Shown in pieces: positions 1 through 64,000 of a DNA stretch of 64,000 bases. The stretch is from Curtobacterium herbarum. GTDB lineage: Bacteria; Actinomycetota; Actinomycetes; Actinomycetales; Microbacteriaceae. A model generated the notes under the pieces. It searched no databases and had not been told where the DNA came from. It saw only the letters and a program-made list of their open reading frames with translations. The stretch spans positions 124,001 through 188,000 of the forward strand of contig NZ_JAFBBT010000001.1 in NCBI RefSeq assembly GCF_016907335.1, in the 5' to 3' direction. Position numbers and translations under genes: made by a program. Every line of letters starts with the position of its first letter. The first letter of the stretch is position 1.

Positions 1-461
1 AGCTCGCCGATCTGGTCCTCGAGCGGGACCTTCGGGTCGATGCGGTGCAGCTGGAACAGGTCGATGCGCTCCAGGCCCAGGCGGCGGAGGCTCATCTCGG
101 CCTCCTGACGCAGGTACTCCGGGCGGCCGACCGGCGGCCACTCGTTCGGGCCGGTGCGGGTCAGGCCGGCCTTCGTCGCGATGACGACGTCGTCGCCGTA
201 GGGGTGCAGCGCCTCCTTGAGGAGCTCCTCGGCGACGTAGGGGCCGTACGAGTCGGCGGTGTCGAAGAAGTTCACGCCGAGCTCGACGGCACGCTTGAGG
301 ACGCGGATCGCCTCGTCGTGGTCCTTCGGCGGTCCCCACACGCCGGGGCCGGTGAGCTGCATGGTGCCGTAGCCGAGGCGGTTGACCTCGAGGTCCCCGC
401 CGATGCGGAAGGTTCCGGATGATGCGGCCGGACGGTTCGTGGTGTCGGTGCCAGTGGTCAT
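1..461 (-). CDS. Aldo/keto reductase, N-terminal part (cut by window edge)
   Basis: NAD(P)H-dependent cytosolic reductase of the aldo/keto reductase superfamily. Only the first ~153 residues are inside the window; the C-terminal half lies beyond the left edge. The usual tetrad is visible: Asp and Tyr in [11 protein letters not shown], Lys in IATKAGL and His in FQLHRIDP. The N-terminal [17 protein letters not shown] matches the beta-barrel entry of bacterial AKRs of the YdbC/YajO kind. The ATG follows no strong Shine-Dalgarno. The substrate cannot be read from the sequence. It is the first of three AKRs here, and they are too divergent in their motifs to be recent duplicates. Confidence 0.9.
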
Positions 462-534
462 GTACCCGGTCTACGCCTGCCCGGCACCACGCTCCTGAGG
501 GTCCACCCGGCGACGGGGGTACGACAGGGGCGGC

Positions 535-1071
535 TCAGCCCCGGTCGTCGCTGCTGATCCGGACGGCCTCCGCCCACGCCGACACCCAGGCCGGCAGGGT
601 CAGGTCGCGAGGCGACCCACCGGTCGCCGCGAGCACCTCGTCGGGCGGCACCGAGCCTCCCGTCTGACGCAGGAACCGGGCCTGCACCACCGCACGCGCC
701 ACGACGTCCCCGCGGCGGACGAACGTCTGCTCCAGGTACACGGCACGCTCGTCCACACCGAGCACCCGCGACCGCAGCTCGAAGCGCTGCCCGAGCGTCA
801 GCGACCGCTTGTAGGTGATCGTCTGCGCGGCGACGACCGAGTACCAGCCGCGCTCGCCGTAGACCCGCCACGCACCCGATCGGAGCAGCAGCTCGAGGCG
901 GCCGAGGTCGAGCAGGGACAGGTACTTGCCGTTGTTGACGTGCCGGAGCGGGTCCAGATCGGTCAGTGCCACGCGGAACGGCGTGCGCGACTCGTCCCAG
1001 AGCGACAGCCGGCGGCGGGGCGTCAGACGCACCCGCAGGGTCAGCAGCAGGAGCCGGAAGGTCAGGTTCAC
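535..1071 (-). CDS. Hotdog-fold thioesterase-like protein
   Basis: 178-residue single-domain protein of the 4-hydroxybenzoyl-CoA thioesterase type (4HBT_2, THEM6-like). The diagnostic piece is the N-terminal [19 protein letters not shown], where the Asp and the HVNNG turn are typical of the hotdog active site. It is followed by the [17 protein letters not shown] and [19 protein letters not shown] strands. The expected reaction is hydrolysis of an acyl-CoA thioester in the cytosol, but many members have no proven substrate. The basic N-terminus ([19 protein letters not shown]) could associate with the membrane. It is transcribed divergently from the small membrane protein to its right. Confidence 0.75.
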
Positions 1072-1166
1072 GGCACGATCCGACCACGCGGAGATCGGAC
1101 ATCAGGGCTTTCGGAGACTACCTTCAGGTTCTACCGGCTCGCCCGAGCCACGAAGGGAACCATCCG

Positions 1167-1577
1167 ATGAGCACCAACTCCGCCACCGGTCGTCCGACCA
1201 CCGTCACCGTCTCGTTCGTCCTCTGGCTCATCACGGTGGTCCTCGGGATCATCAGCGGCGTCGTCGGGATCATCGGCGCCGGTTCGTCACCGCAGGTCCA
1301 GGCGCAGACCGAGGGCCAGGGTGCCGCGGTGGGCGCAGTGGTCGTCGTCGCCGCCGTGTTCGCGATCATCGTCGCGATCGTCGAGCTCATCATCGTCTTC
1401 AAGATGCGCGACGGCCGGAACTGGGCACGCATCGTGCTGCTCGTGCTCGCGATCCTGCAGTTCCTGGGCATCTTCGGGGCCTTCTCGGTCCTCGGCACGA
1501 TCGGCGTCATCGCCGTGGTCGTGGCCACCGTGCTGATGTTCCTCCCCAGCTCGAACGGGTACTTCCGCAAGCACTGA
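1167..1577 (+). CDS. Small four-helix membrane protein of unknown function
   Basis: 136 residues, almost entirely hydrophobic: a first helix near residues 17-38, a second near 55-77, then two closely packed helices near 88-125. The charged MRDGRNWAR loop and the SSNGYFRKH tail lie on the cytosolic side by the positive-inside rule. The pattern of an aromatic WAR before the third helix and a P-SSN-YF ending is common among small uncharacterised actinobacterial membrane proteins. The start was set by the GAAGGGA Shine-Dalgarno about six bases upstream of the ATG. No function is recognised. Confidence 0.7.
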
Positions 1578-1759
1578 TCTCCAGCTCGCACCACCCGACG
1601 GACCCGGCACCGCGCACCCGCGCGGACCGGGTCCGTCGTCGTCCGTGGCGGCCTGCACCGGCGACGGTCTCCGGCATTCCCACCAGGCGGGCACGGTCAG
1701 TGCCTCCCTCTGACCGGGTCAAGGCGAGTACACCGGGACTGCAGACGAAAGGACCACGC

Positions 1760-2746
<987 letters not shown>

Positions 2747-2756
2747 CCCTCTCGCG

Positions 2757-2820
2757 GAACGCAAGGTGGGCGGTACCACGCAACGCGATCGCGTTGCGTG
2801 GTGCCGCCCACCTTGCGTTC
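2757..2820. repeat. 64-nt near-perfect palindrome between convergent genes
   Basis: Two 32-nt arms (starting GAACGCAAGGTGGGCGG) are exact reverse complements except for one T/C position, which would still pair as G-U in RNA. There is no loop beyond the centre GATC. It lies 10 nt after the aldo/keto reductase stop and 13 nt before the stop of the opposing gene, so it can act as a bidirectional terminator. No U-tract follows on either strand. Confidence 0.85.
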
Positions 2821-2833
2821 AGCGGGGCTTCGC

Positions 2834-3313
2834 TCAAACCTCGGTGGCGAACGCCGCGACCCGCAGCTGCAGGTCCTCCATCCGCTGGAGGCGCGCCGCC
2901 TCGACGTCGTAGCCCTCGTACGCCGGGGGCGGGGTCTTCCGGACGTTCCGCGAGCACTGGAAGTCCTGGCAGACGAGCGTGCCGACGGTGTCCCCCTTCC
3001 GACCGGCCGGGCCGGAGCGCTTGGCTGAGTAGAAGACGACGTCGTTCGGCAGCTTGACGTCCTGGCACCACGAGCACTGGGCACGGGAGCGTGGTGACGC
3101 CTCGGCCTGCCGGAACACGATGCCGACCAGGTCGCCGTCCAGGGTCGGGACGACCGCGTACGCACGGCGCGGGGTCTTCGGGTCGCGCCACCCCAGGAAG
3201 GTGAGGTCGTCCCAGCGGACGGCGTCGAGGTCGGGGACGGTCATCTCGGTGACCTCACGGCGTGAGGCGTTGACGAAGGAGGCGCGGAGGGCCTCGACGG
3301 TGATCGGGAGCAT
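2834..3313 (-). CDS. FBP-domain (FusB-like treble-clef zinc finger) protein
   Basis: 159 residues. The C-terminal half carries paired cysteines CSWCQD and LVCQDFQCS, a Cys4 treble-clef zinc finger of the type that ends FusB/FBP (fibronectin/EF-G binding) proteins. In FusB this finger contacts elongation factor G and frees it from stalled ribosomes. Actinobacterial single-domain FBP proteins are abundant but largely uncharacterised, so a ribosome or EF-G role is inference. The start is the ATG giving MLPITVEALRASF, which matches the expected N-terminal helix; the open frame runs further upstream but with out-of-family sequence. Confidence 0.8.
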   Translation of the reverse strand: MLPITVEALRASFVNASRREVTEMTVPDLDAVRWDDLTFLGWRDPKTPRRAYAVVPTLDGDLVGIVFRQAEASPRSRAQCSWCQDVKLPNDVVFYSAKRSGPAGRKGDTVGTLVCQDFQCSRNVRKTPPPAYEGYDVEAARLQRMEDLQLRVAAFATEV

Positions 3314-3480
3314 GGTTGGGCCTGTCGTCCTGGCACCGGCGCAGCAGTGTGCGTCACGGGTGCGGTTCGTTCGGAGGGGTCGACGATGCCGTCGTGTCGG
3401 ACGACACGGCGGGGGCGTCAGGCCCTGATGCCGGCGCAGGCGCCGACGACCTCCTCGGAACGGTTGCTCACACCAGCACC

Positions 3481-4209
3481 CTACGGCTGACCGACGACGA
3501 GCACCAGCGAGCCCTCGTACGACGGCTGCACACGGAGTCGGCCGTACCGGGCGTCCCACGTGCCGTCCTCGAGCGCGGTGCGGAGGGCGGCGACCGACCG
3601 GGCTGCGGTCATCTCGTCGACGGCCGCCCAGGCAGGGTCTGCCCGGCGGGCGCCGGCGTCGAGCAGCCGTTCCGGTCGTGCGTAGTACGCCTCGGAGAAC
3701 CCGTCGACGCACGTGAAGGGGATCGGCACGCGGGTCGTCGTCACCTGGCCGCCCAGGGCATCGGCGACCCGGTCGAGCGCCGGCCAGCGCCGGGCTTCGC
3801 GCGCCAGGACCTCGGGGGCGTAGTCGGCGAGCCAGTGGTCCGGGATGCGGGCCGGGTCGCGGGTGAGCAGGGCGACGGGGCCGCGGGTGACCCGTCGCAC
3901 CTCGGCGAGCCCCCGTTCGAGGTCGGGCCACGCCGGCAGCGAGAAAGCCGACGCGGCGGCGTCGAAGGACCCGTCCGCGAACAGTAGTGTCTCGGCCGGA
4001 GGCTCGACGGTCGTGACGTCCCGGTCCCGCGGCTCGTACGAGACGGCTCCGGCGCCGACGTAGAGGACCGTGTCGGCCTGGCCGAGTGCCACCCGGATCG
4101 CCCGCTCGAAGACCGGCTCCGGTCGACGGTGCCGGGACGAGCCGTCGGCCGCACCGTCGGCCCTGCCGCGCTCGGCGTCGCCTGCTGGTCCGTCCGCAGT
4201 CCTCGTCAC
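3481..4209 (-). CDS. SAM-dependent methyltransferase-like protein
   Basis: 242 residues with a class I methyltransferase fold. The motif I equivalent is VLYVGAGAVSYEP. The acidic ribose-binding position falls in DVTTVEPPAETLLF. Motif IV is SFDAAASAFSLPAWPDLERGLAEVRRV, of the type found in ubiE-like small-molecule methyltransferases, and the protein ends with a beta strand SLVLVVGQP. The glycine loop is GAGAVS rather than GxGxG, so activity is not certain. The first ~30 residues are low-complexity and acidic. The substrate is unknown. It sits tail-to-head with the XRE regulator gene upstream on the same strand. Confidence 0.7.
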   Translation of the reverse strand: MTRTADGPAGDAERGRADGAADGSSRHRRPEPVFERAIRVALGQADTVLYVGAGAVSYEPRDRDVTTVEPPAETLLFADGSFDAAASAFSLPAWPDLERGLAEVRRVTRGPVALLTRDPARIPDHWLADYAPEVLAREARRWPALDRVADALGGQVTTTRVPIPFTCVDGFSEAYYARPERLLDAGARRADPAWAAVDEMTAARSVAALRTALEDGTWDARYGRLRVQPSYEGSLVLVVGQP

Positions 4210-4281
4210 GCCGTCAGCCTACGGCGGGCAGGTCGGCGGCAACCGGTCGGTTGCGGGCGGCTTCGGTCGGTCCTGCCGGTC

Positions 4282-5190
4282 TCAGTCGACCTGGTCGACC
4301 GACTCCGGCGACCGCACGGCGGCCCGTTGTTCGGCCAGCTCGGTGGCGGCCCACGTACCGAGGAGCGACAGGGACCGCTCGGACTCCGACCCGGCGTCGG
4401 CGCCGTAGGTGAACACCGTCAGCCCGGGGTCGGCGACCAGGTCGAGCGCCTCGAACGTCAGCTCGAGCTCCCCGACGATCGGGTGGTGCAGGTGCTTGCG
4501 GCCCGAACGGTGCACGTGCACGTCGTGCTCGGCCCACCAGGTGCGGAACTCCTCGCTCTTCGCCGAGAGCTCGCTCACCAGGGTCATCAGGCCGGGCTCG
4601 CACGGGTTCGAGGCCGCCGTGGTGCGGAGGACGGCCACGGCGTCGCGGGCGGTCTGCTCCCAGCGGGGGAAGAAGTCGCGGGCGGCGGGGTCGAGGAACG
4701 CGAACCGTGCCGTGTTCACCGGGCGTCCGGCACCGGCGAACACCGGGGCGTAGAGCGCGTGGCCGAGGGTGTTCGCGGCGACGATGTCGAGCCGTTCGTT
4801 GCGCACCCACGCCGGGGCGCCGGTGATCGCGTCGAGCAGGCGCTGTACCGCGGGCCGCACCGACGTCGGCACCGGACGGTGGGTGGTCTTCACCCCTGCG
4901 TTCGCCAGGTGTGCGAGGTCCGCCAGGTGCGCGCGCTCCGCCTCGTCCAGCTGCAGGGCGTTGGCCAGGCCGTCGAGGACGCCCTCCGAGACGCCCTTGA
5001 GGGTGCCGCGTTCGAGTCGCGTGTAGTAGTCGACGCTGACGCCGGCGAGCATCGCGACCTCGTGCCGACGGAGTCCGGGGACGCGCCGGGTACCGCCGCC
5101 GAACGACGGCATGCCGGCCTGCTCCGGGGTGAGCCGGGCTCGGCGGCTGGACAGGAAGTCGCGGATCTCGTTGCGGACGTCGATACCCAT
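4282..5190 (-). CDS. XRE-family regulator with MmyB-like ligand-binding domain
   Basis: 302-residue cytosolic transcription factor. Residues ~5-75 form an XRE helix-turn-helix, with the recognition region in RRVPGLRRHEVAMLAGVSVD followed by YYTRLERG. The rest is a PAS-like MmyB ligand-binding domain that starts near PAWVRNERLDIVAANTLGHAL and includes NTARFAFLDPAARDFFPRW, the family hallmark. Fatty-acid-like ligands have been proposed for this family from structure. Such regulators usually control an adjacent oxidoreductase; the nearest candidate is the methyltransferase-like gene downstream on the same strand. Confidence 0.9.
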   Translation of the reverse strand: MGIDVRNEIRDFLSSRRARLTPEQAGMPSFGGGTRRVPGLRRHEVAMLAGVSVDYYTRLERGTLKGVSEGVLDGLANALQLDEAERAHLADLAHLANAGVKTTHRPVPTSVRPAVQRLLDAITGAPAWVRNERLDIVAANTLGHALYAPVFAGAGRPVNTARFAFLDPAARDFFPRWEQTARDAVAVLRTTAASNPCEPGLMTLVSELSAKSEEFRTWWAEHDVHVHRSGRKHLHHPIVGELELTFEALDLVADPGLTVFTYGADAGSESERSLSLLGTWAATELAEQRAAVRSPESVDQVD

Positions 5191-5259
5191 GCCACCAGGC
5201 TACGTGCCCGGCGATGTGCCCGGTGGTGCGCCGAGTGGTGTGCCCGGCTGCGGACCGTC

Positions 5260-5302
5260 GGACGGGAGGCCCGGCACCGGTCCGGTGGCGCGCCTCCCGT
5301 CC
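5260..5302. repeat. Imperfect copy of the GGACGGGAGGC palindrome
   Basis: Arms GTCGGACGGGAGG and CCTCCCGTCCGAC enclose a centre (CCCGGCACCGGTCCGGTGGCGCG) that has drifted from the consensus. It lies between the XRE regulator start and the M23 peptidase stop, both on the minus strand, so it probably terminates one unit or separates two. Confidence 0.7.
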
Positions 5303-5312
5303 GACGTGTGGT

Positions 5313-5387
5313 CGCGCCGGCACGGCGCTGCTGGACGCGCGCCGACGCGGCCCCGCCGGATGCGCGCCGGCACGGCGCTCGCGGATG
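5313..5387. repeat. Three-copy 25-bp tandem repeat
   Basis: Three consecutive 25-bp units, each beginning CGCGCCG. Units one and three share CGCGCCGGCACGGCGCT exactly; the middle unit is diverged. It lies directly after the end of the M23 peptidase gene. Confidence 0.8.
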
Positions 5388-5395
5388 CGCTGCGG

Positions 5396-6439
5396 CTAGA
5401 GCGCGCGGCCGGTGTGCGCGGCGAGCCAGGCGGCCGGGTCGATCGGCAGGGTGCCGTCCATGAGGACCTCGAGATGCAGGTGCGCCCCAGTCGAGACCCC
5501 GGAGGACCCGACGCTGCCGATGAACTGACCGGGCTCGACGCGGTCGCCGACCTTGAGCGGCGACGACCCGGGGATCATGTGGCCGTACAGGGTCGAGACC
5601 TTCCGGCCGTCCACCTGGTGGTCGATGATCACGGTCTCGCCGTACGAGAAGTACGTGCCCGCGACCCGGACGGTGCCCGCGGCGACCGCGCCGATCGGAG
5701 CGCCCATGCCCGGGTTGAAGTCGAGCCCCTGGTGCAGGGACGAGCACGCACCGCACGGCGCGGTGCGGTACCCGAAGCCGGAGCTCATCCGGACCGGGCC
5801 CGGGAAGGGTGAGCGGACGTCGCCGCCGTAGGTCACGGTCTCGCCGGCGGAGACGGCACCGGTGCCGGTCGACGCGACACCGCCGCCGACCGTGAAGCCG
5901 TCGCGCGAGGTGCTCGGCAGTGCCACCTGGGTGACGGCGAAGTCCTGGGTGCTCACGGCGGGCGCCAGGGTCGCGACCGCCGCGGAGGCGCCGGTGCTGG
6001 CGTGCGCGGGCATCGCGGCGGCGCCGAACATCGCGAGTGCGGCGGCGGCGCTCGTCAGGGTGAGGCGGCTGGCCCGGGCTCCGCGGACGCGGCGGCGCGC
6101 GGCGGGGGTCGCGGTGCCGCCGGTCGTCGTGCCGCCGGTCGTCGTGCCGCCGGTCGTCGTGCTGGCGATCGCGACCGCGCGGCGCGGGACCCGGCGGATG
6201 CGGGTGTCGGGGTGGGCGACGGCCGGTGCTGCGACGACTGGTGCTGCGACCGCCCGTGCGACTGTCGCCGGCGGTGCGCCGGCCTCGGCCGTGACGATCG
6301 GGGCGGGTGCCGGTCGCGGCGCCCGTGCACGTCGCTTCGTCGCGGCGGCCTGCTCGGCCCGCTCCGCCGCCAGGGCAGCGCGACGCGTCAGGTGCACGAC
6401 GGGCGTGCTGCTGGGGAGGTCTGCATCTGGGGGAGTCAT
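5396..6439 (-). CDS. Membrane-anchored M23 metallopeptidase (LytM-like)
   Basis: 347 residues. A long, basic, Ala/Pro-rich cytoplasmic region (1-125, opening with [14 protein letters not shown]) contains three exact TTTGG repeats at 94-108. It is followed by one hydrophobic segment at ~126-147 ending AMPAHA, which could be a signal anchor or cleaved. The C-terminal domain (~215-345) is a LytM/Gly-Gly endopeptidase fold with zinc ligands H236xxxD240 and H320xH322. It should cut peptidoglycan cross-bridges or activate another hydrolase outside the cell. The ATG giving MTPPDADLP was chosen because upstream frame sequence is unrelated to the family. Confidence 0.85.
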
Positions 6440-6586
6440 GGCCGGAGCCCATTCTGCACGAACCTGTCCGGTTGTACAGCCCCGGGTTCCGCGACCACCC
6501 GCGGTCGAGGGTGCGCAGATCGACGGGATCCGGGCCTCCCGGCTGGGGATCAGTAGTGTCGAGGCAAGCGACGGAGAGGACCCCTC

Positions 6587-7075
6587 ATGGCCCGATCGCC
6601 GCGGGAGCGGCACGAACCCATCGACCTGCGGTCGGCGGAGGTCGTGCTGGCCGGTACCCAGGACCTGCTCCCGATCCTGCGGGCGGCCGCCGTCCGTGCC
6701 GGTGTGGACGCGACGCGCATGCGTGTGGTCGGTGTCGACGACGCGCCGGAGCTGCACGAGGCCGCGGACGCCGAGCTCGCCGTCATCGCGATCCGCCGTC
6801 CGGGCGAGGACCCCGCGTTCCACCGGGCGCAGGAGGCGGCGGAACTCATCGAACCCCTGCTCCGACCGGGTGCCGTGCGGATCGTCATCACGGTCTCGCG
6901 GGCCACACGGCTCGCCCCGAAGCTCGAACGCGCCCTGACCGCCGAGGTCCTGCACCAGCTCGGTGCGGCGACGGCCTGGTCGGGGTTCCGGCGGCCCTTC
7001 CGGAACCTCCGCACACGACTCGGGACGGCGGGCCTGCGGGCTGCCGGGCTCCGGGTGTTCCGCCTGGCGGTCTGA
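6587..7075 (+). CDS. Conserved-looking hypothetical protein
   Basis: 162 residues, soluble, with alternating strands and helices ([64 protein letters not shown]) resembling a small Rossmann-like or receiver-like alpha/beta fold. The C-terminus is Arg/Leu-rich ([26 protein letters not shown]) and may be amphipathic. No family is recognised. A GGAGAGG Shine-Dalgarno stands nine bases before the ATG, so it is likely translated. It stands alone between the divergent M23 peptidase gene and isocitrate dehydrogenase. Confidence 0.6.
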
Positions 7076-7151
7076 GCCCGGCACCGTCGGCGCGGCTGGG
7101 CCGTTCCTGCACAGGTCCGGTCGGCACTGGTGCTCGTCCACAGGACCGGTA

Positions 7152-7165
7152 TCTTGATGTCGAGA
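7152..7165. promoter_or_regulatory. Candidate operator upstream of isocitrate dehydrogenase
   Basis: TCTTGATGTCGAGA is a 14-bp palindrome with one mismatch (half-sites TCTTGA / TCGAGA), 62 bp upstream of the icd start in an otherwise unstructured leader. The position fits a repressor site over a promoter. The regulator is not identifiable. Confidence 0.4.
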
Positions 7166-7227
7166 CATCTCACGCCGCGAGTAGCGTGGGGGGCACGGAC
7201 CGCGCGAACAAGGGAGTACCCGCCAGC

Positions 7228-9438
<2,211 letters not shown>

Positions 9439-9453
9439 GCGCGACCCCACGTC

Positions 9454-9495
9454 GGACGGGAGGCCCGGTGCCAGCTGGTGCCGGGCCTCCCGTCC
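9454..9495. terminator. 42-nt palindromic terminator (GGACGGGAGGC family)
   Basis: Arms beginning GGACGGGAGGCCCGG fold on the reverse complement with two G-U pairs. It sits 15 nt after the icd stop and before the convergent DUF3817 gene stop, so it can serve both strands. No U-tract is present. Confidence 0.75.
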
Positions 9496-9536
9496 GTCTG
9501 TGGTGCTGTCTGCGCGACCAGACCGGTCGCGACCCG

Positions 9537-10004
9537 TCAGCGTGACGGGACCGGCGGGCCGATCGTCAGCAGCACCACGAAGACGAGCGCCACCAGGACC
9601 ACCCCGACCGCCGCGGCCAGGAACGGGTGCGCCACCACGACGAAGAGCAGCCGGTCGAGCGGACCCGGGCGCTCCCCGGCCTCGGGGCCGCGCCGCCACC
9701 CACCGTCGAGCATGCCGCGGCGGGCGACGCCGACCTCGAACGGCAGTGTCGTGTACGGCACGATCGCACTCACCCAGCCGAGCACCGTCGCGCCGAACGA
9801 CCACCGCTGGTTCACCGCGACGACCGTCGTGACGACGAGGTACGCCAGGAACACGAAGCCGTGCACGCCACCGCCGACCCGGACGGGCCAGTCACCGGCA
9901 CCGAGGCCGTACTTCAGCAGCATGCCGACAAGCAGCAGGGTCCAGGTCACGAGTTCGGCGATCGCCAGGCCGCGGAACAGGGATCGAGGGGTCATGGCCT
10001 CCAT
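9537..10004 (-). CDS. DUF3817 membrane protein
   Basis: 155 residues with four hydrophobic segments (AIAELVTWTLLLVGMLLKYG, GFVFLAYLVVTTVVAV, VLGWVSAIVPYTTLPFEVGV, AAAVGVVLVALVFVVLL). The LFRGLAIAELVTWTLLLVGM opening, the VHGFVFLAYLVV helix and VPYTTLPFEV are typical of DUF3817, a family of small actinobacterial integral membrane proteins without assigned function. A second ATG nine bases downstream (MTPRSLFRG) is an equally possible start, since neither has a well-spaced Shine-Dalgarno. It converges on icd. Confidence 0.8.
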   Translation of the reverse strand: MEAMTPRSLFRGLAIAELVTWTLLLVGMLLKYGLGAGDWPVRVGGGVHGFVFLAYLVVTTVVAVNQRWSFGATVLGWVSAIVPYTTLPFEVGVARRGMLDGGWRRGPEAGERPGPLDRLLFVVVAHPFLAAAVGVVLVALVFVVLLTIGPPVPSR

Positions 10005-10165
10005 CGTGGCGGACGCCCGGTGGAAGACCCCCGAAGACCCCCGAAGCCGCCGACGAACCGGTGACGACCGCTGACGCCCCGTGGGAGCACCCGGACAGCA
10101 CGACGCTCCGGACCACCGGCCCGGGGCGCCCTGCCGTCAGCGACGGCCGACGACGGTCACGACGC

Positions 10166-11605
10166 TCAGCGCCGGACGGTCACCACCTGTCCGAGCTCGT
10201 TGACCCCGGCCGCGGCGTCCCAGGTGCCGACGTTCGCGGTCTGGATCGCGAAGGCCGGGTCACGGGAGACCGACCGCTCGGCGGCGGGCATCGCGAGGGC
10301 GACCTCCCACTTGCCGGCCGGCACCTTCCGGAGTGACGCGGTGAGCGTCGCCGTCGTGCCGGGCTGCCACGAGGACGCGTCGGCACGGACGGGCACCGTC
10401 ACGTGCCGGTGACCGTTCGTCAGCACGAGCTGGACGGGACGGCGGTTGTACGGCGCCGCCCAGCCGTCGTTCCGCACGGACACCGAGACCGCGGGGTGCT
10501 TGCCGGAGGTCACGGTGCTCGAGGTCATCGTGAACCGGTAGCCGAGCTTCTTCGCCGCGTCGGTCATGCCGTCCTGCCCCCAGGTCGACAGGACGTCCTT
10601 GTTGTAGTCGAGGTTCAGGTAGCTGTAGTGGTACTTCGCCATCTCGGCCGCGGCGGACGGGTACTCGGACCGCGGCGCGTTCACGGCGCAGGTCTCACCG
10701 CCGACCAGGACGTACCGCGAGTCGGCGGCCAGGTAGTCCTGGTCGAGCGACAGCGGGTCGCTCAGGAAGGTGCCGAAGTCGTCGGGCGAGGCGAGGAAGC
10801 AGTCGTTGTGGTGGCCGATGCGGGACGCCGCCGACCCGTCGTGCGCCTGCTGCGGCGTGAGCGCCCCGGCGGTGCCCGAGGTGGTGCGGAGGGCGTCCTG
10901 CTTCATCTGCATGGTGCGGACCTGGATCGAGCGGCTGGACGGCAGGGCTGCCAGCTCGGCTGCGATCACCTGGCGTCGGGCGTCCTTGTCGGCCTCGGTC
11001 AGCACGCCCGGGTTGGCCGGGTCGCTGGCGAAGTGGTCGGTGTAGTACCCCTCGCCCCACAGGCCGATGAAGCCCTCCTGCAGGGTCGGGATCACGTCGG
11101 CGTTCCGGCGGAGGACCGGTGTGAGCTGCTTGATGTGCGCGAGCACGGTCGGCAGGTCGGCGTCACCGTACGGAGCCGAGTACGGGTAGCTGCCGCCCTG
11201 GACGTAGGCGAAGCGGGTGATCACGCTGACGCCGGCGGCCCGGGCGGTGTCGTAGTCGTGCTGCACCAGCGCGAGCCAGGCCGGGCTGAGGCGCCGCTGG
11301 TCGACGAACGCCTCCATGTAGAACACCCGGACGATCTGGGTGACGCCGTCGGCGCGGTAGCCCTCGAGCGTGGCGGCGTCGAGCGGGGTGTACCCGCTGC
11401 CGTCGGCACGGTAGTGCGTCTCGGTGGTGTGGTCGAACCCGCGCTGGGGGTTCGGGATGACGGCGTCGCTCGCCGTGTAGGTCACGGTGGAGCTGGTCGG
11501 CGCCGGGTGGTGGCCGCTGTGTGACGACGACGCCCAGGCGTTGGTCGGCACGGCGAGTGCGATCACGGCCGCGAGCGCGGCGGTGGTGATGGTGCGGTGC
11601 TGCAT
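10166..11605 (-). CDS. Secreted DUF4874/DUF4832 protein
   Basis: 479 residues with a Sec signal peptide (MQHRTITTAALAAVIALAV...AWAS, cleavage near residue 26). The DUF4874 N-terminal region begins with VIPNPQRGFDHTTETHY and holds a TIM-barrel-like series (TQIVRVFYMEAF, GVSVITRFAYVQGG). The DUF4832 C-terminal region includes HNDCFLASPDDFGTF, GGETCAVN and a final beta-sandwich (AVSVSVRNDGWAAPYNRRPVQLVL). These two domains occur together in exported proteins that resemble glycoside hydrolases, so a carbohydrate target outside the cell is plausible but unproven. It is divergent from the Gfo/Idh gene, with a shared 150-bp promoter region. Confidence 0.85.
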   Translation of the reverse strand: MQHRTITTAALAAVIALAVPTNAWASSSHSGHHPAPTSSTVTYTASDAVIPNPQRGFDHTTETHYRADGSGYTPLDAATLEGYRADGVTQIVRVFYMEAFVDQRRLSPAWLALVQHDYDTARAAGVSVITRFAYVQGGSYPYSAPYGDADLPTVLAHIKQLTPVLRRNADVIPTLQEGFIGLWGEGYYTDHFASDPANPGVLTEADKDARRQVIAAELAALPSSRSIQVRTMQMKQDALRTTSGTAGALTPQQAHDGSAASRIGHHNDCFLASPDDFGTFLSDPLSLDQDYLAADSRYVLVGGETCAVNAPRSEYPSAAAEMAKYHYSYLNLDYNKDVLSTWGQDGMTDAAKKLGYRFTMTSSTVTSGKHPAVSVSVRNDGWAAPYNRRPVQLVLTNGHRHVTVPVRADASSWQPGTTATLTASLRKVPAGKWEVALAMPAAERSVSRDPAFAIQTANVGTWDAAAGVNELGQVVTVRR

Positions 11606-11745
11606 CGGACGAGCCCCTGTCCTCGGCGCAGGTGTGGATTGACACTCCCTGGTGTCGGAACCTGCGCGAATGTGATCTGAATGTAGGTCAAACGATCAGA
11701 AAACACCACCCCTGGTTCCTCGTATCGATTCGACCCGTTTCTCGG

Positions 11746-11751
11746 TAGCGT
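11746..11751 (+). promoter_or_regulatory. -10 box TAGCGT, leaderless start of Gfo/Idh gene
   Basis: TAGCGT ends 7 nt before the ATG, so a transcript would begin at or next to the start codon; no Shine-Dalgarno is present. Confidence 0.55.
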
Positions 11752-11758
11752 GGTCGAC

Positions 11759-12877
11759 ATGTCGCAGACGACGGATGCATCGAAGACGCTGCGCGTGGGG
11801 GTGGTCGGGCTCGGGTACGCCGGCACGACGCACCTCGACGCCTACACCGCACTCCCCGGCACCGAGGTGGTGGCACTCGCCGGCAAGGAGACCGAACGGC
11901 TCCACGAGCTCGCGGACACCCGCCACGTGCCGCACACGTTCCCGGACTGGCAGGACCTGGTTGCCCGGGACGACCTGGACATCGTGTCGATCGGCGTGCC
12001 GAACTCCCTGCACGCCCCGATCGCCATCGCCGCACTCGAGAGCGGCAAGCACGTCTTCTGCGAGAAGCCCCTCGCCACCACGGGCGCCGAGGCCCAGGCC
12101 ATGGTCGACGCCGCCGTCGCGAACGACCGCGTGCTCGAGGTCGCCTACAACCACCGCCGCCGGGCCGACGTGCAGTTCCTGGCCGACCACGTCCGCCCCG
12201 TCGACGGGCAGGACGGTCCCCTCGGGCGCGTCTACCACGCCCGTGCGAGCTGGCGTCGACGCGCCGGCATCCCCGGCATCACGTCGTGGTTCACGAACAA
12301 GGACGCCGCCGGTGGTGGTCCGCTCATCGACCTCGGCTCGCACGTGCTCGACATCGCGATGTACCTGATGGGCGAGCCCCGGGTCGTGGCCGTCAGCGCG
12401 GTCGCGTACAACGAGCTCGGTACCGCCGGACGCGGTGGCAGCGTCGGCGGCGGCCCCGTCTCCGACGCGACCGGCCGCCCCTTCGACGTCGAGGACTTCG
12501 CGAACGCCCTGCTCCGCTTCGAGGACGGCTCGAGCCTGCAGCTGCAGGCCTCGTGGGCGTCCTACTCCAAGGACGACGAGGACATCGAGGTCGAGCTCCT
12601 CGGCTCGACCGGTGGCGCCCGGCTGTTCGTCCGGAACTACGCCACCGAGGGCACCGTCGAGCTGTACTCCGACATCGACGGCGTGCCCGCGGTCACCCGC
12701 CCCGCCGTGCACGTCCCGGCCGGCCACCACCAGCGCGTGATCGAGGAGTTCCTCGCCACCATCCGCTCCGGCTCCCACGACGGCCACCACGGCGAGTTCG
12801 CGCTGCACCGCACCCGGGTCGTCGACGCCGTCTACGCCTCCGCGCAGGCCGGTCACGAAGTGCAGGTCGTCCGGTGA
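11759..12877 (+). CDS. Gfo/Idh/MocA-family oxidoreductase
   Basis: 372-residue NAD(P)-dependent sugar or cyclitol dehydrogenase. The N-terminal Rossmann domain opens with [19 protein letters not shown], and the family lysine motif is in [16 protein letters not shown]. The C-terminal dimerisation barrel contains [23 protein letters not shown], which supplies the active-site Asp/His pair. It overlaps the next gene by four bases (GTGA), so the two are translated together; ThuA-like partners are frequent in sugar-modifying loci. An in-frame GTG three codons upstream is less likely, because the TANNNT box sets the ATG as a leaderless start. Confidence 0.9.
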
Positions 12878-13626
12878 ACATCGTCGTCTGGAACGAGAAC
12901 GTCCACGAGACCCGCGGCGACGAGACGGTCCGCGAGCACTACCCCGACGGCATCCACACCGTGGTCGCCGCCGGCCTGGAGGCACGACTCGCCTCCGCCC
13001 ACACCGTCACGACCGCCACGCTGCAGGAACCGGACCACGGCCTGACCGAGGAGCGCCTGGCCGCGACCGACGTCCTGTTCTGGTGGGGCCACATCGCCCA
13101 CGACGAGGTCGCCGACGAGGTCGTGGACCGCGTCGTCCGCCACGTGCACGCCGGCATGGGCCTGGTCGTGCTGCACTCCGGGCACTACTCGAAGCCGTTC
13201 ACGCGGCTGATGGGCACGACCTGCTCGCTGAAGTGGCGCAACGACGGGGAGCGCGAGCTCGTCTGGACGATCGCGCCCGAGCACCCGATCGCGGCCGGGG
13301 TCCCGCACCCGATCGTCATCGACCGCCAGGAGATGTACGGCGAGTACTTCGACATCCCCCGCCCCGACGAAGAGGTCTTCCTGTCCACGTTCGCCGGCGG
13401 CGAGGTGTTCCGCTCCGGTGTCGCCTACCGCCGTGGGCTCGGCAGGGTGTTCTACTTCTCGCCCGGCGACCAGGAGTACCCCGTCTACCACCACCCCGAC
13501 ATCCAGCGGGTCCTGGCGAACGCCGCCGAGTGGGCCGCACCGACCGGTCCGCGCCGCCAGCTGACCGCCGACCCCCACCCGAGGGACTGGTTCCTGGACG
13601 ACGCTTCGCGTAGACAGGGGGGATGA
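12874..13626 (+). CDS. ThuA-like protein
   Basis: 250 residues, a class-I-glutamine-amidotransferase-like fold of the ThuA (trehalose utilisation) family. Landmarks are [11 protein letters not shown] at the start, [36 protein letters not shown], then [19 protein letters not shown] and [21 protein letters not shown]. In rhizobia ThuA works with ThuB, a Gfo/Idh enzyme, on 3-keto-disaccharides; here the same pair is fused by a four-base overlap, which suggests a keto-sugar pathway. It starts at GTG inside the stop of the preceding gene and overlaps the GAF gene by ATGA. Confidence 0.88.
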
Positions 13627-14783
13627 CCGCACCGCAGGACGCCGACCACCGCACGGCCCTGGTCGAGGCGCTCGACGTCCTCGGTGCCGGCCCCGAGGAG
13701 CGCTTCGACCGGATCACCCGGATGACCCACGACGCGTTCGGGGTGCCGCTCACCTTCCTCAACCTCGTGCACCACGACCTCGTCACCACGCAGTCGACGT
13801 ACGGGTGGAACCAGGGGACGAGCGTGCCGGCGAGCGAGGAGTTCTGCGCCACGACCGTGCTCACCCCGGAGCCGATGGTGATCCCCGACACCACCCTCGA
13901 TCCCCGCTTCGCGCACACCCCGGCGGTCACCGAGCACGGCATCCGCTTCTACGCCGGGGCACCGCTGTCGATGCTCGACGGCACCCGTGTCGGCACGCTC
14001 TGCATCATGGACGCGCAGCCGCGGGCGTTCTCGGCGTCGGACCTGGCGCTGCTGCGCGACCTGGCGCGGTGGGCCGAACGCGAGCTCGGCTACGCGATCG
14101 AACGCGACCGGCTCGCCAAGGTACGGGAGGCACTGGTGCCGGATCCCCTCGCCGTCCCCGGACACGACGTCGCGACGCTCACCGTGCAGCGTCCGGACGG
14201 CGGTGGCGGGCTCACCGACTGGCGGGTCGCCCCCGACGGCGCCCTGCACGTGACGGTCGGCGCGGTCGTCGCCGGACGTGTGTCGGCCCTCCTGGCCGCC
14301 GACGTCCGCGGTGCCCTCGCCGCGCGGACGCGCCTGCCGATCACCGAGGCGATCGCCGGACTGGAGGCCCAGGTCGCCCCCGACCTGCGGGTCGCCGACG
14401 CGGTGGCCGAGCTGGTGCACGCGCGCCTCGACCCGACCACGGGTCACGTCGACCTGGTCGACGCCGGGCTCGGCACCGCGGTCGTCGTCGCCGCTGACGG
14501 CACCGTGCGTCCGGTGCAGTCCACCGAGCTGCCCGTCGGGCTCGGCACCGCGTCGACGCCCAACGCCCGGTCGACACTGTCGGTGGACCTGGCCGCCGGG
14601 GACCGGCTCGTCCTGGCCTCCGACGCGTGGGCGACCGTGCCCGGGGTCGAGGGTCCCGAGGCGATCGCGGCACTCGTCGCCGCGCAGCCGGACGGCGCGG
14701 CGGCCGTCGAGCACGTCCGCGCGCTGCTGCCCGAGGGCGACCCGACGACGGACCTGACCCTCGTCGTCGTCACGCGGCGCTGA
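13623..14783 (+). CDS. GAF sensor with degenerate SpoIIE/PP2C-like domain
   Basis: 386 residues. Residues ~20-165 are a GAF domain ([42 protein letters not shown]). Residues ~180-385 follow the strand order of a SpoIIE/PP2C phosphatase ([36 protein letters not shown]). The metal-binding Asp-Gly motifs are missing: the GD-xGHG loop reads [17 protein letters not shown] and the final DDxT reads TTDLTL. It is probably a non-catalytic partner or sensor. It is coupled by ATGA to the ThuA gene, which would tie the sensor to sugar metabolism. GAF assignment is firm; the second domain is an inference from topology. Confidence 0.75.
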
Positions 14784-14819
14784 GGGCTCGAGGTCCCGGA
14801 GACCCGGGGGTCCGGAGTC

Positions 14820-15251
14820 TCAGCGCGTCTGCGTGCCGGGCTTGCCGGCGAACGCCGCGACGAGCAGCGTCGCGAGCATCCCGAAGCCGGCCAGCACGAC
14901 ACCGAGCGCCGCGAGCTGCCAGTACGCGCTGGCGACGTGCTGCGGCTGCGTGACGACGGACGGCCACCACGGGTCGAGGAACGGCACCGAACCCGGGAAC
15001 GGGTCGAGCCCGAACATCGCCAACCCGCCGAGCAGCAGCACGACCCCGAGGGCCGCCATCGCACCCCGACGTCCACCGAGCATCCGGACCACGAGCGCCG
15101 CCCCCATGCCGGCCAGCCCGACGACCGCCAGCGCGAAGGCCGCCACGAACACCGGCTGCGGCACGAGCGAGAACCAGTCGAGCACGGCGATCGGCACGAG
15201 CAGCCACCGGCCGGTCCGGGCCCATCGCGCGGGCGTGCGCCATCCATGCAT
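14820..15251 (-). CDS. Hypothetical four-helix membrane protein
   Basis: 143 residues with hydrophobic segments near WLLVPIAVLDWFSLV, FVAAFALAVVGLAGMGAALVV, GAMAALGVVLLLGGLAMFGL and WQLAALGVVLAGFGMLATLLVAAFA. The loop DPFPGSVPFLDPWWPSVVTQPQH between helices three and four is predicted extracellular. No known family is recognised. It is convergent with the GAF gene (36 bp between stops) and divergent from the phosphotransferase gene. Confidence 0.6.
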   Translation of the reverse strand: MHGWRTPARWARTGRWLLVPIAVLDWFSLVPQPVFVAAFALAVVGLAGMGAALVVRMLGGRRGAMAALGVVLLLGGLAMFGLDPFPGSVPFLDPWWPSVVTQPQHVASAYWQLAALGVVLAGFGMLATLLVAAFAGKPGTQTR

Positions 15252-15291
15252 GCCGGGAACGGTACGACACGAACCCGGACGACTGCCCGGC

Positions 15292-15297
15292 TAGCAT
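15292..15297 (+). promoter_or_regulatory. -10 box TAGCAT, leaderless GTG start
   Basis: TAGCAT ends 6 nt before the GTG of the phosphotransferase gene. Confidence 0.5.
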
Positions 15298-15303
15298 CGC
15301 CAG

Positions 15304-16209
15304 GTGCCCACACCCCGAGCGGAGGTCGACGTCGACGTGCCCCTGGTCCGGGCACTGCTCACCGACCAGCACCCGGACCTCGCCGATCGGCCGCTCGCCG
15401 TCGTCGCGAACGGCTGGGACAACGTCGTCGTCCGCGTCGGGACCGACCTGGCCGCTCGACTCCCTCGGCGTGCGGCGGCCGCGACGCTCATCGAGCACGA
15501 ACAGCGCTGGCTGCCGGAACTGGCGGCCCTGGTCGGCGACGTGGTCCCACTGCCGGTCCCGCTCCACACCGGCCGACCGGCGCTCGGCTACCCGTGGTCC
15601 TGGAGCGTCGTCCCCTGGTTCCCGGGCGTCCCCGCCGGGTCCCGCGACGACGGCCAGCGCGCCGCCGGCCTGCCGGTCGCCCGGTCGCTCGCCGCGTTCG
15701 TCGCCGCCCTGCACGTCCCGGCGCCGGCCGACGCCCCGGTGAACCCGGTCCGCGCCGTCCCGCTGCACACCCGGAGCCAGGCGGTGCTCGAACGGCTCGC
15801 CTCCGGGCCGGTCCCGCGTGCGGCGGAGCTGGCGACCGTCTGGCGGACGGCGGCGGACCTGCCGACCGCGGCCGGGCCTCCCGTCTGGGTGCACGGCGAC
15901 CTGCACCCCTTCAATCTGCTCGTGGACACCGGCCCGCAGGGCGACCACCTGTCGGCGGTCGTCGACTTCGGCGACGTGACGGCGGGGGACTCCGCCGTCG
16001 ACCTGGCGACCGCCTGGCTGACGCTCGACCAGGAGGCCCGGGCCGACTTCCGCCGTCGGGTCACCGCCGCGGACGCGAGCCTCGACGAGCACTCGTGGGG
16101 GCGGGCCCGCGGCTGGGCGGTGTCGATCGCGTCGGCGCTCGCGGTCAGCGACGAGCCGTCCTTCCGTGCGGTCGCGCGGCGGGCGATCGACGCGGTGCTC
16201 GACGGCTGA
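15304..16209 (+). CDS. Aminoglycoside phosphotransferase-family (APH) kinase-like protein
   Basis: 301 residues. The Brenner motif VHGDLHPFNLLVD (H197-D199...N) and the metal-binding DFG equivalent VVDFGDVTAGDSAVDLA are intact, as expected for an active small-molecule kinase of the APH/choline kinase fold. The N-terminal lobe has NGWDNVVVRVGTDLAARLP, where ATP would bind. These chromosomal APH-like enzymes commonly phosphorylate sugars, amino alcohols or antibiotics such as macrolides; nothing here shows resistance. The GTG start is set by the TANNNT box and the codon context MPTPRAEVDVDVPLV. Confidence 0.85.
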   Translation: MPTPRAEVDVDVPLVRALLTDQHPDLADRPLAVVANGWDNVVVRVGTDLAARLPRRAAAATLIEHEQRWLPELAALVGDVVPLPVPLHTGRPALGYPWSWSVVPWFPGVPAGSRDDGQRAAGLPVARSLAAFVAALHVPAPADAPVNPVRAVPLHTRSQAVLERLASGPVPRAAELATVWRTAADLPTAAGPPVWVHGDLHPFNLLVDTGPQGDHLSAVVDFGDVTAGDSAVDLATAWLTLDQEARADFRRRVTAADASLDEHSWGRARGWAVSIASALAVSDEPSFRAVARRAIDAVLDG

Positions 16210-16223
16210 GCGGGCATCCGCGT

Positions 16224-16237
16224 CCCCGAGATCGGGG
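16224..16237. promoter_or_regulatory. 14-nt palindrome ahead of bacteriocin promoter
   Basis: CCCCGAGATCGGGG lies 26 bp upstream of the -10-like TATGTT. It could be an operator for the bacteriocin operon or the end of the previous transcript; the two-base centre is too short for an RNA loop. Confidence 0.35.
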
Positions 16238-16262
16238 CTGGAATCCGGAACTGCAGTACTGG

Positions 16263-16268
16263 TATGTT
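16263..16268 (+). promoter_or_regulatory. -10-like TATGTT of the bacteriocin operon
   Basis: TATGTT is 28 bp upstream of the ATG, leaving room for the leader with the GAAGGG Shine-Dalgarno at 16285. No good -35 hexamer is visible. Confidence 0.35.
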
Positions 16269-16296
16269 CGCTGGATCTGCTCTCGAAGGGATCACC

Positions 16297-16629
16297 ATGA
16301 ACAAGCGCCTCACCGTCGTCGGCCTGTCACTGGTCGCCGCTCTCTGCCTGCCGGCTCCGGCCCTCGCCGCAGAGGGCGGGTCCGCGGACGCCGACGCGCC
16401 TGCCTCCACCCGCACCATCGTCCGCGTCGGCGGCGGCTACTGGGAGTACGGCATCTCGAACGGCTTCGTCCAGTCCTTCTACAGCCACGCCGGCAAGACC
16501 CACAAGGCGACCGCCTGTGACGGCAAGAACCGCTGTGCGTACAGCGGATGGAAGCCGAAGGGCGCGTACGCCAGCGCCATCCGGGACAAGACCGCGAGCG
16601 GCAACACCGCCTACTGGGGCGTGCAGTAG
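16297..16629 (+). CDS. Lactococcin 972-family bacteriocin precursor
   Basis: 110-residue secreted peptide. A Sec signal peptide (MNKRLTVVGLSLVAALCL, cleavage at PALA-A near residue 24) precedes a mature part of ~85 residues with the family signature VGGGYWEYGIS at 44-54, then FYSHAGKTHKATA at 61-73. Lactococcin 972 binds lipid II and blocks septum formation in lactococci; that target is known for the founder, not shown here. Two cysteines (C74, C80) could form a disulfide. GAAGGG six bases before the ATG sets the start over the in-frame upstream ATG. The next two genes give the typical lactococcin 972 locus order. Confidence 0.88.
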   Translation: MNKRLTVVGLSLVAALCLPAPALAAEGGSADADAPASTRTIVRVGGGYWEYGISNGFVQSFYSHAGKTHKATACDGKNRCAYSGWKPKGAYASAIRDKTASGNTAYWGVQ

Positions 16630-16656
16630 ACCGGCGCCGCACCGCTCCTCGGCACC

Positions 16657-18639
16657 ATGCGTCCTGATCGCTCCTCCCGGTTCGTCCTCGTGGCGATGGT
16701 CTTCTCCGCTGCCGTCGCCATCGCGTTCGCCCTGCTGGCGACGCTCGACCGGTCGGAGCAGACCTTCCCCACCGCGCACACGGCGCTCGTCGTCCTCGAC
16801 GTCCCGGCGGACGTGGACCTCCCGCGGTTGCTCCGGGAACGGGCCGAGCAGGACCGCATCGACTTCTACCGGGTCCAGTCCGACCCCGACCAGGCCGGCC
16901 GCCGGATCGTCCACGCGGTCGTCGGGAACCCGGCCGCGTTCGCCCGGGTCTTCCACGACGGCATGTACCGCGGTGGTGTGGCCGAGCAGCCGGTGGCCCT
17001 CGGCCAGGGCAACACCTCGACGCGTGGTGTGTACTTCTCGACCGCTTCGTCAGCGCAGGCTTCGGCGTTCGTCTCCGAGCTCCGCAGCGTGGGCGTCGAT
17101 GCCCGCGTCGAACCGGCCGGCTGGTGGACAGCGGTCGTGTTCACGATCGGCCGACCGGGGATCGGACTCGCCCTCGGCGCCTCGATCGTCGCGGCGGTGA
17201 TGCTGGGGCGGCTGTGCGGGAGATCGGCAGCCCGTCGCCTCGGCGTCGCCGAAGTCCTCGGCGTGCGCCGGGTGCGATCATCAGAGGCGGCCCGAACACT
17301 GCGGTGCCAGATCGTCGTCGCGTCCACGGCGACCGCTGCCGGGTCAGCCGTCGCGCTCGCCCTGGTCGGCTCGCAACTGCCGGCCGTCCTCGCGATCGCT
17401 GCGTGCGTCTACTGGGCGCACGCCGTCCTGTTCCTCGGCGCGATGGCAACGGGGTGGCCACGCACCGCGGCAGCGCGGATGCGGGCTGGTCGGAGCGCCT
17501 GGCGCCCTCGAGGTCGGACAGCGCTCGCCACGTCGGTCCTCCGGGTCGCGGCGGTCACGAGCGTCGCGCTCGCGGCCGGTCCGCTGGTGGACCGTGTTGC
17601 CCTGCTCGACCAGTACCGTCTGGCGGGGGAGACCCGCATCGGCTGTTCGCACTGCACGCAACCGCTCTTGTCGGGGACGCTGCACCCCGACGAGATCGAA
17701 GCCGCAGCGCCGGCGTTCGCCCGGCTCTTCCGCGCGGTCGACGACGGCCGGTCGGTCCTCGCGAGTCATCCCGTCGCGCCGGTCGCACACAGCGTCGTGC
17801 CGGACGTGGGCAACACCCTCGTCGTCAACCGGGAGTACCTGGACCGCGTGCAGCCCGCACTCCCCGACCCGTGGCCGAGCCGGACCTCGGTGGGGCCGGG
17901 GGAGTGGGCCCTCGTCGTGCCGGAGGACGGCCCACCGAGGGCGACGGTCATCGCACAGTGGCGCGAGTGGTTCGCCTTCCAGCGCGAGATCGACCCGACG
18001 ATCGTCGAACCCCGTGCTCCGGTGGTCGTCGAGTACGCCCCGCGCTCGGTCTTCACCTTCGGCGCGGCGACGGACGAAGCGCCCCTGTTCGCGGACGCAC
18101 CCGTCATCGCCGTCGTCCCCGCGGCCTCCGAGCTGCTGAGTGGCGACTTCCTGACGGCTGCCGCGTCGAACGGACAGCTGCTCCTCGACGTCGACGATCC
18201 GGAGCAGGTCGTGCGATCGGCGGGTCTGACCGACGTCGTCGGATCGATGCATCGCTGGCCGGCCGTGTCGGCTGCCCATCGGAGTGCCCTCGTCCGGACG
18301 GCCCTGGCGGAAGCGATCGCTGCGGCCCTCGTGCTGGCGGTGATCGTCATGGCCGCGTCGATCCGAGCGAGCGCACTCCGCTGGACGGACCGGACCAGGG
18401 TGCGCGAAGCGACCGGTCTGGGCATCGGGCTGCTCCGGACGCACGCGCGGACCCTCGTCGCCGAAGGGGGCGTCCTCGTCGCCTCCGTCGCTGTCGCAGT
18501 GGGAGCCGCCCTGGCACTCGGAGCCCCGTGGGTTCCTGCTCTCGTGGCGGCGTCGGTCATCGCGTGGGCGACGTCGATCGCCGTCGTCCGGTCGGTGACC
18601 CGGAGCGCCGGACACGAAGGGGACCCGGATGCGATCTGA
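16657..18639 (+). CDS. Bacteriocin-associated integral membrane protein (immunity/ABC permease)
   Basis: 660 residues. One N-terminal helix ([20 protein letters not shown]) is followed by an extracytoplasmic domain, a central helix group (~165-320), a second large extracytoplasmic domain (~325-555, starting with a GCSHC cysteine pair) and a final helix group (~550-650). This FtsX/MacB-like layout with a partner ATPase is that of the lactococcin 972 immunity/transport protein family (TIGR01654-like). It likely protects the producer or exports the peptide. It overlaps the ATPase gene by 11 bp and follows the bacteriocin stop by 27 bp. Confidence 0.8.
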
Positions 18640-19312
18640 CCCGACGGTGGAGGTCCGTGCGCATCGTCACGCCCGGAACGGGCGTGTGCTGGTCGACGTC
18701 CCCGCGGCGGTGTTCCAGCCGTTCACCCTGACGGTGGTCACCGGCGGGAGCGGTGTCGGCAAGTCGACGTTCCTGCGTCTCGTCGGCGGCGTCGAGCGTC
18801 CGGAGCCCCGCGTGGTCCTGGCCGACGGGGTCGACCTCGGCACGCTCTCCGACCGACGGCTGCGGCGGTTCCGGCGGGACCGGGTCGGTTTCGTGTCGCA
18901 GGATGCGGGGCTCGTCCCGTCGTGGTCGGTGCGCGAGAACCTGGCGCTCGCCGAGCGGGCGATGCCGAACCGCCCGATCGGCCGTCCCTGTTCGCCACCG
19001 GAGGCATGCGCGTCGCTCGGTGTCGACGGCCTCGCGGAGACCCCGGTGCATGCCCTGAGCGGAGGCGAACGACAGCGGGTCGCGCTCGCCCGGGTGCTCG
19101 TCCGTCGTCCGGAGCTCGTCCTGCTCGACGAGCCGACCGCTGCGCTCGACGCGGTCACCACGGCGGCCGTCATCGAGACGATCCGTGTCCTGCGGAGCGA
19201 GGGCGCCACCGTCATCGTCGCGACACACGACGGCGACGTCGTCCGAGCAGCGGATCGGACGCTGTCGCTCGACGGGCCCGCACGGGGCCTCCACTTCCCG
19301 CAGGAGCGGTGA
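18629..19312 (+). CDS. ABC transporter ATP-binding protein of the bacteriocin locus
   Basis: 227 residues, a single ABC domain: Walker [10 protein letters not shown] at 39-47, Q-loop FVSQDAG near 88, signature LSGGERQR at 143-150, Walker B LVLLDEPT at 163-170 and H-loop VATHDGD near 200. It is of the LolD/MacB class, which works with a single FtsX-like permease, here the overlapping upstream gene. With that protein it forms the putative immunity or export pump for the lactococcin-like peptide. The start ATG is inside the permease gene, consistent with translational coupling. Confidence 0.9.
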
Positions 19313-19390
19313 CGGGGGCTACCGCGCGCGGGAACGCGGGGTTACCGTCTCCCCACACCATCCGTGCACGTGAAGATCGGGAGGGGCCTC

Positions 19391-20026
19391 ATGACCCTCG
19401 AGTTCCGCGTCCAGCACGACGTCGCCACCGACGCCACCCCCGCCCCCCGGACCGCACCGCGCGGCCGGGTGCGCCGGGTCCTCGACCACCTCGCCGCCCG
19501 CCGCACCGCCGCGCAGCTCCGCCGGCTCGACACGGACCGCGCCGAACTCGCCGACCTGCAGCGCGTGCTGTCCGAGGCCCGGGCGGTCGTCGACCGCGGG
19601 TGGATCCAGCACGCCTGGTTCGCCTACCTGGACGACCGGGGACGCACCCGGACCGCGTCGAGTGCCGCCGCGATCGAGGTGGCCGGCCGACCCCTCGTCG
19701 GCGCGTGCCTGGTCGGGGCCGTGGTCGACGCCGCGGGTGGGCCGCACGCGGTGCACTCGCAGCCGGTGCAGCGCTCCCTGGACCTCGTCTGGCACGCCCT
19801 CGCGTCGGCCGAGGGATCGCCCGTCACGTGGTGCCCGGCGCCGGACATCCGGATGGGGCGGGTGCGTGACCTGACCCGCTGGAACGACAGCGCCGGACGG
19901 ACCGCAGAGCAGGTGTCCGGACTGCTGCTGACGGCGGAACGGGTGGCGTTGCACGAGTCCGAACGGGTCTCGGACCGGGCCGCCGCACTGCGATCCCGTA
20001 GCGCAGGAGTTCCCGTCCTCGGCTGA
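19391..20026 (+). CDS. DUF6197-like hypothetical protein
   Basis: 211 residues. The core runs from VVDRGWIQHAWFAYLDDRG through GRPLVGACLVGAVVDAAG to LTRWNDSAGRTAEQVSGLLLTAE, a pattern I associate with DUF6197, a small actinobacterial and phage family of unknown role. The N-terminus is Arg-rich (RGRVRRVLDHLAARRTAAQLRRL). GGAGGGG eight bases before the ATG sets the start; a GTG/ATG-less extension upstream adds only nine residues. It is followed by a hairpin, so it is probably monocistronic. Confidence 0.6.
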   Translation: MTLEFRVQHDVATDATPAPRTAPRGRVRRVLDHLAARRTAAQLRRLDTDRAELADLQRVLSEARAVVDRGWIQHAWFAYLDDRGRTRTASSAAAIEVAGRPLVGACLVGAVVDAAGGPHAVHSQPVQRSLDLVWHALASAEGSPVTWCPAPDIRMGRVRDLTRWNDSAGRTAEQVSGLLLTAERVALHESERVSDRAAALRSRSAGVPVLG

Positions 20027-20046
20027 GATCGTTACAGACCTCCCAG

Positions 20047-20073
20047 GGTCAGCGCGGTGATGTCGCGCTGACC
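20047..20073 (+). terminator. Hairpin after the DUF6197-like gene
   Basis: GGTCAGCGCG and CGCGCTGACC form a perfect 10-bp stem with a 7-nt loop, 20 bases after the stop. It is followed by TGGGGTTCTCTTC, a weak pyrimidine tail. Confidence 0.65.
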
Positions 20074-20217
20074 TGGGGTTCTCTTCACACAGGAACGGGC
20101 GTGGAGCCGCCGTTCTCCCGGCTGGGATTCGGCTCGGGCTGAGGATCTGCGTAGCTTGGGGGCCGTTCGTGCCCCGATCCGTGGGTCGAACTGCCGACCT
20201 GAGGGAGTGCAGAACCG

Positions 20218-20865
20218 GTGTTCCAGTACATCGCCGAGCGATGGGACCAGATCTGGTTCTCGTCCTGGCAGCACTTCTCGCTGGTGGTCCAGTGCGTCGT
20301 GCTCGCGACCGTCATCGCCGTGGTCCTCGCGGCGCTCGTCTACCGGGTGCCCGGGCTGCGCTCCGCGGCGAACGAGATCTCCACGATCGGCCTGACGCTG
20401 CCGTCGTTCGCGGTCATCGGTCTGCTGCTCGTGCCGCTCGGCTTCGGCGTCGTGCCGTCCGTCGTCACGGTCACGTTCTTCGCCGCGCTGCCGATCCTCC
20501 GCAACGCGGTCGTCGGGCTCAACGAGATCCCGCCCGCGGTCGTCGAGTCGGCGCGGGGCATCGGCATGAGCCGCTTCCGCACCCTCGTGCAGGTCGAACT
20601 GCCGATGGCGTGGCCGATCATCCTCACCGGTGTGCGGGTCTCCGCCCAGATGGTGATGGGTGTCGCCGCGGTCGCCGCGTACGCGCTCGGCCCGGGACTC
20701 GGCAGCTTCATCTTCTCCGGACTGTCCCGCCTCGGTGGCGCGAACTCCCTCAACTCCGTCGTCGTCGGCACGGTGGGCGTCGTCCTGCTCGCCCTGGTGC
20801 TCGACCTCCTGCTCCTCGGCCTCGGCCGCCTGACCACCTCGAGAGGTATCCGTGTCCAGCACTGA
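20218..20865 (+). CDS. Osmoprotectant ABC transporter permease (OpuBB/ProW-like)
   Basis: 215 residues with about six helices. The cytoplasmic EAA-like loop VVESARGIGMSRFRTLVQVELPMAWPIILTG is typical of glycine betaine/carnitine/choline permeases. LTLPSFAVIGLLLVPLGFG and GPGLGSFIFSGL are further family landmarks. It imports compatible solutes such as glycine betaine for osmotic protection, together with the three following genes. The GTG follows GAGGGAG at a wide spacing. The gene overlaps the ATPase start by 14 bp. Confidence 0.9.
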   Translation: MFQYIAERWDQIWFSSWQHFSLVVQCVVLATVIAVVLAALVYRVPGLRSAANEISTIGLTLPSFAVIGLLLVPLGFGVVPSVVTVTFFAALPILRNAVVGLNEIPPAVVESARGIGMSRFRTLVQVELPMAWPIILTGVRVSAQMVMGVAAVAAYALGPGLGSFIFSGLSRLGGANSLNSVVVGTVGVVLLALVLDLLLLGLGRLTTSRGIRVQH

Positions 20866-22111
20866 CTCCCCGACCACCGCGCCCGACTCCGACGTCACCG
20901 GCCGGAGCATCCTGCTCGACCAGGTCACCAAGCGGTACCCCGGTCAGACGAAGCCCGCGGTCGACGGCATCACGCTCGAGATCCCGGCCGGCAAGATCGT
21001 CATGCTCGTCGGCCCGTCCGGCTGCGGCAAGACCACCACGCTGAAGATGATCAACCGACTGATCGAGCCCACCGAGGGCCGCATCGTGGTCGGCGACGAC
21101 GACGTGACCAAGATCGACGGCGACGAACTCCGCCGTCGGATGGGCTACGTCATCCAGGCCGGCGGGCTCTTCCCGCACATGACCGTCGCGGCGAACATCG
21201 CGGTCGTGCCGAAGATGCTCGGCTGGTCGAAGGACAAGATTGCCGCCCGTGTCGACGAGCTCCTGGACCTGGTCTCGCTCGACCCGGAGACCTACCGCGA
21301 CCGCTACCCCCGCGAGCTCTCCGGCGGACAGCAGCAGCGTGTCGGCGTCGCCCGTGCCCTGGCCGCAGACCCGCCCGTCCTGCTCATGGACGAGCCGTTC
21401 GGCGCGGTCGACCCGATCACCCGCCAGCGCCTGCAGGACGAGCTCATCCGCATCCAGGCGGAGCTGCACAAGACGATCGTCATCGTCACCCACGACTTCG
21501 ACGAGGCCGTGAAGCTCGGCGACTGGATCGTGGTGTTCTCCGAGGGCGCGCACATCGTGCAGTACGACTCCCCGGAGCGGATCCTCGCCGAACCCGCGAA
21601 CGAGTTCGTCGAGAACTTCATCGGCTCGGGTGCCGGGCTCAAGCAGCTGACCCTGACCCGCGTGCGGGAGGTCGGGCTCGCCGACGCCGTCACCTGTTCC
21701 CCCGGCGAGCAGGCCCAGGCCGTGCTGCAGCGGATGCGCGAGGCCGGCGGCCACGGGCACGCCGTCGTCGTCGACCAGCGCCAGCGTCCGATCGGGTGGC
21801 CCTCGCGCCGCCAGCTCGAGCGGCTCGACCGGATCCCGGACGGCACCGAGGCCGGCCTGCCGGTCGTCTCCGAGGCATCGACCCTCAACGACGCGCTCGA
21901 CACCATGCTCGTCTCGAGCGCCGGCGCCGCCCTGGTGACCGGCCGACGGGACGCGTTCCAGGGTGTCATCACGGTCGAGACGGTGATGGACGCGATCACC
22001 CGCACCCGTGCCGCCGCGGCCGAGGAGCAGGCCTACACGCCCGTCGGCACGAACACGAACCCGCTCGAGACGCTGCCGAGCTCGCCCGTCGCCGCCCGGG
22101 ACGACCAGTGA
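20852..22111 (+). CDS. Osmoprotectant ABC transporter ATPase with CBS pair (OpuCA-like)
   Basis: 419 residues. The ABC domain (~20-245) has Walker A GPSGCGKTT, signature LSGGQQQR and Walker B VLLMDEPFGAVDP. A C-terminal CBS pair (~275-390, with GHGHAVVVDQRQRPIGW and GVITVETVMDAI) follows; in OpuA/OpuC such domains sense ionic strength or cyclic di-AMP. The combination identifies the betaine/proline/choline class rather than the unrelated methionine class. It energises the two permeases encoded on either side. It ends in a GTGA overlap with the second permease. Confidence 0.93.
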   Translation: MSSTDSPTTAPDSDVTGRSILLDQVTKRYPGQTKPAVDGITLEIPAGKIVMLVGPSGCGKTTTLKMINRLIEPTEGRIVVGDDDVTKIDGDELRRRMGYVIQAGGLFPHMTVAANIAVVPKMLGWSKDKIAARVDELLDLVSLDPETYRDRYPRELSGGQQQRVGVARALAADPPVLLMDEPFGAVDPITRQRLQDELIRIQAELHKTIVIVTHDFDEAVKLGDWIVVFSEGAHIVQYDSPERILAEPANEFVENFIGSGAGLKQLTLTRVREVGLADAVTCSPGEQAQAVLQRMREAGGHGHAVVVDQRQRPIGWPSRRQLERLDRIPDGTEAGLPVVSEASTLNDALDTMLVSSAGAALVTGRRDAFQGVITVETVMDAITRTRAAAAEEQAYTPVGTNTNPLETLPSSPVAARDDQ

Positions 22112-22872
22112 GCGACGTCGTCACCGCGTCCCCGGCGACCGGCACGCGCACCAGCTGGCGCGGACTGGTCATCCAGCCCGTCGCGATCCTCGTCGTCTTC
22201 GGCGCGTTCGCCCTCTGGCTGGCGAACGCCGACCTGAGCGACTCGGAGCGCTCGACGCTCAACCCGTCGGGGCTCCTCGACCTGGCGTGGCAGCACATCC
22301 TGCTCACGGTGGTGTCGACGGCCATCGTGCTCGTGATCGCCATCCCGCTCGGCATCGCCCTCACCCGCGGTCCGCTGCGGAAGGCGAGCGGGGCGATCCT
22401 GGCCGTCGCGAACTTCGGCCAGGCCGCACCCGCCGTCGGGCTCATCGTGCTGCTGGCGTTCTGGCTCGGCTTCACGTTCTGGGCCGCCGTCGTCGCACTG
22501 GTGCTCTACGCGATCCTGCCGGTGCTCCGGAACACGATCATCGGCATCGAGAGCGTCGACGCCCGACTGGTCGAGGCCGGTCGCGGCATGGGCATGAGCG
22601 CGGCCGCCGTCCTGCTCAAGGTCGAACTGCCGCTCGCCGTCCCGGTCATGCTCGCCGGCATCCGCACCGCGCTCGTGCTGCTGGTCGGGTCCGCCGCCCT
22701 CGCGACGTTCATCGGCGCCGGCGGCCTCGGGCTCCTGATCACCACCGGCGTGAACCTGTTCCTGCCGAAGGTGCTCGTCTCCGGGGCGCTCCTGATCGCC
22801 CTCCTCGCCCTCTCCATCGACTGGCTCGGCCGCATCGTCGAGACGTTCGCCCGACCGAAGGGACTCCGATGA
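22108..22872 (+). CDS. Osmoprotectant ABC transporter permease (OpuBD-like)
   Basis: 254 residues. A cytoplasmic N-terminus of ~20 residues leads into six helices and the coupling loop RLVEAGRGMGMSAAAVLLKVELPLAVPVMLAGI. The FGQAAPAVGLIVLLAFWLGF and FIGAGGLGLLITTG segments are family-typical. It pairs with the OpuBB-like permease as a heterodimer. The GTG start overlaps the ATPase stop, and its stop overlaps the binding-protein ATG (ATGA). Confidence 0.92.
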   Translation: MSDVVTASPATGTRTSWRGLVIQPVAILVVFGAFALWLANADLSDSERSTLNPSGLLDLAWQHILLTVVSTAIVLVIAIPLGIALTRGPLRKASGAILAVANFGQAAPAVGLIVLLAFWLGFTFWAAVVALVLYAILPVLRNTIIGIESVDARLVEAGRGMGMSAAAVLLKVELPLAVPVMLAGIRTALVLLVGSAALATFIGAGGLGLLITTGVNLFLPKVLVSGALLIALLALSIDWLGRIVETFARPKGLR

Positions 22873-23891
22873 CCCGCACGCGCACTCCGGGCCGCCGCGC
22901 CCGCCGTCTGCTCGCCGCCGTCGTCCTGGCGGGCGCGACCACGAGCCTCCTGGCCGGCTGCGGTCTGCAGCCCGCTGCCGCGTTCGTGCCCGCCGCGGCA
23001 CCCGGCACGATCAAGCACATCGACGGCCTGCCGAAGGACGCGAAGCTCACGGTCACGTCGAAGAACTTCACCGAGCAGCTGGTCCTCGGCAAGATCTCGG
23101 TGCTGGCTGCCTCGGCCGCGGGCTTCGACGTCACCGACGAGACGAACGTCCCGGGCTCGGTGGCCGTCCGCCAGCTGATGACGTCGCACGACGCCGACAT
23201 GACGTACGAGTACACCGGTACCGCCTGGCTGACCTTCATGGGGCACAAGCAGGGGATCCCGGACAAGACGAAGCAGTGGCAGGCCGTCAAGGACGAGGAC
23301 GCCGGCAACGGCCTCACCTGGCTGCAGCCCGCACCGATGAACAACACGTACGCGTTCGCGGTGCGGAAGGAAGCCGTCAAGGACCTCGACGGCATCACGA
23401 AGCTGTCGCAGATCGCCGACCTGCCCGCCGACCAGCGCACGTTTTGCGTGGAGTCCGAGTTCAACTCGCGTCCCGACGGCTTCAAGCCGATGCTCGCGAA
23501 GTACGGGCTGACGCTCGGCGGCTCCGGTGACGGTGCGATCCCGAAGAGCAACGTCGACATCCTCGACACCGGCACCGTGTACACGGCGACCGACCGCGGC
23601 ACGTGCAACTTCGGTGAGGTGTTCACCACCGACGGCCGCATCAAGTCGCTCGGGCTGCAGGTGCTCGAGGACGACCGCGGGTTCTTCCCGGCGTACAACG
23701 TCGCCCCGGTGCTCTCGAGCGCGACCTTGAAGAAGTACCCGCAGCTGCAGGACGTGTACGACCAGATCTCGCCGAAGCTGACCGACGCGGTGCTGCAGGA
23801 GCTCAACCGGCAGGTGGACGTCGAGGGCCGCGAGCCGGCGGACGTCGCCTTCGACTGGATGGTGAAGGAGGGCTTCATCACGAAGCCCTAG
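22869..23891 (+). CDS. Osmoprotectant-binding lipoprotein (OpuAC/OsmF-like)
   Basis: 340-residue extracytoplasmic receptor. It has a basic N-terminus, a hydrophobic stretch and a lipobox LLAGC (lipidated Cys near residue 31). The binding domain shows KLTVTSKNFTEQLVLGKI, DMTYEYTGTAWLTFMG and MNNTYAFAVRKEA, which belong to the glycine betaine/carnitine/choline-binding family (OpuAC). The YEYTGT aromatic residues normally help form the cation-binding box. It is the last gene of the four-gene operon, closed by a perfect 42-nt palindrome. Confidence 0.92.
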   Translation: MTRTRTPGRRARRLLAAVVLAGATTSLLAGCGLQPAAAFVPAAAPGTIKHIDGLPKDAKLTVTSKNFTEQLVLGKISVLAASAAGFDVTDETNVPGSVAVRQLMTSHDADMTYEYTGTAWLTFMGHKQGIPDKTKQWQAVKDEDAGNGLTWLQPAPMNNTYAFAVRKEAVKDLDGITKLSQIADLPADQRTFCVESEFNSRPDGFKPMLAKYGLTLGGSGDGAIPKSNVDILDTGTVYTATDRGTCNFGEVFTTDGRIKSLGLQVLEDDRGFFPAYNVAPVLSSATLKKYPQLQDVYDQISPKLTDAVLQELNRQVDVEGREPADVAFDWMVKEGFITKP

Positions 23892-23911
23892 TCGCGACGC
23901 GACCCGATCAC

Positions 23912-23953
23912 GGACGGGAGGCACGGTGCCAGCTGGCACCGTGCCTCCCGTCC
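23912..23953. terminator. Perfect 42-nt palindromic terminator
   Basis: The best copy of the dispersed element: 21-nt arms (GGACGGGAGGCACGGTGCCAG...) are exact reverse complements with AGCT at the centre. It sits 20 nt after the osmoprotectant operon. Confidence 0.85.
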
Positions 23954-24014
23954 GTCTGTCCGTCGTCTCCTCCGTCCGTCCGGGGGACGCGGTCGACGCG
24001 CGGATCGTGCCCGT

Positions 24015-24020
24015 TACGCT
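24015..24020 (+). promoter_or_regulatory. -10 box TACGCT, leaderless GTG start
   Basis: TACGCT ends 6 nt before the GTG of the ROK regulator. Confidence 0.5.
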
Positions 24021-24026
24021 GTCCCC

Positions 24027-25193
24027 GTGTCAGAGCCACGACGGAGTCCGGGCAGCCAAGCTTCACTGCGTGAAGCCAACCGGGGTCGTGTCGTGGCGGC
24101 GGTCAAGCGACACGGTGGTCTGACGCAGGTCGAGCTGGCCGGTGCGACCGGCCTGAGCCCCGCGACCGTGTCGAACATCGTCAAGGAGCTCGTCGCCACC
24201 GGCGCCCTGCACGCGACCCCGAGCACCTCGAGCGGACGCCGGGCCCTGCGGGTGACGCTGCCGCACGGTCTCGGCCTGGTCGCCGGCGTGCACGTCTCGC
24301 CCCGGCACCTGCGGCTGGCCCTGTCCGACCTCAACGGGACCGTCCTGGCGGAGCGGCACATGCCCCTGGCCCGCGACCACCGGGCGGACGCCGAGCTGGA
24401 CAAGACCGCGCTGCTCGTGATGGACATGGCGGAGTCGGTGGAGTCCTCGATGGACGAGGTGCTGGCCGTCGGGCTGGCGGTCGCCGCGCCGATCGACCGG
24501 CGGACGGGCATGACCGCCCGCGGTGGGATCTTCCGCGGCTGGGACGGCCTGCCGATCGGAGAGTCGCTCGAGCGCCGGGTCGGCAAGCCCGTGCAGGTGG
24601 ACAACTCGGCGAACCTGTCCGCGTTGGCCGAGCACCGGAGCGGGGCGGCGCGCGGGCGCGACTCCGTGATCACCCTCGACGTCGGCAACGGCATCGGCGC
24701 GGGCCTGATCCTGGACGGCCGGTTGTTCCGCGGGCACCACGGTGTCGCCGGCGAGTTCGGGCACACCCCCGTCGTCCCGCACGGCCCGATCTGCCGCTGC
24801 GGCAACCGGGGTTGCCTGGAGGCCGTCGCCGGCGCGCCCGCCGTGCTCGAGAGCGTCCGCGACGAGGTCGGCACCCTGAAGACGGCGGACCTCATCCTCC
24901 GGGCGATGTCCGGCGACCCGGTGTGCATCCGGGCCATCGCCGACGCGGGTCGGGCGATCGGCACCGCGGCGGTGGGGCTCTGCAACGTGCTCGACCCGGA
25001 GCGGCTCGTCGTGACGGGGGAGTTCGCGCGCGCCGGGGAACTGCTCCTCGGCCCGATGCGGCACGCGCTCGAGTCGATGCTCATCGTCGACGCCGACGGC
25101 ACCCCGGACGTGGTGCAGGGGCAGCTCGGCGAGAAGGCCGCGGTGACCGGTGCGCTGGCCGTGGCGATCGAAGCGGTGGACGTCCGCCACTGA
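24027..25193 (+). CDS. ROK-family transcriptional regulator (XylR-like)
   Basis: 388 residues. Residues ~10-75 are a winged helix (GGLTQVELAGATGLSPATVSNIVKELVATGAL). The rest is a ROK sugar-kinase-like domain with TLDVGNGIGAGLILDG, EFGHTPVVPHG and the zinc motif CRCGNRGCLEAV intact. The ATP-binding DxGxT of true kinases is not kept at the domain start, as expected for a regulator. It lies directly upstream of the xylose-type ABC importer on the same strand, so it is the probable sugar-responsive repressor of that operon. Confidence 0.9.
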   Translation: MSEPRRSPGSQASLREANRGRVVAAVKRHGGLTQVELAGATGLSPATVSNIVKELVATGALHATPSTSSGRRALRVTLPHGLGLVAGVHVSPRHLRLALSDLNGTVLAERHMPLARDHRADAELDKTALLVMDMAESVESSMDEVLAVGLAVAAPIDRRTGMTARGGIFRGWDGLPIGESLERRVGKPVQVDNSANLSALAEHRSGAARGRDSVITLDVGNGIGAGLILDGRLFRGHHGVAGEFGHTPVVPHGPICRCGNRGCLEAVAGAPAVLESVRDEVGTLKTADLILRAMSGDPVCIRAIADAGRAIGTAAVGLCNVLDPERLVVTGEFARAGELLLGPMRHALESMLIVDADGTPDVVQGQLGEKAAVTGALAVAIEAVDVRH

Positions 25194-25319
25194 CGATCGC
25201 TCGATAACGATTCCGTCACGGCACCGCACCCTTGCGTTCAACTCTTGCAGCCAAGAACCGCCACTGGCACACTCAGGTCACCGCCAACGTGGGCGGTCCA
25301 CCTGTTGGAGGACATTTCG

Positions 25320-26435
25320 ATGAAGAAAGCCACCACACGAGCCATGCTGGGCGTCGGCGCCCTGCTGCTCGCGATCACCACCCTGGCGGGCTGTTCGAAC
25401 GGAGCCGGCGCAGGAACGGGCTCCGGCGGCGGCGGGGGCGACGCCTCCAAGGCCAAGATCGGGCTGCTCCTGCCCGACTCCGTCACCGCCCGCTACGCCA
25501 GCGCCGACCGCCCGCTCTTCACCGCCGAGGTCAAGAAGCAGTGCAGCGGCTGTTCCGTCGTCTACGCGAACGCCGACGGCGACGCGTCCAAGCAGCTGCA
25601 GCAGGCACAGTCCATGCTCACCCAGGGCGTCAAGGTCCTGGTCCTCGACCCGTTCGACGGTGAGGCAGCGGCCTCGATCGTGCAGCAGGCCAAGGCCAAG
25701 AAGGTGCCGGTCATCTCCTACGACCGACTCATCGACAGCCCGGACCTCAGCTACTACATCTCGTTCGACAACGAGAAGGTCGGCGAGCTGCAGGGCGAGG
25801 CGCTCGTCAAGGCCCTCAAGGCGAAGAACGTCCCCTCGGGCTCCGGCATCATCATGGTGAACGGCTCCCCGACCGACAACAACGCCACCCAGTTCAAGGC
25901 CGGCGCCCACAAGGCGATCGACGACAGCGGCTACAAGGTGCTCGCCGAGTACGACACCCCCGGATGGGACCCCGCCAAGGCACAGGACTGGGCAGCCGGA
26001 CAGATCAGCAAGCTCGGCGCGGACAAGATCACCGGTGTCTACGCGGCCAACGACGACACCGGCGGCGGCGTCATCGCGGCCCTGAAGTCGGCCGGCGTCT
26101 CCGAGCTCCCGCCCGTCACCGGCCAGGACGCGTCCCTCGCCGGCATCCAGCGCATCCTGTCGGGCGAGCAGTACATGACCGTCTACAAGGCGTTCAAGCC
26201 CGAGGCGTCCCAGGCGGCCGACCTGGCGATCCAGTTCGCCCAGGGCAAGTCCCCGAAGGGCGACACCACGGCGAAGACCGCGGGCGGCGCGACCGTCCAG
26301 GCCACGCTGCTCGACCCGGTCGCCGTGACGACCGACAACGTGCAGGACACCGTCATCAAGGACGGCCTGTACACGGTCAAGCAGGTCTGCACCTCGCAGT
26401 ACGCCAGCGCCTGCTCGAAGAACGGCATCGAGTAA
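25320..26435 (+). CDS. xylF: Xylose-type sugar-binding lipoprotein
   Basis: 371 residues. It has a lipoprotein signal with lipobox TLAGC (Cys near 24), then a Gly/Ser linker. The periplasmic-binding-protein domain contains VPVISYDRLIDSPDLSYYIS followed by FDNEKVGELQGEAL, which is strikingly like the D-xylose binding protein XylF. GVYAANDDTGGGVIAAL and VTGQDASLAGIQRIL are general features of the ribose/xylose class. A GGAGG Shine-Dalgarno sits nine bases before the ATG. It feeds the ATPase and permease encoded next. The ligand is called xylose by motif, not by experiment. Confidence 0.82.
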   Translation: MKKATTRAMLGVGALLLAITTLAGCSNGAGAGTGSGGGGGDASKAKIGLLLPDSVTARYASADRPLFTAEVKKQCSGCSVVYANADGDASKQLQQAQSMLTQGVKVLVLDPFDGEAAASIVQQAKAKKVPVISYDRLIDSPDLSYYISFDNEKVGELQGEALVKALKAKNVPSGSGIIMVNGSPTDNNATQFKAGAHKAIDDSGYKVLAEYDTPGWDPAKAQDWAAGQISKLGADKITGVYAANDDTGGGVIAALKSAGVSELPPVTGQDASLAGIQRILSGEQYMTVYKAFKPEASQAADLAIQFAQGKSPKGDTTAKTAGGATVQATLLDPVAVTTDNVQDTVIKDGLYTVKQVCTSQYASACSKNGIE

Positions 26436-26506
26436 GGAACACCCCCGGCCGCCCGGTCCGATCCGGACCGGGCGGCCCGCACGCACTTCCGATCGAGGAC
26501 GACACC

Positions 26507-27316
26507 GTGAGCATCGAGCCCCCAGCAGCACCCACCACCACCGAACCCGTGATGTCCCTCCGTGGCATCGACAAGCGGTTCGGTGCCGTCCAGGCCCTCA
26601 GTGACATCGACTTCGACGTCTACCCGGGTGAAGTCGTCGCCATCGTCGGCGACAACGGCGCCGGCAAGTCGACGTTCGTGAAGATCCTCGCCGGCGTCTA
26701 CACGCCGGACGGCGGCACGATCACCTTCAACGGCGACGAGGTCACCGTCCCGAACCCGGCAGCGGCCCAGTCGCTCGGCATCGCCACGGTCTTCCAGGAC
26801 CTCGCCCTCGCCGACAACCTCGACGTCGTGTCGAACCTGTACCTCGGTCGCGAGATCGCCACGCCCTTCCTCGACGAGGAGGAGATGGAACGCCGATCGT
26901 GGGAACTCCTGCAGCAGCTCGCCGCGCGGATCCCCTCGGTGCGCATCCCGATCGCGTCGCTGTCCGGTGGGCAGCGGCAGACGGTCGCGATCGCCCGGTC
27001 CCTGATCGGCGACCCGCAGGTCGTCATCCTCGACGAACCGACCGCAGCACTCGGCGTCGCGCAGACCGCCGAGGTGCTCAACCTCGTCGAACGCCTCCGT
27101 GAGCGCGGCCTCGGCGTCGTCCTCATCAGCCACAACCTCGCCGACGTGCAGGCCGTCGCCGACCGGGTCGCGGTGCTGCGACTCGGTCGGAACAACGGCA
27201 CCTTCCGCATCGACGACGTCTCCTACGAGGAGATCATCGCGGCCATCACCGGCGCGACCGACAACGCCGTCACCCGTCGTGCCGCGTCCCGGACCGAGCA
27301 GGAGACCACCGCATGA
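26507..27316 (+). CDS. xylG: Sugar ABC transporter ATPase, single ABC domain (XylG-like)
   Basis: 269 residues with one nucleotide-binding domain: Walker A GDNGAGKST, signature LSGGQRQT, Walker [14 protein letters not shown]-loop LISHNLADV. The proteobacterial XylG/RbsA class has two fused domains of ~500 residues; here only one is present, so the active pump must use a homodimer. GVAQTAEVLNLVERLRERG is typical of the ribose/xylose family. GTG start after GAGGACG. It overlaps the permease gene by ATGA. Confidence 0.88.
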   Translation: MSIEPPAAPTTTEPVMSLRGIDKRFGAVQALSDIDFDVYPGEVVAIVGDNGAGKSTFVKILAGVYTPDGGTITFNGDEVTVPNPAAAQSLGIATVFQDLALADNLDVVSNLYLGREIATPFLDEEEMERRSWELLQQLAARIPSVRIPIASLSGGQRQTVAIARSLIGDPQVVILDEPTAALGVAQTAEVLNLVERLRERGLGVVLISHNLADVQAVADRVAVLRLGRNNGTFRIDDVSYEEIIAAITGATDNAVTRRAASRTEQETTA

Positions 27317-28581
27317 GCAAGACCGACGAGACGCTCACCGCGTCGAACCCCACCCCGTCGGCCGCCGACCTGCAGGACGAGCGGCTCCTCCGCGACCAGG
27401 GGATCGGCGGCGCCGCGAAGGCCTTCGTCCGCCGGGTCCGTGGCGGCGACATCGGCTCGCTGCCGGTGGTCGTCGGCCTCGTCGTCATCTGGGCGGTGTT
27501 CCAGGCCCTCTCGCCCGACTTCCTCTCGCCGGGCAACCTCGTCAACCTCGCCCTGCAGTGCGCGGCGGTCGGCACCATCGCGATCGGCATCGTCCTGGTG
27601 CTGCTCCTCGGTGAGATCGACCTGTCCGTCGGCAGCGTCAGCGGTCTGGCGGCCGCGATCCTCGGCCAGGGGCTGACGACGCTCGGTTGGCCGCTCTGGC
27701 TCGTCATCGTCGTGGCGCTGGCGGTCGGTGCCGCGGCCGGCCTGCTCTACGGCCTGCTCTTCACCCGCTTCGGCGTCCCGAGCTTCGTCATCACCCTCGC
27801 CGGTCTGCTCGGGTTCCTCGGCCTGCAGCTGCTCATCCTCGGCCCGAACGGCTCGATCAACCTGCCGTACTCGTCGCCCGTCGTGCAGTTCGCCTCGGCG
27901 TCGTACCTGCCGCCGTGGTTGGCCTACGTGCTCGCCGCGGTCGCCGCCGGCGGGCTGTTCATCACCGAGGTCCGACGTGCCGGCCGTCGCCGCCGTGCCG
28001 GGCTGTCCACCGGCGCGATGTCCCTGACGATCGCGAAGTCCGCCGCCCTGTTCATCGGCCTCGCCGTGATGGTCTGGTACCTGTCGCGGGACTTCGGCAC
28101 GGGCACCTCGTTCGTGTTCTTCATCGTGCTCGTCGTCCTCATGAACTTCCTGCTGAAGCGCACCCGCTGGGGCCGCTCGGTCTTCGCGGTCGGCGGCAAC
28201 GTCGAGGCCGCACGACGCTCCGGCATCCGGGTGAACCGCATCTACATCTCGGTGTTCGTGCTCACCTCGCTGTTCGCCACGATCGGCGGCATCCTGGCGG
28301 CGGCCCGCCTCAACTCGGCCAGCCTGTCCTCGGGCGCCGGCGACACGAACCTCAACGCGATCGCCGCGGCGGTCATCGGCGGGACGAGCCTCTTCGGTGG
28401 ACGCGGCAGCGCGTGGTCGGCGCTGCTCGGCATCATCGTGATCCAGTCGATCTCGAACGGGCTCACCCTGCTCAGCCTCGACTCCTCGATCCGGTACATG
28501 ATCACCGGCGCGGTCCTGCTGCTCGCGGTCATCATCGACTCGCTGTCGCGTCGCAGCCGCGCCAGCCACGGGGCGGCCTGA
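27313..28581 (+). CDS. xylH: Sugar ABC transporter permease (XylH-like)
   Basis: 422 residues, ten to twelve helices. The N-terminal cytoplasmic segment carries ~55 residues. The family signature LLLGEIDLSVGSVSGLAAAI, then FGVPSFVITLAGLLGFLGLQ and AAAVIGGTSLFGGRGSAWSALLG, place it in the BPD_transp_2 ribose/xylose/arabinose group. TKRTRWGRSVFAVGGNVEAARRSGI, preceding the last helices, is the XylH-type coupling region. It closes the three-gene importer and is followed by the palindromic terminator. Confidence 0.88.
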   Translation: MSKTDETLTASNPTPSAADLQDERLLRDQGIGGAAKAFVRRVRGGDIGSLPVVVGLVVIWAVFQALSPDFLSPGNLVNLALQCAAVGTIAIGIVLVLLLGEIDLSVGSVSGLAAAILGQGLTTLGWPLWLVIVVALAVGAAAGLLYGLLFTRFGVPSFVITLAGLLGFLGLQLLILGPNGSINLPYSSPVVQFASASYLPPWLAYVLAAVAAGGLFITEVRRAGRRRRAGLSTGAMSLTIAKSAALFIGLAVMVWYLSRDFGTGTSFVFFIVLVVLMNFLLKRTRWGRSVFAVGGNVEAARRSGIRVNRIYISVFVLTSLFATIGGILAAARLNSASLSSGAGDTNLNAIAAAVIGGTSLFGGRGSAWSALLGIIVIQSISNGLTLLSLDSSIRYMITGAVLLLAVIIDSLSRRSRASHGAA

Positions 28582-28610
28582 GCCGACGGCCTGAGTCGTC
28601 CCCACCCGAC

Positions 28611-28652
28611 GGACGGGAGGCGCGGTGCCAGCTGGCACGGTGCCTCCCGTCC
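28611..28652. terminator. 42-nt palindromic terminator, fourth copy
   Basis: GGACGGGAGGC arms with one G-G mismatch and one wobble pair, 29 nt after the XylH-like stop. Confidence 0.75.
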
Positions 28653-28695
28653 GTCGGTCCCAGCGTCCGTCGGTTCCCGCGTCCGTCGGTTCCAC
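28648..28695. repeat. 16-bp tandem repeat, three copies plus a decayed fourth
   Basis: Units CGTCCGTCGGTTCCxx repeat at a 16-bp period, starting inside the end of the palindromic terminator. The first base of the repeat is the CCGTCC of the terminator arm, which suggests the repeat grew from it by slippage. Confidence 0.75.
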
Positions 28696-28735
28696 AGTCG
28701 GCCGGTCCCTCCGCCCGCTGGCACCTCGACGCCGG

Positions 28736-28741
28736 TATCGT
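28736..28741 (+). promoter_or_regulatory. -10 box TATCGT, leaderless ATG start
   Basis: TATCGT ends 6 nt before the ATG of the next gene. Confidence 0.55.
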
Positions 28742-28747
28742 CGACGC

Positions 28748-29416
28748 ATGGCACTGTTCGGACGACGCAAGCCCGACGTGCGCGATCGGCCCGTCAGCCA
28801 GGTCGAGCTGAAGCGTGCGGTCGACGAGGGCTTCCTCATCGCCAGGGCAGCGGTGACCGTCGCCGTGGCGAACCGGATCATCACCAACGCCCTGCGTGAC
28901 CAGGGCTACTTCGACCACGCCCTGATCGCCGACGCCGCCCGGCAGGAACTGCACCGGATGGCGGAGGAGCAGCGCGGCGACGCCGAGCGGATGCGGGAGA
29001 TCCGGGTCCGGTCGAGCAAGCAGGGCGGGCGCTCGCAGCACCAGCACGACTACCGGCGCGGCGACGACCTCAAGCTCCGCACGCGCGAGGCGACCTACGA
29101 GGAACTCGCGAAGCGCCTCGACGCCCGCCGGGACGACCAGCACTTCGTCGACGGCATCGTCCTGGCCGCCCGGGCCCGCGCCTGGGACGACATCGGCACC
29201 ACCGTCGTCGGACGTCTCGGCTGGGCCCAGCGTCCCGCCGACGACTACGAGGTCGGACGCGACGACCGCGTGCAGCAGCTCCTCGACGAGGACTTCGCGG
29301 CCCTCGTCGCCGAGCACCCGGTCGGCTCCGGCACCCCGGTCGGCGCCGACGAGCCGGACGCCGACGGACCGGACGACGGCACCGACCCGGCCGAGGCGGA
29401 CACCACCACGAGCTGA
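28748..29416 (+). CDS. Hypothetical cytosolic protein with acidic tail
   Basis: 222 residues, no membrane segment. It starts MALFGRRKPDVRDR and continues with a helical body (VSQVELKRAVDEGFLIARAAVTVAVANRIITNAL; ELHRMAEEQRGDAERMREIRV). A charged middle (SSKQGGRSQHQHDYRRGDDLKLR) and an Asp/Glu-rich C-terminus (last ~25 residues) follow. Similar GRR-starting proteins are widespread in Microbacteriaceae; no function is known to me. Confidence 0.65.
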   Translation: MALFGRRKPDVRDRPVSQVELKRAVDEGFLIARAAVTVAVANRIITNALRDQGYFDHALIADAARQELHRMAEEQRGDAERMREIRVRSSKQGGRSQHQHDYRRGDDLKLRTREATYEELAKRLDARRDDQHFVDGIVLAARARAWDDIGTTVVGRLGWAQRPADDYEVGRDDRVQQLLDEDFAALVAEHPVGSGTPVGADEPDADGPDDGTDPAEADTTTS

Positions 29417-29471
29417 CGCGCCGCCCGTCGGCGCGCGGGTCCGCCTCGACCCGTGCCCAGCCGTCGCTCCG

Positions 29472-29477
29472 TAGGCT
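29472..29477 (+). promoter_or_regulatory. -10 box TAGGCT, leaderless ATG start
   Basis: TAGGCT ends 7 nt before the ATG of the FAD oxidoreductase gene. Confidence 0.5.
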
Positions 29478-29484
29478 CGACCGC

Positions 29485-30930
29485 ATGGTTGATGCGGTGG
29501 TCGTCGGAGCCGGACCGAACGGGTTGGCGGCAGCGGTCACCCTCGCTCGGGCCGGCCTCAGTGTCGAGGTCGTCGAACGGAACGACACCATCGGCGGCGG
29601 TGCGCGTACCACGGAACTCACGCTGCCCGGGTACCTGCACGACGTCTGCTCCGCCGTGCACCCGATGGCGCTGCAGTCGCGGTTCTTCCGGGCCTTCGGC
29701 ATGGAGCGGCGCATCGAGCTCCGCCTGCCCGAGGTGCAGTACGGCCACCCGCTCGACGGCGGCCGCGCGGGCATCGCGTACCAGGACCTCGACCGCACCG
29801 CCGACGCCCTCGGGGTCGACGGCCGCGCCTACCGGCAGCTGATGGCCCCGCTGGTCGAGCAGGCCGACCGGGTCTCCGACTTCGCCACCGACGCCCTGCT
29901 GCACGTCCCGCGGCACCCGGTCACGGTCGCCCGGTTCGGTCTCCGCGCGCTCGAGCAGGGCTCCCGCGCGTGGAACCTCCGCTTCCGGGACGACGTCGCC
30001 CCCGCCATGATCAGCGGCGTCGCGGCGCACTCGATCCAGCACATGCCCTCGCTCGCCACCGCGGCCGCCGCTTTGTCGCTCGGCGTCTACGCCCACGCCC
30101 GCGGCTGGCCGGTGCCGATCGGCGGCAGCCAGGCGATCGTCGACGCGCTCGCCGCCGACCTGGTCGCGCACGGCGGCACGATCGAGACCGGGCGGGAGGT
30201 CCACTCCCTCGGCGACCTGACCCCGGCGAAGGCGGTGTTCTTCGACACCAGCGTGCCGTCGATGCTCCGGATCGCCGGCGACCAGCTGCCGGCACCCAGG
30301 CGCGGGGCGCTCCGGCACTTCCGGTTCGGCAACGCCGCGGCCAAGGTCGACTTCGCCCTGTCCGAGCCGGTGCCGTGGACCAACCCGGAGCTCCACCGCG
30401 CCGGCACCGTGCACATCGGCGGTACCCGCGCCGAGATCGCCGAGGCCGAGGCGCAGGTCGCCCGCGGGCAGGACCCCGACCGTCCCTACGTCCTGGGCTC
30501 CGAGCCGACCGTCGTCGACCCGAGCCGGGCACCCGAGGGCGGCCACGTCTTCTGGGCCTACGCCCACGTCCCCGCCGGCTCGACCGTCAACCACCAGGAG
30601 ACGATCATCCGGCAGATCGAACGGTTCGCCCCCGGCTTCCGCGACACCATCGTCGCGACGAACAGCCGGACCGCCCAGGACATGGAGCAGTACAACCCGA
30701 ACTACTCCGGCGGGGACATCGCCGCCGGTGCCGCGAGCTTCTGGCAGCTGGTCAAGCGGCCCGTGCTCTCGAGCGACCCGTGGCGGATGGGCGGCGGGAT
30801 GTACCTGGCGTCCCAGTCCGCGGCGCCCGGGCCCGGGGTGCACGGCATGGCCGGGTGGCACGCGGCGAAGAGCGCCCTCCGGCACACGTACGGGCTGCCG
30901 GTGGACGTCGACCTGGCACCGAGGAGCTGA
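29485..30930 (+). CDS. FAD-dependent oxidoreductase, phytoene-desaturase/PYROXD2-like
   Basis: 481 residues. The N-terminal dinucleotide-binding motif VVVGAGPNGLAAAVTLARAGLSVEVVE is followed by the GG-doublet region TIGGGARTTELTLPG. The C-terminus has the second FAD contact GGGMYLASQSAAPGPGVHGMAGWHAA. It belongs to the CrtI/PYROXD2-like amine-oxidase superfamily, which desaturates or oxidises hydrophobic substrates; without other carotenoid genes nearby a carotenoid role is not supported. Its stop is one base before the SRPBCC ATG, so the two are co-translated. Confidence 0.85.
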   Translation: MVDAVVVGAGPNGLAAAVTLARAGLSVEVVERNDTIGGGARTTELTLPGYLHDVCSAVHPMALQSRFFRAFGMERRIELRLPEVQYGHPLDGGRAGIAYQDLDRTADALGVDGRAYRQLMAPLVEQADRVSDFATDALLHVPRHPVTVARFGLRALEQGSRAWNLRFRDDVAPAMISGVAAHSIQHMPSLATAAAALSLGVYAHARGWPVPIGGSQAIVDALAADLVAHGGTIETGREVHSLGDLTPAKAVFFDTSVPSMLRIAGDQLPAPRRGALRHFRFGNAAAKVDFALSEPVPWTNPELHRAGTVHIGGTRAEIAEAEAQVARGQDPDRPYVLGSEPTVVDPSRAPEGGHVFWAYAHVPAGSTVNHQETIIRQIERFAPGFRDTIVATNSRTAQDMEQYNPNYSGGDIAAGAASFWQLVKRPVLSSDPWRMGGGMYLASQSAAPGPGVHGMAGWHAAKSALRHTYGLPVDVDLAPRS

Positions 30931-30931
30931 C

Positions 30932-31375
30932 ATGGCGAAGAACGTCCGGATCATCCACTGCACCCCGGAGGACGTGTTCGACGTCCTCCGCGACGGCTGG
31001 CTCTACCCCACGTGGGTGGTCGGCGCGTCCCGGATGCGCGGCGCGGACCCCGGGTGGCCCGCCGTCGGCACCCGGATCCACCACTCGTTCGGCGTCTGGC
31101 CGTTCGTCATCGACGACACCACCACCGTCCTGGAGTGCGACGAGCCCCGGCGCATGGTCATCCAGCCCCGCGGGTGGCCGATGGGCGAGGCACGCGTCGA
31201 GGTCGAGGTCGAACCCCACCCGCGCGGCTGCCGGGTCACCCTCCGCGAGAACCCCGTGAAGGGTCCGGGAACGCTCGTGCCCGGGTTCCTCGCGCAGCCC
31301 GCCATCTGGCTCCGGAACCACGAGACCGCCCGGCGGCTCGGCTGGGTCGCCGCGGGGCGCGCGCGCAGCCGCTGA
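30932..31375 (+). CDS. SRPBCC-family protein
   Basis: 147 residues of the START/Bet v1-like (SRPBCC) fold, a cavity that binds hydrophobic ligands. It starts MAKNVRIIHCTPEDVFDVLRDGWLYPTWVVGASRMR and includes RIHHSFGVWPFVIDDTTTVLE and RRMVIQPRGWPMGEARVEVEV, matching polyketide-cyclase-like dehydratase proteins. The close coupling to the FAD oxidoreductase suggests that it binds or presents the same hydrophobic substrate; that is inference. The basic tail (GWVAAGRARSR) ends next to a repeat region. Confidence 0.82.
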   Translation: MAKNVRIIHCTPEDVFDVLRDGWLYPTWVVGASRMRGADPGWPAVGTRIHHSFGVWPFVIDDTTTVLECDEPRRMVIQPRGWPMGEARVEVEVEPHPRGCRVTLRENPVKGPGTLVPGFLAQPAIWLRNHETARRLGWVAAGRARSR

Positions 31376-31439
31376 GACGCCCCCGTCTGTGCGGGACGCC
31401 GCGTTCTGCGCGGGGCGCCGCGGAAAGTGGCGGCGTCTC
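31376..31439. repeat. 64-bp direct repeat, copy 1
   Basis: Begins GACGCCCCCGTCTG and ends GTGGCGGCGTCTC. It differs from copy 2 by only a few bases. The unit itself contains opposed GACGCCGC and GGCGGCGTC, so it can fold. The copies flank an 84-bp spacer holding a decayed GGACGGGAGG palindrome; nothing in this 248-bp gap looks coding. Confidence 0.8.
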
Positions 31440-31523
31440 GCGGACTCGGCGGTGTCTCGTCGTGGTGTCGGTGTGTGGCGGACGGGAGGGTCGGTGCGGG
31501 CCCGCCCCGCGCCTCCCGGCCGG

Positions 31524-31587
31524 GACGCCCCCGTCTGCGCGGGGCGCCGCGTTCTGCGCGGGGCGCCGCGGAAAGTGGCGGCGTCTC
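31524..31587. repeat. 64-bp direct repeat, copy 2
   Basis: Second copy, reading CTGCGCGGGGCG where copy 1 reads CTGTGCGGGACG. It lies before the stop of the convergent shikimate-dehydrogenase-like gene. Confidence 0.8.
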
Positions 31588-31623
31588 ACACGTTCGGCGG
31601 CGCCCGCCCGCCCGCCGCCGCGC

Positions 31624-32442
31624 CTACGCCTCGCGGGAGAACGCGCTCGCGCGCGCGACCTGGTCCGCCGTCAGGGCGACGCCCGTGTACCGCTCGAACT
31701 GGCGCGCTGCCTGCAACGCGATGACCTCGGCACCCGTGATGACGTGCGCACCGGCGTCGCGGCCGGCATGGACCAGCGGGGTCTCGGACGGGAACGCGAC
31801 GACGTCGAACACCGTGCCCGCCGCGGTGATGCGGTCCGGGGCGAAGGAGAGCGCCGCCTCCTGGTCGCCGCGCATGCCGAGCGGAGTGACGTTGACCAGG
31901 ACGTCCGCGTCGCCGGCCTGCTCCTCGGCACCGACCCACGCGTACCCGTACTGGTCGGCCAAGGCGCTGCCGGTCGCCTCGTTGCGGGCGACGACGGTGA
32001 GGTGCCGGAACCCGGCCCCACGGAAGGCCGCCGTGACCGCCTTCGCCATGCCGCCCGAGCCCCGGAGCAGCACCCGGGCCTCGCGGTCGACCCCGTGTGA
32101 ATCGAGGAGTGCGGCGACGGCCTCGTAGTCGGTGTTCGACGCGGTCAGGACCCCGGCGTCGTTGACGATCGTGTTGACGGAGCGGATCGCGGCGGCGGAC
32201 TCCTCGAGCTCGTCGACCAGGGGGATCACGTCCTCCTTGAAGGGCATCGACACCGAGCAGCCACGGATGCCGAGCGCGCGGATGCCGGCGACCGCCCCGG
32301 GCAGGTCCGTCGTGGTGAACGCCTTGTAGACGTAGTCCAGCCCGAGCTCGTCGTAGAGGAAGTTGTGGAACCGGGTGCCGATGTTGCTCGGACGGGCGGC
32401 GAGCGAGATGCACAGCTGCATGTCCTTGTGGAGGATGGGCAT
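31624..32442 (-). CDS. Shikimate 5-dehydrogenase-like protein
   Basis: 272 residues. The N-terminal substrate domain keeps the catalytic Lys in VSMPFKEDVIPLVDE and the shikimate-binding NTIVNDAGVLTASNTDYEA. The NADP domain has VLLRGSGGMAKAVTAAF, where the glycine loop is GSGGMA, and VNVTPLGM. QMCISLAARPSNIGTRFHNFLY shows the SxS-type entry replaced by LAARPSN, typical of quinate/shikimate or side-pathway paralogues rather than the biosynthetic AroE. It probably interconverts a 3-dehydro acid and its alcohol. ATG at MPILHKDMQL was preferred over an upstream start giving eight extra unrelated residues. Confidence 0.85.
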   Translation of the reverse strand: MPILHKDMQLCISLAARPSNIGTRFHNFLYDELGLDYVYKAFTTTDLPGAVAGIRALGIRGCSVSMPFKEDVIPLVDELEESAAAIRSVNTIVNDAGVLTASNTDYEAVAALLDSHGVDREARVLLRGSGGMAKAVTAAFRGAGFRHLTVVARNEATGSALADQYGYAWVGAEEQAGDADVLVNVTPLGMRGDQEAALSFAPDRITAAGTVFDVVAFPSETPLVHAGRDAGAHVITGAEVIALQAARQFERYTGVALTADQVARASAFSREA

Positions 32443-32528
32443 GCCGTCAGTGTCCCACGAGAGCAACGATGGAGCGGTCCATCTCGCCGCGGGCAGCGTG
32501 GAGTGCGACGACCGTCACCCGCCTGGCG

Positions 32529-32534
32529 TACCGT
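32529..32534 (+). promoter_or_regulatory. -10 box TACCGT, leaderless ATG start
   Basis: TACCGT ends 8 nt before the ATG of the quinone-oxidoreductase-like gene. Confidence 0.45.
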
Positions 32535-32542
32535 GACGCGGG

Positions 32543-33481
32543 ATGACTGCTCTCCCTGACACCATGCGCGCCGTCCGCTTCGAGGAGTGGGGCGACCGTT
32601 CCGTCCTGCACGTCGCCGACGTCCCCGTTCCCGAGGTCGAGCCCGGCCGCGTGCTCGTGAAGGTCCGCGCCGCCGGCATCAACCCCGGCGAGTCCGCCAT
32701 CCGGCAGGGCGTCGTCGACGACCACGACCCCGAGAAGCTGCCGTCCGGCCAGGGCACCGACCTCGCCGGCACGGTCGCCGCGATCGGCCTCGACGTCGAC
32801 GGCTTCGAGGAGGGCGACGAGGTCCTCGGCTGGTCGTGGGAGCGTTCGAGCCAGGCGGAGTACGTCTCCGTCCCCGCCGGCCAGCTCGTCCCGAAGCCCC
32901 GCCTGCTCTCGTGGGAGGCCGCCGGTGGCCTCGACGTCGCCGCCACCACCGCCGCTGCCGCCGTCCGTGCCGTCGACCCGCGCGCCGGTGAGACCGTCGT
33001 CGTCTCCGGTGCCGCCGGCGGTGTCGGGTCGTTCGTCACCCAGCTGCTGACGAACGAGGGCATCGACGTCATCGCGATCGCCTCCGAGTCGAACCACGAG
33101 TGGCTCCGCTCCAAGAACGCCCGCCCGGTCGCGTACGGCGACGGGCTGGAGGACCGCATCCGCGAGCTCGCCACGAACGGCATCGACGCCGTCATCGACA
33201 CGTTCGGCGCCGAGTACGTGCACCTCGGCATCACGCTCGGGGTGCCGGCCGACCGCATCGAGACCGTCATCGCCTTCGAGGCCGCGGCCGAGGTCGGCGC
33301 CAAGGCCTCGGGCAGCGCGGACACCGCCGACCCCGAGATCCTGTCGGCGCTGGCGAACATGGTCGCCGACGGCTCGGTCGAGGTCCCGATCGCCGCCACC
33401 TTCCCGCTCGAGCAGGTGCAGGACGCCTACGCCCAGCTCGAGGAACGCCACACCCGCGGCAAGATCGTCCTGCTGCCGTAG
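32543..33481 (+). CDS. Zinc-independent NADP alcohol dehydrogenase/quinone oxidoreductase
   Basis: 312-residue medium-chain reductase of the Qor/zeta-crystallin class. The GroES-like domain (AVRFEEWGDRSVLHVADVPVPEVEPGRVLVKV, AGINPGESAIRQG) lacks zinc-ligand cysteines. The Rossmann domain carries VVVSGAAGGVGSFVTQLLTNEG as NADP-binding loop and ends with PLEQVQDAYAQLEERHTRGKIVLLP. It likely reduces quinones or enones with NADPH in the cytosol. It is divergent from the shikimate-dehydrogenase-like gene, 100 bp apart. Confidence 0.9.
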   Translation: MTALPDTMRAVRFEEWGDRSVLHVADVPVPEVEPGRVLVKVRAAGINPGESAIRQGVVDDHDPEKLPSGQGTDLAGTVAAIGLDVDGFEEGDEVLGWSWERSSQAEYVSVPAGQLVPKPRLLSWEAAGGLDVAATTAAAAVRAVDPRAGETVVVSGAAGGVGSFVTQLLTNEGIDVIAIASESNHEWLRSKNARPVAYGDGLEDRIRELATNGIDAVIDTFGAEYVHLGITLGVPADRIETVIAFEAAAEVGAKASGSADTADPEILSALANMVADGSVEVPIAATFPLEQVQDAYAQLEERHTRGKIVLLP

Positions 33482-33607
33482 GACGGTCCGCGCCGCGTCC
33501 CGGCCAGGAGGCCCGACCACCGTCCGGCAGGCACGTCCCGCTCCGGTGGGGTTGTCCCCACCCCGGAGTGGGGGACTGTCCGCCTACCGCGGCGCCGCCG
33601 CGCCCCG

Positions 33608-33613
33608 TAGCGT
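33608..33613 (+). promoter_or_regulatory. -10 box TAGCGT, leaderless ATG start
   Basis: TAGCGT ends 7 nt before the ATG of the PspC-domain gene. Confidence 0.55.
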
Positions 33614-33620
33614 CGAGGAC

Positions 33621-33815
33621 ATGACGAACACACTCCACCGCCCCCGCTCCGGTCGCCTGCTCGCCGGGGTCTGCGCCGGCATCGCCGACCGCTTCGGCTG
33701 GTCCCGCACCGGCGTCCGCGTCCTCTGGGTCATCCTCAGCCTGTTCCCCGGCCCGCTCTGGATCGCCTACGTCGTGCTCTGGATCGTGATGCCGACGCAG
33801 GGCAAGCGGCGCTGA
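33621..33815 (+). CDS. PspC-domain membrane protein
   Basis: 64 residues, a complete PspC domain: RPRSGRLLAGVCAGIADRFG, then SRTGVRVLWVILSLFPGPLW and IAYVVLWIVMPTQGKRR with one long membrane segment. In enterobacteria PspC relays envelope stress to the phage-shock response. Free-standing short PspC proteins in actinobacteria are of unknown but presumably similar membrane-stress use. It is convergent with the GlsB-like gene, with a strong hairpin between them. Confidence 0.9.
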   Translation: MTNTLHRPRSGRLLAGVCAGIADRFGWSRTGVRVLWVILSLFPGPLWIAYVVLWIVMPTQGKRR

Positions 33816-33870
33816 TCCCGCCCGCTCCCGCCCGCTCCCGCGGGGCCGTCCCAGCGTGCGGAAGCGCCGG

Positions 33871-33921
33871 GAACGACGAACAGGGTCCGGACGCGTTGCA
33901 GCCGGACCCTGTTCGTCGTTC
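33871..33921. terminator. Bidirectional terminator hairpin
   Basis: A perfect 20-bp stem (GAACGACGAACAGGGTCCGG and its complement) with an 11-nt loop, between the convergent PspC and GlsB-like genes. The minus-strand arm begins six bases past the GlsB-like stop. Confidence 0.85.
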
Positions 33922-33927
33922 AGGCAC

Positions 33928-34203
33928 TCAGCGGCGGCTGCGGCCACCGGCGAAGCGCGTGTAGAGGAGCAGCACGATGATCGCGCCGATGATGGAGCCG
34001 ATGATGCCGGCCGGCTGGAAGAAGCCGTCCATCGGGTCGTGCTGGAAGATCAGGAAGCCGAGGAAGCCACCGACGAACGAGCCGATGATGCCGAGCACGA
34101 TGGTCATCACGAGGCTGATGTCCTGCTTGCCGGGGACGATGAGCCGGGCGAGTGCGCCGGCGATGAGGCCGACGATGATGAGGCTGAGGATGAGACCGAG
34201 CAT
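33928..34203 (-). CDS. GlsB/YeaQ/YmgE-family stress membrane protein
   Basis: 91 residues with three membrane segments: LILSLIIVGLIAGALARLIVPG, ISLVMTIVLGIIGSFVGGFLG and IIGSIIGAIIVLLLYTRFAGG. The Gly-rich helix pairs are the transglycosylase-associated (Transgly_assoc) family pattern, induced by acid or general stress in many bacteria. Its exact job is unknown. AAGGAG eight bases before the ATG gives a clear start at MLGLIL. Confidence 0.92.
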   Translation of the reverse strand: MLGLILSLIIVGLIAGALARLIVPGKQDISLVMTIVLGIIGSFVGGFLGFLIFQHDPMDGFFQPAGIIGSIIGAIIVLLLYTRFAGGRSRR

Positions 34204-34282
34204 GGGCTGACTCCTTGGTGCGTTCTGCACGACCGGTAGAAGGGCCGAGCGCGTCCGTCATCCGATCGGGTGACGTCGACAA

Positions 34283-34330
34283 CCCTTCCACCCCCAGGGG
34301 TGTTCCGTCTCACCCCTGGGGGTGGAAAGG
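34283..34330 (+). promoter_or_regulatory. 20-bp inverted repeat masking the LuxR-gene Shine-Dalgarno
   Basis: Arms CCCTTCCACCCCCAGGGGTG and CACCCCTGGGGGTGGAAAGG are reverse complements with one mismatch around an 8-nt loop. The right arm ends in GGAAAGG, the likely Shine-Dalgarno seven bases before the ATG. As RNA it would hide the ribosome site; as DNA it could be a regulator's operator, since each arm is itself a CACCCC/GGGGTG palindrome. Confidence 0.7.
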
Positions 34331-34337
34331 TGGCCCC

Positions 34338-35009
34338 ATGCCGGTCGACGCTCCCACCACCCCGCTCCTCGTGACGCTCGTCGACGACTACGACGTCGTC
34401 CTCACGGGCCTCGCGCACATGTTCGACGCGCACCGCGACCGGATCGTCGTGGCCGAGATCGACGCCAACGCAGAGCTCGACGACTCGATCGACATCGTGC
34501 TCTACGACTCGTTCGCGCAGCCGGAGTCCGACCAGCTCGAGATCGCCGCACTCGTCGCGAACCCACGAGCACGGCACGTCGTCGTCTACACCTGGAACTT
34601 CCAACAGGAGCTCGTCGACGCTGCGCTCGCGGAGGGGGTGCACGGGTACCTGTCGAAGACGCTGGGTGCCGCCGACCTGGTGGACGCGCTCGAGCGGATC
34701 GCTGCCGGCGAGGTCGTGGTCAGCCGCGCCGGACGTCGCGCCCCGAGCGCCGACGGCCTGGACTGGCCGGGCAAGGGCGTCGGCATCACCGATCGCGAGT
34801 CCGAGGTCCTCGCGCTCATCACCCAGGGCAAGAGCAACGCGGAGGTCGCTCAGCTGACCTACCTCAGCCCGAACACCGTGAAGTCACACATCCGTTCCGT
34901 CTACCGCAAGATCGGGTCCGACAGCCGCACCCAGGCGGTGCTCTGGGGGGTCGCGAACGGGTTCAGTCCGGACCACCACCGGATCGACCACTGGCTCGGT
35001 GGGCCCTGA
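34338..35009 (+). CDS. LuxR-family response regulator (orphan)
   Basis: 223 residues. A receiver-like domain (~10-130) has acidic VDDYD at the N-terminus, IVLYDSFAQ where the phospho-acceptor Asp sits and VHGYLSKTLGAADL with the conserved Lys. A LuxR/NarL helix-turn-helix (~150-205) reads ITDRESEVLALITQGKSNAE then TVKSHIRSVYRKIGSDSRTQ. No histidine kinase is next to it. The immediate inverted repeat at the ribosome-binding site suggests autoregulation or RNA control. Short distance between acceptor Asp and SF rather than MP may mean atypical phosphorylation. Confidence 0.85.
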   Translation: MPVDAPTTPLLVTLVDDYDVVLTGLAHMFDAHRDRIVVAEIDANAELDDSIDIVLYDSFAQPESDQLEIAALVANPRARHVVVYTWNFQQELVDAALAEGVHGYLSKTLGAADLVDALERIAAGEVVVSRAGRRAPSADGLDWPGKGVGITDRESEVLALITQGKSNAEVAQLTYLSPNTVKSHIRSVYRKIGSDSRTQAVLWGVANGFSPDHHRIDHWLGGP

Positions 35010-35060
35010 TCGACCGGTGGCCGGCCCGACCAGGCCACCGAGCCTGCCGTCCGGACGGCG

Positions 35061-35066
35061 TAGGGT
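35061..35066 (+). promoter_or_regulatory. -10 box TAGGGT, leaderless GTG start
   Basis: TAGGGT ends 6 nt before the GTG of sdaA. Confidence 0.5.
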
Positions 35067-35072
35067 GACGGC

Positions 35073-36461
35073 GTGCCGGTCTCCGTCTTCGATCTGTTCA
35101 GCATCGGTGTGGGGCCGTCGAGTTCCCACACGGTGGGTCCGATGCGCGCCGGGGTCGACTTCGCCGAGCGGGTCGCCGACCTGCCGGTCACGAGCATCCG
35201 CGTCGACCTGTACGGCTCGCTCGCCTCGACGGGGCACGGGCACGGCACACTCGGCGCGGTCGCGATCGGGCTGATGGGCCACCGGCCGGAGGACGTCGAC
35301 CCCGACGTGATGGCGGCCGCGCTCGACGCCCTCGAATCCACCGGTCGTCTGACCCTGGCGGACGGTCCGACGGTCGCGTTCCGCCTGACCGACATCGTCC
35401 TGCACCCGCTGACGATGCTGCCGCGCCACCCGAACGCCATGCGCCTGCGGAGCTTCGACGCGACCGGCACCGAGACCGCCGTCGAGACGTACTACTCGAT
35501 CGGCGGCGGGTTCATCGCCCGTGACGGTGACGAGGAGCCGGGCGAGGACGTCGCCGGCACCGCGATCCCGGTCGAGACCGACGCGGTGCCCCACCCGTTC
35601 TCCAGCGGGGCCGAGCTGTTGGCGGCCTGCGCGACCACGGGCCTCCCGGTCAGCGGCGTCGCACTCGCCAACGAGACCGCGACCCGCACCGAGGCCGAGG
35701 TCCGCGAGCGACTGCTCCGCATCCACGCCGTGATGGTGGACTGCGTCGACCGCAGCGTCCGTCGCACCGGCACCCTGCCCGGCGGCCTCGAGGTCCGACG
35801 CCGCGCCGCCGACTGGTTCGCGCAGCTGACCCGGGACGACCCCGGACACGACCCGCTCTTCGCGATGGAGTGGACGAACCTCACCGCGATGGCGGTCAAC
35901 GAGGAGAACGCCTCCGGCGGCCGCGTCGTCACCGCCCCGACGAACGGCGCCGCGGGCATCATCCCCGCCGTCCTCTTCTACGCGCTCACCTACGTGCCGA
36001 CGATCACGCCGGACCGCCGGGACGACGCGATCGTCCGGTTCCTGCTCACCGCCGGTGCCGTCGGCTCGATCTACAAGGAACGCGCGTCGATCTCCGGCGC
36101 GGAGGTCGGTTGCCAGGGCGAGGTCGGTTCCGCCGCCTCGATGGCCGCCGCCGGGCTCGCCGAACTGCTCGGCGGGACACCCGAGCAGGTCGAGAACGCC
36201 GCCGAGATCGCGATGGAGCACAACCTCGGCCTGACCTGCGACCCGATCGGTGGCCTCGTGCAGATCCCGTGCATCGAGCGGAACGCGATCGCGGCGAACA
36301 AGGCCGTGAACGCCGCACGGATGGCGCTCCGCGGTGACGGCGTGCACCACGTCTCGCTCGACCAGGTCGTCGAGACGATGCGGCAGACCGGCGCCGACAT
36401 GTCGCACAAGTACAAGGAGACCGCGATGGGCGGCCTCGCGGTCAACGTCCCGCTCTGCTGA
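35073..36461 (+). CDS. sdaA: L-serine ammonia-lyase (single-chain, iron-sulfur)
   Basis: 462 residues, the fused alpha-beta form of the [4Fe-4S] L-serine dehydratase that makes pyruvate and ammonia. The N-terminal domain starts [20 protein letters not shown]. Cluster cysteines are C347 ([13 protein letters not shown]), C389 (LTCDPIGG) and C400 (QIPCIER), spaced 42 and 11 apart as in characterised SdaA enzymes. [19 protein letters not shown] lines the substrate site. It is convergent with the aldolase gene at the end of the amino-sugar operon. Confidence 0.96.
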
Positions 36462-36494
36462 CCCGGACGGTGACCGTGCGGACGGCCTCGGCGG

Positions 36495-37331
36495 CTACCC
36501 GGCGAGCAGCGTGAGCAGCCGGGCGGTCTCGGCCGCGACGGCGTCCCGTCCCGCGGACACGTAGCGGCGCGGGTCGACCAGGTCCGGTCGCTCGTCGAGC
36601 ACGTCCCGGAGCGCCCGGGTGAACAGCCCGTTCAGGTGCGTGGAGATGTTGATCTTCGTCATGCCCGCGCGGACCGCGCCCCGCAGCTCCGCGTCGGACA
36701 GCCCGGACGAGCCGTGCAGCACCAGGGGCACCGGCACGGAGGCCCGCAGCCGTTCCACGAGGTCGCGGTCGACCGACGCCTCCCGCGTCTGCATCGCGTG
36801 CGACGTCCCGACGGCGACCGCCAGGGCGTCCACCCCGGTCGCGGCGACGAACGCCGCGGCGTCCGACGGGTCGGTGCGGACCCCGGGCGCGTGCACGCCG
36901 TCCTTGCCGCCGACCTCGCCGAGCTCCGCCTCGATCGCGATGCCCGCCGCGTGGCAGCGGTCGGCGAGCTCCCGCGTCGCGGCGACGTTGGCGTCGTACT
37001 CCAGGTGCGACCCGTCGTACATGATCGAGTCGACACCGAGCTCGATGCCCGCGTGCACGAGCGCGGTGTCCTCGATGTGGTCCAGGTGCACCAGGACCTC
37101 GACGTCGGCGGCGCGGGCGACGGCCTGGGTCGCGGTGACGATCGGCGTCAGACCGCCGTGGTACCGGATGCAGTTCTCGCTGACCTGCAGCACCACGGGC
37201 AGGCCGGCCCGCTCGGCGCCGCTGACGATCGCCTCGGCGTGCTCGAGCAGGACGACGTTGAACGCGCCGACACCCCGACGGGCGGTGCGTGCGGTGTCGA
37301 GGAGGCCGGTGAGGGCGAGGGCGGTGGTCAT
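36495..37331 (-). CDS. Class II ketose-bisphosphate aldolase (tagatose/fructose type)
   Basis: 278 residues. The zinc and substrate sites are visible: VEVLVHLDHIED (His ligand), GVDSIMYDGSHLEYDANV, EAELGEVGGKDG, VGTSHAMQ, LVLHGSSGLSDAELR and KINISTHLNG. The protein is of the GatY/KbaY/FbaA family that splits ketose-1,6-bisphosphates into DHAP and glyceraldehyde-3-phosphate. Its place as last gene of an amino-sugar operon makes tagatose-1,6-bisphosphate a likely substrate; sequence alone cannot exclude fructose-1,6-bisphosphate. The ATG overlaps the upstream kinase stop (ATGA). Confidence 0.88.
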   Translation of the reverse strand: MTTALALTGLLDTARTARRGVGAFNVVLLEHAEAIVSGAERAGLPVVLQVSENCIRYHGGLTPIVTATQAVARAADVEVLVHLDHIEDTALVHAGIELGVDSIMYDGSHLEYDANVAATRELADRCHAAGIAIEAELGEVGGKDGVHAPGVRTDPSDAAAFVAATGVDALAVAVGTSHAMQTREASVDRDLVERLRASVPVPLVLHGSSGLSDAELRGAVRAGMTKINISTHLNGLFTRALRDVLDERPDLVDPRRYVSAGRDAVAAETARLLTLLAG

Positions 37332-38311
37332 GTGGGGCTCCCGGTTCGGTCGAGCTGGGTGGTGAAGCGGTCGACGGCGTCCAGGTCGACCTCGCCCGCG
37401 ACGGGGCGGAGGACCGCGGCGGCGCCGTACGCGGCGGCGGAGACCAGGGAGCGCCGGAGCACGTCCGGCGCGAGGTCGGTGGTCGCGCGGCCGGTCGGGG
37501 TCGTCGGGTTCGTCGGGCCGCTCGTGGTCGTCAGGGTCGTCAGTGCAAGGACGAGCCCGGCCGTGGCGGCGTCCCCGGCGCCGGTGGGGTTGCCGTGCAC
37601 GTCGGGCACCGCGGGGACGGTGACGACCGCGTCGCGGGTGTGCGCGGTGATGCCCGCCGACCCGGCCGAGACGACGACGAGGCCGGCCCCGCGGGCGAGC
37701 AGGTCGAGGGCACCGGAGCGTTCGTCCGGGGCGCCCGTGGCGTCGAGGAGTTCCTCGCGGTTCGGCTTGCAGACCGTGGCCCCGGCCGCGGCGGCCTCGA
37801 GCAGCGCCGGGCCGGACAGGTCCGCGACGACGAGCAGGCCGGCGTCGACCGCGCCGCGGACCCACGGGCGGACCACGCCGGGGTCGGTGCCGCGGGGGAG
37901 CGACCCGGACACCACGAGGGCGCTCGCGTGCCGCTGGGCCGTGCGCACCGCATCCGTCACGGCGGTCCACTCGTCCGCCGAGACCACGGGCCCCGGTTCG
38001 CCGTACATCGTCGGGTGCGCGAGATCGTCGACGACGGTGACGGTGGTCCGGGTGTCGCCGGTGACCGGCACGGCCGCGGTCGTCAGGCCGCCCTGCCGGA
38101 GGGCCGTGTCGACCCAGGCCCCGGACGTCCCGCCGAGCGGCAGGACCGAGGTCGTCGCTGCTCCCGCGGCGGCGAGCACCCGGGCGACGTTGACGCCCTT
38201 CCCGCCCGGGCGGCGGACGACGTCGAGGACGCGCTGGGTGACCCCGACGACCTGTTCGGCGACGCGGTAGGTGACGTCCACGGCGGGGTTCGGGGTGACG
38301 ACGACGATCAC
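37328..38311 (-). CDS. PfkB-family hexose phosphate kinase (1-PFK/tagatose-6-P type)
   Basis: 327 residues with the PfkB fold. It starts VIVVVTPNPAVDVTYRV, then RRPGGKGVNVARVLAAAGA (substrate and cation site). The catalytic loop is HGNPTGAGDAATAGLVLAL with the Asp base in GAGD. CKPNREEL is the ATP-site region. FruK, LacC and AgaZ-like enzymes share this architecture. Within this operon it would phosphorylate tagatose-6-phosphate. It starts with GTG, overlapping the NagA-type stop by four bases. The Thr/Pro-rich insert LTTLTTTSGPTNPTTPTGR near residue 260 is unusual. Confidence 0.85.
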   Translation of the reverse strand: MIVVVTPNPAVDVTYRVAEQVVGVTQRVLDVVRRPGGKGVNVARVLAAAGAATTSVLPLGGTSGAWVDTALRQGGLTTAAVPVTGDTRTTVTVVDDLAHPTMYGEPGPVVSADEWTAVTDAVRTAQRHASALVVSGSLPRGTDPGVVRPWVRGAVDAGLLVVADLSGPALLEAAAAGATVCKPNREELLDATGAPDERSGALDLLARGAGLVVVSAGSAGITAHTRDAVVTVPAVPDVHGNPTGAGDAATAGLVLALTTLTTTSGPTNPTTPTGRATTDLAPDVLRRSLVSAAAYGAAAVLRPVAGEVDLDAVDRFTTQLDRTGSPT

Positions 38312-39423
38312 GCGGGGACCTCCAGGACGGTGGTGCGGCCCTCCGGGTCGAGGACGACGAGGTCGGCGGCGGACCCGACCGTGAGGGGTGGACGCAGGCC
38401 GAGCCGGGCCGCGGCGCGGACGGACGAGGCGGCCACGGCCTCCCGGACGGCACCGGGGTGCACGGCGGTGGCGAGGACGCGTGCGACGGCGCCGGCGACG
38501 GTGATGGTGCTGCCGGCCAGCGAGGAGCCGTCGGCGAGCATCGCGACGCCGCCCTCGACGACGACGTCGGACCCGGCGATCCGGTACGCCCCGTCGGCAC
38601 AGCCGGTGGCGGCCATCGCGTCCGAGACGAGGACCAGGCGGTCGCCGGCGGCGTGCCGGACCAGGTCGACGGCGACCGGGTCCAGGTGGTGGCCGTCGAC
38701 GATGCACTCCACGGTCAGTCGCTCGTCGGTCAGGGCGACGCCGACCGGACCGGGTTCGCGGTGGTGCAGCGGTGGCATGCCGTTGAAGAGGTGGGTGACC
38801 AGGGTCGCGCCGGCGTCGACCGCGCGCTGCACCTGCTCGGTGTCGGCGTCGGTGTGGCCGATCGCCGCGATGACGCCCGCGTCGGTGAGTCGGCGGATCG
38901 CGTCGACCGCGCCGGGGAGTTCCGGGGCGAGCGTCACCACCCGGAGGGCCGCACCGCCGGCGTCGACGAGGAGCTCGACCTCGGCGGCGGTCGGCGGGTG
39001 CAGCAGGGCGACGGCGTGCGCACCCCGGCGTGCGGGTGCGAGCCAGGGGCCCTCGAGGTGCAGCCCGGCGAGCGTGCCGTCGGCGACGAGCGGGCGGAGT
39101 CGGTGGAGTGCGGCGACCGTGTCCGGCACGGTGCCGGTCGCGATCGAGGCGACCAGGTGCGCGGTCCCGCGGGCGGCGTGGTGCGCGACGGCGGCGCGGG
39201 CGTCCGCCGCCGAGCACGAGGCGAAGTCGTGGCCGAGCGCGCCGTGGGCGTGCAGGTCGACGAAGCCCGGCACGACGGTGCCGCGGGCCTCGACCACGGA
39301 GTCGTGGCGGGGTGCCGGTCCGGTGCCGACCGCGGCGACGCGACCGTCGCTGACCGCGATCCAGCCGTCGACCAGGTCGGCCTCGGCGGTGACCACGCGG
39401 CGGGCGCGGACGAGCGTCGTCAC
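38308..39423 (-). CDS. nagA: N-acetylhexosamine-6-phosphate deacetylase (NagA/AgaA-type)
   Basis: 371-residue amidohydrolase. Metal and substrate motifs are VPGFVDLHAHGALGHDF, LHLEGPWLAPARRGAH, AAIGHTDAD, VTHLFNGMPPLHHREPG, VDGHHLDPVA and LVSDAMAATG. It removes the acetyl group from GlcNAc-6-P or GalNAc-6-P in the cytosol. The partners (SIS isomerase, PfkB kinase, ketose-bisphosphate aldolase) favour the galactosamine series. GTG start overlaps the ROK kinase stop and its stop overlaps the PfkB start, so translation is coupled throughout. Confidence 0.92.
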   Translation of the reverse strand: MTTLVRARRVVTAEADLVDGWIAVSDGRVAAVGTGPAPRHDSVVEARGTVVPGFVDLHAHGALGHDFASCSAADARAAVAHHAARGTAHLVASIATGTVPDTVAALHRLRPLVADGTLAGLHLEGPWLAPARRGAHAVALLHPPTAAEVELLVDAGGAALRVVTLAPELPGAVDAIRRLTDAGVIAAIGHTDADTEQVQRAVDAGATLVTHLFNGMPPLHHREPGPVGVALTDERLTVECIVDGHHLDPVAVDLVRHAAGDRLVLVSDAMAATGCADGAYRIAGSDVVVEGGVAMLADGSSLAGSTITVAGAVARVLATAVHPGAVREAVAASSVRAAARLGLRPPLTVGSAADLVVLDPEGRTTVLEVPA

Positions 39424-40388
39424 GCGGACACCGCCCGCGGGTGGTCGTGGTCCAGGTGGAGGTCGCGGTGGAGGTCGCGGTCGGTGTCGCGGTCGAGCAG
39501 CTCCTGGGCGAGCAGGGCGGCACCGATCGCTCCGGCGGCGTCGCCGTGCCGTGCGCCGACGAGCACCGGGACCCGGACGCCGACCAGCCGGTCGGTCAGC
39601 GCCGCGGTGAGCGGGTCGAGCAGGAGCGGGCCGGACTGCGCGAGCCCGCCGCCGACGATCAGGGTGTGGCAGCCCGCGGCGGCCGTCAGCCAGGCGAGCG
39701 CGTCGGCGAGCACGTCGACGCAGTCGTCCCACGCCTGGCGGGCGACGAGGTCGCCGCTCCGGACGCGGAGCATCGCGGCGTGTGCGGACGGGGCGCCGCT
39801 CCGGCGGGCGACGGCGCCGGCCGACGCGACCTCCTCGACCCGGAGGCCGGCGTGCGGCCCGGCGGCGATGCGGACCTGGCCGATCTCCCCGGCCCAGCCG
39901 TCACCACTGACGACGCGACCGTCGACGACCAGGGCGCTCGCGAGCCCGGTGCCGACCGGCACGAACGCGACCGTGCCGTGGTCGAGCCCGCCGGCGTGCA
40001 CCTCGGCGAGGGCTCCGGCACGCACGTCGTGGCCGAACGCGAGCGGGACGTCGGTGCCGGTCGCCCGCAGTGCGTCGACGACCTGCTGACGCACGGGGAC
40101 GTCCTGCCAGCCGAGGTTCACGGACAGCACCGAGCGGCCGGCGGTCTCGTCGACGACACCCGGGACGACCAGGCCGACGGCGTCGAGGGTCGTGCCCTGC
40201 TGCCGGGCGGCCGAGCGCGCGTGCACGGCGAGCTCGGCCACGACGACGGCGAGTGCCTCGGCGGCGGGGTCGTCACGCGGGGTGGGGACGCGCTGCTCGT
40301 CGAGCACCTGTCCCGCCGGGCCGGTCAGTCGGGCCTTGATGCCCGTGCCGCCGACGTCGACCCCGAGCACTGCCCCGCGCACGGTCAT
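39420..40388 (-). CDS. ROK-family sugar kinase lacking the zinc motif
   Basis: 322 residues. The ATP-binding start VLGVDVGGTGIKARLTGP and a catalytic GHDVRAGALAEV region are kept, as is GTGLASALVVDG. The CxCGxxGCxE zinc cluster of ROK kinases is absent: after the GEIGQVRIAAGPHAG segment the sequence is LRVEEVASAG. The C-terminus has an Asp/His-rich repeat DRDTDRDLHRDLHLDHDH. In this operon it would phosphorylate the amino sugar (GalNAc or GlcNAc) after uptake. It starts one base inside the SIS gene stop. Confidence 0.85.
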   Translation of the reverse strand: MTVRGAVLGVDVGGTGIKARLTGPAGQVLDEQRVPTPRDDPAAEALAVVVAELAVHARSAARQQGTTLDAVGLVVPGVVDETAGRSVLSVNLGWQDVPVRQQVVDALRATGTDVPLAFGHDVRAGALAEVHAGGLDHGTVAFVPVGTGLASALVVDGRVVSGDGWAGEIGQVRIAAGPHAGLRVEEVASAGAVARRSGAPSAHAAMLRVRSGDLVARQAWDDCVDVLADALAWLTAAAGCHTLIVGGGLAQSGPLLLDPLTAALTDRLVGVRVPVLVGARHGDAAGAIGAALLAQELLDRDTDRDLHRDLHLDHDHPRAVSA

Positions 40389-41266
40389 CAGGTGAGGATG
40401 ACCGAACGGGTGAGCGAGCGCGGGTGGTCCGGGTCGAGCCCGCGGCGCTCGGCCAGGGCGACGGCGAAGCGGTGCACGACGACGAGTCCGGCGAGGGGGT
40501 CGAGGTCGTGGTGCACCAGACGGGCACCGGTGGCGGCGACCTCGTCGGCCAGACCATCCGGCACCGGGCCGAGCGACCAGACCAGGCGTCCGGGCTGCGC
40601 GATCGCGATCGGACCGTGGCGGTAGTCCATCGCCGGGTAGGACTCGGCCCAGAACTGGGCGGCCTCGCGGGTCTTCAGGGCGGCTTCGGACGTCAGGCCC
40701 ACGGCGGCGCCACGGCCGACGAACGTGACCTGCTCGGCGTCGAGCAGGTCGTCGATCGGCAGGGTCAGCGCGGTCTCGGCCTGCACGGCCAGGGCCTCGA
40801 CGTCGTCACCGAGCGAGGCACGGAGCAGCGCGAGCGCGGTGGTGGCGAAGCGGGTCTGCACGACGGAGCGCTCGTCCGCGAACGGCAGCGCGACGACGTC
40901 GTCGGCGTCCGCGGCGGCCGGGCTGTCCGGGACGGCCGTCAGCAGCACGGTGCGCTGGGTCGGCAGGGCGCGCAGCAGGTCGATGATCTCGGTGGTGGTG
41001 CCGGAGCGCGAGATGGTGACGACCCGGTCGTACTGCCGGTCGGCGGGGTACTCGGAGCCGGCGAAGGCGTCGGTCTGCCCGAGGCCCGCGGACTCACGGG
41101 CGACGGCGTAGCTCATGGCGATGAACCAGCTCGTGCCGCAGCCGATGACGGCCACGCGCTCGCCGGGCTGGGGCAGGACGTCGATGAACGAGGGCAGCAG
41201 TGCCGCCGCGGAGCGCCAGGAGGCCGGCTGCGATGCCAGCTCGTCGCCCACGAAGGTGTCGGACAT
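40388..41266 (-). CDS. SIS-domain aldose-ketose isomerase/deaminase (AgaS-like)
   Basis: 292 residues with two SIS (sugar isomerase) lobes: RVAVIGCGTSWFIAMSYAVA and VVTISRSGTTTEIIDLLRAL in the first, VTFVGRGAAVGLTSEAALK with the lysine-helix TREAAQFWAESYPAMDYRHG in the second. The lobe pair and the SEAALKTREAA helix match GlmS-C and AgaS. AgaS deaminates and isomerises galactosamine-6-phosphate to tagatose-6-phosphate. As first gene of the operon, with AAGGACACC before the ATG, it defines the probable pathway branch. GlmS-like reversal or a fructoselysine relative cannot be excluded. Confidence 0.85.
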   Translation of the reverse strand: MSDTFVGDELASQPASWRSAAALLPSFIDVLPQPGERVAVIGCGTSWFIAMSYAVARESAGLGQTDAFAGSEYPADRQYDRVVTISRSGTTTEIIDLLRALPTQRTVLLTAVPDSPAAADADDVVALPFADERSVVQTRFATTALALLRASLGDDVEALAVQAETALTLPIDDLLDAEQVTFVGRGAAVGLTSEAALKTREAAQFWAESYPAMDYRHGPIAIAQPGRLVWSLGPVPDGLADEVAATGARLVHHDLDPLAGLVVVHRFAVALAERRGLDPDHPRSLTRSVILT

Positions 41267-41294
41267 GGTGTCCTTCCGGTCGGACCGATCCTTG

Positions 41295-41364
41295 GTGATC
41301 GGATATCGGCCAGCATGACGATCGATCGTGCTCGATGCAAGTGCAAAACGTCATTTCCGATCAC
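41295..41364. promoter_or_regulatory. Divergent promoter region with paired operator half-sites
   Basis: GTGATCGGA at 41295 and its inverse TCCGATCAC at 41356 stand 52 bp apart between the SIS gene and the DeoR gene. Sites spaced this way suit a DeoR repressor bridging both promoters by looping. Confidence 0.45.
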
Positions 41365-41386
41365 GCGGCGCGCGCGAACACGCCCG

Positions 41387-41392
41387 TAGGAT
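41387..41392 (+). promoter_or_regulatory. -10 box TAGGAT, leaderless ATG start
   Basis: TAGGAT ends 6 nt before the ATG of the DeoR regulator. Confidence 0.55.
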
Positions 41393-41398
41393 GACGCC

Positions 41399-42187
41399 AT
41401 GACCCCGCAGCAGAGGCTCAACGCCCTCCTCGAGTTGGTGAGTGACCGCGGCAACGTCTCGATCACCGAGATCGGGGACGCGCTCGGGATCTCCGCCGCC
41501 ACCGCCCGCCGGGACCTCGCCACCCTGGCCGACCAACGCCTGGTCACCCGGACCCACGGGGGTGCCGCAGCCCTCGGCGCCGGGTACGAGCTGCCCCTGC
41601 AGTACAAGATCGCCCGGCAGGCCGAGGCGAAGACCGCGATCGCGCGGGCGACGGCGGCACTCGTGGCCCCGGGCGACACCGTCGGCCTGAACGGCGGGAC
41701 CACGACGACCGAGGTCGCGCGGGAGCTCGGCAAGAGCGAGCGCTTCATCCGCGCGGACGGTGAGTACGGCATCACCATCGTCACGAACGCGCTGAACATC
41801 GGGTACGAGCTCTCCGTCCGGGCGAACGTGAAGATCGTCGTCACCGGCGGTGTCGCGCGTCGCCAGTCGTACGAGCTGATCGGGCCGCTGGTCCGGGACA
41901 CGCTCGACGAGTTCGCCCTCGACGTGGTCGTGCTCGGGGTCGACGGTCTGACCGGGCAGTACGGCGCCACGACCATGCACGAGGGCGAGGCCGAGGTCAG
42001 CCGTCACTTCGCGTCGGTCGGGCGCCGGGTGATCGTCGTCGCCGACTCGACGAAGATCGAACGCTCGACCTTCGCCCGGATCTGCCCGCTCGACCGCATC
42101 GACGTGCTCGTCACGGACCGCGACGTCCCGGCGCCGTTCGCCGCGGACCTGGCCGCCGCCGGCGTCGAGCTCGTCGTCGCCGACTGA
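41399..42187 (+). CDS. DeoR/GlpR-family regulator
   Basis: 262 residues. The N-terminal winged helix (RGNVSITEIGDALGISAATARRDLATLADQRLVTRTHGGA) ends in the DeoR signature RxHGGA. The C-terminal phosphosugar-sensing domain has TVGLNGGTTTTEVARELG, VTNALNIGYELS and EFALDVVVLGVDGLT, like AgaR/GlpR. It is divergent from the amino-sugar operon and is its likely repressor, released by a sugar phosphate of the pathway. The leaderless start and the operator pair fit autoregulation. Confidence 0.9.
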   Translation: MTPQQRLNALLELVSDRGNVSITEIGDALGISAATARRDLATLADQRLVTRTHGGAAALGAGYELPLQYKIARQAEAKTAIARATAALVAPGDTVGLNGGTTTTEVARELGKSERFIRADGEYGITIVTNALNIGYELSVRANVKIVVTGGVARRQSYELIGPLVRDTLDEFALDVVVLGVDGLTGQYGATTMHEGEAEVSRHFASVGRRVIVVADSTKIERSTFARICPLDRIDVLVTDRDVPAPFAADLAAAGVELVVAD

Positions 42188-42202
42188 CCGCACGACCCGC
42201 AC

Positions 42203-42265
42203 GCTGGGCGGGGCGGCACGCGCGCTGCGCGGGGCGGCACCCGCCCTGCGCGGGGCAGTCCGCAC
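42203..42265. repeat. Three-copy 21-bp tandem repeat
   Basis: Units of the form CTGCGCGGGGCGGCACxCG repeat exactly every 21 bp, the third drifting to GGGGCAGTCCGCAC. They follow the DeoR stop; the remaining ~190 bp to the Gfo/Idh gene hold a decayed GGACGGGAGG-type palindrome and the promoter. Confidence 0.8.
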
Positions 42266-42377
42266 GAGGCGTGCGTGCGAGCCACGTCGGGAGCCCAGCC
42301 GGCCTGGAGGGCGCACGCCGCGCCTCCCGTCCGGACCCGGGCACGTTACCGGCGTGTTAAACCCTCGCATCTCACTT

Positions 42378-42397
42378 CCGTGAGCGATCCGTGAGCG
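42378..42397 (+). promoter_or_regulatory. Direct-repeat operator candidate
   Basis: CCGTGAGCG occurs twice at an 11-bp interval, followed by the AT-rich stretch GCATATTGTGCATTCATGATC that would hold the promoter. This is the only AT-rich leader in the region, 61 bp before the Gfo/Idh ATG; a sugar-responsive repressor site is likely. Confidence 0.45.
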
Positions 42398-42458
42398 CAT
42401 ATTGTGCATTCATGATCGGTTTGGCATCATGGACGTCACAATCACGCAAGGGAGCGAG

Positions 42459-43700
42459 ATGAGCATCACGAGCACGCGCACACTCCGAGTCGGCGTGGTC
42501 GGCATCGGCCAGCGGTCGTACATCGCGAACCACGTGGCCGCCGCCGGACTCGACGCCGACGGGGTCGACGCCCGGATCGTGGCCGCCGCCGACGTCACCG
42601 CCTCGGGACGCGAACGCGCCGCCGACGCCTGGCCGGACGCCACCGTGGTCGACGGCCACCGCGCACTGATCGGCACCGACGGCGCCCCGAACACGGTCGA
42701 CGCGGCGATCGTCACCACCCCGGACTGGACCCACGCCGAGATCGCGATCGACCTGCTCCGTGCCGGCATCGCCGTCTACCTCGAGAAGCCCCTCGCCATC
42801 ACGGTCGAGGACGCCGACGCGGTCCTCAACACCGCCGCCGAGACCGGCACCCCGCTCTACGTCGGCCACAACTTCCGGCACTCCGCCGTCGTGCGTCTGA
42901 TGCGTGACGTGATCGCCCGCGGCGAGATCGGCGCGGTCAAGGCCGTCTGGGTCCGCCACTTCGTCGGCAACGGCGGCGACTACTACTTCAAGGACTGGCA
43001 CGCCGACCGCAGCCGGGTGAACTCGCTCCTGCTGCAGAAGGCCAGCCACGACCTCGACGTCGTGCACGCCCTGGCCGGCGCCTACACCAGCCGCGTCGTC
43101 GGCATGGGATCGCTCTCCGTCTACGGGGACGTCACCGACCGCCGGGACCGCAGCGACGAGCTGATGACCGACTGGTTCTCGTTCGACAACTGGCCGCCCG
43201 CCGAGCAGACCGGCCTGAACCCCGTCGTCGACGTCGAGGACGTGTCGATGGTCATGATGACGCTCGAGAACGGCGTGCAGGCGAGCTACGAGCAGTGCCA
43301 CTTCACGCCCGACTACTGGCGGAACTACACGGTCATCGGCACCCACGGGCGCCTCGAGAACATCGGCGACACCGGTGGTGGTGTGGTCAAGGTCTGGAAC
43401 CACCGCCGCAACTGGGACGTCGCCGGGGACGTCGAGTACCCGATCGACGGCGTCGAGGACGGCCACGACGACGCCGACCTGCTCACGATGACCGAGTTCC
43501 TGCGGTCCGTCGCGTTCGGCGAACCGACCACCCTGTCCCCGGTCGCGGCACGCGCCGCCGTCGCCGCCGGGGCACTCGCCACCCGCTCGCTCCGCAACGG
43601 CTCCGTCCCCATCGACGTACCGCCCCTCCCCGAGGCCACCCTCCGCCACTTCGCGACCACTCCCGACCGCGATGACGTTCCCGAAAGGACCACCCGATGA
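42459..43700 (+). CDS. Gfo/Idh/MocA-family oxidoreductase
   Basis: 413 residues. The Rossmann start is VGVVGIGQRSYIANHVAAAG; the family motif is VYLEKPLAITVEDAD. NGGDYYFKDWHADRSRVNS followed by LLLQKASHDLDVVHAL supplies the catalytic Lys/His/Asp group in the C-terminal barrel. It is longer than its namesake at 11.8 kb and not a close paralogue. AAGGGAGCGAG precedes the ATG. The gene overlaps the binding-protein start (ATGA), so the dehydrogenase is coupled to the sugar importer and presumably acts on the imported sugar. Confidence 0.9.
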   Translation: MSITSTRTLRVGVVGIGQRSYIANHVAAAGLDADGVDARIVAAADVTASGRERAADAWPDATVVDGHRALIGTDGAPNTVDAAIVTTPDWTHAEIAIDLLRAGIAVYLEKPLAITVEDADAVLNTAAETGTPLYVGHNFRHSAVVRLMRDVIARGEIGAVKAVWVRHFVGNGGDYYFKDWHADRSRVNSLLLQKASHDLDVVHALAGAYTSRVVGMGSLSVYGDVTDRRDRSDELMTDWFSFDNWPPAEQTGLNPVVDVEDVSMVMMTLENGVQASYEQCHFTPDYWRNYTVIGTHGRLENIGDTGGGVVKVWNHRRNWDVAGDVEYPIDGVEDGHDDADLLTMTEFLRSVAFGEPTTLSPVAARAAVAAGALATRSLRNGSVPIDVPPLPEATLRHFATTPDRDDVPERTTR

Positions 43701-45007
43701 CCGCTCCGACCGCCCGCCCGGGCCACGGCCGCCGCCGCGCACTGCTCGGTCTCGCCGCCGCTGTCAGCGCCGTCGCGCTGCTCGCCGGCTGCAGCACCTC
43801 GTCCTCCGGCAGCTCCGGCGGTTCCGGCGACGTCGCGAAGGACACCAAGGCGAACCTGACGTACGCCGTCTGGGACCAGAACCAGGTGAAGGCGATCAAG
43901 GCCAACATCAAGGGCTTCAACGAGAAGTACCCCGACATCACGGTCGACGTCGACGTCACGCCGTACGCCAGCTACTTCACGAAGCTGCAGACGCAGGGCT
44001 CGAGCAACACGCTGCCCGACCTGTTCTGGATGAACGGCCCGAACTTCCAGCTGTACGCAGCCAACGGCAAGATCGCCCCGATCACGGACGAGGTCGAGTC
44101 CGGTGCGATCGACCCGGACAACTACTCGGACGCGCTCAACAAGCTCTACACGTACGACGGCACCCAGTACGGCGTCCCGAAGGACTTCGACACCATCGGC
44201 GTCTGGATGAACAAGGCCCTGTTCGAGAAGGCCGGCGTCCCCATGCCGTCGAAGGACTGGACCTGGGACGACTTCCAGAAGACCGGCGCCGAGCTCTCCG
44301 AGAAGCTGAAGAGCCAGGGCGCCTACGGGGCCGCCGCGGGCATGGACGGCCAGACCACCTACTACGACACGATCTTCCAGGCTGGCGGGTCCGTCATCGA
44401 CGGCAAGCAGTCGGAGTACGACTCGAAGGCGACCGAGGAGGGGCTGGCCTACTGGGCCGACCTCATCAAGTCCGGCGCATCGCCCACGATGCAGCAGCTG
44501 ACCGACACCACCGCCGACCAGTGGTTCACGTCCGGCAAGGTCGCGATGTACCAGGGCGGCAGCTGGTTCCGCTCCGCACTGATCGGCACCGACATCGAGA
44601 AGGACGTCGTCGCCTACCCGCTGCCCAAGGGCAAGGAGCAGGCCACGGTCATCCACGGCGTCTCGAACGTCGTCGCCGAGGCCTCGAAGAACAAGGCCGC
44701 GGCGCAGGCACTGCAGGCCTACATGGCCTCGAAGCCCGCCCAGCAGCAGCAGGGCGACATGGGTGCGATCATCCCCGCCTACACGGGGACGCAGGACGCC
44801 TTCACGAAGACCATGCCGGACGCCGACCTGCAGGTGTTCCTCGACGCTGTGAAGTACGCCAAGCCGCTGCCGGTGTCGAAGAACACCGCCGCGTGGAACA
44901 CCCTCGAGACGAACCTGCTCCCGAGCGCCTTCGACGGTTCGAAGCCGGTCGACCAGGTCGCGAAGGACCTGGCGAAGAAGATGGACGCGGCACTCGCCAA
45001 GGAGTGA
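43697..45007 (+). CDS. CUT1 sugar-binding lipoprotein
   Basis: 436 residues. It has a basic N-terminus (RRRALLGLAAAVSAVALLAGCSTS), lipobox LLAGC, then a Ser/Gly linker. The family-1 extracellular solute-binding domain is recognised by LTYAVWDQNQVKAIKANIKGF, YFTKLQTQGSSNTLPDLFWMN, YGVPKDFDTIGVWMNKALFEKAG and VAMYQGGSWF. It captures an oligosaccharide or amino sugar for the two permeases downstream. The ligand is unknown. Confidence 0.9.
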   Translation: MTAPTARPGHGRRRALLGLAAAVSAVALLAGCSTSSSGSSGGSGDVAKDTKANLTYAVWDQNQVKAIKANIKGFNEKYPDITVDVDVTPYASYFTKLQTQGSSNTLPDLFWMNGPNFQLYAANGKIAPITDEVESGAIDPDNYSDALNKLYTYDGTQYGVPKDFDTIGVWMNKALFEKAGVPMPSKDWTWDDFQKTGAELSEKLKSQGAYGAAAGMDGQTTYYDTIFQAGGSVIDGKQSEYDSKATEEGLAYWADLIKSGASPTMQQLTDTTADQWFTSGKVAMYQGGSWFRSALIGTDIEKDVVAYPLPKGKEQATVIHGVSNVVAEASKNKAAAQALQAYMASKPAQQQQGDMGAIIPAYTGTQDAFTKTMPDADLQVFLDAVKYAKPLPVSKNTAAWNTLETNLLPSAFDGSKPVDQVAKDLAKKMDAALAKE

Positions 45008-45157
45008 CGGCGCCGGTCGACCGGTCGGGGCTGCCCTCGGCCGGTCGACCGTCCCGCGTTCCACCCGCCCCCGGTCACGCCGCGGGCGACGATCCAGCTC
45101 GCTGTGGCGCCCCACCCGCAGCACCCGATCCGACCGCCCTGGCCGAGGAGCGACCCG

Positions 45158-46108
45158 ATGACGACCACCACCCAGCACCGTGACGCCGCGCAGGCGTCCC
45201 CGCCACCGACGACCCCGGACGCCCGCCGCCGCGGTGCGCCCCGCACCGACGGCTTCTGGCCGTGGCTGTTCGTCCTGCCGCTGCTCATCGGCGTCGGCAC
45301 GTTCTTCATCTGGCCGATCCTGCAGACGTTCTACTACTCGTTCACGAGCTGGGGCGTCTTCGGCGGCTCGAGCCTCACCGGGCTGGCGAACTACACCCGC
45401 CTGATCGCCGACCCGCAGCTGTACCAGTCGCTGCTCAACACGATCATCTACACGGTGATCGTCCTGCTCGGCATCCCGATCGCGGTCTGGCTCGCCAGCC
45501 TCCTGAACACCCCGGGCCTGCGCTTCGCCCAGTTCTACCGCGTGCTGTTCTTCCTGCCCTACGTGGCGATGCCCGCTGCGATCGCGCTGGTCTGGCGCAT
45601 CATGTTCAACGGTGACTTCGGCATCGTGAACTCGTTCCTCGGGCTGTTGGGCATCGCCGGCCCGTACTGGATCTCCACCCCGGGGTTCGCCCTCGTCGCG
45701 GTCTCGCTCGTCGGCCTGTGGTCGTCCCTCGGCTTCTCGATGATCATCCTCGGCGCCGGGCTCAAGGACATCCCGCCGGAGCTGTACGAAGCAGCCGAGC
45801 TCGACGGCGCGAGCCGGTGGCGGCAGTTCCGCTCGCTGACCGTGCCGCTGCTCAGCCCGAGCATCTTCTTCGTGCTCATCGTCACGACGATCTCGAGCTT
45901 CCAGCTGTTCGACCTGCTCTACGCGATCCTGGGCCCCCTCAACCCGGTGATCCCGAAGACGATGTCCCTCGTCTTCTACTTCTACAACTCCGGGTTCGTC
46001 GACGGTGACAAGGGCTTCGCGGCGGCGATCGCGATGGTGATCTTCCTGCTCATCGGCATCATCACGGTCATCCAGTTCCGGGTCCAGAAGAAGTGGGTGC
46101 AGTCATGA
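45158..46108 (+). CDS. CUT1 sugar ABC permease (UgpA/MalF-like)
   Basis: 316 residues, six membrane helices after a ~40-residue cytoplasmic start. The coupling loop is IPPELYEAAELDGASRWRQFRSLTVPLLSP, the EAA motif. FFLPYVAMPAAIALVWRIMFNGDFG and SLTGLANYTRLIADPQLYQSL are typical of the MalF/UgpA class. GAGGAG seven bases before the ATG sets the start. No ATPase gene is present in this operon, so a shared MsiK-type ATPase elsewhere must energise it. Confidence 0.92.
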   Translation: MTTTTQHRDAAQASPPPTTPDARRRGAPRTDGFWPWLFVLPLLIGVGTFFIWPILQTFYYSFTSWGVFGGSSLTGLANYTRLIADPQLYQSLLNTIIYTVIVLLGIPIAVWLASLLNTPGLRFAQFYRVLFFLPYVAMPAAIALVWRIMFNGDFGIVNSFLGLLGIAGPYWISTPGFALVAVSLVGLWSSLGFSMIILGAGLKDIPPELYEAAELDGASRWRQFRSLTVPLLSPSIFFVLIVTTISSFQLFDLLYAILGPLNPVIPKTMSLVFYFYNSGFVDGDKGFAAAIAMVIFLLIGIITVIQFRVQKKWVQS

Positions 46109-47013
46109 CCGGCATCATCGAAGCGCACGGCAGCAAGCTGTCCGCTGCGACCACGGCCGCCAGCCGCACCCGTGCCCGTGGCCAGGTCCGGCCCGGTCGT
46201 CGCGGCGGCAGCCACTGGTGGATCCACGTGGTGCTCGGCGTCGGCGGGTTCGTGATGGCGTTCCCGTTCATCTGGCAGATCATCATGGCGCTGTCGACCA
46301 ACGCGCAGGTGACGTCGCCCACGCCGGTGTTCTGGCCGGGCCAGCTGCAGTGGCAGAACTTCGCGCAGGTGTTCGAGCGGCTGCCCTTCCTGAGCCAGCT
46401 CGGCACGTCGATCTGGGTGACCCTGATCCGCACGGCCGCGCAGATCGTGCTCTGCACCCTGGCCGGGTACGCGTTCGCGCGGATGCGCTTCCGCGGCCGT
46501 GGACTCATCCTGGGGATCGTGCTGTCGATCCTGCTGGTGCCGTCGCAGGTGTACCTGATCTCGCAGTACCAGATCGTGCAGGGCCTCGGCTGGCTCGACA
46601 CCCTGGCCGGCATCGTCGCACCGGGCCTGTTCAGCGCGTTCGGCACCTTCCTCATGCGGACCGCGTTCCTGAGCATGCCGGCCGAGCTCGAGGAGGCCGC
46701 GCGCATGGACGGCGCGAACCCGTTCCAGACGTTCTGGCGGATCATGCTGCCCCTGGCCCGGCCGTCGATGAGCGTGCTCGCGATCACCACGGTGCTCTGG
46801 TCGTGGAACGAGCTCCTCTGGCCCCTGGTGGTGTCCACCCGCGCCGGGGCCATGCCGCTGGCCGCCGGGCTCGCGACGCTCTCGAGCGACCGGACCGTGA
46901 ACTACCCCGTGCTCATGGCCGCGAGCCTGATGGCGATGGCCCCGGTGCTCATCATGTTCATCGTGCTCCAGCGCCGGGTGATCGACGGGCTCGCGTCCTC
47001 GGGGCTCAAGTGA
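46105..47013 (+). CDS. CUT1 sugar ABC permease (UgpE/MalG-like)
   Basis: 302 residues with six helices. A basic N-terminus (SRTRARGQVRPGRRGGS) leads to HVVLGVGGFVMAFPFIWQIIMALSTNAQV. The EAA loop is MPAELEEAARMDGANPFQTFWRIMLPLARP. It is the partner of the upstream permease, which it overlaps by ATGA. Its own stop overlaps the acyltransferase-like gene by GTGA, so five genes of this run are translationally linked. Confidence 0.92.
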   Translation: MTGIIEAHGSKLSAATTAASRTRARGQVRPGRRGGSHWWIHVVLGVGGFVMAFPFIWQIIMALSTNAQVTSPTPVFWPGQLQWQNFAQVFERLPFLSQLGTSIWVTLIRTAAQIVLCTLAGYAFARMRFRGRGLILGIVLSILLVPSQVYLISQYQIVQGLGWLDTLAGIVAPGLFSAFGTFLMRTAFLSMPAELEEAARMDGANPFQTFWRIMLPLARPSMSVLAITTVLWSWNELLWPLVVSTRAGAMPLAAGLATLSSDRTVNYPVLMAASLMAMAPVLIMFIVLQRRVIDGLASSGLK

Positions 47014-47816
47014 GTCCGGCGGACGTCGGCCGGGAGGCACGCCCCGACCCCGTCGCGCTCCTCACCGCCGCCGTCGGGCCTGGCGACGACCCCGCCGGGC
47101 TGGCCCCGGCGCTCGAGGCGGCCGTGCAGCACCACGGCCCGGCCTGCCGGGAGGCCGCGTTGCTCGCCGCGCTCCGCGCGGTACTGCCGGTCACCGAGCG
47201 GTGGCTCGTCGGCCACGGCTGCAGCCCGGAGGACGCCGCGGCGAGCGTCGCCGACGTGGACCGGAAGGTCGACCGCTACGGGCTCGACGGCACCGGGCTG
47301 GACTGGCTGGCGCAGGTGGCGACCGGACGCGTGGTGGCCGTGGGGCGCCTCCAGTTCGAGCGGGCCGCGCACCTGCCGGACGGGACGCCGGCGTGGGGCG
47401 TGCACGTGCCCGAGGTCGGGCCGCTCGACCCCGATGCGTGCGACCGCTCGTTCGCGGCCGCGCCCGCGGTGCTCCGACGGCTCGACCCGGACACGACGGT
47501 CGACACCTTCGTGTGCTCGTCCTGGTTGCTCGACCCCCAGGTGACCGCCGTCCTCGGGCCGACGTCGAACACGGCGCGGTTCGCGGCACGGTTCACGCTG
47601 CTGCCGGAGTCGGACGACCCCGACGAGGTCCACGAAGCGCACCACGAGGGTGACGAGTCGATGGCGAAGTTCGTCTTCGGCACCGACCTGGCCACCGCGC
47701 GGCAGGCCGACCCCGTCGGCCGACTGCAGCACGCGGTCCAGGACCGGTGGGCGGCCGGCGGGCACTGGTCCGAGCGCACCGGGACCGCGCCGGTCGGCGT
47801 ACCGTTCCGGACATGA
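47010..47816 (+). CDS. Acyltransferase-domain-like protein (DUF5596-like)
   Basis: 268 residues, cytosolic. Residues ~85-250 show VAVGRLQFERAAHL, WGVHVPEVGPLDPDACDRSF, VDTFVCSSWLLDPQVTAVLG and SNTARFAARFTLLPE, a pattern like the GNAT-type acyltransferase proteins annotated beside sugar transporters in Firmicutes and Actinobacteria. The N-terminal ~80 residues are helical. Its coupling to the sugar importer by a GTGA overlap suggests that it modifies the imported sugar or a glycoside. Function is unproven. Confidence 0.55.
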   Translation: MSPADVGREARPDPVALLTAAVGPGDDPAGLAPALEAAVQHHGPACREAALLAALRAVLPVTERWLVGHGCSPEDAAASVADVDRKVDRYGLDGTGLDWLAQVATGRVVAVGRLQFERAAHLPDGTPAWGVHVPEVGPLDPDACDRSFAAAPAVLRRLDPDTTVDTFVCSSWLLDPQVTAVLGPTSNTARFAARFTLLPESDDPDEVHEAHHEGDESMAKFVFGTDLATARQADPVGRLQHAVQDRWAAGGHWSERTGTAPVGVPFRT

Positions 47817-48007
47817 GCGCACCCGATCGAGACCACCTGGACGACGGCGTCGACATGACCTTCGAGGAGCGTCGACACGACACGTTCCGCCGGATGTCCG
47901 GGTCGGACGAGCACGACGAGGCACCCCGCGTCGAGGTCGAGCAGACCGAGTCCGGCGACGTGCGCATCGACGTCGCGGACAGCGCGGCGGTCCGACCGGG
48001 CGACTGA
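47813..48007 (+). CDS. Small acidic hypothetical protein
   Basis: 64 residues, strongly acidic, starting MSAPDRDHLDDGVDMTFEER with the ATG inside the stop of the acyltransferase-like gene (ATGA overlap). RRHDTFRRMSG is the only basic patch. No membrane segment, cysteine or family is recognised. Coupled translation is the main reason to believe it. Confidence 0.55.
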   Translation: MSAPDRDHLDDGVDMTFEERRHDTFRRMSGSDEHDEAPRVEVEQTESGDVRIDVADSAAVRPGD

Positions 48008-48101
48008 TCCCGATCCTGCACCGGTACCGCCTGGCCGGCGGTCGTCCACCGCGCGGACCCCGCGTCCGCCGGTGACGGCGGCGCACGGCAGAATCGTCGG
48101 C

Positions 48102-49787
48102 GTGCACCTCGTCCTCGCCCGTGTCGACGGCGGCCTCACCGCGACGCCGCTGACGGACGCGGGCGCGCCGGACGGTCAGCCGACGCGCCTGGCCGAGTCG
48201 GCCCTCCGGGCCTTCGTCGCCGCGCACGACGGCCCCGGCGTCCGATGGGTCTGGTCCGACACCGCGCGCTGGTACCCGGCCGTGCTGGCGGCCGGCGGAC
48301 GCGTGGCCCGCTGCGTCGACCTGCGCCTCGGCCACCGCCTGCTCCGCAGCGCCCTCGCCACCCGTGGGTCCGCGCTCGCCGAGGCCCCCGTCAGCGCGTG
48401 GGACGCGGCCGCCGCTCCGGAGGCCCGACCCGCCCCCGCCACGCAGGCCTCGCTCTTCGACGACGACCTGTTCACGGTCGCTGCGGCCGACGACGACCTC
48501 GACCCGGTCGCCGAACTGCGGGCGCAGCTCGACGCGGTGGCCGGCGCGACGGAGCCCGGTGCCCTGCGGCTGCTCCTCGCGGCGGAGTCCGCCGGCGCAC
48601 TCGTCGCCGCCGAGATCAAGCACGCCGGACTGCCCTGGCGGTCGGACGTGCACGAGCAGCTGCTCGCCGACGCCCTCGGCCCACGGGTGCCGTACGGGGT
48701 GCGGCCGCGGAAGCTCGAGGAACTCGCCGTCGTCCTCCGCCAGCGACTCGACGACCCCGAGCTCAACCCCGACTCACCCGCCGACGTCCTGCGCTCCCTG
48801 CGGCGGGCCGGACTCGTCGTGGACAGCACCCGGAAGTGGGAACTCGAGCGGCTCGAGCACCCGGCGATCGAACCGCTGCTCGAGTACAAGCGCCTGTACC
48901 GACTGCTCACCGCCAACGGGTGGACGTGGCTCGACGAGTGGGTGCAGGACGGCCGGTTCCACCCGGAGTACGTCGTCGGCGGGGTCGTCACCGGACGCTG
49001 GGCGGCCAACGGCGGCGGCGCGCTGCAGCTGCCGAAGCAGGTGCGCGGCGCCGTGGTCGCCGACCCCGGGTGGGAGCTCGTCGTCGCGGACGCCGCACAG
49101 CTCGAGCCGCGGGTCCTCGCCGCGATGTCCGGCGACACCGACATGGCCGCGGCCGGGGACGGGCAGGACCTGTACGACGGGGTCGTGGCCTCGGGCGCGG
49201 TGCAGACCCGGCAGCAGGCGAAGATGGCGATGCTCGGCGCGATGTACGGCGCCACCCAGGGCGAGGGCGGTCGGTTCGTGCCACGGCTCGCCCGGGCCTT
49301 CCCGCGCGCCCTGGACCTGGTCGAGCAGGCGGCCCGGGCGGGCGAGCGCGGCGAACCCGTGACGACCCGGCTGGGGCGGACGTCGCCGGTGCCGGAGCAG
49401 TCCTGGTTCGAGGCCCGGAACCGGGCGTACTCGGTGGACGGCGCCCCGGCGATGCAGCGGGCCGTCGAGTCCCGGGCGCGCAGCTGGGGGCGGTTCACGC
49501 GGAACTTCGTGGTGCAGGGGACGGCTGCCGAGTGGGCGCTGTCCTGGATGGGCGGACTGCGCACCCGGCTGGCCGCGCGGACGGACGGACCGGTCACCGC
49601 GGGGCCGCACATGGTGTTCTTCGTGCACGACGAACTCGTGGTGCACGCGCCGGCCGCCGATGCCGAGTGGGTGGCCGAGCAGGTCCGGGCAGCGGCGGTC
49701 GACGCCGGACGGATCATGTTCGGCGGGTTCCCGGTCACCTTCCCGCTGACGGTCGCGGTGGTCCGGTCGTACGACCAGGCGAAGTAG
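48102..49787 (+). CDS. Bifunctional 3'-5' exonuclease/DNA polymerase (small PolA-like)
   Basis: 561 residues. The first ~190 residues form the exonuclease-like part; the rest is a family A polymerase. Motif A is VADAAQLEPRVLAAMSGDTD, motif B RQQAKMAMLGAMYGATQGEGG with catalytic Lys and the O-helix Tyr, and motif C is VFFVHDELVVHAP near residue 509. Full PolA is about 900 residues, so this is the short actinobacterial form without the 5'-nuclease domain. It may work in repair. The GTG start (MHLVLARVDGG) follows a CAGAAT box 7 nt upstream; the frame is open upstream. Confidence 0.85.
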   Translation: MHLVLARVDGGLTATPLTDAGAPDGQPTRLAESALRAFVAAHDGPGVRWVWSDTARWYPAVLAAGGRVARCVDLRLGHRLLRSALATRGSALAEAPVSAWDAAAAPEARPAPATQASLFDDDLFTVAAADDDLDPVAELRAQLDAVAGATEPGALRLLLAAESAGALVAAEIKHAGLPWRSDVHEQLLADALGPRVPYGVRPRKLEELAVVLRQRLDDPELNPDSPADVLRSLRRAGLVVDSTRKWELERLEHPAIEPLLEYKRLYRLLTANGWTWLDEWVQDGRFHPEYVVGGVVTGRWAANGGGALQLPKQVRGAVVADPGWELVVADAAQLEPRVLAAMSGDTDMAAAGDGQDLYDGVVASGAVQTRQQAKMAMLGAMYGATQGEGGRFVPRLARAFPRALDLVEQAARAGERGEPVTTRLGRTSPVPEQSWFEARNRAYSVDGAPAMQRAVESRARSWGRFTRNFVVQGTAAEWALSWMGGLRTRLAARTDGPVTAGPHMVFFVHDELVVHAPAADAEWVAEQVRAAAVDAGRIMFGGFPVTFPLTVAVVRSYDQAK

Positions 49788-49833
49788 CCACCCCGGCCGT
49801 CCCCGCACAGCCGCGGACGGGCAGGGTGGTCGG

Positions 49834-50688
49834 ATGGATCAGCACCACGCCGACGGCCGCCCACCCACGGTCGGCCGCCCACCCGCGATCGGCGGGGTCG
49901 AGCGCGAGCGCGTCGACCGGACCCTCGGCGACGTCGACCTCACCCGCTGGCGCACCCGTGCCGGCCGGACGATCGCCGACTCGTGGGCTGCCCTCGGACG
50001 CCGCTTTGGAGCGCTGCCGCTGCTGCTCGTCACCCTGCTCGTCGGGATCGGCATCGCCGCGGTCGCGACCTGGGTGGCGTCCGAGGTCTACGACGCGGTC
50101 CGGGAGTCCGACGACGTCGCCGTGCTCGACCGGCCGGTGCTGGACTGGATGATCGCGCACCGCACCCCGGCGCTCGACCAGGGCGTCACGTGGTGGACCG
50201 ACATCGCCGGCACCATCGGGATGCCGATCGTCGCCGTGCTGTTCCTGGTCGGCCTGACGATCCAGCGTCGGGCGTGGACACCGCTCGTGCTCCTCGTCGC
50301 CGCGAGTGCCGGCTCCCTCGCCATGACGATCGCGGGCAAGGACCTCATCGGCCGCGCCCGGCCGCCGCTGTCCGACGCCGTCCCGCCGTTCGAGCACTCG
50401 CCGTCGTTCCCGTCCGGGCACACCCTCAACGCGACCGTCGTCGTCGGCACCATCGTGTACCTGCTGCTCCTCCGGCAGAGCCGCGTCGTGACCCGGGTCT
50501 GGACGATCGTCGTCGGGACGCTGTTCGTGCTGTCCGTCGGGGCCTCGCGGGTGTTCCTCGGACACCACTGGACCACCGATGTGCTGGCGGCGTGGGCGCT
50601 CGGGCTGGCGTGGCTGGCGCTCGTCGTCACGGCGCACCGGCTGTACCTGACGGCGCTGCACCGGGGGGCGGAGCCGACTCCGTCGTGA
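49834..50688 (+). CDS. PAP2-family membrane phosphatase
   Basis: 284 residues, five to six helices after an 85-residue cytoplasmic start. The acid-phosphatase triad is KDLIGRARPP (K169...RP), SPSFPSGHTLN and SRVFLGHHWTTDVL. It dephosphorylates lipids such as phosphatidate or undecaprenyl pyrophosphate on the outer face of the membrane. CAGGGT six nt before the ATG fits a leaderless start. The last 13 codons and stop are duplicated 200 bp downstream, around a structured segment. Confidence 0.92.
   Translation: MDQHHADGRPPTVGRPPAIGGVERERVDRTLGDVDLTRWRTRAGRTIADSWAALGRRFGALPLLLVTLLVGIGIAAVATWVASEVYDAVRESDDVAVLDRPVLDWMIAHRTPALDQGVTWWTDIAGTIGMPIVAVLFLVGLTIQRRAWTPLVLLVAASAGSLAMTIAGKDLIGRARPPLSDAVPPFEHSPSFPSGHTLNATVVVGTIVYLLLLRQSRVVTRVWTIVVGTLFVLSVGASRVFLGHHWTTDVLAAWALGLAWLALVVTAHRLYLTALHRGAEPTPS
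50647..50688 (+). repeat. 42-bp direct repeat, copy within PAP2 gene end
   Basis: Runs from CTGACGGCGCTGCACC to the TGA of the PAP2 gene (six consecutive G), and is repeated almost exactly at 50886. Confidence 0.85.
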
Positions 50689-50690
50689 GG

Positions 50691-50780
50691 ACTTGAACGA
50701 CACGATCGTGAGTTCAAGTTCCCGGCGATCGACTTGAACCCCGGTGCCTCTGGTTCAAGTAACTCGCTCGAAACTTGAAC
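50691..50780. repeat. Phased array of five alternating ACTTGAAC sites
   Basis: ACTTGAAC at 50691, 50732 and 50773 alternates with its inverse GTTCAAGT at 50712 and 50753. The spacing is 21, 20, 21, 20 bp, two turns of B-DNA, so all sites face the same side. Neighbouring sites also form hairpins with 12-13 nt loops. It lies just after the PAP2 stop, inside the duplicated flanks, and 192 bp before the kinase ATG. Confidence 0.85.
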
Positions 50781-50885
50781 CGTGGAGGTCGGCATCCTCG
50801 ACGAAGTCGAGCGGCAGGGTGTGCGGATGTTCCGCGCCACCGACGTGGTCCGTGTGACCACCCGACCGGTACGACGCACGGCGCG

Positions 50886-50926
50886 CTGACGGCGCTGCAC
50901 CGGGGGCGGAGCCGACTCCGTCGTGA
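50886..50926 (+). repeat. 41-bp direct repeat, intergenic copy
   Basis: Second copy of the PAP2 3' end, one G shorter in the G run, so it no longer reads in frame. Confidence 0.85.
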
Positions 50927-50958
50927 CGCGGCTGCGCACCCTCGTCAGGTCGGCCCGG

Positions 50959-50964
50959 TAGGTT
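50959..50964 (+). promoter_or_regulatory. -10 box TAGGTT, leaderless ATG start
   Basis: TAGGTT ends 7 nt before the ATG of the Ser/Thr kinase. Confidence 0.5.
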
Positions 50965-50971
50965 TCCCCGC

Positions 50972-52585
50972 ATGGAAGAACGGCTGATCGGCGGCAGGTA
51001 CCGGGTGACCGGGACCCTCGGACACGGCGGGATGGCGTCGGTGTACCGCGCTGTCGACGAGCAACTCGGACGCGAGGTCGCGGTCAAGCTCTTCCGCATC
51101 GGACCCGTCGACCACGGGGAGCGTGCGCGTGCCGAGGCCGAGATCCACGTGCTCGCCGGCCTTCGCAGCCCGAACCTCGTGACCCTGTTCGACGCCGCCC
51201 TCGACACCGACGACGGCGACTCGTTCCTCGTCATGGAGCTCGTCCCCGGCAGCGACCTCGCCACCCGTCTGCGCGAGGGTCCGCTCGACCCGACGACCAC
51301 CGCCCGAGTGGGTGCGCAGGTCGCCGAGGGGCTGGCCGCCGTGCACGCGCAGGGCATCGTGCACCGGGACGTGAAGCCCGCGAACGTCCTCCTCGAGCAG
51401 GACGGCGAGCACGTCAAGCTCGCCGACTTCGGCATCGCCCTGCTCCGCGACGCCGCCCGGGTCACCGGCACCGGCACCGTCATCGGCACGGCCGCGTACC
51501 TGGCACCGGAGCAGGTCCTCGGTCAGGTCGTCACGGGCAAGGCGGACGTGTACGCGCTGGGTCTGATGCTCCTCGAGGCCCTGACCGGCAAGCAGGCGTT
51601 CCCGGGCAGCGCGGTCGAGGCCGCCACCGCCCGACTCGCCCGAGCGCCGGAGATCGACCAGCACCTGCCGACGGCATGGCGCACGCTGCTCCACGTCATG
51701 ACGGCGCAGCACCCGGAGGACCGTCCGTCCGCCGCCGAGGCCGCGGCGCGTCTCCGCGCACTCGGTCGGGACGAGGTCGCGCCCGCCACGCAGCTCCTGC
51801 CGGGAGGCCCGGGGGCAGTCACCCGCGCCGCCGCCGGTGCCGGGGTGGCCGGTGCAGCCGCCGCCGCCGCTGGCGCCGACCCCGCGGACGCGGCGACGCG
51901 CGCGATGCCGGTGAGTGGGGCCTCCCGTCCGGACGACGCCACCCGGCGCCTGCCCACCCAGTCGCAACCGTCGCGGAGTGCGGACGACGACGTCGCGACC
52001 ACGATCCTCGGCACACCGGGGGCCGCAGGTCCGGGTGCCGGCGGCGCCGGCGGTGGGCGCTCGGGCGGCACCGCCGCGCCGGCCCGGCCACTCGGTACGG
52101 ACCCCGATGAGCCCCGGCGGAAGCGCTGGGTGGTGCCGTTGATCGTCCTGGCGGTCCTCGTGGTCGCCGGCATCGTCGTGGCGGCCCTCGCGTTCAACCG
52201 CGACGGCAGCAGCACGCCGAGCCCGACCGAGTCGACGCAACAGACCGCGCCGACCGACGACCAGCCGAGCTCGGAGCCGTCCGACGAGGCGAGCGAGCCC
52301 GCACAGCAGCCGAGCCAGCCGGCCGAGCAGCAGCCGTCCGAGCCGGCGCAGGAGCAGCCGTCCGAGGCGCCCTCGCAGCCGTCCGACGAGTCGAGCCAGC
52401 CCACCGAACAGGTGCCGACGACCGGGCCGGAGCCGGGCAACGACACGACGCTGCCCGTGCAGGACCCGCTCGACACCGGGGTCGACACGACCTCGAAGCA
52501 GGGCCCGGGTGCCGGCGGTGCTGGCGGGGGGACCGGTCCCGGCAGGTCCGGCGAAGCTCCGGGGCAGAACAAACCCGCAGGCTGA
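50972..52585 (+). CDS. Serine/threonine protein kinase (transmembrane, PASTA-less)
   Basis: 537 residues. The kinase domain is at ~8-265, with the Gly loop GHGGMASVY, AVKLFRI (ATP Lys), HRDVKPANVLL (catalytic Asp133), ADFGIAL (D152) and GTAAYLAPEQV. A disordered Ala/Gly-rich linker (~275-380) follows, then one membrane helix at ~387-409 and an extracellular tail rich in Pro, Ser, Gln and Glu (QQPSQPAEQQPSEPAQEQPS type repeats). There is no PASTA domain, so it senses something other than muropeptides. Three small acidic genes follow on the same strand. Confidence 0.92.
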   Translation: MEERLIGGRYRVTGTLGHGGMASVYRAVDEQLGREVAVKLFRIGPVDHGERARAEAEIHVLAGLRSPNLVTLFDAALDTDDGDSFLVMELVPGSDLATRLREGPLDPTTTARVGAQVAEGLAAVHAQGIVHRDVKPANVLLEQDGEHVKLADFGIALLRDAARVTGTGTVIGTAAYLAPEQVLGQVVTGKADVYALGLMLLEALTGKQAFPGSAVEAATARLARAPEIDQHLPTAWRTLLHVMTAQHPEDRPSAAEAAARLRALGRDEVAPATQLLPGGPGAVTRAAAGAGVAGAAAAAAGADPADAATRAMPVSGASRPDDATRRLPTQSQPSRSADDDVATTILGTPGAAGPGAGGAGGGRSGGTAAPARPLGTDPDEPRRKRWVVPLIVLAVLVVAGIVVAALAFNRDGSSTPSPTESTQQTAPTDDQPSSEPSDEASEPAQQPSQPAEQQPSEPAQEQPSEAPSQPSDESSQPTEQVPTTGPEPGNDTTLPVQDPLDTGVDTTSKQGPGAGGAGGGTGPGRSGEAPGQNKPAG

Positions 52586-52619
52586 CCTGCTGTTCACCTC
52601 GGCGGAGCACACTCGAGCC

Positions 52620-52889
52620 ATGTCGATGAGCGCACCGTTCGATCCTCAGCAGCCGGGCAGCGACGTCCCCGTGGACGGCTCCGACCAGGACGAACTCGAG
52701 GTGGAGGAGTCGCGCGGGGCCGCCTCCGGCTCCGAGCCGTCCGGGGCTGACGTCACCGGAGCGGACGCCACCGGCGACCCGGCGGACTCCCCGGTCCGGC
52801 ACGACGACGAGGACGAAGCCGGCGGCGGCCCGGTGTTCCGGCGCCCGCAGCCAGGCGACCGGTTGCACGCGGACGACCTCGACGGCTAG
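52620..52889 (+). CDS. Small acidic protein, paralogue 1
   Basis: 89 residues: MSMSAPFDPQQPGSDVPVDG, then a long Glu/Asp stretch (DQDELEVEESRG) and an end PGDRLHADDLDG. It is soluble, disordered by composition and without a family. It shares its first ten residues with the 52938 protein. A CACACT box is six nt upstream of the ATG. It follows the kinase gene by 34 bp. Confidence 0.6.
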   Translation: MSMSAPFDPQQPGSDVPVDGSDQDELEVEESRGAASGSEPSGADVTGADATGDPADSPVRHDDEDEAGGGPVFRRPQPGDRLHADDLDG

Positions 52890-52937
52890 ACAGGCGACGT
52901 TGCGGGGACTCCCGGGTCTGCCGTGCATGCTCGTCGG

Positions 52938-53132
52938 ATGTCCATGAGCAGCGCGTTCGACCCGTCGAAGGGTCTCGCCATCCCCGAGGAGCAGATCAGC
53001 GACGACGGGCTCGAGCTCGACGAGGACCCGGCAGCGCTCGGGATCCAGTTCGAGGTCGTGTCCGGCGGCACGGCGGACCCTGCGGCGGCTCTGCCACCGC
53101 GGGAGCCGGGCGAGGAAGACTCGATTTCCTGA
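52938..53132 (+). CDS. Small acidic protein, paralogue 2
   Basis: 64 residues: MSMSSAFDPSKGLAIPEEQ, acidic (SDDGLELDEDPAALG) and short hydrophobic stretch GIQFEVVSGG. It resembles paralogue 1 in its MSMSxxFDP start. CATGCT lies six nt before the ATG. No Shine-Dalgarno is seen. Function unknown. Confidence 0.6.
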   Translation: MSMSSAFDPSKGLAIPEEQISDDGLELDEDPAALGIQFEVVSGGTADPAAALPPREPGEEDSIS

Positions 53133-53149
53133 GTCGGCCCCGCGTTCTG

Positions 53150-53155
53150 TAGCGT
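53150..53155 (+). promoter_or_regulatory. -10 box TAGCGT, leaderless ATG start
   Basis: TAGCGT ends 6 nt before the ATG of the 54-residue gene. Confidence 0.5.
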
Positions 53156-53161
53156 CGCGGC

Positions 53162-53326
53162 ATGGCCACGGTGAACAGCGATGCGGGATCTGCAGCCCTC
53201 GTGTGGGCGCGAGTCGCGACGGACGCCGGCGGGCGGATCGAGCTCGACGACCTCATCGCCGCTCTGGGTCTGTCCCGCAGCGATCTCGAGCGTGAGCTGG
53301 AGGCCGAGTGCCTGGGCGGCCGGTAG
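53162..53326 (+). CDS. Small hypothetical helical protein
   Basis: 54 residues (MATVNSDAGSAALVWARVAT, then ALGLSRSDLERELEAE near the C-terminus). The pattern IELDDLIAALGLSRSDLERELEAE resembles a single helix-turn-helix or dimerisation helix, too short to classify. A consensus leaderless -10 box gives the start. Nothing else is known; it may be linked to the small acidic genes upstream. Confidence 0.5.
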   Translation: MATVNSDAGSAALVWARVATDAGGRIELDDLIAALGLSRSDLERELEAECLGGR

Positions 53327-53429
53327 TCCGCACTGACACCACCAGCCCGAATTGACCGCAGCCCCGCACCGAACACGATGCAGGGCTGCGAGCCCAGGCA
53401 GGGTCGTCCGACCGGGTCGTGACTGACCG

Positions 53430-54368
53430 TCAGGGGACGGTGTGCCCCGCCGCCGTGAGCACGCGGTACCACTCCTCGCGGGACAGCTCGACGTCGGATC
53501 CGGCGGCCGAGTCCCGCACGCGCTGCGGGTTCGTCGTGCCGAGGACGACCTGGAAGTGCGCGGGGTGCCGGGTGATCCACGCCACGGCGATCCCGGTCGG
53601 GGTGACGCCGTGGGCGGAGGCGAGCTCCTCGAGGACGTCGTTCAGCTCCGCGTACTGCTCGCGGTCGCCCAGGAAGACGCCGTCGAAGAAGCCCTTCTGG
53701 AACGGCGACCAGGCCTGCAGCGTCACGTCGTTCAGCCGCGAGTAGTTCAGGATGTCGTTGTCCCGGTCGACTGCCTGGTCGAGGCCGCCCATGTTCGCCA
53801 CGAGGCCCTGCGTGATGACGTTCGCGTGCGTGATGCTCAGCTGCACCTGGTTGAACGCGAGCGGCTGCTGCACGGACTTCTTGAGCAGCTCGACCTGCCC
53901 CGGGGTGTGGTTCGAGACGCCGAAGTGGTGCACCTTGCCGGCCGCGTGCAGTTCGTCGAAGGCCTTGGCGACCTCCTCCGGCTCCACGAGGGCGTCGGGG
54001 CGGTGCAGCAGCAGGACGTCGATGTAGTCGGTGCGGAGCGCGGCGAGCGACTCCTCGACCGAGGACAGGATGTGCTCGTACGAGAAGTCGAAGTACGCGC
54101 CGCCCGCCGTCGGCCGGATGCCGACCTTGGTCTGCAGCACGATCTCGGCGCGCTCCGCCGGGGTCAGCGCGACCGCGGCGGCGAACCGCTCCTCGCAGCC
54201 GTGCCAGCCGCCGTACACGGCGGCGTGGTCGAACATCGTCACACCGGCGTCGCGGGAGGCGGCGTACAGCGACCGGATGTCCTCGTCGCTCATGTCGTTG
54301 ATCCGCATCAGGCCGACGACGACGTCGGATGCGGTGAGGTCCGTCTGTGGCAACTCCAGTGTCTTCAC
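53430..54368 (-). CDS. Aldo/keto reductase (YdhF-like)
   Basis: 312 residues. Tetrad: Asp and Tyr in TMFDHAAVYGGWHGCEERF, Lys in VLQTKVGIRP, His in VLLLHRPD. NYSRLNDVTLQAWSPFQKGF and the ITRHPAHFQVVLGTTNPQRVRD cofactor segment are those of the YdhF/oxidoreductase-like AKR11 group. The GTG start (VKTLELPQTDL) is preferred because CAGGAT stands 7 nt upstream on the coding strand; an ATG eight codons further up gives unrelated residues. A 23-bp tandem repeat lies upstream. Confidence 0.88.
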   Translation of the reverse strand: MKTLELPQTDLTASDVVVGLMRINDMSDEDIRSLYAASRDAGVTMFDHAAVYGGWHGCEERFAAAVALTPAERAEIVLQTKVGIRPTAGGAYFDFSYEHILSSVEESLAALRTDYIDVLLLHRPDALVEPEEVAKAFDELHAAGKVHHFGVSNHTPGQVELLKKSVQQPLAFNQVQLSITHANVITQGLVANMGGLDQAVDRDNDILNYSRLNDVTLQAWSPFQKGFFDGVFLGDREQYAELNDVLEELASAHGVTPTGIAVAWITRHPAHFQVVLGTTNPQRVRDSAAGSDVELSREEWYRVLTAAGHTVP

Positions 54369-54417
54369 CCGACCGATCCTGCCAGTGGGCACCCGTGCGA
54401 GCCAGGCACTGGCCGTA

Positions 54418-54486
54418 CCCGCCAGCGCAGGGCGGACTGCCCCGCCAGCGCAGGATGGACTGCCCCGCCAGCGCGCGGTGGACTGC
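54418..54486. repeat. Three-copy 23-bp tandem repeat
   Basis: Three adjacent 23-bp units CCCGCCAGCGCAGGxxGGACTGC (third: CCCGCCAGCGCGCGGTGGACTGC). Read on the other strand they contain CCTGCGCTGGCGGGGCAGTCC, close to the third unit of the 42203 repeat. Confidence 0.85.
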
Positions 54487-54501
54487 CCGGCGGCAGCCCG
54501 T

Positions 54502-55116
54502 CTACGGCAGCAGTACCGCCACGACCGCCGAGTGCTCGGTGCCCCAGCCGGCCGTCAGGGTCGCCCCGGCGGGGACGTCGCTGCCGAGCACCCGCAGCAC
54601 GGCGAGCGTCCCGTGGTCGGTCGTGACGGTGGTGACCACGCCGTCGGCGCGGGCTTCGACGCCGGTGACGGTCGGGGACGCCGGGTCGGTGCCGCTGCCG
54701 ATGGCCCGACCCTCCTTCTCGAGGGTGCCCGGCCCGGAGGCCCGCTCGAGCTCCGCCTCGTGGCCGCCGGTGGCGATCGCCCGCCGCAGGACGTCGGCGT
54801 ACACCGGGTCGCCGACGGCGTCGTAGATCCAGCGGTGGCCGAGGACCGAGTGCTCCATCTCGGTGACGAGGAACGCCTCGGCGCCGACGAGCGGAGCGCC
54901 CCGGTAGGTCAGCGGTACGTGCAGCACCGGGCCGTCGCCGGCGCGGACGAGGTACGTCTCGACGCCGACCTCGCCGTCCGGGTCGTCGAACCGGAAGCGG
55001 CCGGCCTGCTCGACCGTGGTTCCGGCGGCGACTCCGCTCCACGGCTGTCCGGGCAGCCAGGCGCTGATCGCGTCGAGCTTGGCGGGGATGAGGGTCGCTT
55101 TGTGGATGACGGCCAT
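54502..55116 (-). CDS. Maltokinase N-terminal-cap-like protein (CG0192 type)
   Basis: 204 residues. MAVIHKATLIPAKLDAISAWL, then RFRFDDPDGEVGVETYLVRA, VLHVPLTYRGAPLVGAEAFLV, EMEHSVLGHRWIYDAVGDPVY resemble the beta-rich N-terminal cap of mycobacterial maltokinase, present as a stand-alone protein in many actinobacteria. No kinase lobe is attached. Its job is unknown; a regulatory or binding role in glycogen or maltose metabolism is only inferred from the fold. Confidence 0.7.
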   Translation of the reverse strand: MAVIHKATLIPAKLDAISAWLPGQPWSGVAAGTTVEQAGRFRFDDPDGEVGVETYLVRAGDGPVLHVPLTYRGAPLVGAEAFLVTEMEHSVLGHRWIYDAVGDPVYADVLRRAIATGGHEAELERASGPGTLEKEGRAIGSGTDPASPTVTGVEARADGVVTTVTTDHGTLAVLRVLGSDVPAGATLTAGWGTEHSAVVAVLLP

Positions 55117-55140
55117 GACGGCAACCTACCGGCACGCCCG

Positions 55141-55146
55141 TACCCT
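55141..55146 (+). promoter_or_regulatory. -10 box TACCCT, leaderless GTG start
   Basis: TACCCT ends 6 nt before the GTG of the methyltransferase. Confidence 0.5.
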
Positions 55147-55152
55147 GGACCG

Positions 55153-55989
55153 GTGCGTGACGACCTGCTGCCCGTGCTCGCGTGCCCGGTGTGCGCCGAG
55201 CCGCTCGTCCGCACCGCCCCGGGCCAGGCGGGCTGTGGGAACGGACACCGGTACGACGAGGCGAAGCAGGGCCACCTGACGCTCCTGCCCGCCAAGCGTC
55301 GGGCACTGACCGCGGACACCCCGGCGATGGTCGACGCGCGACTGCGCTTCCTCGGGCGCGGGCACTACGCGCCGGTCGAGCGGGCGCTCACGCGCGCGGT
55401 CGCGGACGCGACCGCACCCGGAGTGGTCCTCGACGTCGGTTCCGGCCCCGGCACCTACCTCGCCCACACCCTCGACGGTGCCGGCGACGACACCGCCGCC
55501 GGTCCGGCCGGGAGGCTCGGGGTCGCCCTGGACCTGTCGGCCGTCGCCGTCCGCCGCGCGGCTCGCATCCACGCGCACGTCGGTGCCGTCGTCGGGGACG
55601 TGACCGAGCGCCTCCCGGTCGTCGACCGTGCCGCAGCTGTCGTGCTCGACGTCTTCGCACCCCGCAACCAGCACGAGTACGCACGGGTGCTGCACCCGGA
55701 GGGTGTGCTCGTCGTCGTCACGCCCCGGGCCGGCCACCTGGCGGAGCTCGCGGCGGCGACGATCAGCGTCGACCCCGAGAAGGAGCGGCGCCTGCACGAC
55801 AGCCTGACTCCGGCGTTCACGCTGCGCTCGAGCGAGGACCTGACCTGGACGATGGCGTTGACCGCGGAGGACGTGCACGACGTCGTGCACATGGGGCCGA
55901 GCCACCACCACGTGGCACCGGACACCGTGTTCGCACCGGAGACGGTGACCGCAGCGGTGACCGTCAGCACCTGGGTGCCCACGGCCTGA
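55153..55989 (+). CDS. rRNA guanine methyltransferase, RlmA-like
   Basis: 278 residues. The N-terminal zinc finger has CPVCAEPL...AGCGNGHRYD, and the methyltransferase part has VVLDVGSGPGTYLAHTLDG (motif I) and VALDLSAVAVRRAARIH. The C-terminal part ends in VTVSTWVPTA. RlmA(I)/(II) methylates N1 of G745/G748 in domain II of 23S rRNA and gives resistance to some macrolides; the family match is clear, the exact guanosine is not. Leaderless start from the TACCCT box. Confidence 0.85.
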   Translation: MRDDLLPVLACPVCAEPLVRTAPGQAGCGNGHRYDEAKQGHLTLLPAKRRALTADTPAMVDARLRFLGRGHYAPVERALTRAVADATAPGVVLDVGSGPGTYLAHTLDGAGDDTAAGPAGRLGVALDLSAVAVRRAARIHAHVGAVVGDVTERLPVVDRAAAVVLDVFAPRNQHEYARVLHPEGVLVVVTPRAGHLAELAAATISVDPEKERRLHDSLTPAFTLRSSEDLTWTMALTAEDVHDVVHMGPSHHHVAPDTVFAPETVTAAVTVSTWVPTA

Positions 55990-56004
55990 GGCATCCGCGG
56001 GCGG

Positions 56005-56925
56005 TCAGGCGGACGAAGTCGATCCTTGCCGCTGCCGGGGGTGGCGTCCGACCCGGGCATCGTACAGCCGGCGCGCGACGAAGCCGAGGCCGGTGCCCGC
56101 CATGCCCGCGGTCACGGACACGGGCAGCCCGTGCACGCCGACCGCACCCCAGGCGTTGAACAGGATGCCCCACTGCGCGGCGACGAACGGCGCCCCGCCC
56201 ACGGCGTACCGGCTCTCCGTCATCCCGCTCCACCATCCGGTCGGCACCGCCCACGCCAGGGCCAGCGTGACGAGCAGCAGCCACGTGGGCAGCGTGCTGG
56301 GCGCCCGGAGCACGAAGAACAGCAGGGAGAAGACGAGCAGCCCAACGCTGGCCACCCCCGACGACACGAGTGCCGGCCGTTCCGACCGGGTGATCGGAGC
56401 CGGGCGTCGTGGACGGCTCCGGTCGACGAGCTGCTGCTGTGGCCACGGGGGCGCGGACCGACGCCGTCGGCCGACCAGGATCCATCGGACCTGGATGCCG
56501 ACCATCCACCCCGCGACCATGCCGACGGTGCCTGCGGACAGCGCCCCGGGGACAGCCGGTCCGAACGTCAGCGCGCCGACGAAGTAGCTCACGACGACGA
56601 CGGGGATCCCGATGAGCGGCGGGGCGGCGGCCACCACCAGGGCACCCCAGGCGACACCGCCGGCGATCCCGGTCAGCGCGACGGGGAGCCCGGCCACACC
56701 GAGGTCGCCGGGGTCGGCTGCGCTGCCGTAGAGCAAGCCGGAGGCGACGGCGAGCAGCGCTACCCACCACCCCAGCAGGGGGACGGTCCGCCCGCGCCAG
56801 TCCATCTGCAGCCGGAGCACGCGTCGCAGCTCGCGCCGCTTCCGGAGCTTCCGCGCCCGAGCCTTCCGCGCCCGTGCGAGTTCCTGCTCGGGTCCTGGTC
56901 CCACCGTGGCTCCCGTTTCCCCCAT
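56005..56925 (-). CDS. Hypothetical multi-helix membrane protein
   Basis: 306 residues. A charged coiled cytoplasmic start (EQELARARKARARKLRKRREL) is followed by about seven hydrophobic segments (VPLLGWWVALLAVASGLLYG, GIAGGVAWGALVVAAAPPLI, VGMVAGWMVGIQVRWILVG, GLLVFSLLFFVLRA, TWLLLVTLALAWAVP, QWGILFNAWGAVGVHGLP). A basic Pro-rich loop (~170-205) lies in the middle. No family recognised. The C-terminus GRHPRQRQGSTSSA is basic. Confidence 0.6.
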   Translation of the reverse strand: MGETGATVGPGPEQELARARKARARKLRKRRELRRVLRLQMDWRGRTVPLLGWWVALLAVASGLLYGSAADPGDLGVAGLPVALTGIAGGVAWGALVVAAAPPLIGIPVVVVSYFVGALTFGPAVPGALSAGTVGMVAGWMVGIQVRWILVGRRRRSAPPWPQQQLVDRSRPRRPAPITRSERPALVSSGVASVGLLVFSLLFFVLRAPSTLPTWLLLVTLALAWAVPTGWWSGMTESRYAVGGAPFVAAQWGILFNAWGAVGVHGLPVSVTAGMAGTGLGFVARRLYDARVGRHPRQRQGSTSSA

Positions 56926-56964
56926 GTCACCAGCATGCCGGTCCGTGCGCTCTCGGGGTCGTCG

Positions 56965-57012
56965 GTCAGTACCCCGGCGCGTCAGTACCCCGGCGCGTCA
57001 GTACTTCGGCGC
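56965..57012. repeat. Three-copy 16-bp tandem repeat carrying stops
   Basis: GTCAGTACCCCGGCGC twice, then GTCAGTACTTCGGCGC. On the minus strand each unit contains a TGA; because 16 is not a multiple of three, the three stops (56966, 56982, 56998) fall in three different frames at the end of the PH-like gene. Confidence 0.85.
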
Positions 57013-57708
57013 GTCCGGCCCCGGAGCCTCGGGCGTGGGCCACGGCTCCGCCGGTCCCCGTCGCGCCGGCCAGCCCTGTGCCGGTGCCGGCGCGCCGGCT
57101 GCCGGCCAGTTCGGCGCCGGGGTGGCTGCGCCCGCGTAGGCGATCCACGCCCACGGCGCGCGCTGGGCCAGCCAGGCCTCGAGGTCGGGGTACCCGATCG
57201 CGATCGACACCGTGTCGAACAGCACGGCACCGTTCGGGTCCCGCGCCTGGATCCCGCCGTACGGGCCGGTCCAGGGGCGGATCGACGCGATGGTGGTGTG
57301 GTGGACCTCGCGTTCGACCCGGAAGCCCTTCCGCACGACCAGACGGTCCGGCAGCGCGTCGATCCGCGTCCGGGCCAGGGCTCCGGCGAGCAGGACGAAC
57401 GCGACCCCGGCGAGCAGGGCGACGGCGCCCGCGATGCCCATCGGCAGCGCGTCCGTCTCGTCCGAGGTACCGGCCGCACCGAGCAGCAGCACACCGCCGA
57501 CCACGATCACCAGGATGCCGATCGTGCGCAGGATCACACGCTGCCACCGTCTCGGCCGCACGGTGAACAGTGCGTCCGCTGCTGCTCCGGCGAGCACACG
57601 CTGGTGCTTCCGCTTCCGGTCCCCCCGACGGATGGCCGACGTCACGACCACCGGGACGACGGCGGCGAGGACGAAGGCGATGGTCACGGAGGTGATCGTG
57701 GTCCCCAT
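56998..57708 (-). CDS. PH-domain-like membrane protein
   Basis: 236 residues. N-terminal helix TSVTIAFVLAAVVPVVVTSAI, two more helices (VILRTIGILVIVVGGVLLL, GIAGAVALLAGVAFVLLAG), then a bacterial PH-like domain (ALPDRLVVRKGFRVEREVHH followed by TTIASIRPWTGPYGGIQARD). An Ala/Pro-rich tail follows, ending APGPDAPKY inside the 16-bp repeat. Similar bPH_2 membrane proteins are common and of unknown role. Frameshifting in the repeat would still end translation within a few codons. Confidence 0.7.
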   Translation of the reverse strand: MGTTITSVTIAFVLAAVVPVVVTSAIRRGDRKRKHQRVLAGAAADALFTVRPRRWQRVILRTIGILVIVVGGVLLLGAAGTSDETDALPMGIAGAVALLAGVAFVLLAGALARTRIDALPDRLVVRKGFRVEREVHHTTIASIRPWTGPYGGIQARDPNGAVLFDTVSIAIGYPDLEAWLAQRAPWAWIAYAGAATPAPNWPAAGAPAPAQGWPARRGPAEPWPTPEAPGPDAPKY

Positions 57709-57759
57709 GCGGTCAGCGTACGGACCGGCGGCGGTCGCGTCCGCCGCCGGTCGGTCCGC

Positions 57760-58179
57760 TCAGGCCTGCTGCGCCGGCACGTCGAGCGCCCACACGACGC
57801 CGAACCGGTCGCGGAGCTGCCCGGCGAGCGGCGACCACGCCGACGCACCGAGCGGCTGCCGGACCTCCGCACCCTCCTGCAGGCCGGCCCACACCGCGCG
57901 GATCTCGTCCTCGTCCGTCCCCAGCAGGTAGACGTACGCGCTGTTCGTGCCCTGGTCGTAGGGCTGCCCGGGCCACACGTCGAACGCCATCACGCGGACG
58001 CCGCTCGCCGAGGTCACCTGGCCCCAGACGACCCGGTCCGCCCAGGCCGGGTCCGCGACGGCGCCGCTCTGCCCGTACGTCACGACGACCGGCTCGGTGC
58101 CGAGGGCAGCGCCCCAGAACGCCAGCGCCGCAGCGGCCTGTCCGTCGAAGTTCACGTGGGGGATGGTGGTGATGGTCAT
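57760..58179 (-). CDS. VOC-family (glyoxalase/PhnB-like) protein
   Basis: 139 residues. MTITTIPHVNFDGQAAAALAFWGAALGT is the PhnB-type opening, and YGQSGAVADPAWADRVVWGQV, FDVWPGQPYDQGTNSAYVYLLG and SPLAGQLRDRFGVVWALDV are typical of the 3-demethylubiquinone-9 methyltransferase/PhnB group. It binds or converts small molecules with a metal in related proteins; the ligand is unknown. GAGGAG seven bases before the ATG. Divergent from the WYL regulator. Confidence 0.88.
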   Translation of the reverse strand: MTITTIPHVNFDGQAAAALAFWGAALGTEPVVVTYGQSGAVADPAWADRVVWGQVTSASGVRVMAFDVWPGQPYDQGTNSAYVYLLGTDEDEIRAVWAGLQEGAEVRQPLGASAWSPLAGQLRDRFGVVWALDVPAQQA

Positions 58180-58278
58180 GTCGACTCCTCGTCCGCGAGG
58201 ACCGGTCGTCCTCGTCGTGAGGAGCATCGCGGCAGATGCGGTCAGATCCTGTCCGCTCCTGATGACATGCTCGGATGC

Positions 58279-59256
58279 ATGCCCGCCCCGTCCTCCCGAC
58301 TGCTCTCCCTGCTGTCCCTGCTGCAGGTGCGCCGCGAGTGGTCCGGCCCCGACCTGGCCGGGAGACTCGACGTCAGCCCCCGCACGGTCCGGCGGGACGT
58401 CGACCGACTCCGGGAGCTGGGGTACCGGGTCGACGCGCTCCGTGGACCCGCCGGCGGCTACCGGCTGGCCGCAGGGTCGGACCTGCCGCCGCTGCTCTTC
58501 GACGACGACCAGGCGATCGCCCTCGCCCTCGCGCTCGCCGTCGCACCGGCCTCGGGCGCGGACATCGCCGAGGCGGCCGCCCGCGCCCTGACGACGGTCC
58601 GGCAGGTGTTGCCGTCCCGGTTGCGCCACCGCCTCGACGCCGTCCAGGTGGTCACCACACCCGGTTCGGTCGTCGTCGACCCGGGTGTCCTCGTCGCCGT
58701 GAGCGAGGCCGTCCGGACCCGCACGGTCCTCCGGTTCGGGTACGCGTCCGTCTGGCCGCCGGGAGCGGAGGACGACCGCCCACCCCGCCGTGTCGAACCA
58801 CACGCCCTCCTCGCGCGGGACGGCCGCTGGTACCTGCTCGCCTGGGACACCGACGCGGGGGACTGGCGCACCTACCGGGTGGACCGGATCCTGCCGAAGG
58901 TGCCCACGGGCCTCCCGTTCGTCCCACGGGACGTCCCGGGTGGCGACCCGGCAGCGTTCGTCGCGGCCCGCTTCCGGGGCGCCGGGCCGTCCGGCGACGG
59001 GCCCGCCTGGCCGTGCGTCGGTACCGCCGTGCTGCAGGTGGACGCGCGCACGATCGCGCCGTACCTCACCGAGGATGCCGTCCTGGAGGCCCTCCACGAC
59101 GACACCTGTCGTCTCACCACCGGCTCGTGGTCGTGGCCAGCCCTCGCGGCGCTGTTCGCCGGCTTCGACGCCGACTTCGTCGTCACCGGCCCCGATGCCC
59201 TGCGGGACGCGGTGCAGCAGGTGGCCGACCGTCTCAACGCCGCTGGTCGACCGTGA
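58279..59256 (+). CDS. HTH-WYL transcriptional regulator (DeoR-like)
   Basis: 325 residues. The N-terminal HTH_11 domain (SRLLSLLSLLQVRREWSGPDLAGRLDVSPRTVRRDVDRLRELGYRV) is followed by a WYL domain (RTVLRFGYASVWPPG, RRVEPHALLARDGRWYLLAWDTDAGDWRTYRVDRIL). WYL domains sense nucleotide or small-molecule ligands. It is divergent from the VOC gene with 99 bp between them, so the VOC gene is the likely target. MPAPSSRL was chosen over an in-frame ATG four codons earlier. It overlaps the Abi gene's end by 23 bp. Confidence 0.9.
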   Translation: MPAPSSRLLSLLSLLQVRREWSGPDLAGRLDVSPRTVRRDVDRLRELGYRVDALRGPAGGYRLAAGSDLPPLLFDDDQAIALALALAVAPASGADIAEAAARALTTVRQVLPSRLRHRLDAVQVVTTPGSVVVDPGVLVAVSEAVRTRTVLRFGYASVWPPGAEDDRPPRRVEPHALLARDGRWYLLAWDTDAGDWRTYRVDRILPKVPTGLPFVPRDVPGGDPAAFVAARFRGAGPSGDGPAWPCVGTAVLQVDARTIAPYLTEDAVLEALHDDTCRLTTGSWSWPALAALFAGFDADFVVTGPDALRDAVQQVADRLNAAGRP

Positions 59257-60247
59257 ATCCGCTCCAGGAGGAGCCTTCGCCGTTGCGACGCGGTCTCGTC
59301 CACAGCGGCCCGTCGAGCCAGCCCGGCGCGACGCCGATCGCCGCAACGGTCAGCCCGCCGCTCGCAGGGAACGTCCGCAACAGACCGGCGGTGCGTTCTG
59401 GCCAACCATCGCAGCCTCGTAACCCATGGAGCAGGTACGCCATGACCGCCAGCGCGTTGTAGACGCCGAACACCTTCGGCGCCTCGTCGGAGAGGTGTGC
59501 CAGGAGTGGTACCGTCGCACCCGGCGGGCGCTTCGGCGCAGCGACGAGTTTCCGGTTGAACAACCGCGCGTGGTGCGCCGCGACGTTCCGGACGTAGTTG
59601 ACCGACGCGAGCCAACTCTGCATCAGACGTTTGGTCGGGACACCGAACGACGTCGCGATCTCGGTCGCCACGTCGTTCCGGAGACCTGCGTACAGGCGAG
59701 TGACATGCCCGAGTTCGAGGATCTCGGTGAGCGCCCAGATCGGCATCCGACCGTCGTACTTCTCCGCGAAGTGGGCGACGAAGGCCTCGTCGGAGTCGGC
59801 GCGTCGTTGACCGACCCGGGCTGACCATGCTCGGTGCCGACTCATGCCATGCGCATCCGGAGTCGTGAACGCCGTCGTGAACAATGCGGGGTCTTCGTGC
59901 GCGAAGGCCGACCACCGGCCCAGCGTGTGACCCATCCGAGTCCGGACCGCCACCTCGATCCGTTCCACACCCTCGAGGACCAGGAGACGGAGGTCCTGAT
60001 CGAACTCCATGAGCGCCACGCCGTCAGTGAAGCGGGTACCCGGCCGGTACCGCTCGCCACTCTCCACGTCGCCCTCGCTCGCCGCCGCTGTGGCCTGGCG
60101 GAACGGATGGAGGTAGCCCGTGAGCCGGTAGTACCCCACCTCGCCCAGTACCGCAGCCGCCTCGGCGTCGTCGGGAACCTCGAGCCCTCGGGCCCGCAAC
60201 CGAGCGATCTGCTCGTCCACCGACAGCCACGGTTTCGCGTACTCCAC
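59234..60247 (-). CDS. Abi_2-family abortive-infection protein (HEPN-like)
   Basis: 337 residues. LSVDEQIARLRARGLEVPDD and GEVGYYRLTGYLHPFRQA are the Abi_2 (AbiD/AbiF) N-terminal signature. The C-terminal helices carry RNVAAHHARLFNR (Arg220-His225), an RxxxxH HEPN RNase-type motif. Such proteins abort phage infection, probably by RNA cleavage. GGAGG five bases upstream favours the GTG start; another GTG two codons earlier is possible. AT-richer codons (GTTGAACAACC) than its neighbours suggest transfer. It converges on and overlaps the WYL regulator gene. Confidence 0.85.
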   Translation of the reverse strand: MEYAKPWLSVDEQIARLRARGLEVPDDAEAAAVLGEVGYYRLTGYLHPFRQATAAASEGDVESGERYRPGTRFTDGVALMEFDQDLRLLVLEGVERIEVAVRTRMGHTLGRWSAFAHEDPALFTTAFTTPDAHGMSRHRAWSARVGQRRADSDEAFVAHFAEKYDGRMPIWALTEILELGHVTRLYAGLRNDVATEIATSFGVPTKRLMQSWLASVNYVRNVAAHHARLFNRKLVAAPKRPPGATVPLLAHLSDEAPKVFGVYNALAVMAYLLHGLRGCDGWPERTAGLLRTFPASGGLTVAAIGVAPGWLDGPLWTRPRRNGEGSSWSGFTVDQRR

Positions 60248-60301
60248 CAACACCTCCAGGCTCCCCGAGCACCTCCGTCGACCCGGCGAAAGGCAAAGAA
60301 A

Positions 60302-60333
60302 ATCGGCCCGAGCCGTGAGGCGAGCGGGCCGAT
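60302..60333 (-). terminator. Intrinsic terminator ahead of the Abi gene
   Basis: ATCGGCCCG and CGGGCCGAT pair (9 bp, with an inner GCC/GGC extension), followed on the minus strand by TTTTCTTT. It faces the Abi gene, so it either shields the gene from read-through or acts as a leader attenuator. Confidence 0.7.
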
Positions 60334-60540
60334 CGTGATGGACAAAGGCTAGCAGGACCCGAGTGCCGGGCGGAAGGGATGACGGCAGCCGTTAGTGCGG
60401 TGCACGTGTCGCACACGGGGCCGTGAGGGAACCGTTAGGACCGTCGGTCGCGACCCCGACCGGAGACACCATCGGACTGCACCCCAACCGGTGCGGTCCA
60501 CGGCAGCTGCCGCGGGCACCTCGATCTCCAGGAGTCCCAC

Positions 60541-60624
60541 GTGTTCGACGTCTTCGTCGTCGCCGGTGTCCTCGCCGTGTTCGGCGTGGTGGCACTGATC
60601 GCCAAGGGGGTGGAGCGGCTGTGA
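60541..60624 (+). CDS. 27-residue membrane peptide preceding kdpF
   Basis: [20 protein letters not shown] then AKGVERL: a single membrane helix with a short basic tail. GTG start after CAGGAG; its stop overlaps the kdpF GTG by three bases. It is not KdpF itself (which follows), but the size and position suggest a second small Kdp accessory subunit. Too short to classify further. Confidence 0.6.
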
Positions 60625-60710
60625 TCGCCATCACCATCGCCGCCGCCGTCCTCGGCCTCGCCGCTGTCGTGTACCTCGTCTGGGCGCTCGTCCGCCCCGA
60701 GAAGTTCTGA
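60621..60710 (+). CDS. kdpF: KdpF, potassium-transporting ATPase small subunit
   Basis: 29 residues: [20 protein letters not shown] then WALVRPEKF. One helix, ending in the WxLxRPExF motif typical of KdpF, a lipid-like stabiliser of the KdpABC complex. GTG start overlaps the preceding ORF, and its last base is the first of the kdpA ATG (TGATG). Confidence 0.85.
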
Positions 60711-62392
60711 TGGGCACCGCGCAGACCTGGGCCGGCATCGCCCAGGTCGCCCTCCTCGTGCTGCTCCTCGTCGTGGCCCACCGGCCGCTCGGCGACTGGA
60801 TGGCCCGCGTCTTCACGAGCACCCACCACGGCCGCATCGAGCGTGGCGTCTACCGTCTGATCGGTGTCGACCCCGACGCCGAGCAGTCGTGGGCCGCGTA
60901 CCTCCGTGGCGTGCTGCTCTTCAGCGTCGCCGGACTGCTCCTCGTCTACCTGCTCCAGCGCATCCAGGTGGTGCTGCCGGGTGACCTCGGCCTGCCCGCC
61001 GTCGGTCCCGCGCTCGCGTTCAACACGGCGGCCTCGTTCGTCGCGAACACGAACTGGCAGTCGTACTCGCCCGAGGCCACCGTCGGCTACACCGTGCAGA
61101 TGGCCGGCCTGGCGGTGCAGAACTTCCTGTCCGCCGCCGTCGGTCTCGCGGTCGCCGTCGCCCTGGTCCGCGGGTTCGCCCGTCGGAAGTCCGGCACGCT
61201 CGGCAACGTGTGGGTCGACGTGGTCCGCGGTACCGGGCGTCTGCTCCTGCCGCTGGCGTTCGTCTCCGCACTCGTGCTCGTCGCGGGCGGCATCATCCAG
61301 TCGTGGGGCGCCGGCACCGACGTCAGCACGCTGGCCGGTGGCACCCAGCACATCCCGCACGGCTTCGTCGCCTCGCAGGAGGCCATCAAGGAGCTCGGCA
61401 CGAACGGCGGTGGGTACTTCAACGCCAACTCGGCCCACCCGTTCGAGAACCCGCAGGCGTGGACGAGCCTCTTCGAGGTCTTCCTCATGCTCGTCATCCC
61501 GTTCTCGCTGCCCCGCACCTTCGGCAAGATGGTCGGCGACACCCGCCAGGGCACCGCGATCGTCTCCGTGATGAGCGGCATCTTCCTGGTGTCCCTGGCC
61601 GCGATGTCGATCGCCGAACTCGCCGGTGGCGGGTCCGCGACGCACGCCGCCGGAGCCGCGATGGAGGGCAAGGAGGTCCGCTTCGGCATCCTCGGCTCGA
61701 CGCTCTTCGCCACCGCGACGACCTCGACGTCCACCGGCGCCGTGAACGCCATGCACGACAGCTTCACCCCGCTCGGCGGCATGATGGCGCTGATCAACAT
61801 GATGCTCGGCGAGGTCACCCCGGGCGGTGTCGGGTCCGGCCTGTACGGCATGCTCGTGCTCGCCGTCATCACGGTCTTCATCGGTGGTCTGCTCGTCGGC
61901 CGCACGCCGGAGTACCTCGGCAAGAAGATCCGCGCCAAGGAGATGACCTACGCCGCGCTGTACATCCTGGTCACCCCGACCGTGGTGCTCACCGGTACGG
62001 CCCTGTCGCTCCTGATCCCCGGCGTCCGCGAGCAGGTGCTCGGCACGTCGCTCTTCAACCCGGGCAATCACGGCCTGTCCGAGCTGCTCTACGCGTTCAC
62101 CAGCGCCGGCAACAACAACGGCTCGGCCTTCGGTGGCCTGACCGCGAACACGACGTGGATGAACTCCGCGCTCGGCGTCGCGATGCTGCTCGGCCGATTC
62201 GTGCCGATGGTGTTCGTCCTGGCGCTCGCCGGGTCGCTGGCCAAGCAGGACAAGGTGCCGGCGACCGTCGGCACGCTGCCCACGCACCGGCCGCTGTTCA
62301 TCGTGCTCCTGGGCGGCGTCGCCGTCATCGTCACCGCACTCACGTACTTCCCGGTGCTCGCACTGGGCCCGCTCGCAGAAGGACTGTCCTGA
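60710..62392 (+). CDS. kdpA: KdpA, potassium-transporting ATPase channel subunit
   Basis: 560 residues, ten helices. The four selectivity-filter-like loops are present: [58 protein letters not shown] and [18 protein letters not shown]. It selects and passes K+ that is pumped by KdpB under potassium limitation. Start and stop overlap kdpF and kdpB by single bases. No KdpD/KdpE sensor genes are inside the window; they may follow kdpC beyond the edge. Confidence 0.97.
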
Positions 62393-64000
62393 TGACCACC
62401 CTGACTCCCGAGACGGAGCAGCACACCGCTGAGCAACCGGGCCGACGCTCGTCGGCCTTCGGACCCCGGCAACTCGCCGCGGGCCTCCCGGGTGCGTTCC
62501 GCAAGCTGGACCCCCGGCTGATGTGGAAGAACCCGGTGATGTTCATCGTCGAGGTGGGAGCCGCCCTGACGACGGTCACCGCCGTCGTCGAGCCCTTCAC
62601 CCGGTCGGGAGGCTCGGCGGACTCCGCCGCGCCCGTCCCGTCCTCCTTCACCATCGCGATCGCCGTCTGGCTCTGGCTGACGGTCGTGTTCGCGAACCTG
62701 GCCGAGTCCGTCGCCGAGGGGCGCGGCAAGGCGCAGGCCGACACCCTCCGCAAGACCCGCTCGACGACCAGCGCCCGCCGCGTCGTCGGCTACTCGGCAT
62801 CCGACCCGGCCGCACTGTCCGCCGGCACGGAGGACGTCGCCTCGGTCGACCTGGCGAAGGGCGACCTGGTGGTCGTCGTCGCCGGCGAGGTGATCCCCGG
62901 CGACGGGGACGTCGTCGACGGCATCGCCTCGGTCGACGAGTCCGCCGTCACGGGTGAGTCCGCTCCGGTGATCCGCGAGTCCGGTGGTGACCGCAGCGCC
63001 GTCACCGGTGGCACCCGGGTGCTGTCGGACCGGATCGTGGTGCGCATCACCTCGACCCCGGGCGAGACCTTCATCGACCGGATGATCCGTCTGGTCGAGG
63101 GCGCCGCCCGCCAGAAGACGCCGAACGAGATCGCGCTGAACATCCTGCTCGCGTCGCTGTCGATCGTCTTCGTGATCGTCTGCCTCACCATGCAGCCGAT
63201 CGCGGGGCTCGTCGGCTCGACCGTCAGCATCACGGTGCTCATCGCGCTGCTCGTCTGCCTGATCCCGACCACCATCGGCGCGCTGCTCTCCGCGATCGGC
63301 ATCGCCGGCATGGACCGGCTCGTGCAGCACAACGTCCTGGCGATGTCCGGGCGTGCGGTCGAGGCCGCCGGTGACATCACCACGCTGCTCCTCGACAAGA
63401 CCGGCACGATCACGTACGGCAACCGCCGCGCCTCCCGGGTCGTCCCGGTGCCGGGCGTGACCGAGCCGGAGCTGATGGCGGCAGCAGCGCTCTCGAGCGC
63501 CGCCGACGGCACGCCCGAGGGCCGCTCGATCGTGGACCTGGCGCTCGCCGCCGGGGTCTCCACGCCCCTCCCGGCCGGCGGGGTCGAGGTGCCGTTCACG
63601 GCGCAGACCCGGATGTCCGGCGTCGACCTGCCCGACGGCTCCTCGGTCCGGAAGGGTGCCGCAGCCGCGGTGCTCAGCTGGGCTGACACCAGCGACGCCG
63701 GTGTCACCGCCGCGATCGACGCGACCGTCGCGGAGATCTCCGACCAGGGCGGCACACCGCTCGTCGTCGGCCGTCGCGACGCGGCCGGCACCGTGCAGCT
63801 GCTCGGTGTCGTCCACCTCAAGGACGTCGTCAAGGACGGTCTGGCCGAGCGGTTCACCGAGCTGCGCAGCATGGGCATCCGCACCGTCATGATCACCGGC
63901 GACAACCCGCGCACCGCCAAGGCCATCGCGGCCGAGGCCGGCGTCGACGACTACCTCGCCGAGGCCACCCCGGAGGACAAGCTCGCGCTGATCCGCCGGG
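62392..64000 (+). CDS. kdpB: KdpB, potassium-transporting P-type ATPase (cut by window edge)
   Basis: First 536 residues of a ~690-residue P-type ATPase. ESVAEGRGKAQADTLRKTRS and SVDESAVTGESAPVIRES form the actuator domain; the phosphorylation site is LLLDKTGTITYGN (Asp335); TGDNPRTAKAIAAEAG is in the P domain. KNPVMFIVEVGAALTT is the first helix region. It energises K+ uptake through KdpA. Its C-terminal part and kdpC lie beyond the right edge. Confidence 0.97.
   Translation, partial: MTTLTPETEQHTAEQPGRRSSAFGPRQLAAGLPGAFRKLDPRLMWKNPVMFIVEVGAALTTVTAVVEPFTRSGGSADSAAPVPSSFTIAIAVWLWLTVVFANLAESVAEGRGKAQADTLRKTRSTTSARRVVGYSASDPAALSAGTEDVASVDLAKGDLVVVVAGEVIPGDGDVVDGIASVDESAVTGESAPVIRESGGDRSAVTGGTRVLSDRIVVRITSTPGETFIDRMIRLVEGAARQKTPNEIALNILLASLSIVFVIVCLTMQPIAGLVGSTVSITVLIALLVCLIPTTIGALLSAIGIAGMDRLVQHNVLAMSGRAVEAAGDITTLLLDKTGTITYGNRRASRVVPVPGVTEPELMAAAALSSAADGTPEGRSIVDLALAAGVSTPLPAGGVEVPFTAQTRMSGVDLPDGSSVRKGAAAAVLSWADTSDAGVTAAIDATVAEISDQGGTPLVVGRRDAAGTVQLLGVVHLKDVVKDGLAERFTELRSMGIRTVMITGDNPRTAKAIAAEAGVDDYLAEATPEDKLALIRR

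Follow-up and report, generated by a model that had tools for sequence, protein, structure and literature searches.

A helically phased repeat array in Curtobacterium herbarum as the probable orphaned operator of a SoFic-type fic gene

In a 64,000-nucleotide stretch of the Curtobacterium herbarum chromosome, referred to here as the window, an array of five alternating half-sites lies directly in front of the remnant of a fic gene. We consider it very probable that this array is the promoter and operator of a self-repressing SoFic-type fic gene and that it was orphaned by an in-frame deletion. The array, its register to the start codon, the fic remnant, the empty sites of related genomes and the inverted repeats before many related genes can be read directly from the sequences compared. 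From these we infer protein binding, cooperativity, repression and the position of the promoter. The sequence-only reading of this stretch recognised the array but overlooked fic, the remnant of which is directly behind it and gives the array its interpretation as the promoter and operator of that gene.

According to the mechanism proposed here, the array would be the operator of a SoFic-type AMP-transferase with a C-terminal winged helix, belonging to a family known as toxic anti-phage enzymes. Fic dimers would bind paired ACTTGAA half-sites, with 7-bp arms and a 15-bp spacer, and a row of dimers on one face of the DNA would extend over the promoter as far as the start codon, thereby repressing their own gene. 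On this view, about 1.1 kb was deleted in frame in C. salicis and in the genome of the window, which fused the start codon with codon 365 and spared the operator, the start codon itself and the last 34 codons.

Table 1. Coordinates of the array and of neighbouring features in the window
Feature	Position	Strand	Basis or remark
PAP2-type phosphatase gene, left neighbour	49834..50688	+	matches below curated cut-offs
Direct repeat copy 1 (PAP2 last codons and stop)	50647..50688	+	repeat search
Site 1, ACTTGAA	50691..50697	+	offset -91 from GTG 50782
Site 2, TTCAAGT	50713..50719	-	offset -69 from GTG 50782
Site 3, ACTTGAA	50732..50738	+	offset -50 from GTG 50782
Site 4, TTCAAGT	50754..50760	-	offset -28 from GTG 50782
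GAAACT at the -10-like position of intact Curtobacterium fic	50770..50775	+	by eye; overlaps site 5
Site 5, ACTTGAA	50773..50779	+	offset -9; ends 2 nt before GTG 50782
fic remnant, 35 aa	50782..50889	+	GTG joined in frame to last 34 codons and stop
Direct repeat copy 2, after fic remnant	50886..50926	+	relatives' empty sites have one copy
PknB-like Ser/Thr kinase gene, right neighbour	50972..52585	+	profile matches

The array and its spacing

A sequence scan of the window found five exact copies of ACTTGAAC on alternating strands between 50691 and 50780, their starts 21, 20, 21 and 20 bp apart, in agreement with the sequence-only reading as to starts, strands and intervals. At up to one mismatch the window holds 18 matches to this word, and the only exact ones are the five array copies. 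The core common to the array and to its relatives comprises seven bases, ACTTGAA/TTCAAGT, and core starts are 22, 19, 22 and 19 bp apart, so that same-orientation copies recur every 41 bp and neighbouring copies are about two helical turns from each other. This 41-bp period, either as 22+19 or as 21+20, was found in 10 of the 11 arrays measured, the window included, the array of Stackebrandtia being 22+18.

The earlier view that chance is an unlikely source of the array was borne out by 200 order-2 Markov simulations of the window, with any 8-mer counted. The best alternating and evenly spaced run was two in 195 simulated windows and three in the other five, and never exceeded three, against five in the real window. 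An array phased at about two turns and occupied, perhaps cooperatively, by a DNA-binding protein at several of its sites is still the best reading of this arrangement, as was first proposed. The search of related genomes for the paired words, which had been suggested as a check, located the pair ACTTGAAC-N11..14-GTTCAAGT at a single place in the 3.5-Mb genome of the window and in 1 of 398 sampled family genomes, namely its own, in a sample that was without C. salicis, whose sites mostly differ at the eighth base. The 7-base cores at up to two mismatches occur at two further places in the same genome (L166 and L167). The former, a 29-bp palindrome flanked by a LacI-type regulator and a gene for a sugar-binding protein, was considered and looks unrelated.

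Other repeats are present in the window. A 23-bp tandem repeat in three copies lies between two divergent gene ends (54418-54488), a 16-bp tandem repeat, GTCAGTACCCCGGCGC, is present three times at 56965-57015, and a 16-bp unit, CGTCCGTCGGTCCCAG, is repeated about four times beside an inverted repeat at 28648-28709.

The insert and the fic remnant

The neighbours of the array are a polA-like gene, a PAP2 gene and a Ser/Thr kinase gene, on a chromosome that is one contig. When 351 bp of the locus were compared with 59 genomes (relatives and the own genome), full-length matches were confined to the own genome and C. salicis (G024), and the best matches in other congeners start at the second direct-repeat copy. 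In nine aligned relatives (G007, G034, G035, G019, G015, G022, G012, G010 and G030) PAP2 and the kinase gene follow each other with no array in between, from which it follows that about 239 bp are inserted in the window and in C. salicis. The insert comprises the array, a short ORF and, in a second copy, the last 41-42 bp of PAP2. At the repeat positions that differ between the window and C. salicis, both copies within one species are mostly alike, and this agreement suggests that they have been homogenised by gene conversion. The right joint of the insert has CTGA in common with the PAP2 tail; acquisition through homology at the left end and microhomology at the right could account for the duplicated PAP2 tail. 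A plasmid origin of the insert was rejected, as DNA searches of plasmids gave zero matches at E 0.01.

Several functions suggested earlier for the array do not fit this setting. A role in replication, partition or silencing is not supported, the neighbours being polA-like, PAP2 and kinase genes with no adjoining rep or par gene, and neither is control of the downstream kinase gene, which is present without the array in the nine aligned relatives. It had also been proposed that absence of the array from orthologous regions would speak against it. The array is absent there, and since it arrived with the insert this counts against a conserved role at the locus.

All 34 fic codons of the remnant encode the residues found at 365-398 of P0008, a metagenomic Fic of 398 aa that is intact and was compared as protein. 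The deletion is thus in frame, with its left edge at the end of the start codon or no more than a few bases away, and its joint is common to the window and C. salicis. A structure model of P0008 built from 32 sequences has a mean pLDDT of 90.2 (a four-sequence version was poor outside the C-terminus, with a mean of 45), and in it residues 326-390 form a winged helix with helices at 326-336, 342-349 and 353-365 and wing strands at 370-374 and 377-381. By topology, helix 353-365 is likely to be the recognition helix. As the remnant starts at residue 365 it keeps the wing and last helix only, and the likely recognition helix is missing from it. With that helix gone the array would be an orphan operator, without a cognate protein found in its own genome, where other Fic matches are about 30% identical. 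Within the window no intact SoFic gene was found, only the start codon and the last 34 codons.

The assignment of the lost gene to the SoFic type is based on its intact relatives, which match the PADLOC SoFic model with E values of 4e-89 and 7e-84 and fall below the cut-off of the stricter NCBIfam SoFic model. The SoFic model is matched, and the Fic motif present, in L069, an intact relative from another genus, and in P0008. In Pfam, the proteins of L069 and of a second such relative, L081, have Fic_N and Fic above the cut-off and SoFic-like_C and MarR_2 below it. The best structure matches of the P0008 model are 7cb8 and the SoFic structures 3zcn/3eqx, followed by CccR (7xux) and CbFic2 (8cil).

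Related arrays and inverted repeats before fic genes

In relatives a Fic-HTH gene is found directly downstream of the array, at the position where the window has the remnant alone. In genome G006 the interval from PAP2 to the kinase gene holds an intact fic preceded by related sites. When its Fic was compared with 66 genus genomes, five of them, counting the query genome itself, had an intact orthologue at 75% identity or more. As judged by eye, the intact gene occupies the same place as the window insert in G006, G002 and G033; in G473 and G030 it lies one gene further upstream, with the polA-like gene and PAP2 on either side. Both G006 and G002 have five sites at the offsets listed in Table 1, two of them exact and three degenerate (sites 2, 4 and 5 in G006). 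A single site pair with a 14-bp spacer was found in G033 and a partly degenerate series in both G473 and G030. A pattern of three sites at fixed spacing, with up to three mismatches, was detected in 6 of the 66 genus genomes (G000, G024, G030, G006, G002 and G473) and every time at the fic locus; the reversed control of the pattern, at the same number of mismatches, was found in none of the 66.

A -10-like word (TAAAAT, TAGAAT or TAAACT) was seen by eye to end 6 nt before the start codon in homologues L112 to L116 and L146. This is the layout of leaderless actinobacterial promoters. The word is absent from that position in L069, L081 and L105, and at least L069 and L081 have Shine-Dalgarno-like bases (both by eye), so that the promoter layout of these three differs.

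Homologues at E 1e-60 or better are present in 8 of 299 sampled family genomes and 9 of 396 phylum genomes. We examined 21 homologues (L104 to L116, L142 to L148 and L081) for inverted repeats whose arms are 7 bp or longer, with a spacer of 11-17; those left aside (L117 to L141, L149 and L150) were mostly weak or were matches starting inside the protein. Such repeats occur within 130 bp before the match start in 14 of the 21, as against 3 downstream and 1 inside, and 200 shuffles gave a mean count of 0.87 and a maximum of 5, although the homologues are not independent because some are close relatives (L112 and L113). The remaining seven have no such repeat upstream. Where the arms have changed they have changed jointly on both sides, to ACCTGAA/TTCAGGT in L146 and L148 and to ACTTGGA/TCCAAGT in L147. 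On plasmids, 180 records have a SoFic-like match, and 15 loci were taken, 13 of which were tested (L182 and L184 were dropped for want of a usable annotated start). Repeats of at least 7 bp with a spacer of 0-30 precede 8 of these 13 genes, and five of the eight were matched by fewer than 5 of 200 shuffles, but 4 of 13 gene-internal control stretches were also positive, and the wider operator claim is thus weaker than the actinobacterial one. Neighbours of the plasmid SoFic genes include Hachiman HamA, DNA methyltransferases and a restriction subunit S, neighbourhoods that agree with defence islands.

Outside the genus, the three-site pattern at two mismatches was found among 396 order genomes in the own genome and G1216 only, with no fic within 3 kb around the G1216 site. 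A scan for the exact three-site array yielded 55 stretches in GTDB r220 contigs, nine of which are from Actinobacteria by title, and 16 in viral contigs; sequence was inspected for 34 of these 71. Among the nine actinobacterial loci, an intact fic is directly downstream of the array in two other genera (L069 and L081), a fic lacking its 5' end follows the array closely in three (L047, L061 and L052, the last from C. salicis WW7), and no fic was detected beside the array by tblastn in four (L041, L045, L080 and L086), so that an intact gene is missing from seven. Sequence to the left of the array reaches 810 bases in L041, 292 in L045 and 40 in L086; L096, the array of which is identical to that of L086, reaches about 1 kb further left without a fic. 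The genomes of L041, L045, L080 and L052 have distant Fic proteins only (E 1e-25 or weaker), those of L047 and L061 have truncated Fic only, plus one at 1.5e-13 in the latter, and that of L086 has one Fic protein of 35% identity. In L047, L061 and the window the 5' loss of fic begins directly behind the array, a clustering at the array edge that may be biased since the three truncations were found through intact arrays.

Some of the other scan matches, for example in Desulforamulus, Treponema and marine phages, look like other repeats or coding sequence. Desulforamulus putei (L034, L040, L056, L060 and others) has many palindromic repeats with TTCAAGT/ACTTGAA ends and a GGGGACGGTTCTTG-like core, and this palindrome looks like an unrelated dispersed repeat. 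In Glaciibacter superstes (L080, 3799-5139) the orphan array is located, by eye, between Phd-like and HigB/HigA-like toxin-antitoxin ORFs. A GC-rich, actinophage-like phage contig (L095, IMGVR_UViG_3300001918_000009) has three exact sites with SoFic-type spacing (19, 22) at 4410-4457, between a terminase-like ORF (by eye) and a portal gene. Relatives of the portal gene, none reaching 60% identity, occur in Streptomyces, Microbacterium, Gordonia and one Curtobacterium phage. The array of this contig could be a phage-borne SoFic operator or a decoy. For the two-site pattern in viral contigs, two of the 80 loci listed have a GC content of at least 0.55, neither with an in-phase third site.

Alternative readings, known systems and biological meaning

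Between the window and C. salicis the cores have 0 changes at 35 positions and the rest of the array has 12 at 57 (one-sided Fisher 0.0019; 0.013 when stratified by AT/GC), and the intact pair G006/G002 gives the same contrast, 0 of 35 against 11 of 54. The remnant ORF has 2, 0 and 4 changes at codon positions 1, 2 and 3. The contrast at the cores is a weak hint that the orphan array may still be used, as it compares two sequences and the locus could have been transferred between lineages. That core sites seem conserved after the loss of fic would suit a reading in which an unrelated regulator recognises the array and fic is one of its targets rather than the repressor. The four of nine actinobacterial arrays without an adjoining fic, together with the array that precedes a phage portal gene, make another reader of the motif possible. 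We nevertheless regard this as quite improbable, given that within the genus the array is found at the fic locus only and that the arms before other Fic homologues vary by lineage, as is to be expected if each protein reads its own operator.

It is very doubtful that the array acts as RNA, in the form of consecutive hairpins in a 5' leader, as the sequence-only reading had also suggested. The strand does fold better than its shuffles (z -2.9), but in Curtobacterium the -10-like words, 6 nt ahead of the start codon, point to leaderless transcripts and put the array upstream of the presumed transcript start, two Rfam matches are both below the gathering score, and in G006 the hairpins would form poorly because sites 2, 4 and 5 are degenerate. 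Least credible of all is the view in which the insert represents a small MITE-like or cassette-like mobile element and the array its recombinase site. The insert is flanked by direct repeats of 41-42 bp, as such an element might be; however these are the end of the host PAP2 gene, by eye no such repeat follows intact fic where it occupies this position, the array pair has no second copy in its own genome and the register of the array to fic is kept in relatives.

For autoregulation of a Fic protein, or SoFic operators, the sole precedent that we recognised in the open-licence literature is CccR, a Fic-HTH toxin of Yersinia pseudotuberculosis that, in the text of the paper available to us, represses its own promoter via inverted repeats and needs to be a dimer to do so (PMC9755527). 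The two are alike in the Fic domain with a C-terminal HTH and in the inverted repeats of their own promoter. The CccR operator is however one pair with 10-bp arms and N26 (PMC9755527), in contrast to phased 7-bp half-sites with N15/N12, and CccR is a T6SS effector of only distant sequence kinship (E 1.4e-15 for the profile). With arms and spacer so unlike, the array would work like the CccR operator without having the same operator design. CbFic2 of Coxiella burnetii is likewise a Fic enzyme with a DNA-binding winged helix, but in the available text it bound random DNA and has no known operator, and that paper remarks that DNA binding by SoFic had not been shown (PMC10628234). The UmuDAb operator of Acinetobacter, which was among the matches listed, has arms containing ACTTGAA and TTCAAGT; with its shorter spacing, essential GTnAC core and LexA-like protein it was rejected as a coincidence of words (PMC11332147). 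Nothing was found in the open-licence literature that links Curtobacterium with the Fic family.

The intact relatives match the SoFic anti-phage family as defined in PADLOC, while in the window the protein is deleted. The part of the published SoFic work available to us describes inhibition of SoFic by a small protein, AS1, and by the C-terminal domain, with no operator described there, and it names leaky expression of SoFic as a problem and its activation upon phage infection as elusive (PMC12249575). Were phased operators recognised by the winged helix of their own product to prove general among SoFic genes, autorepression of transcription would supply a simple layer of control that has been missing, and the array could serve as a marker of SoFic loci that genomes have lost. 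It is conceivable, if unlikely, that orphan SoFic operator arrays form a functional class of their own, which outlives the gene, keeps its sites while the spacers drift and acts as a decoy binding SoFic, or its winged helix, from other genomes, of host as well as phage. Should orphan arrays truly be under selection, then some other reader must exist.
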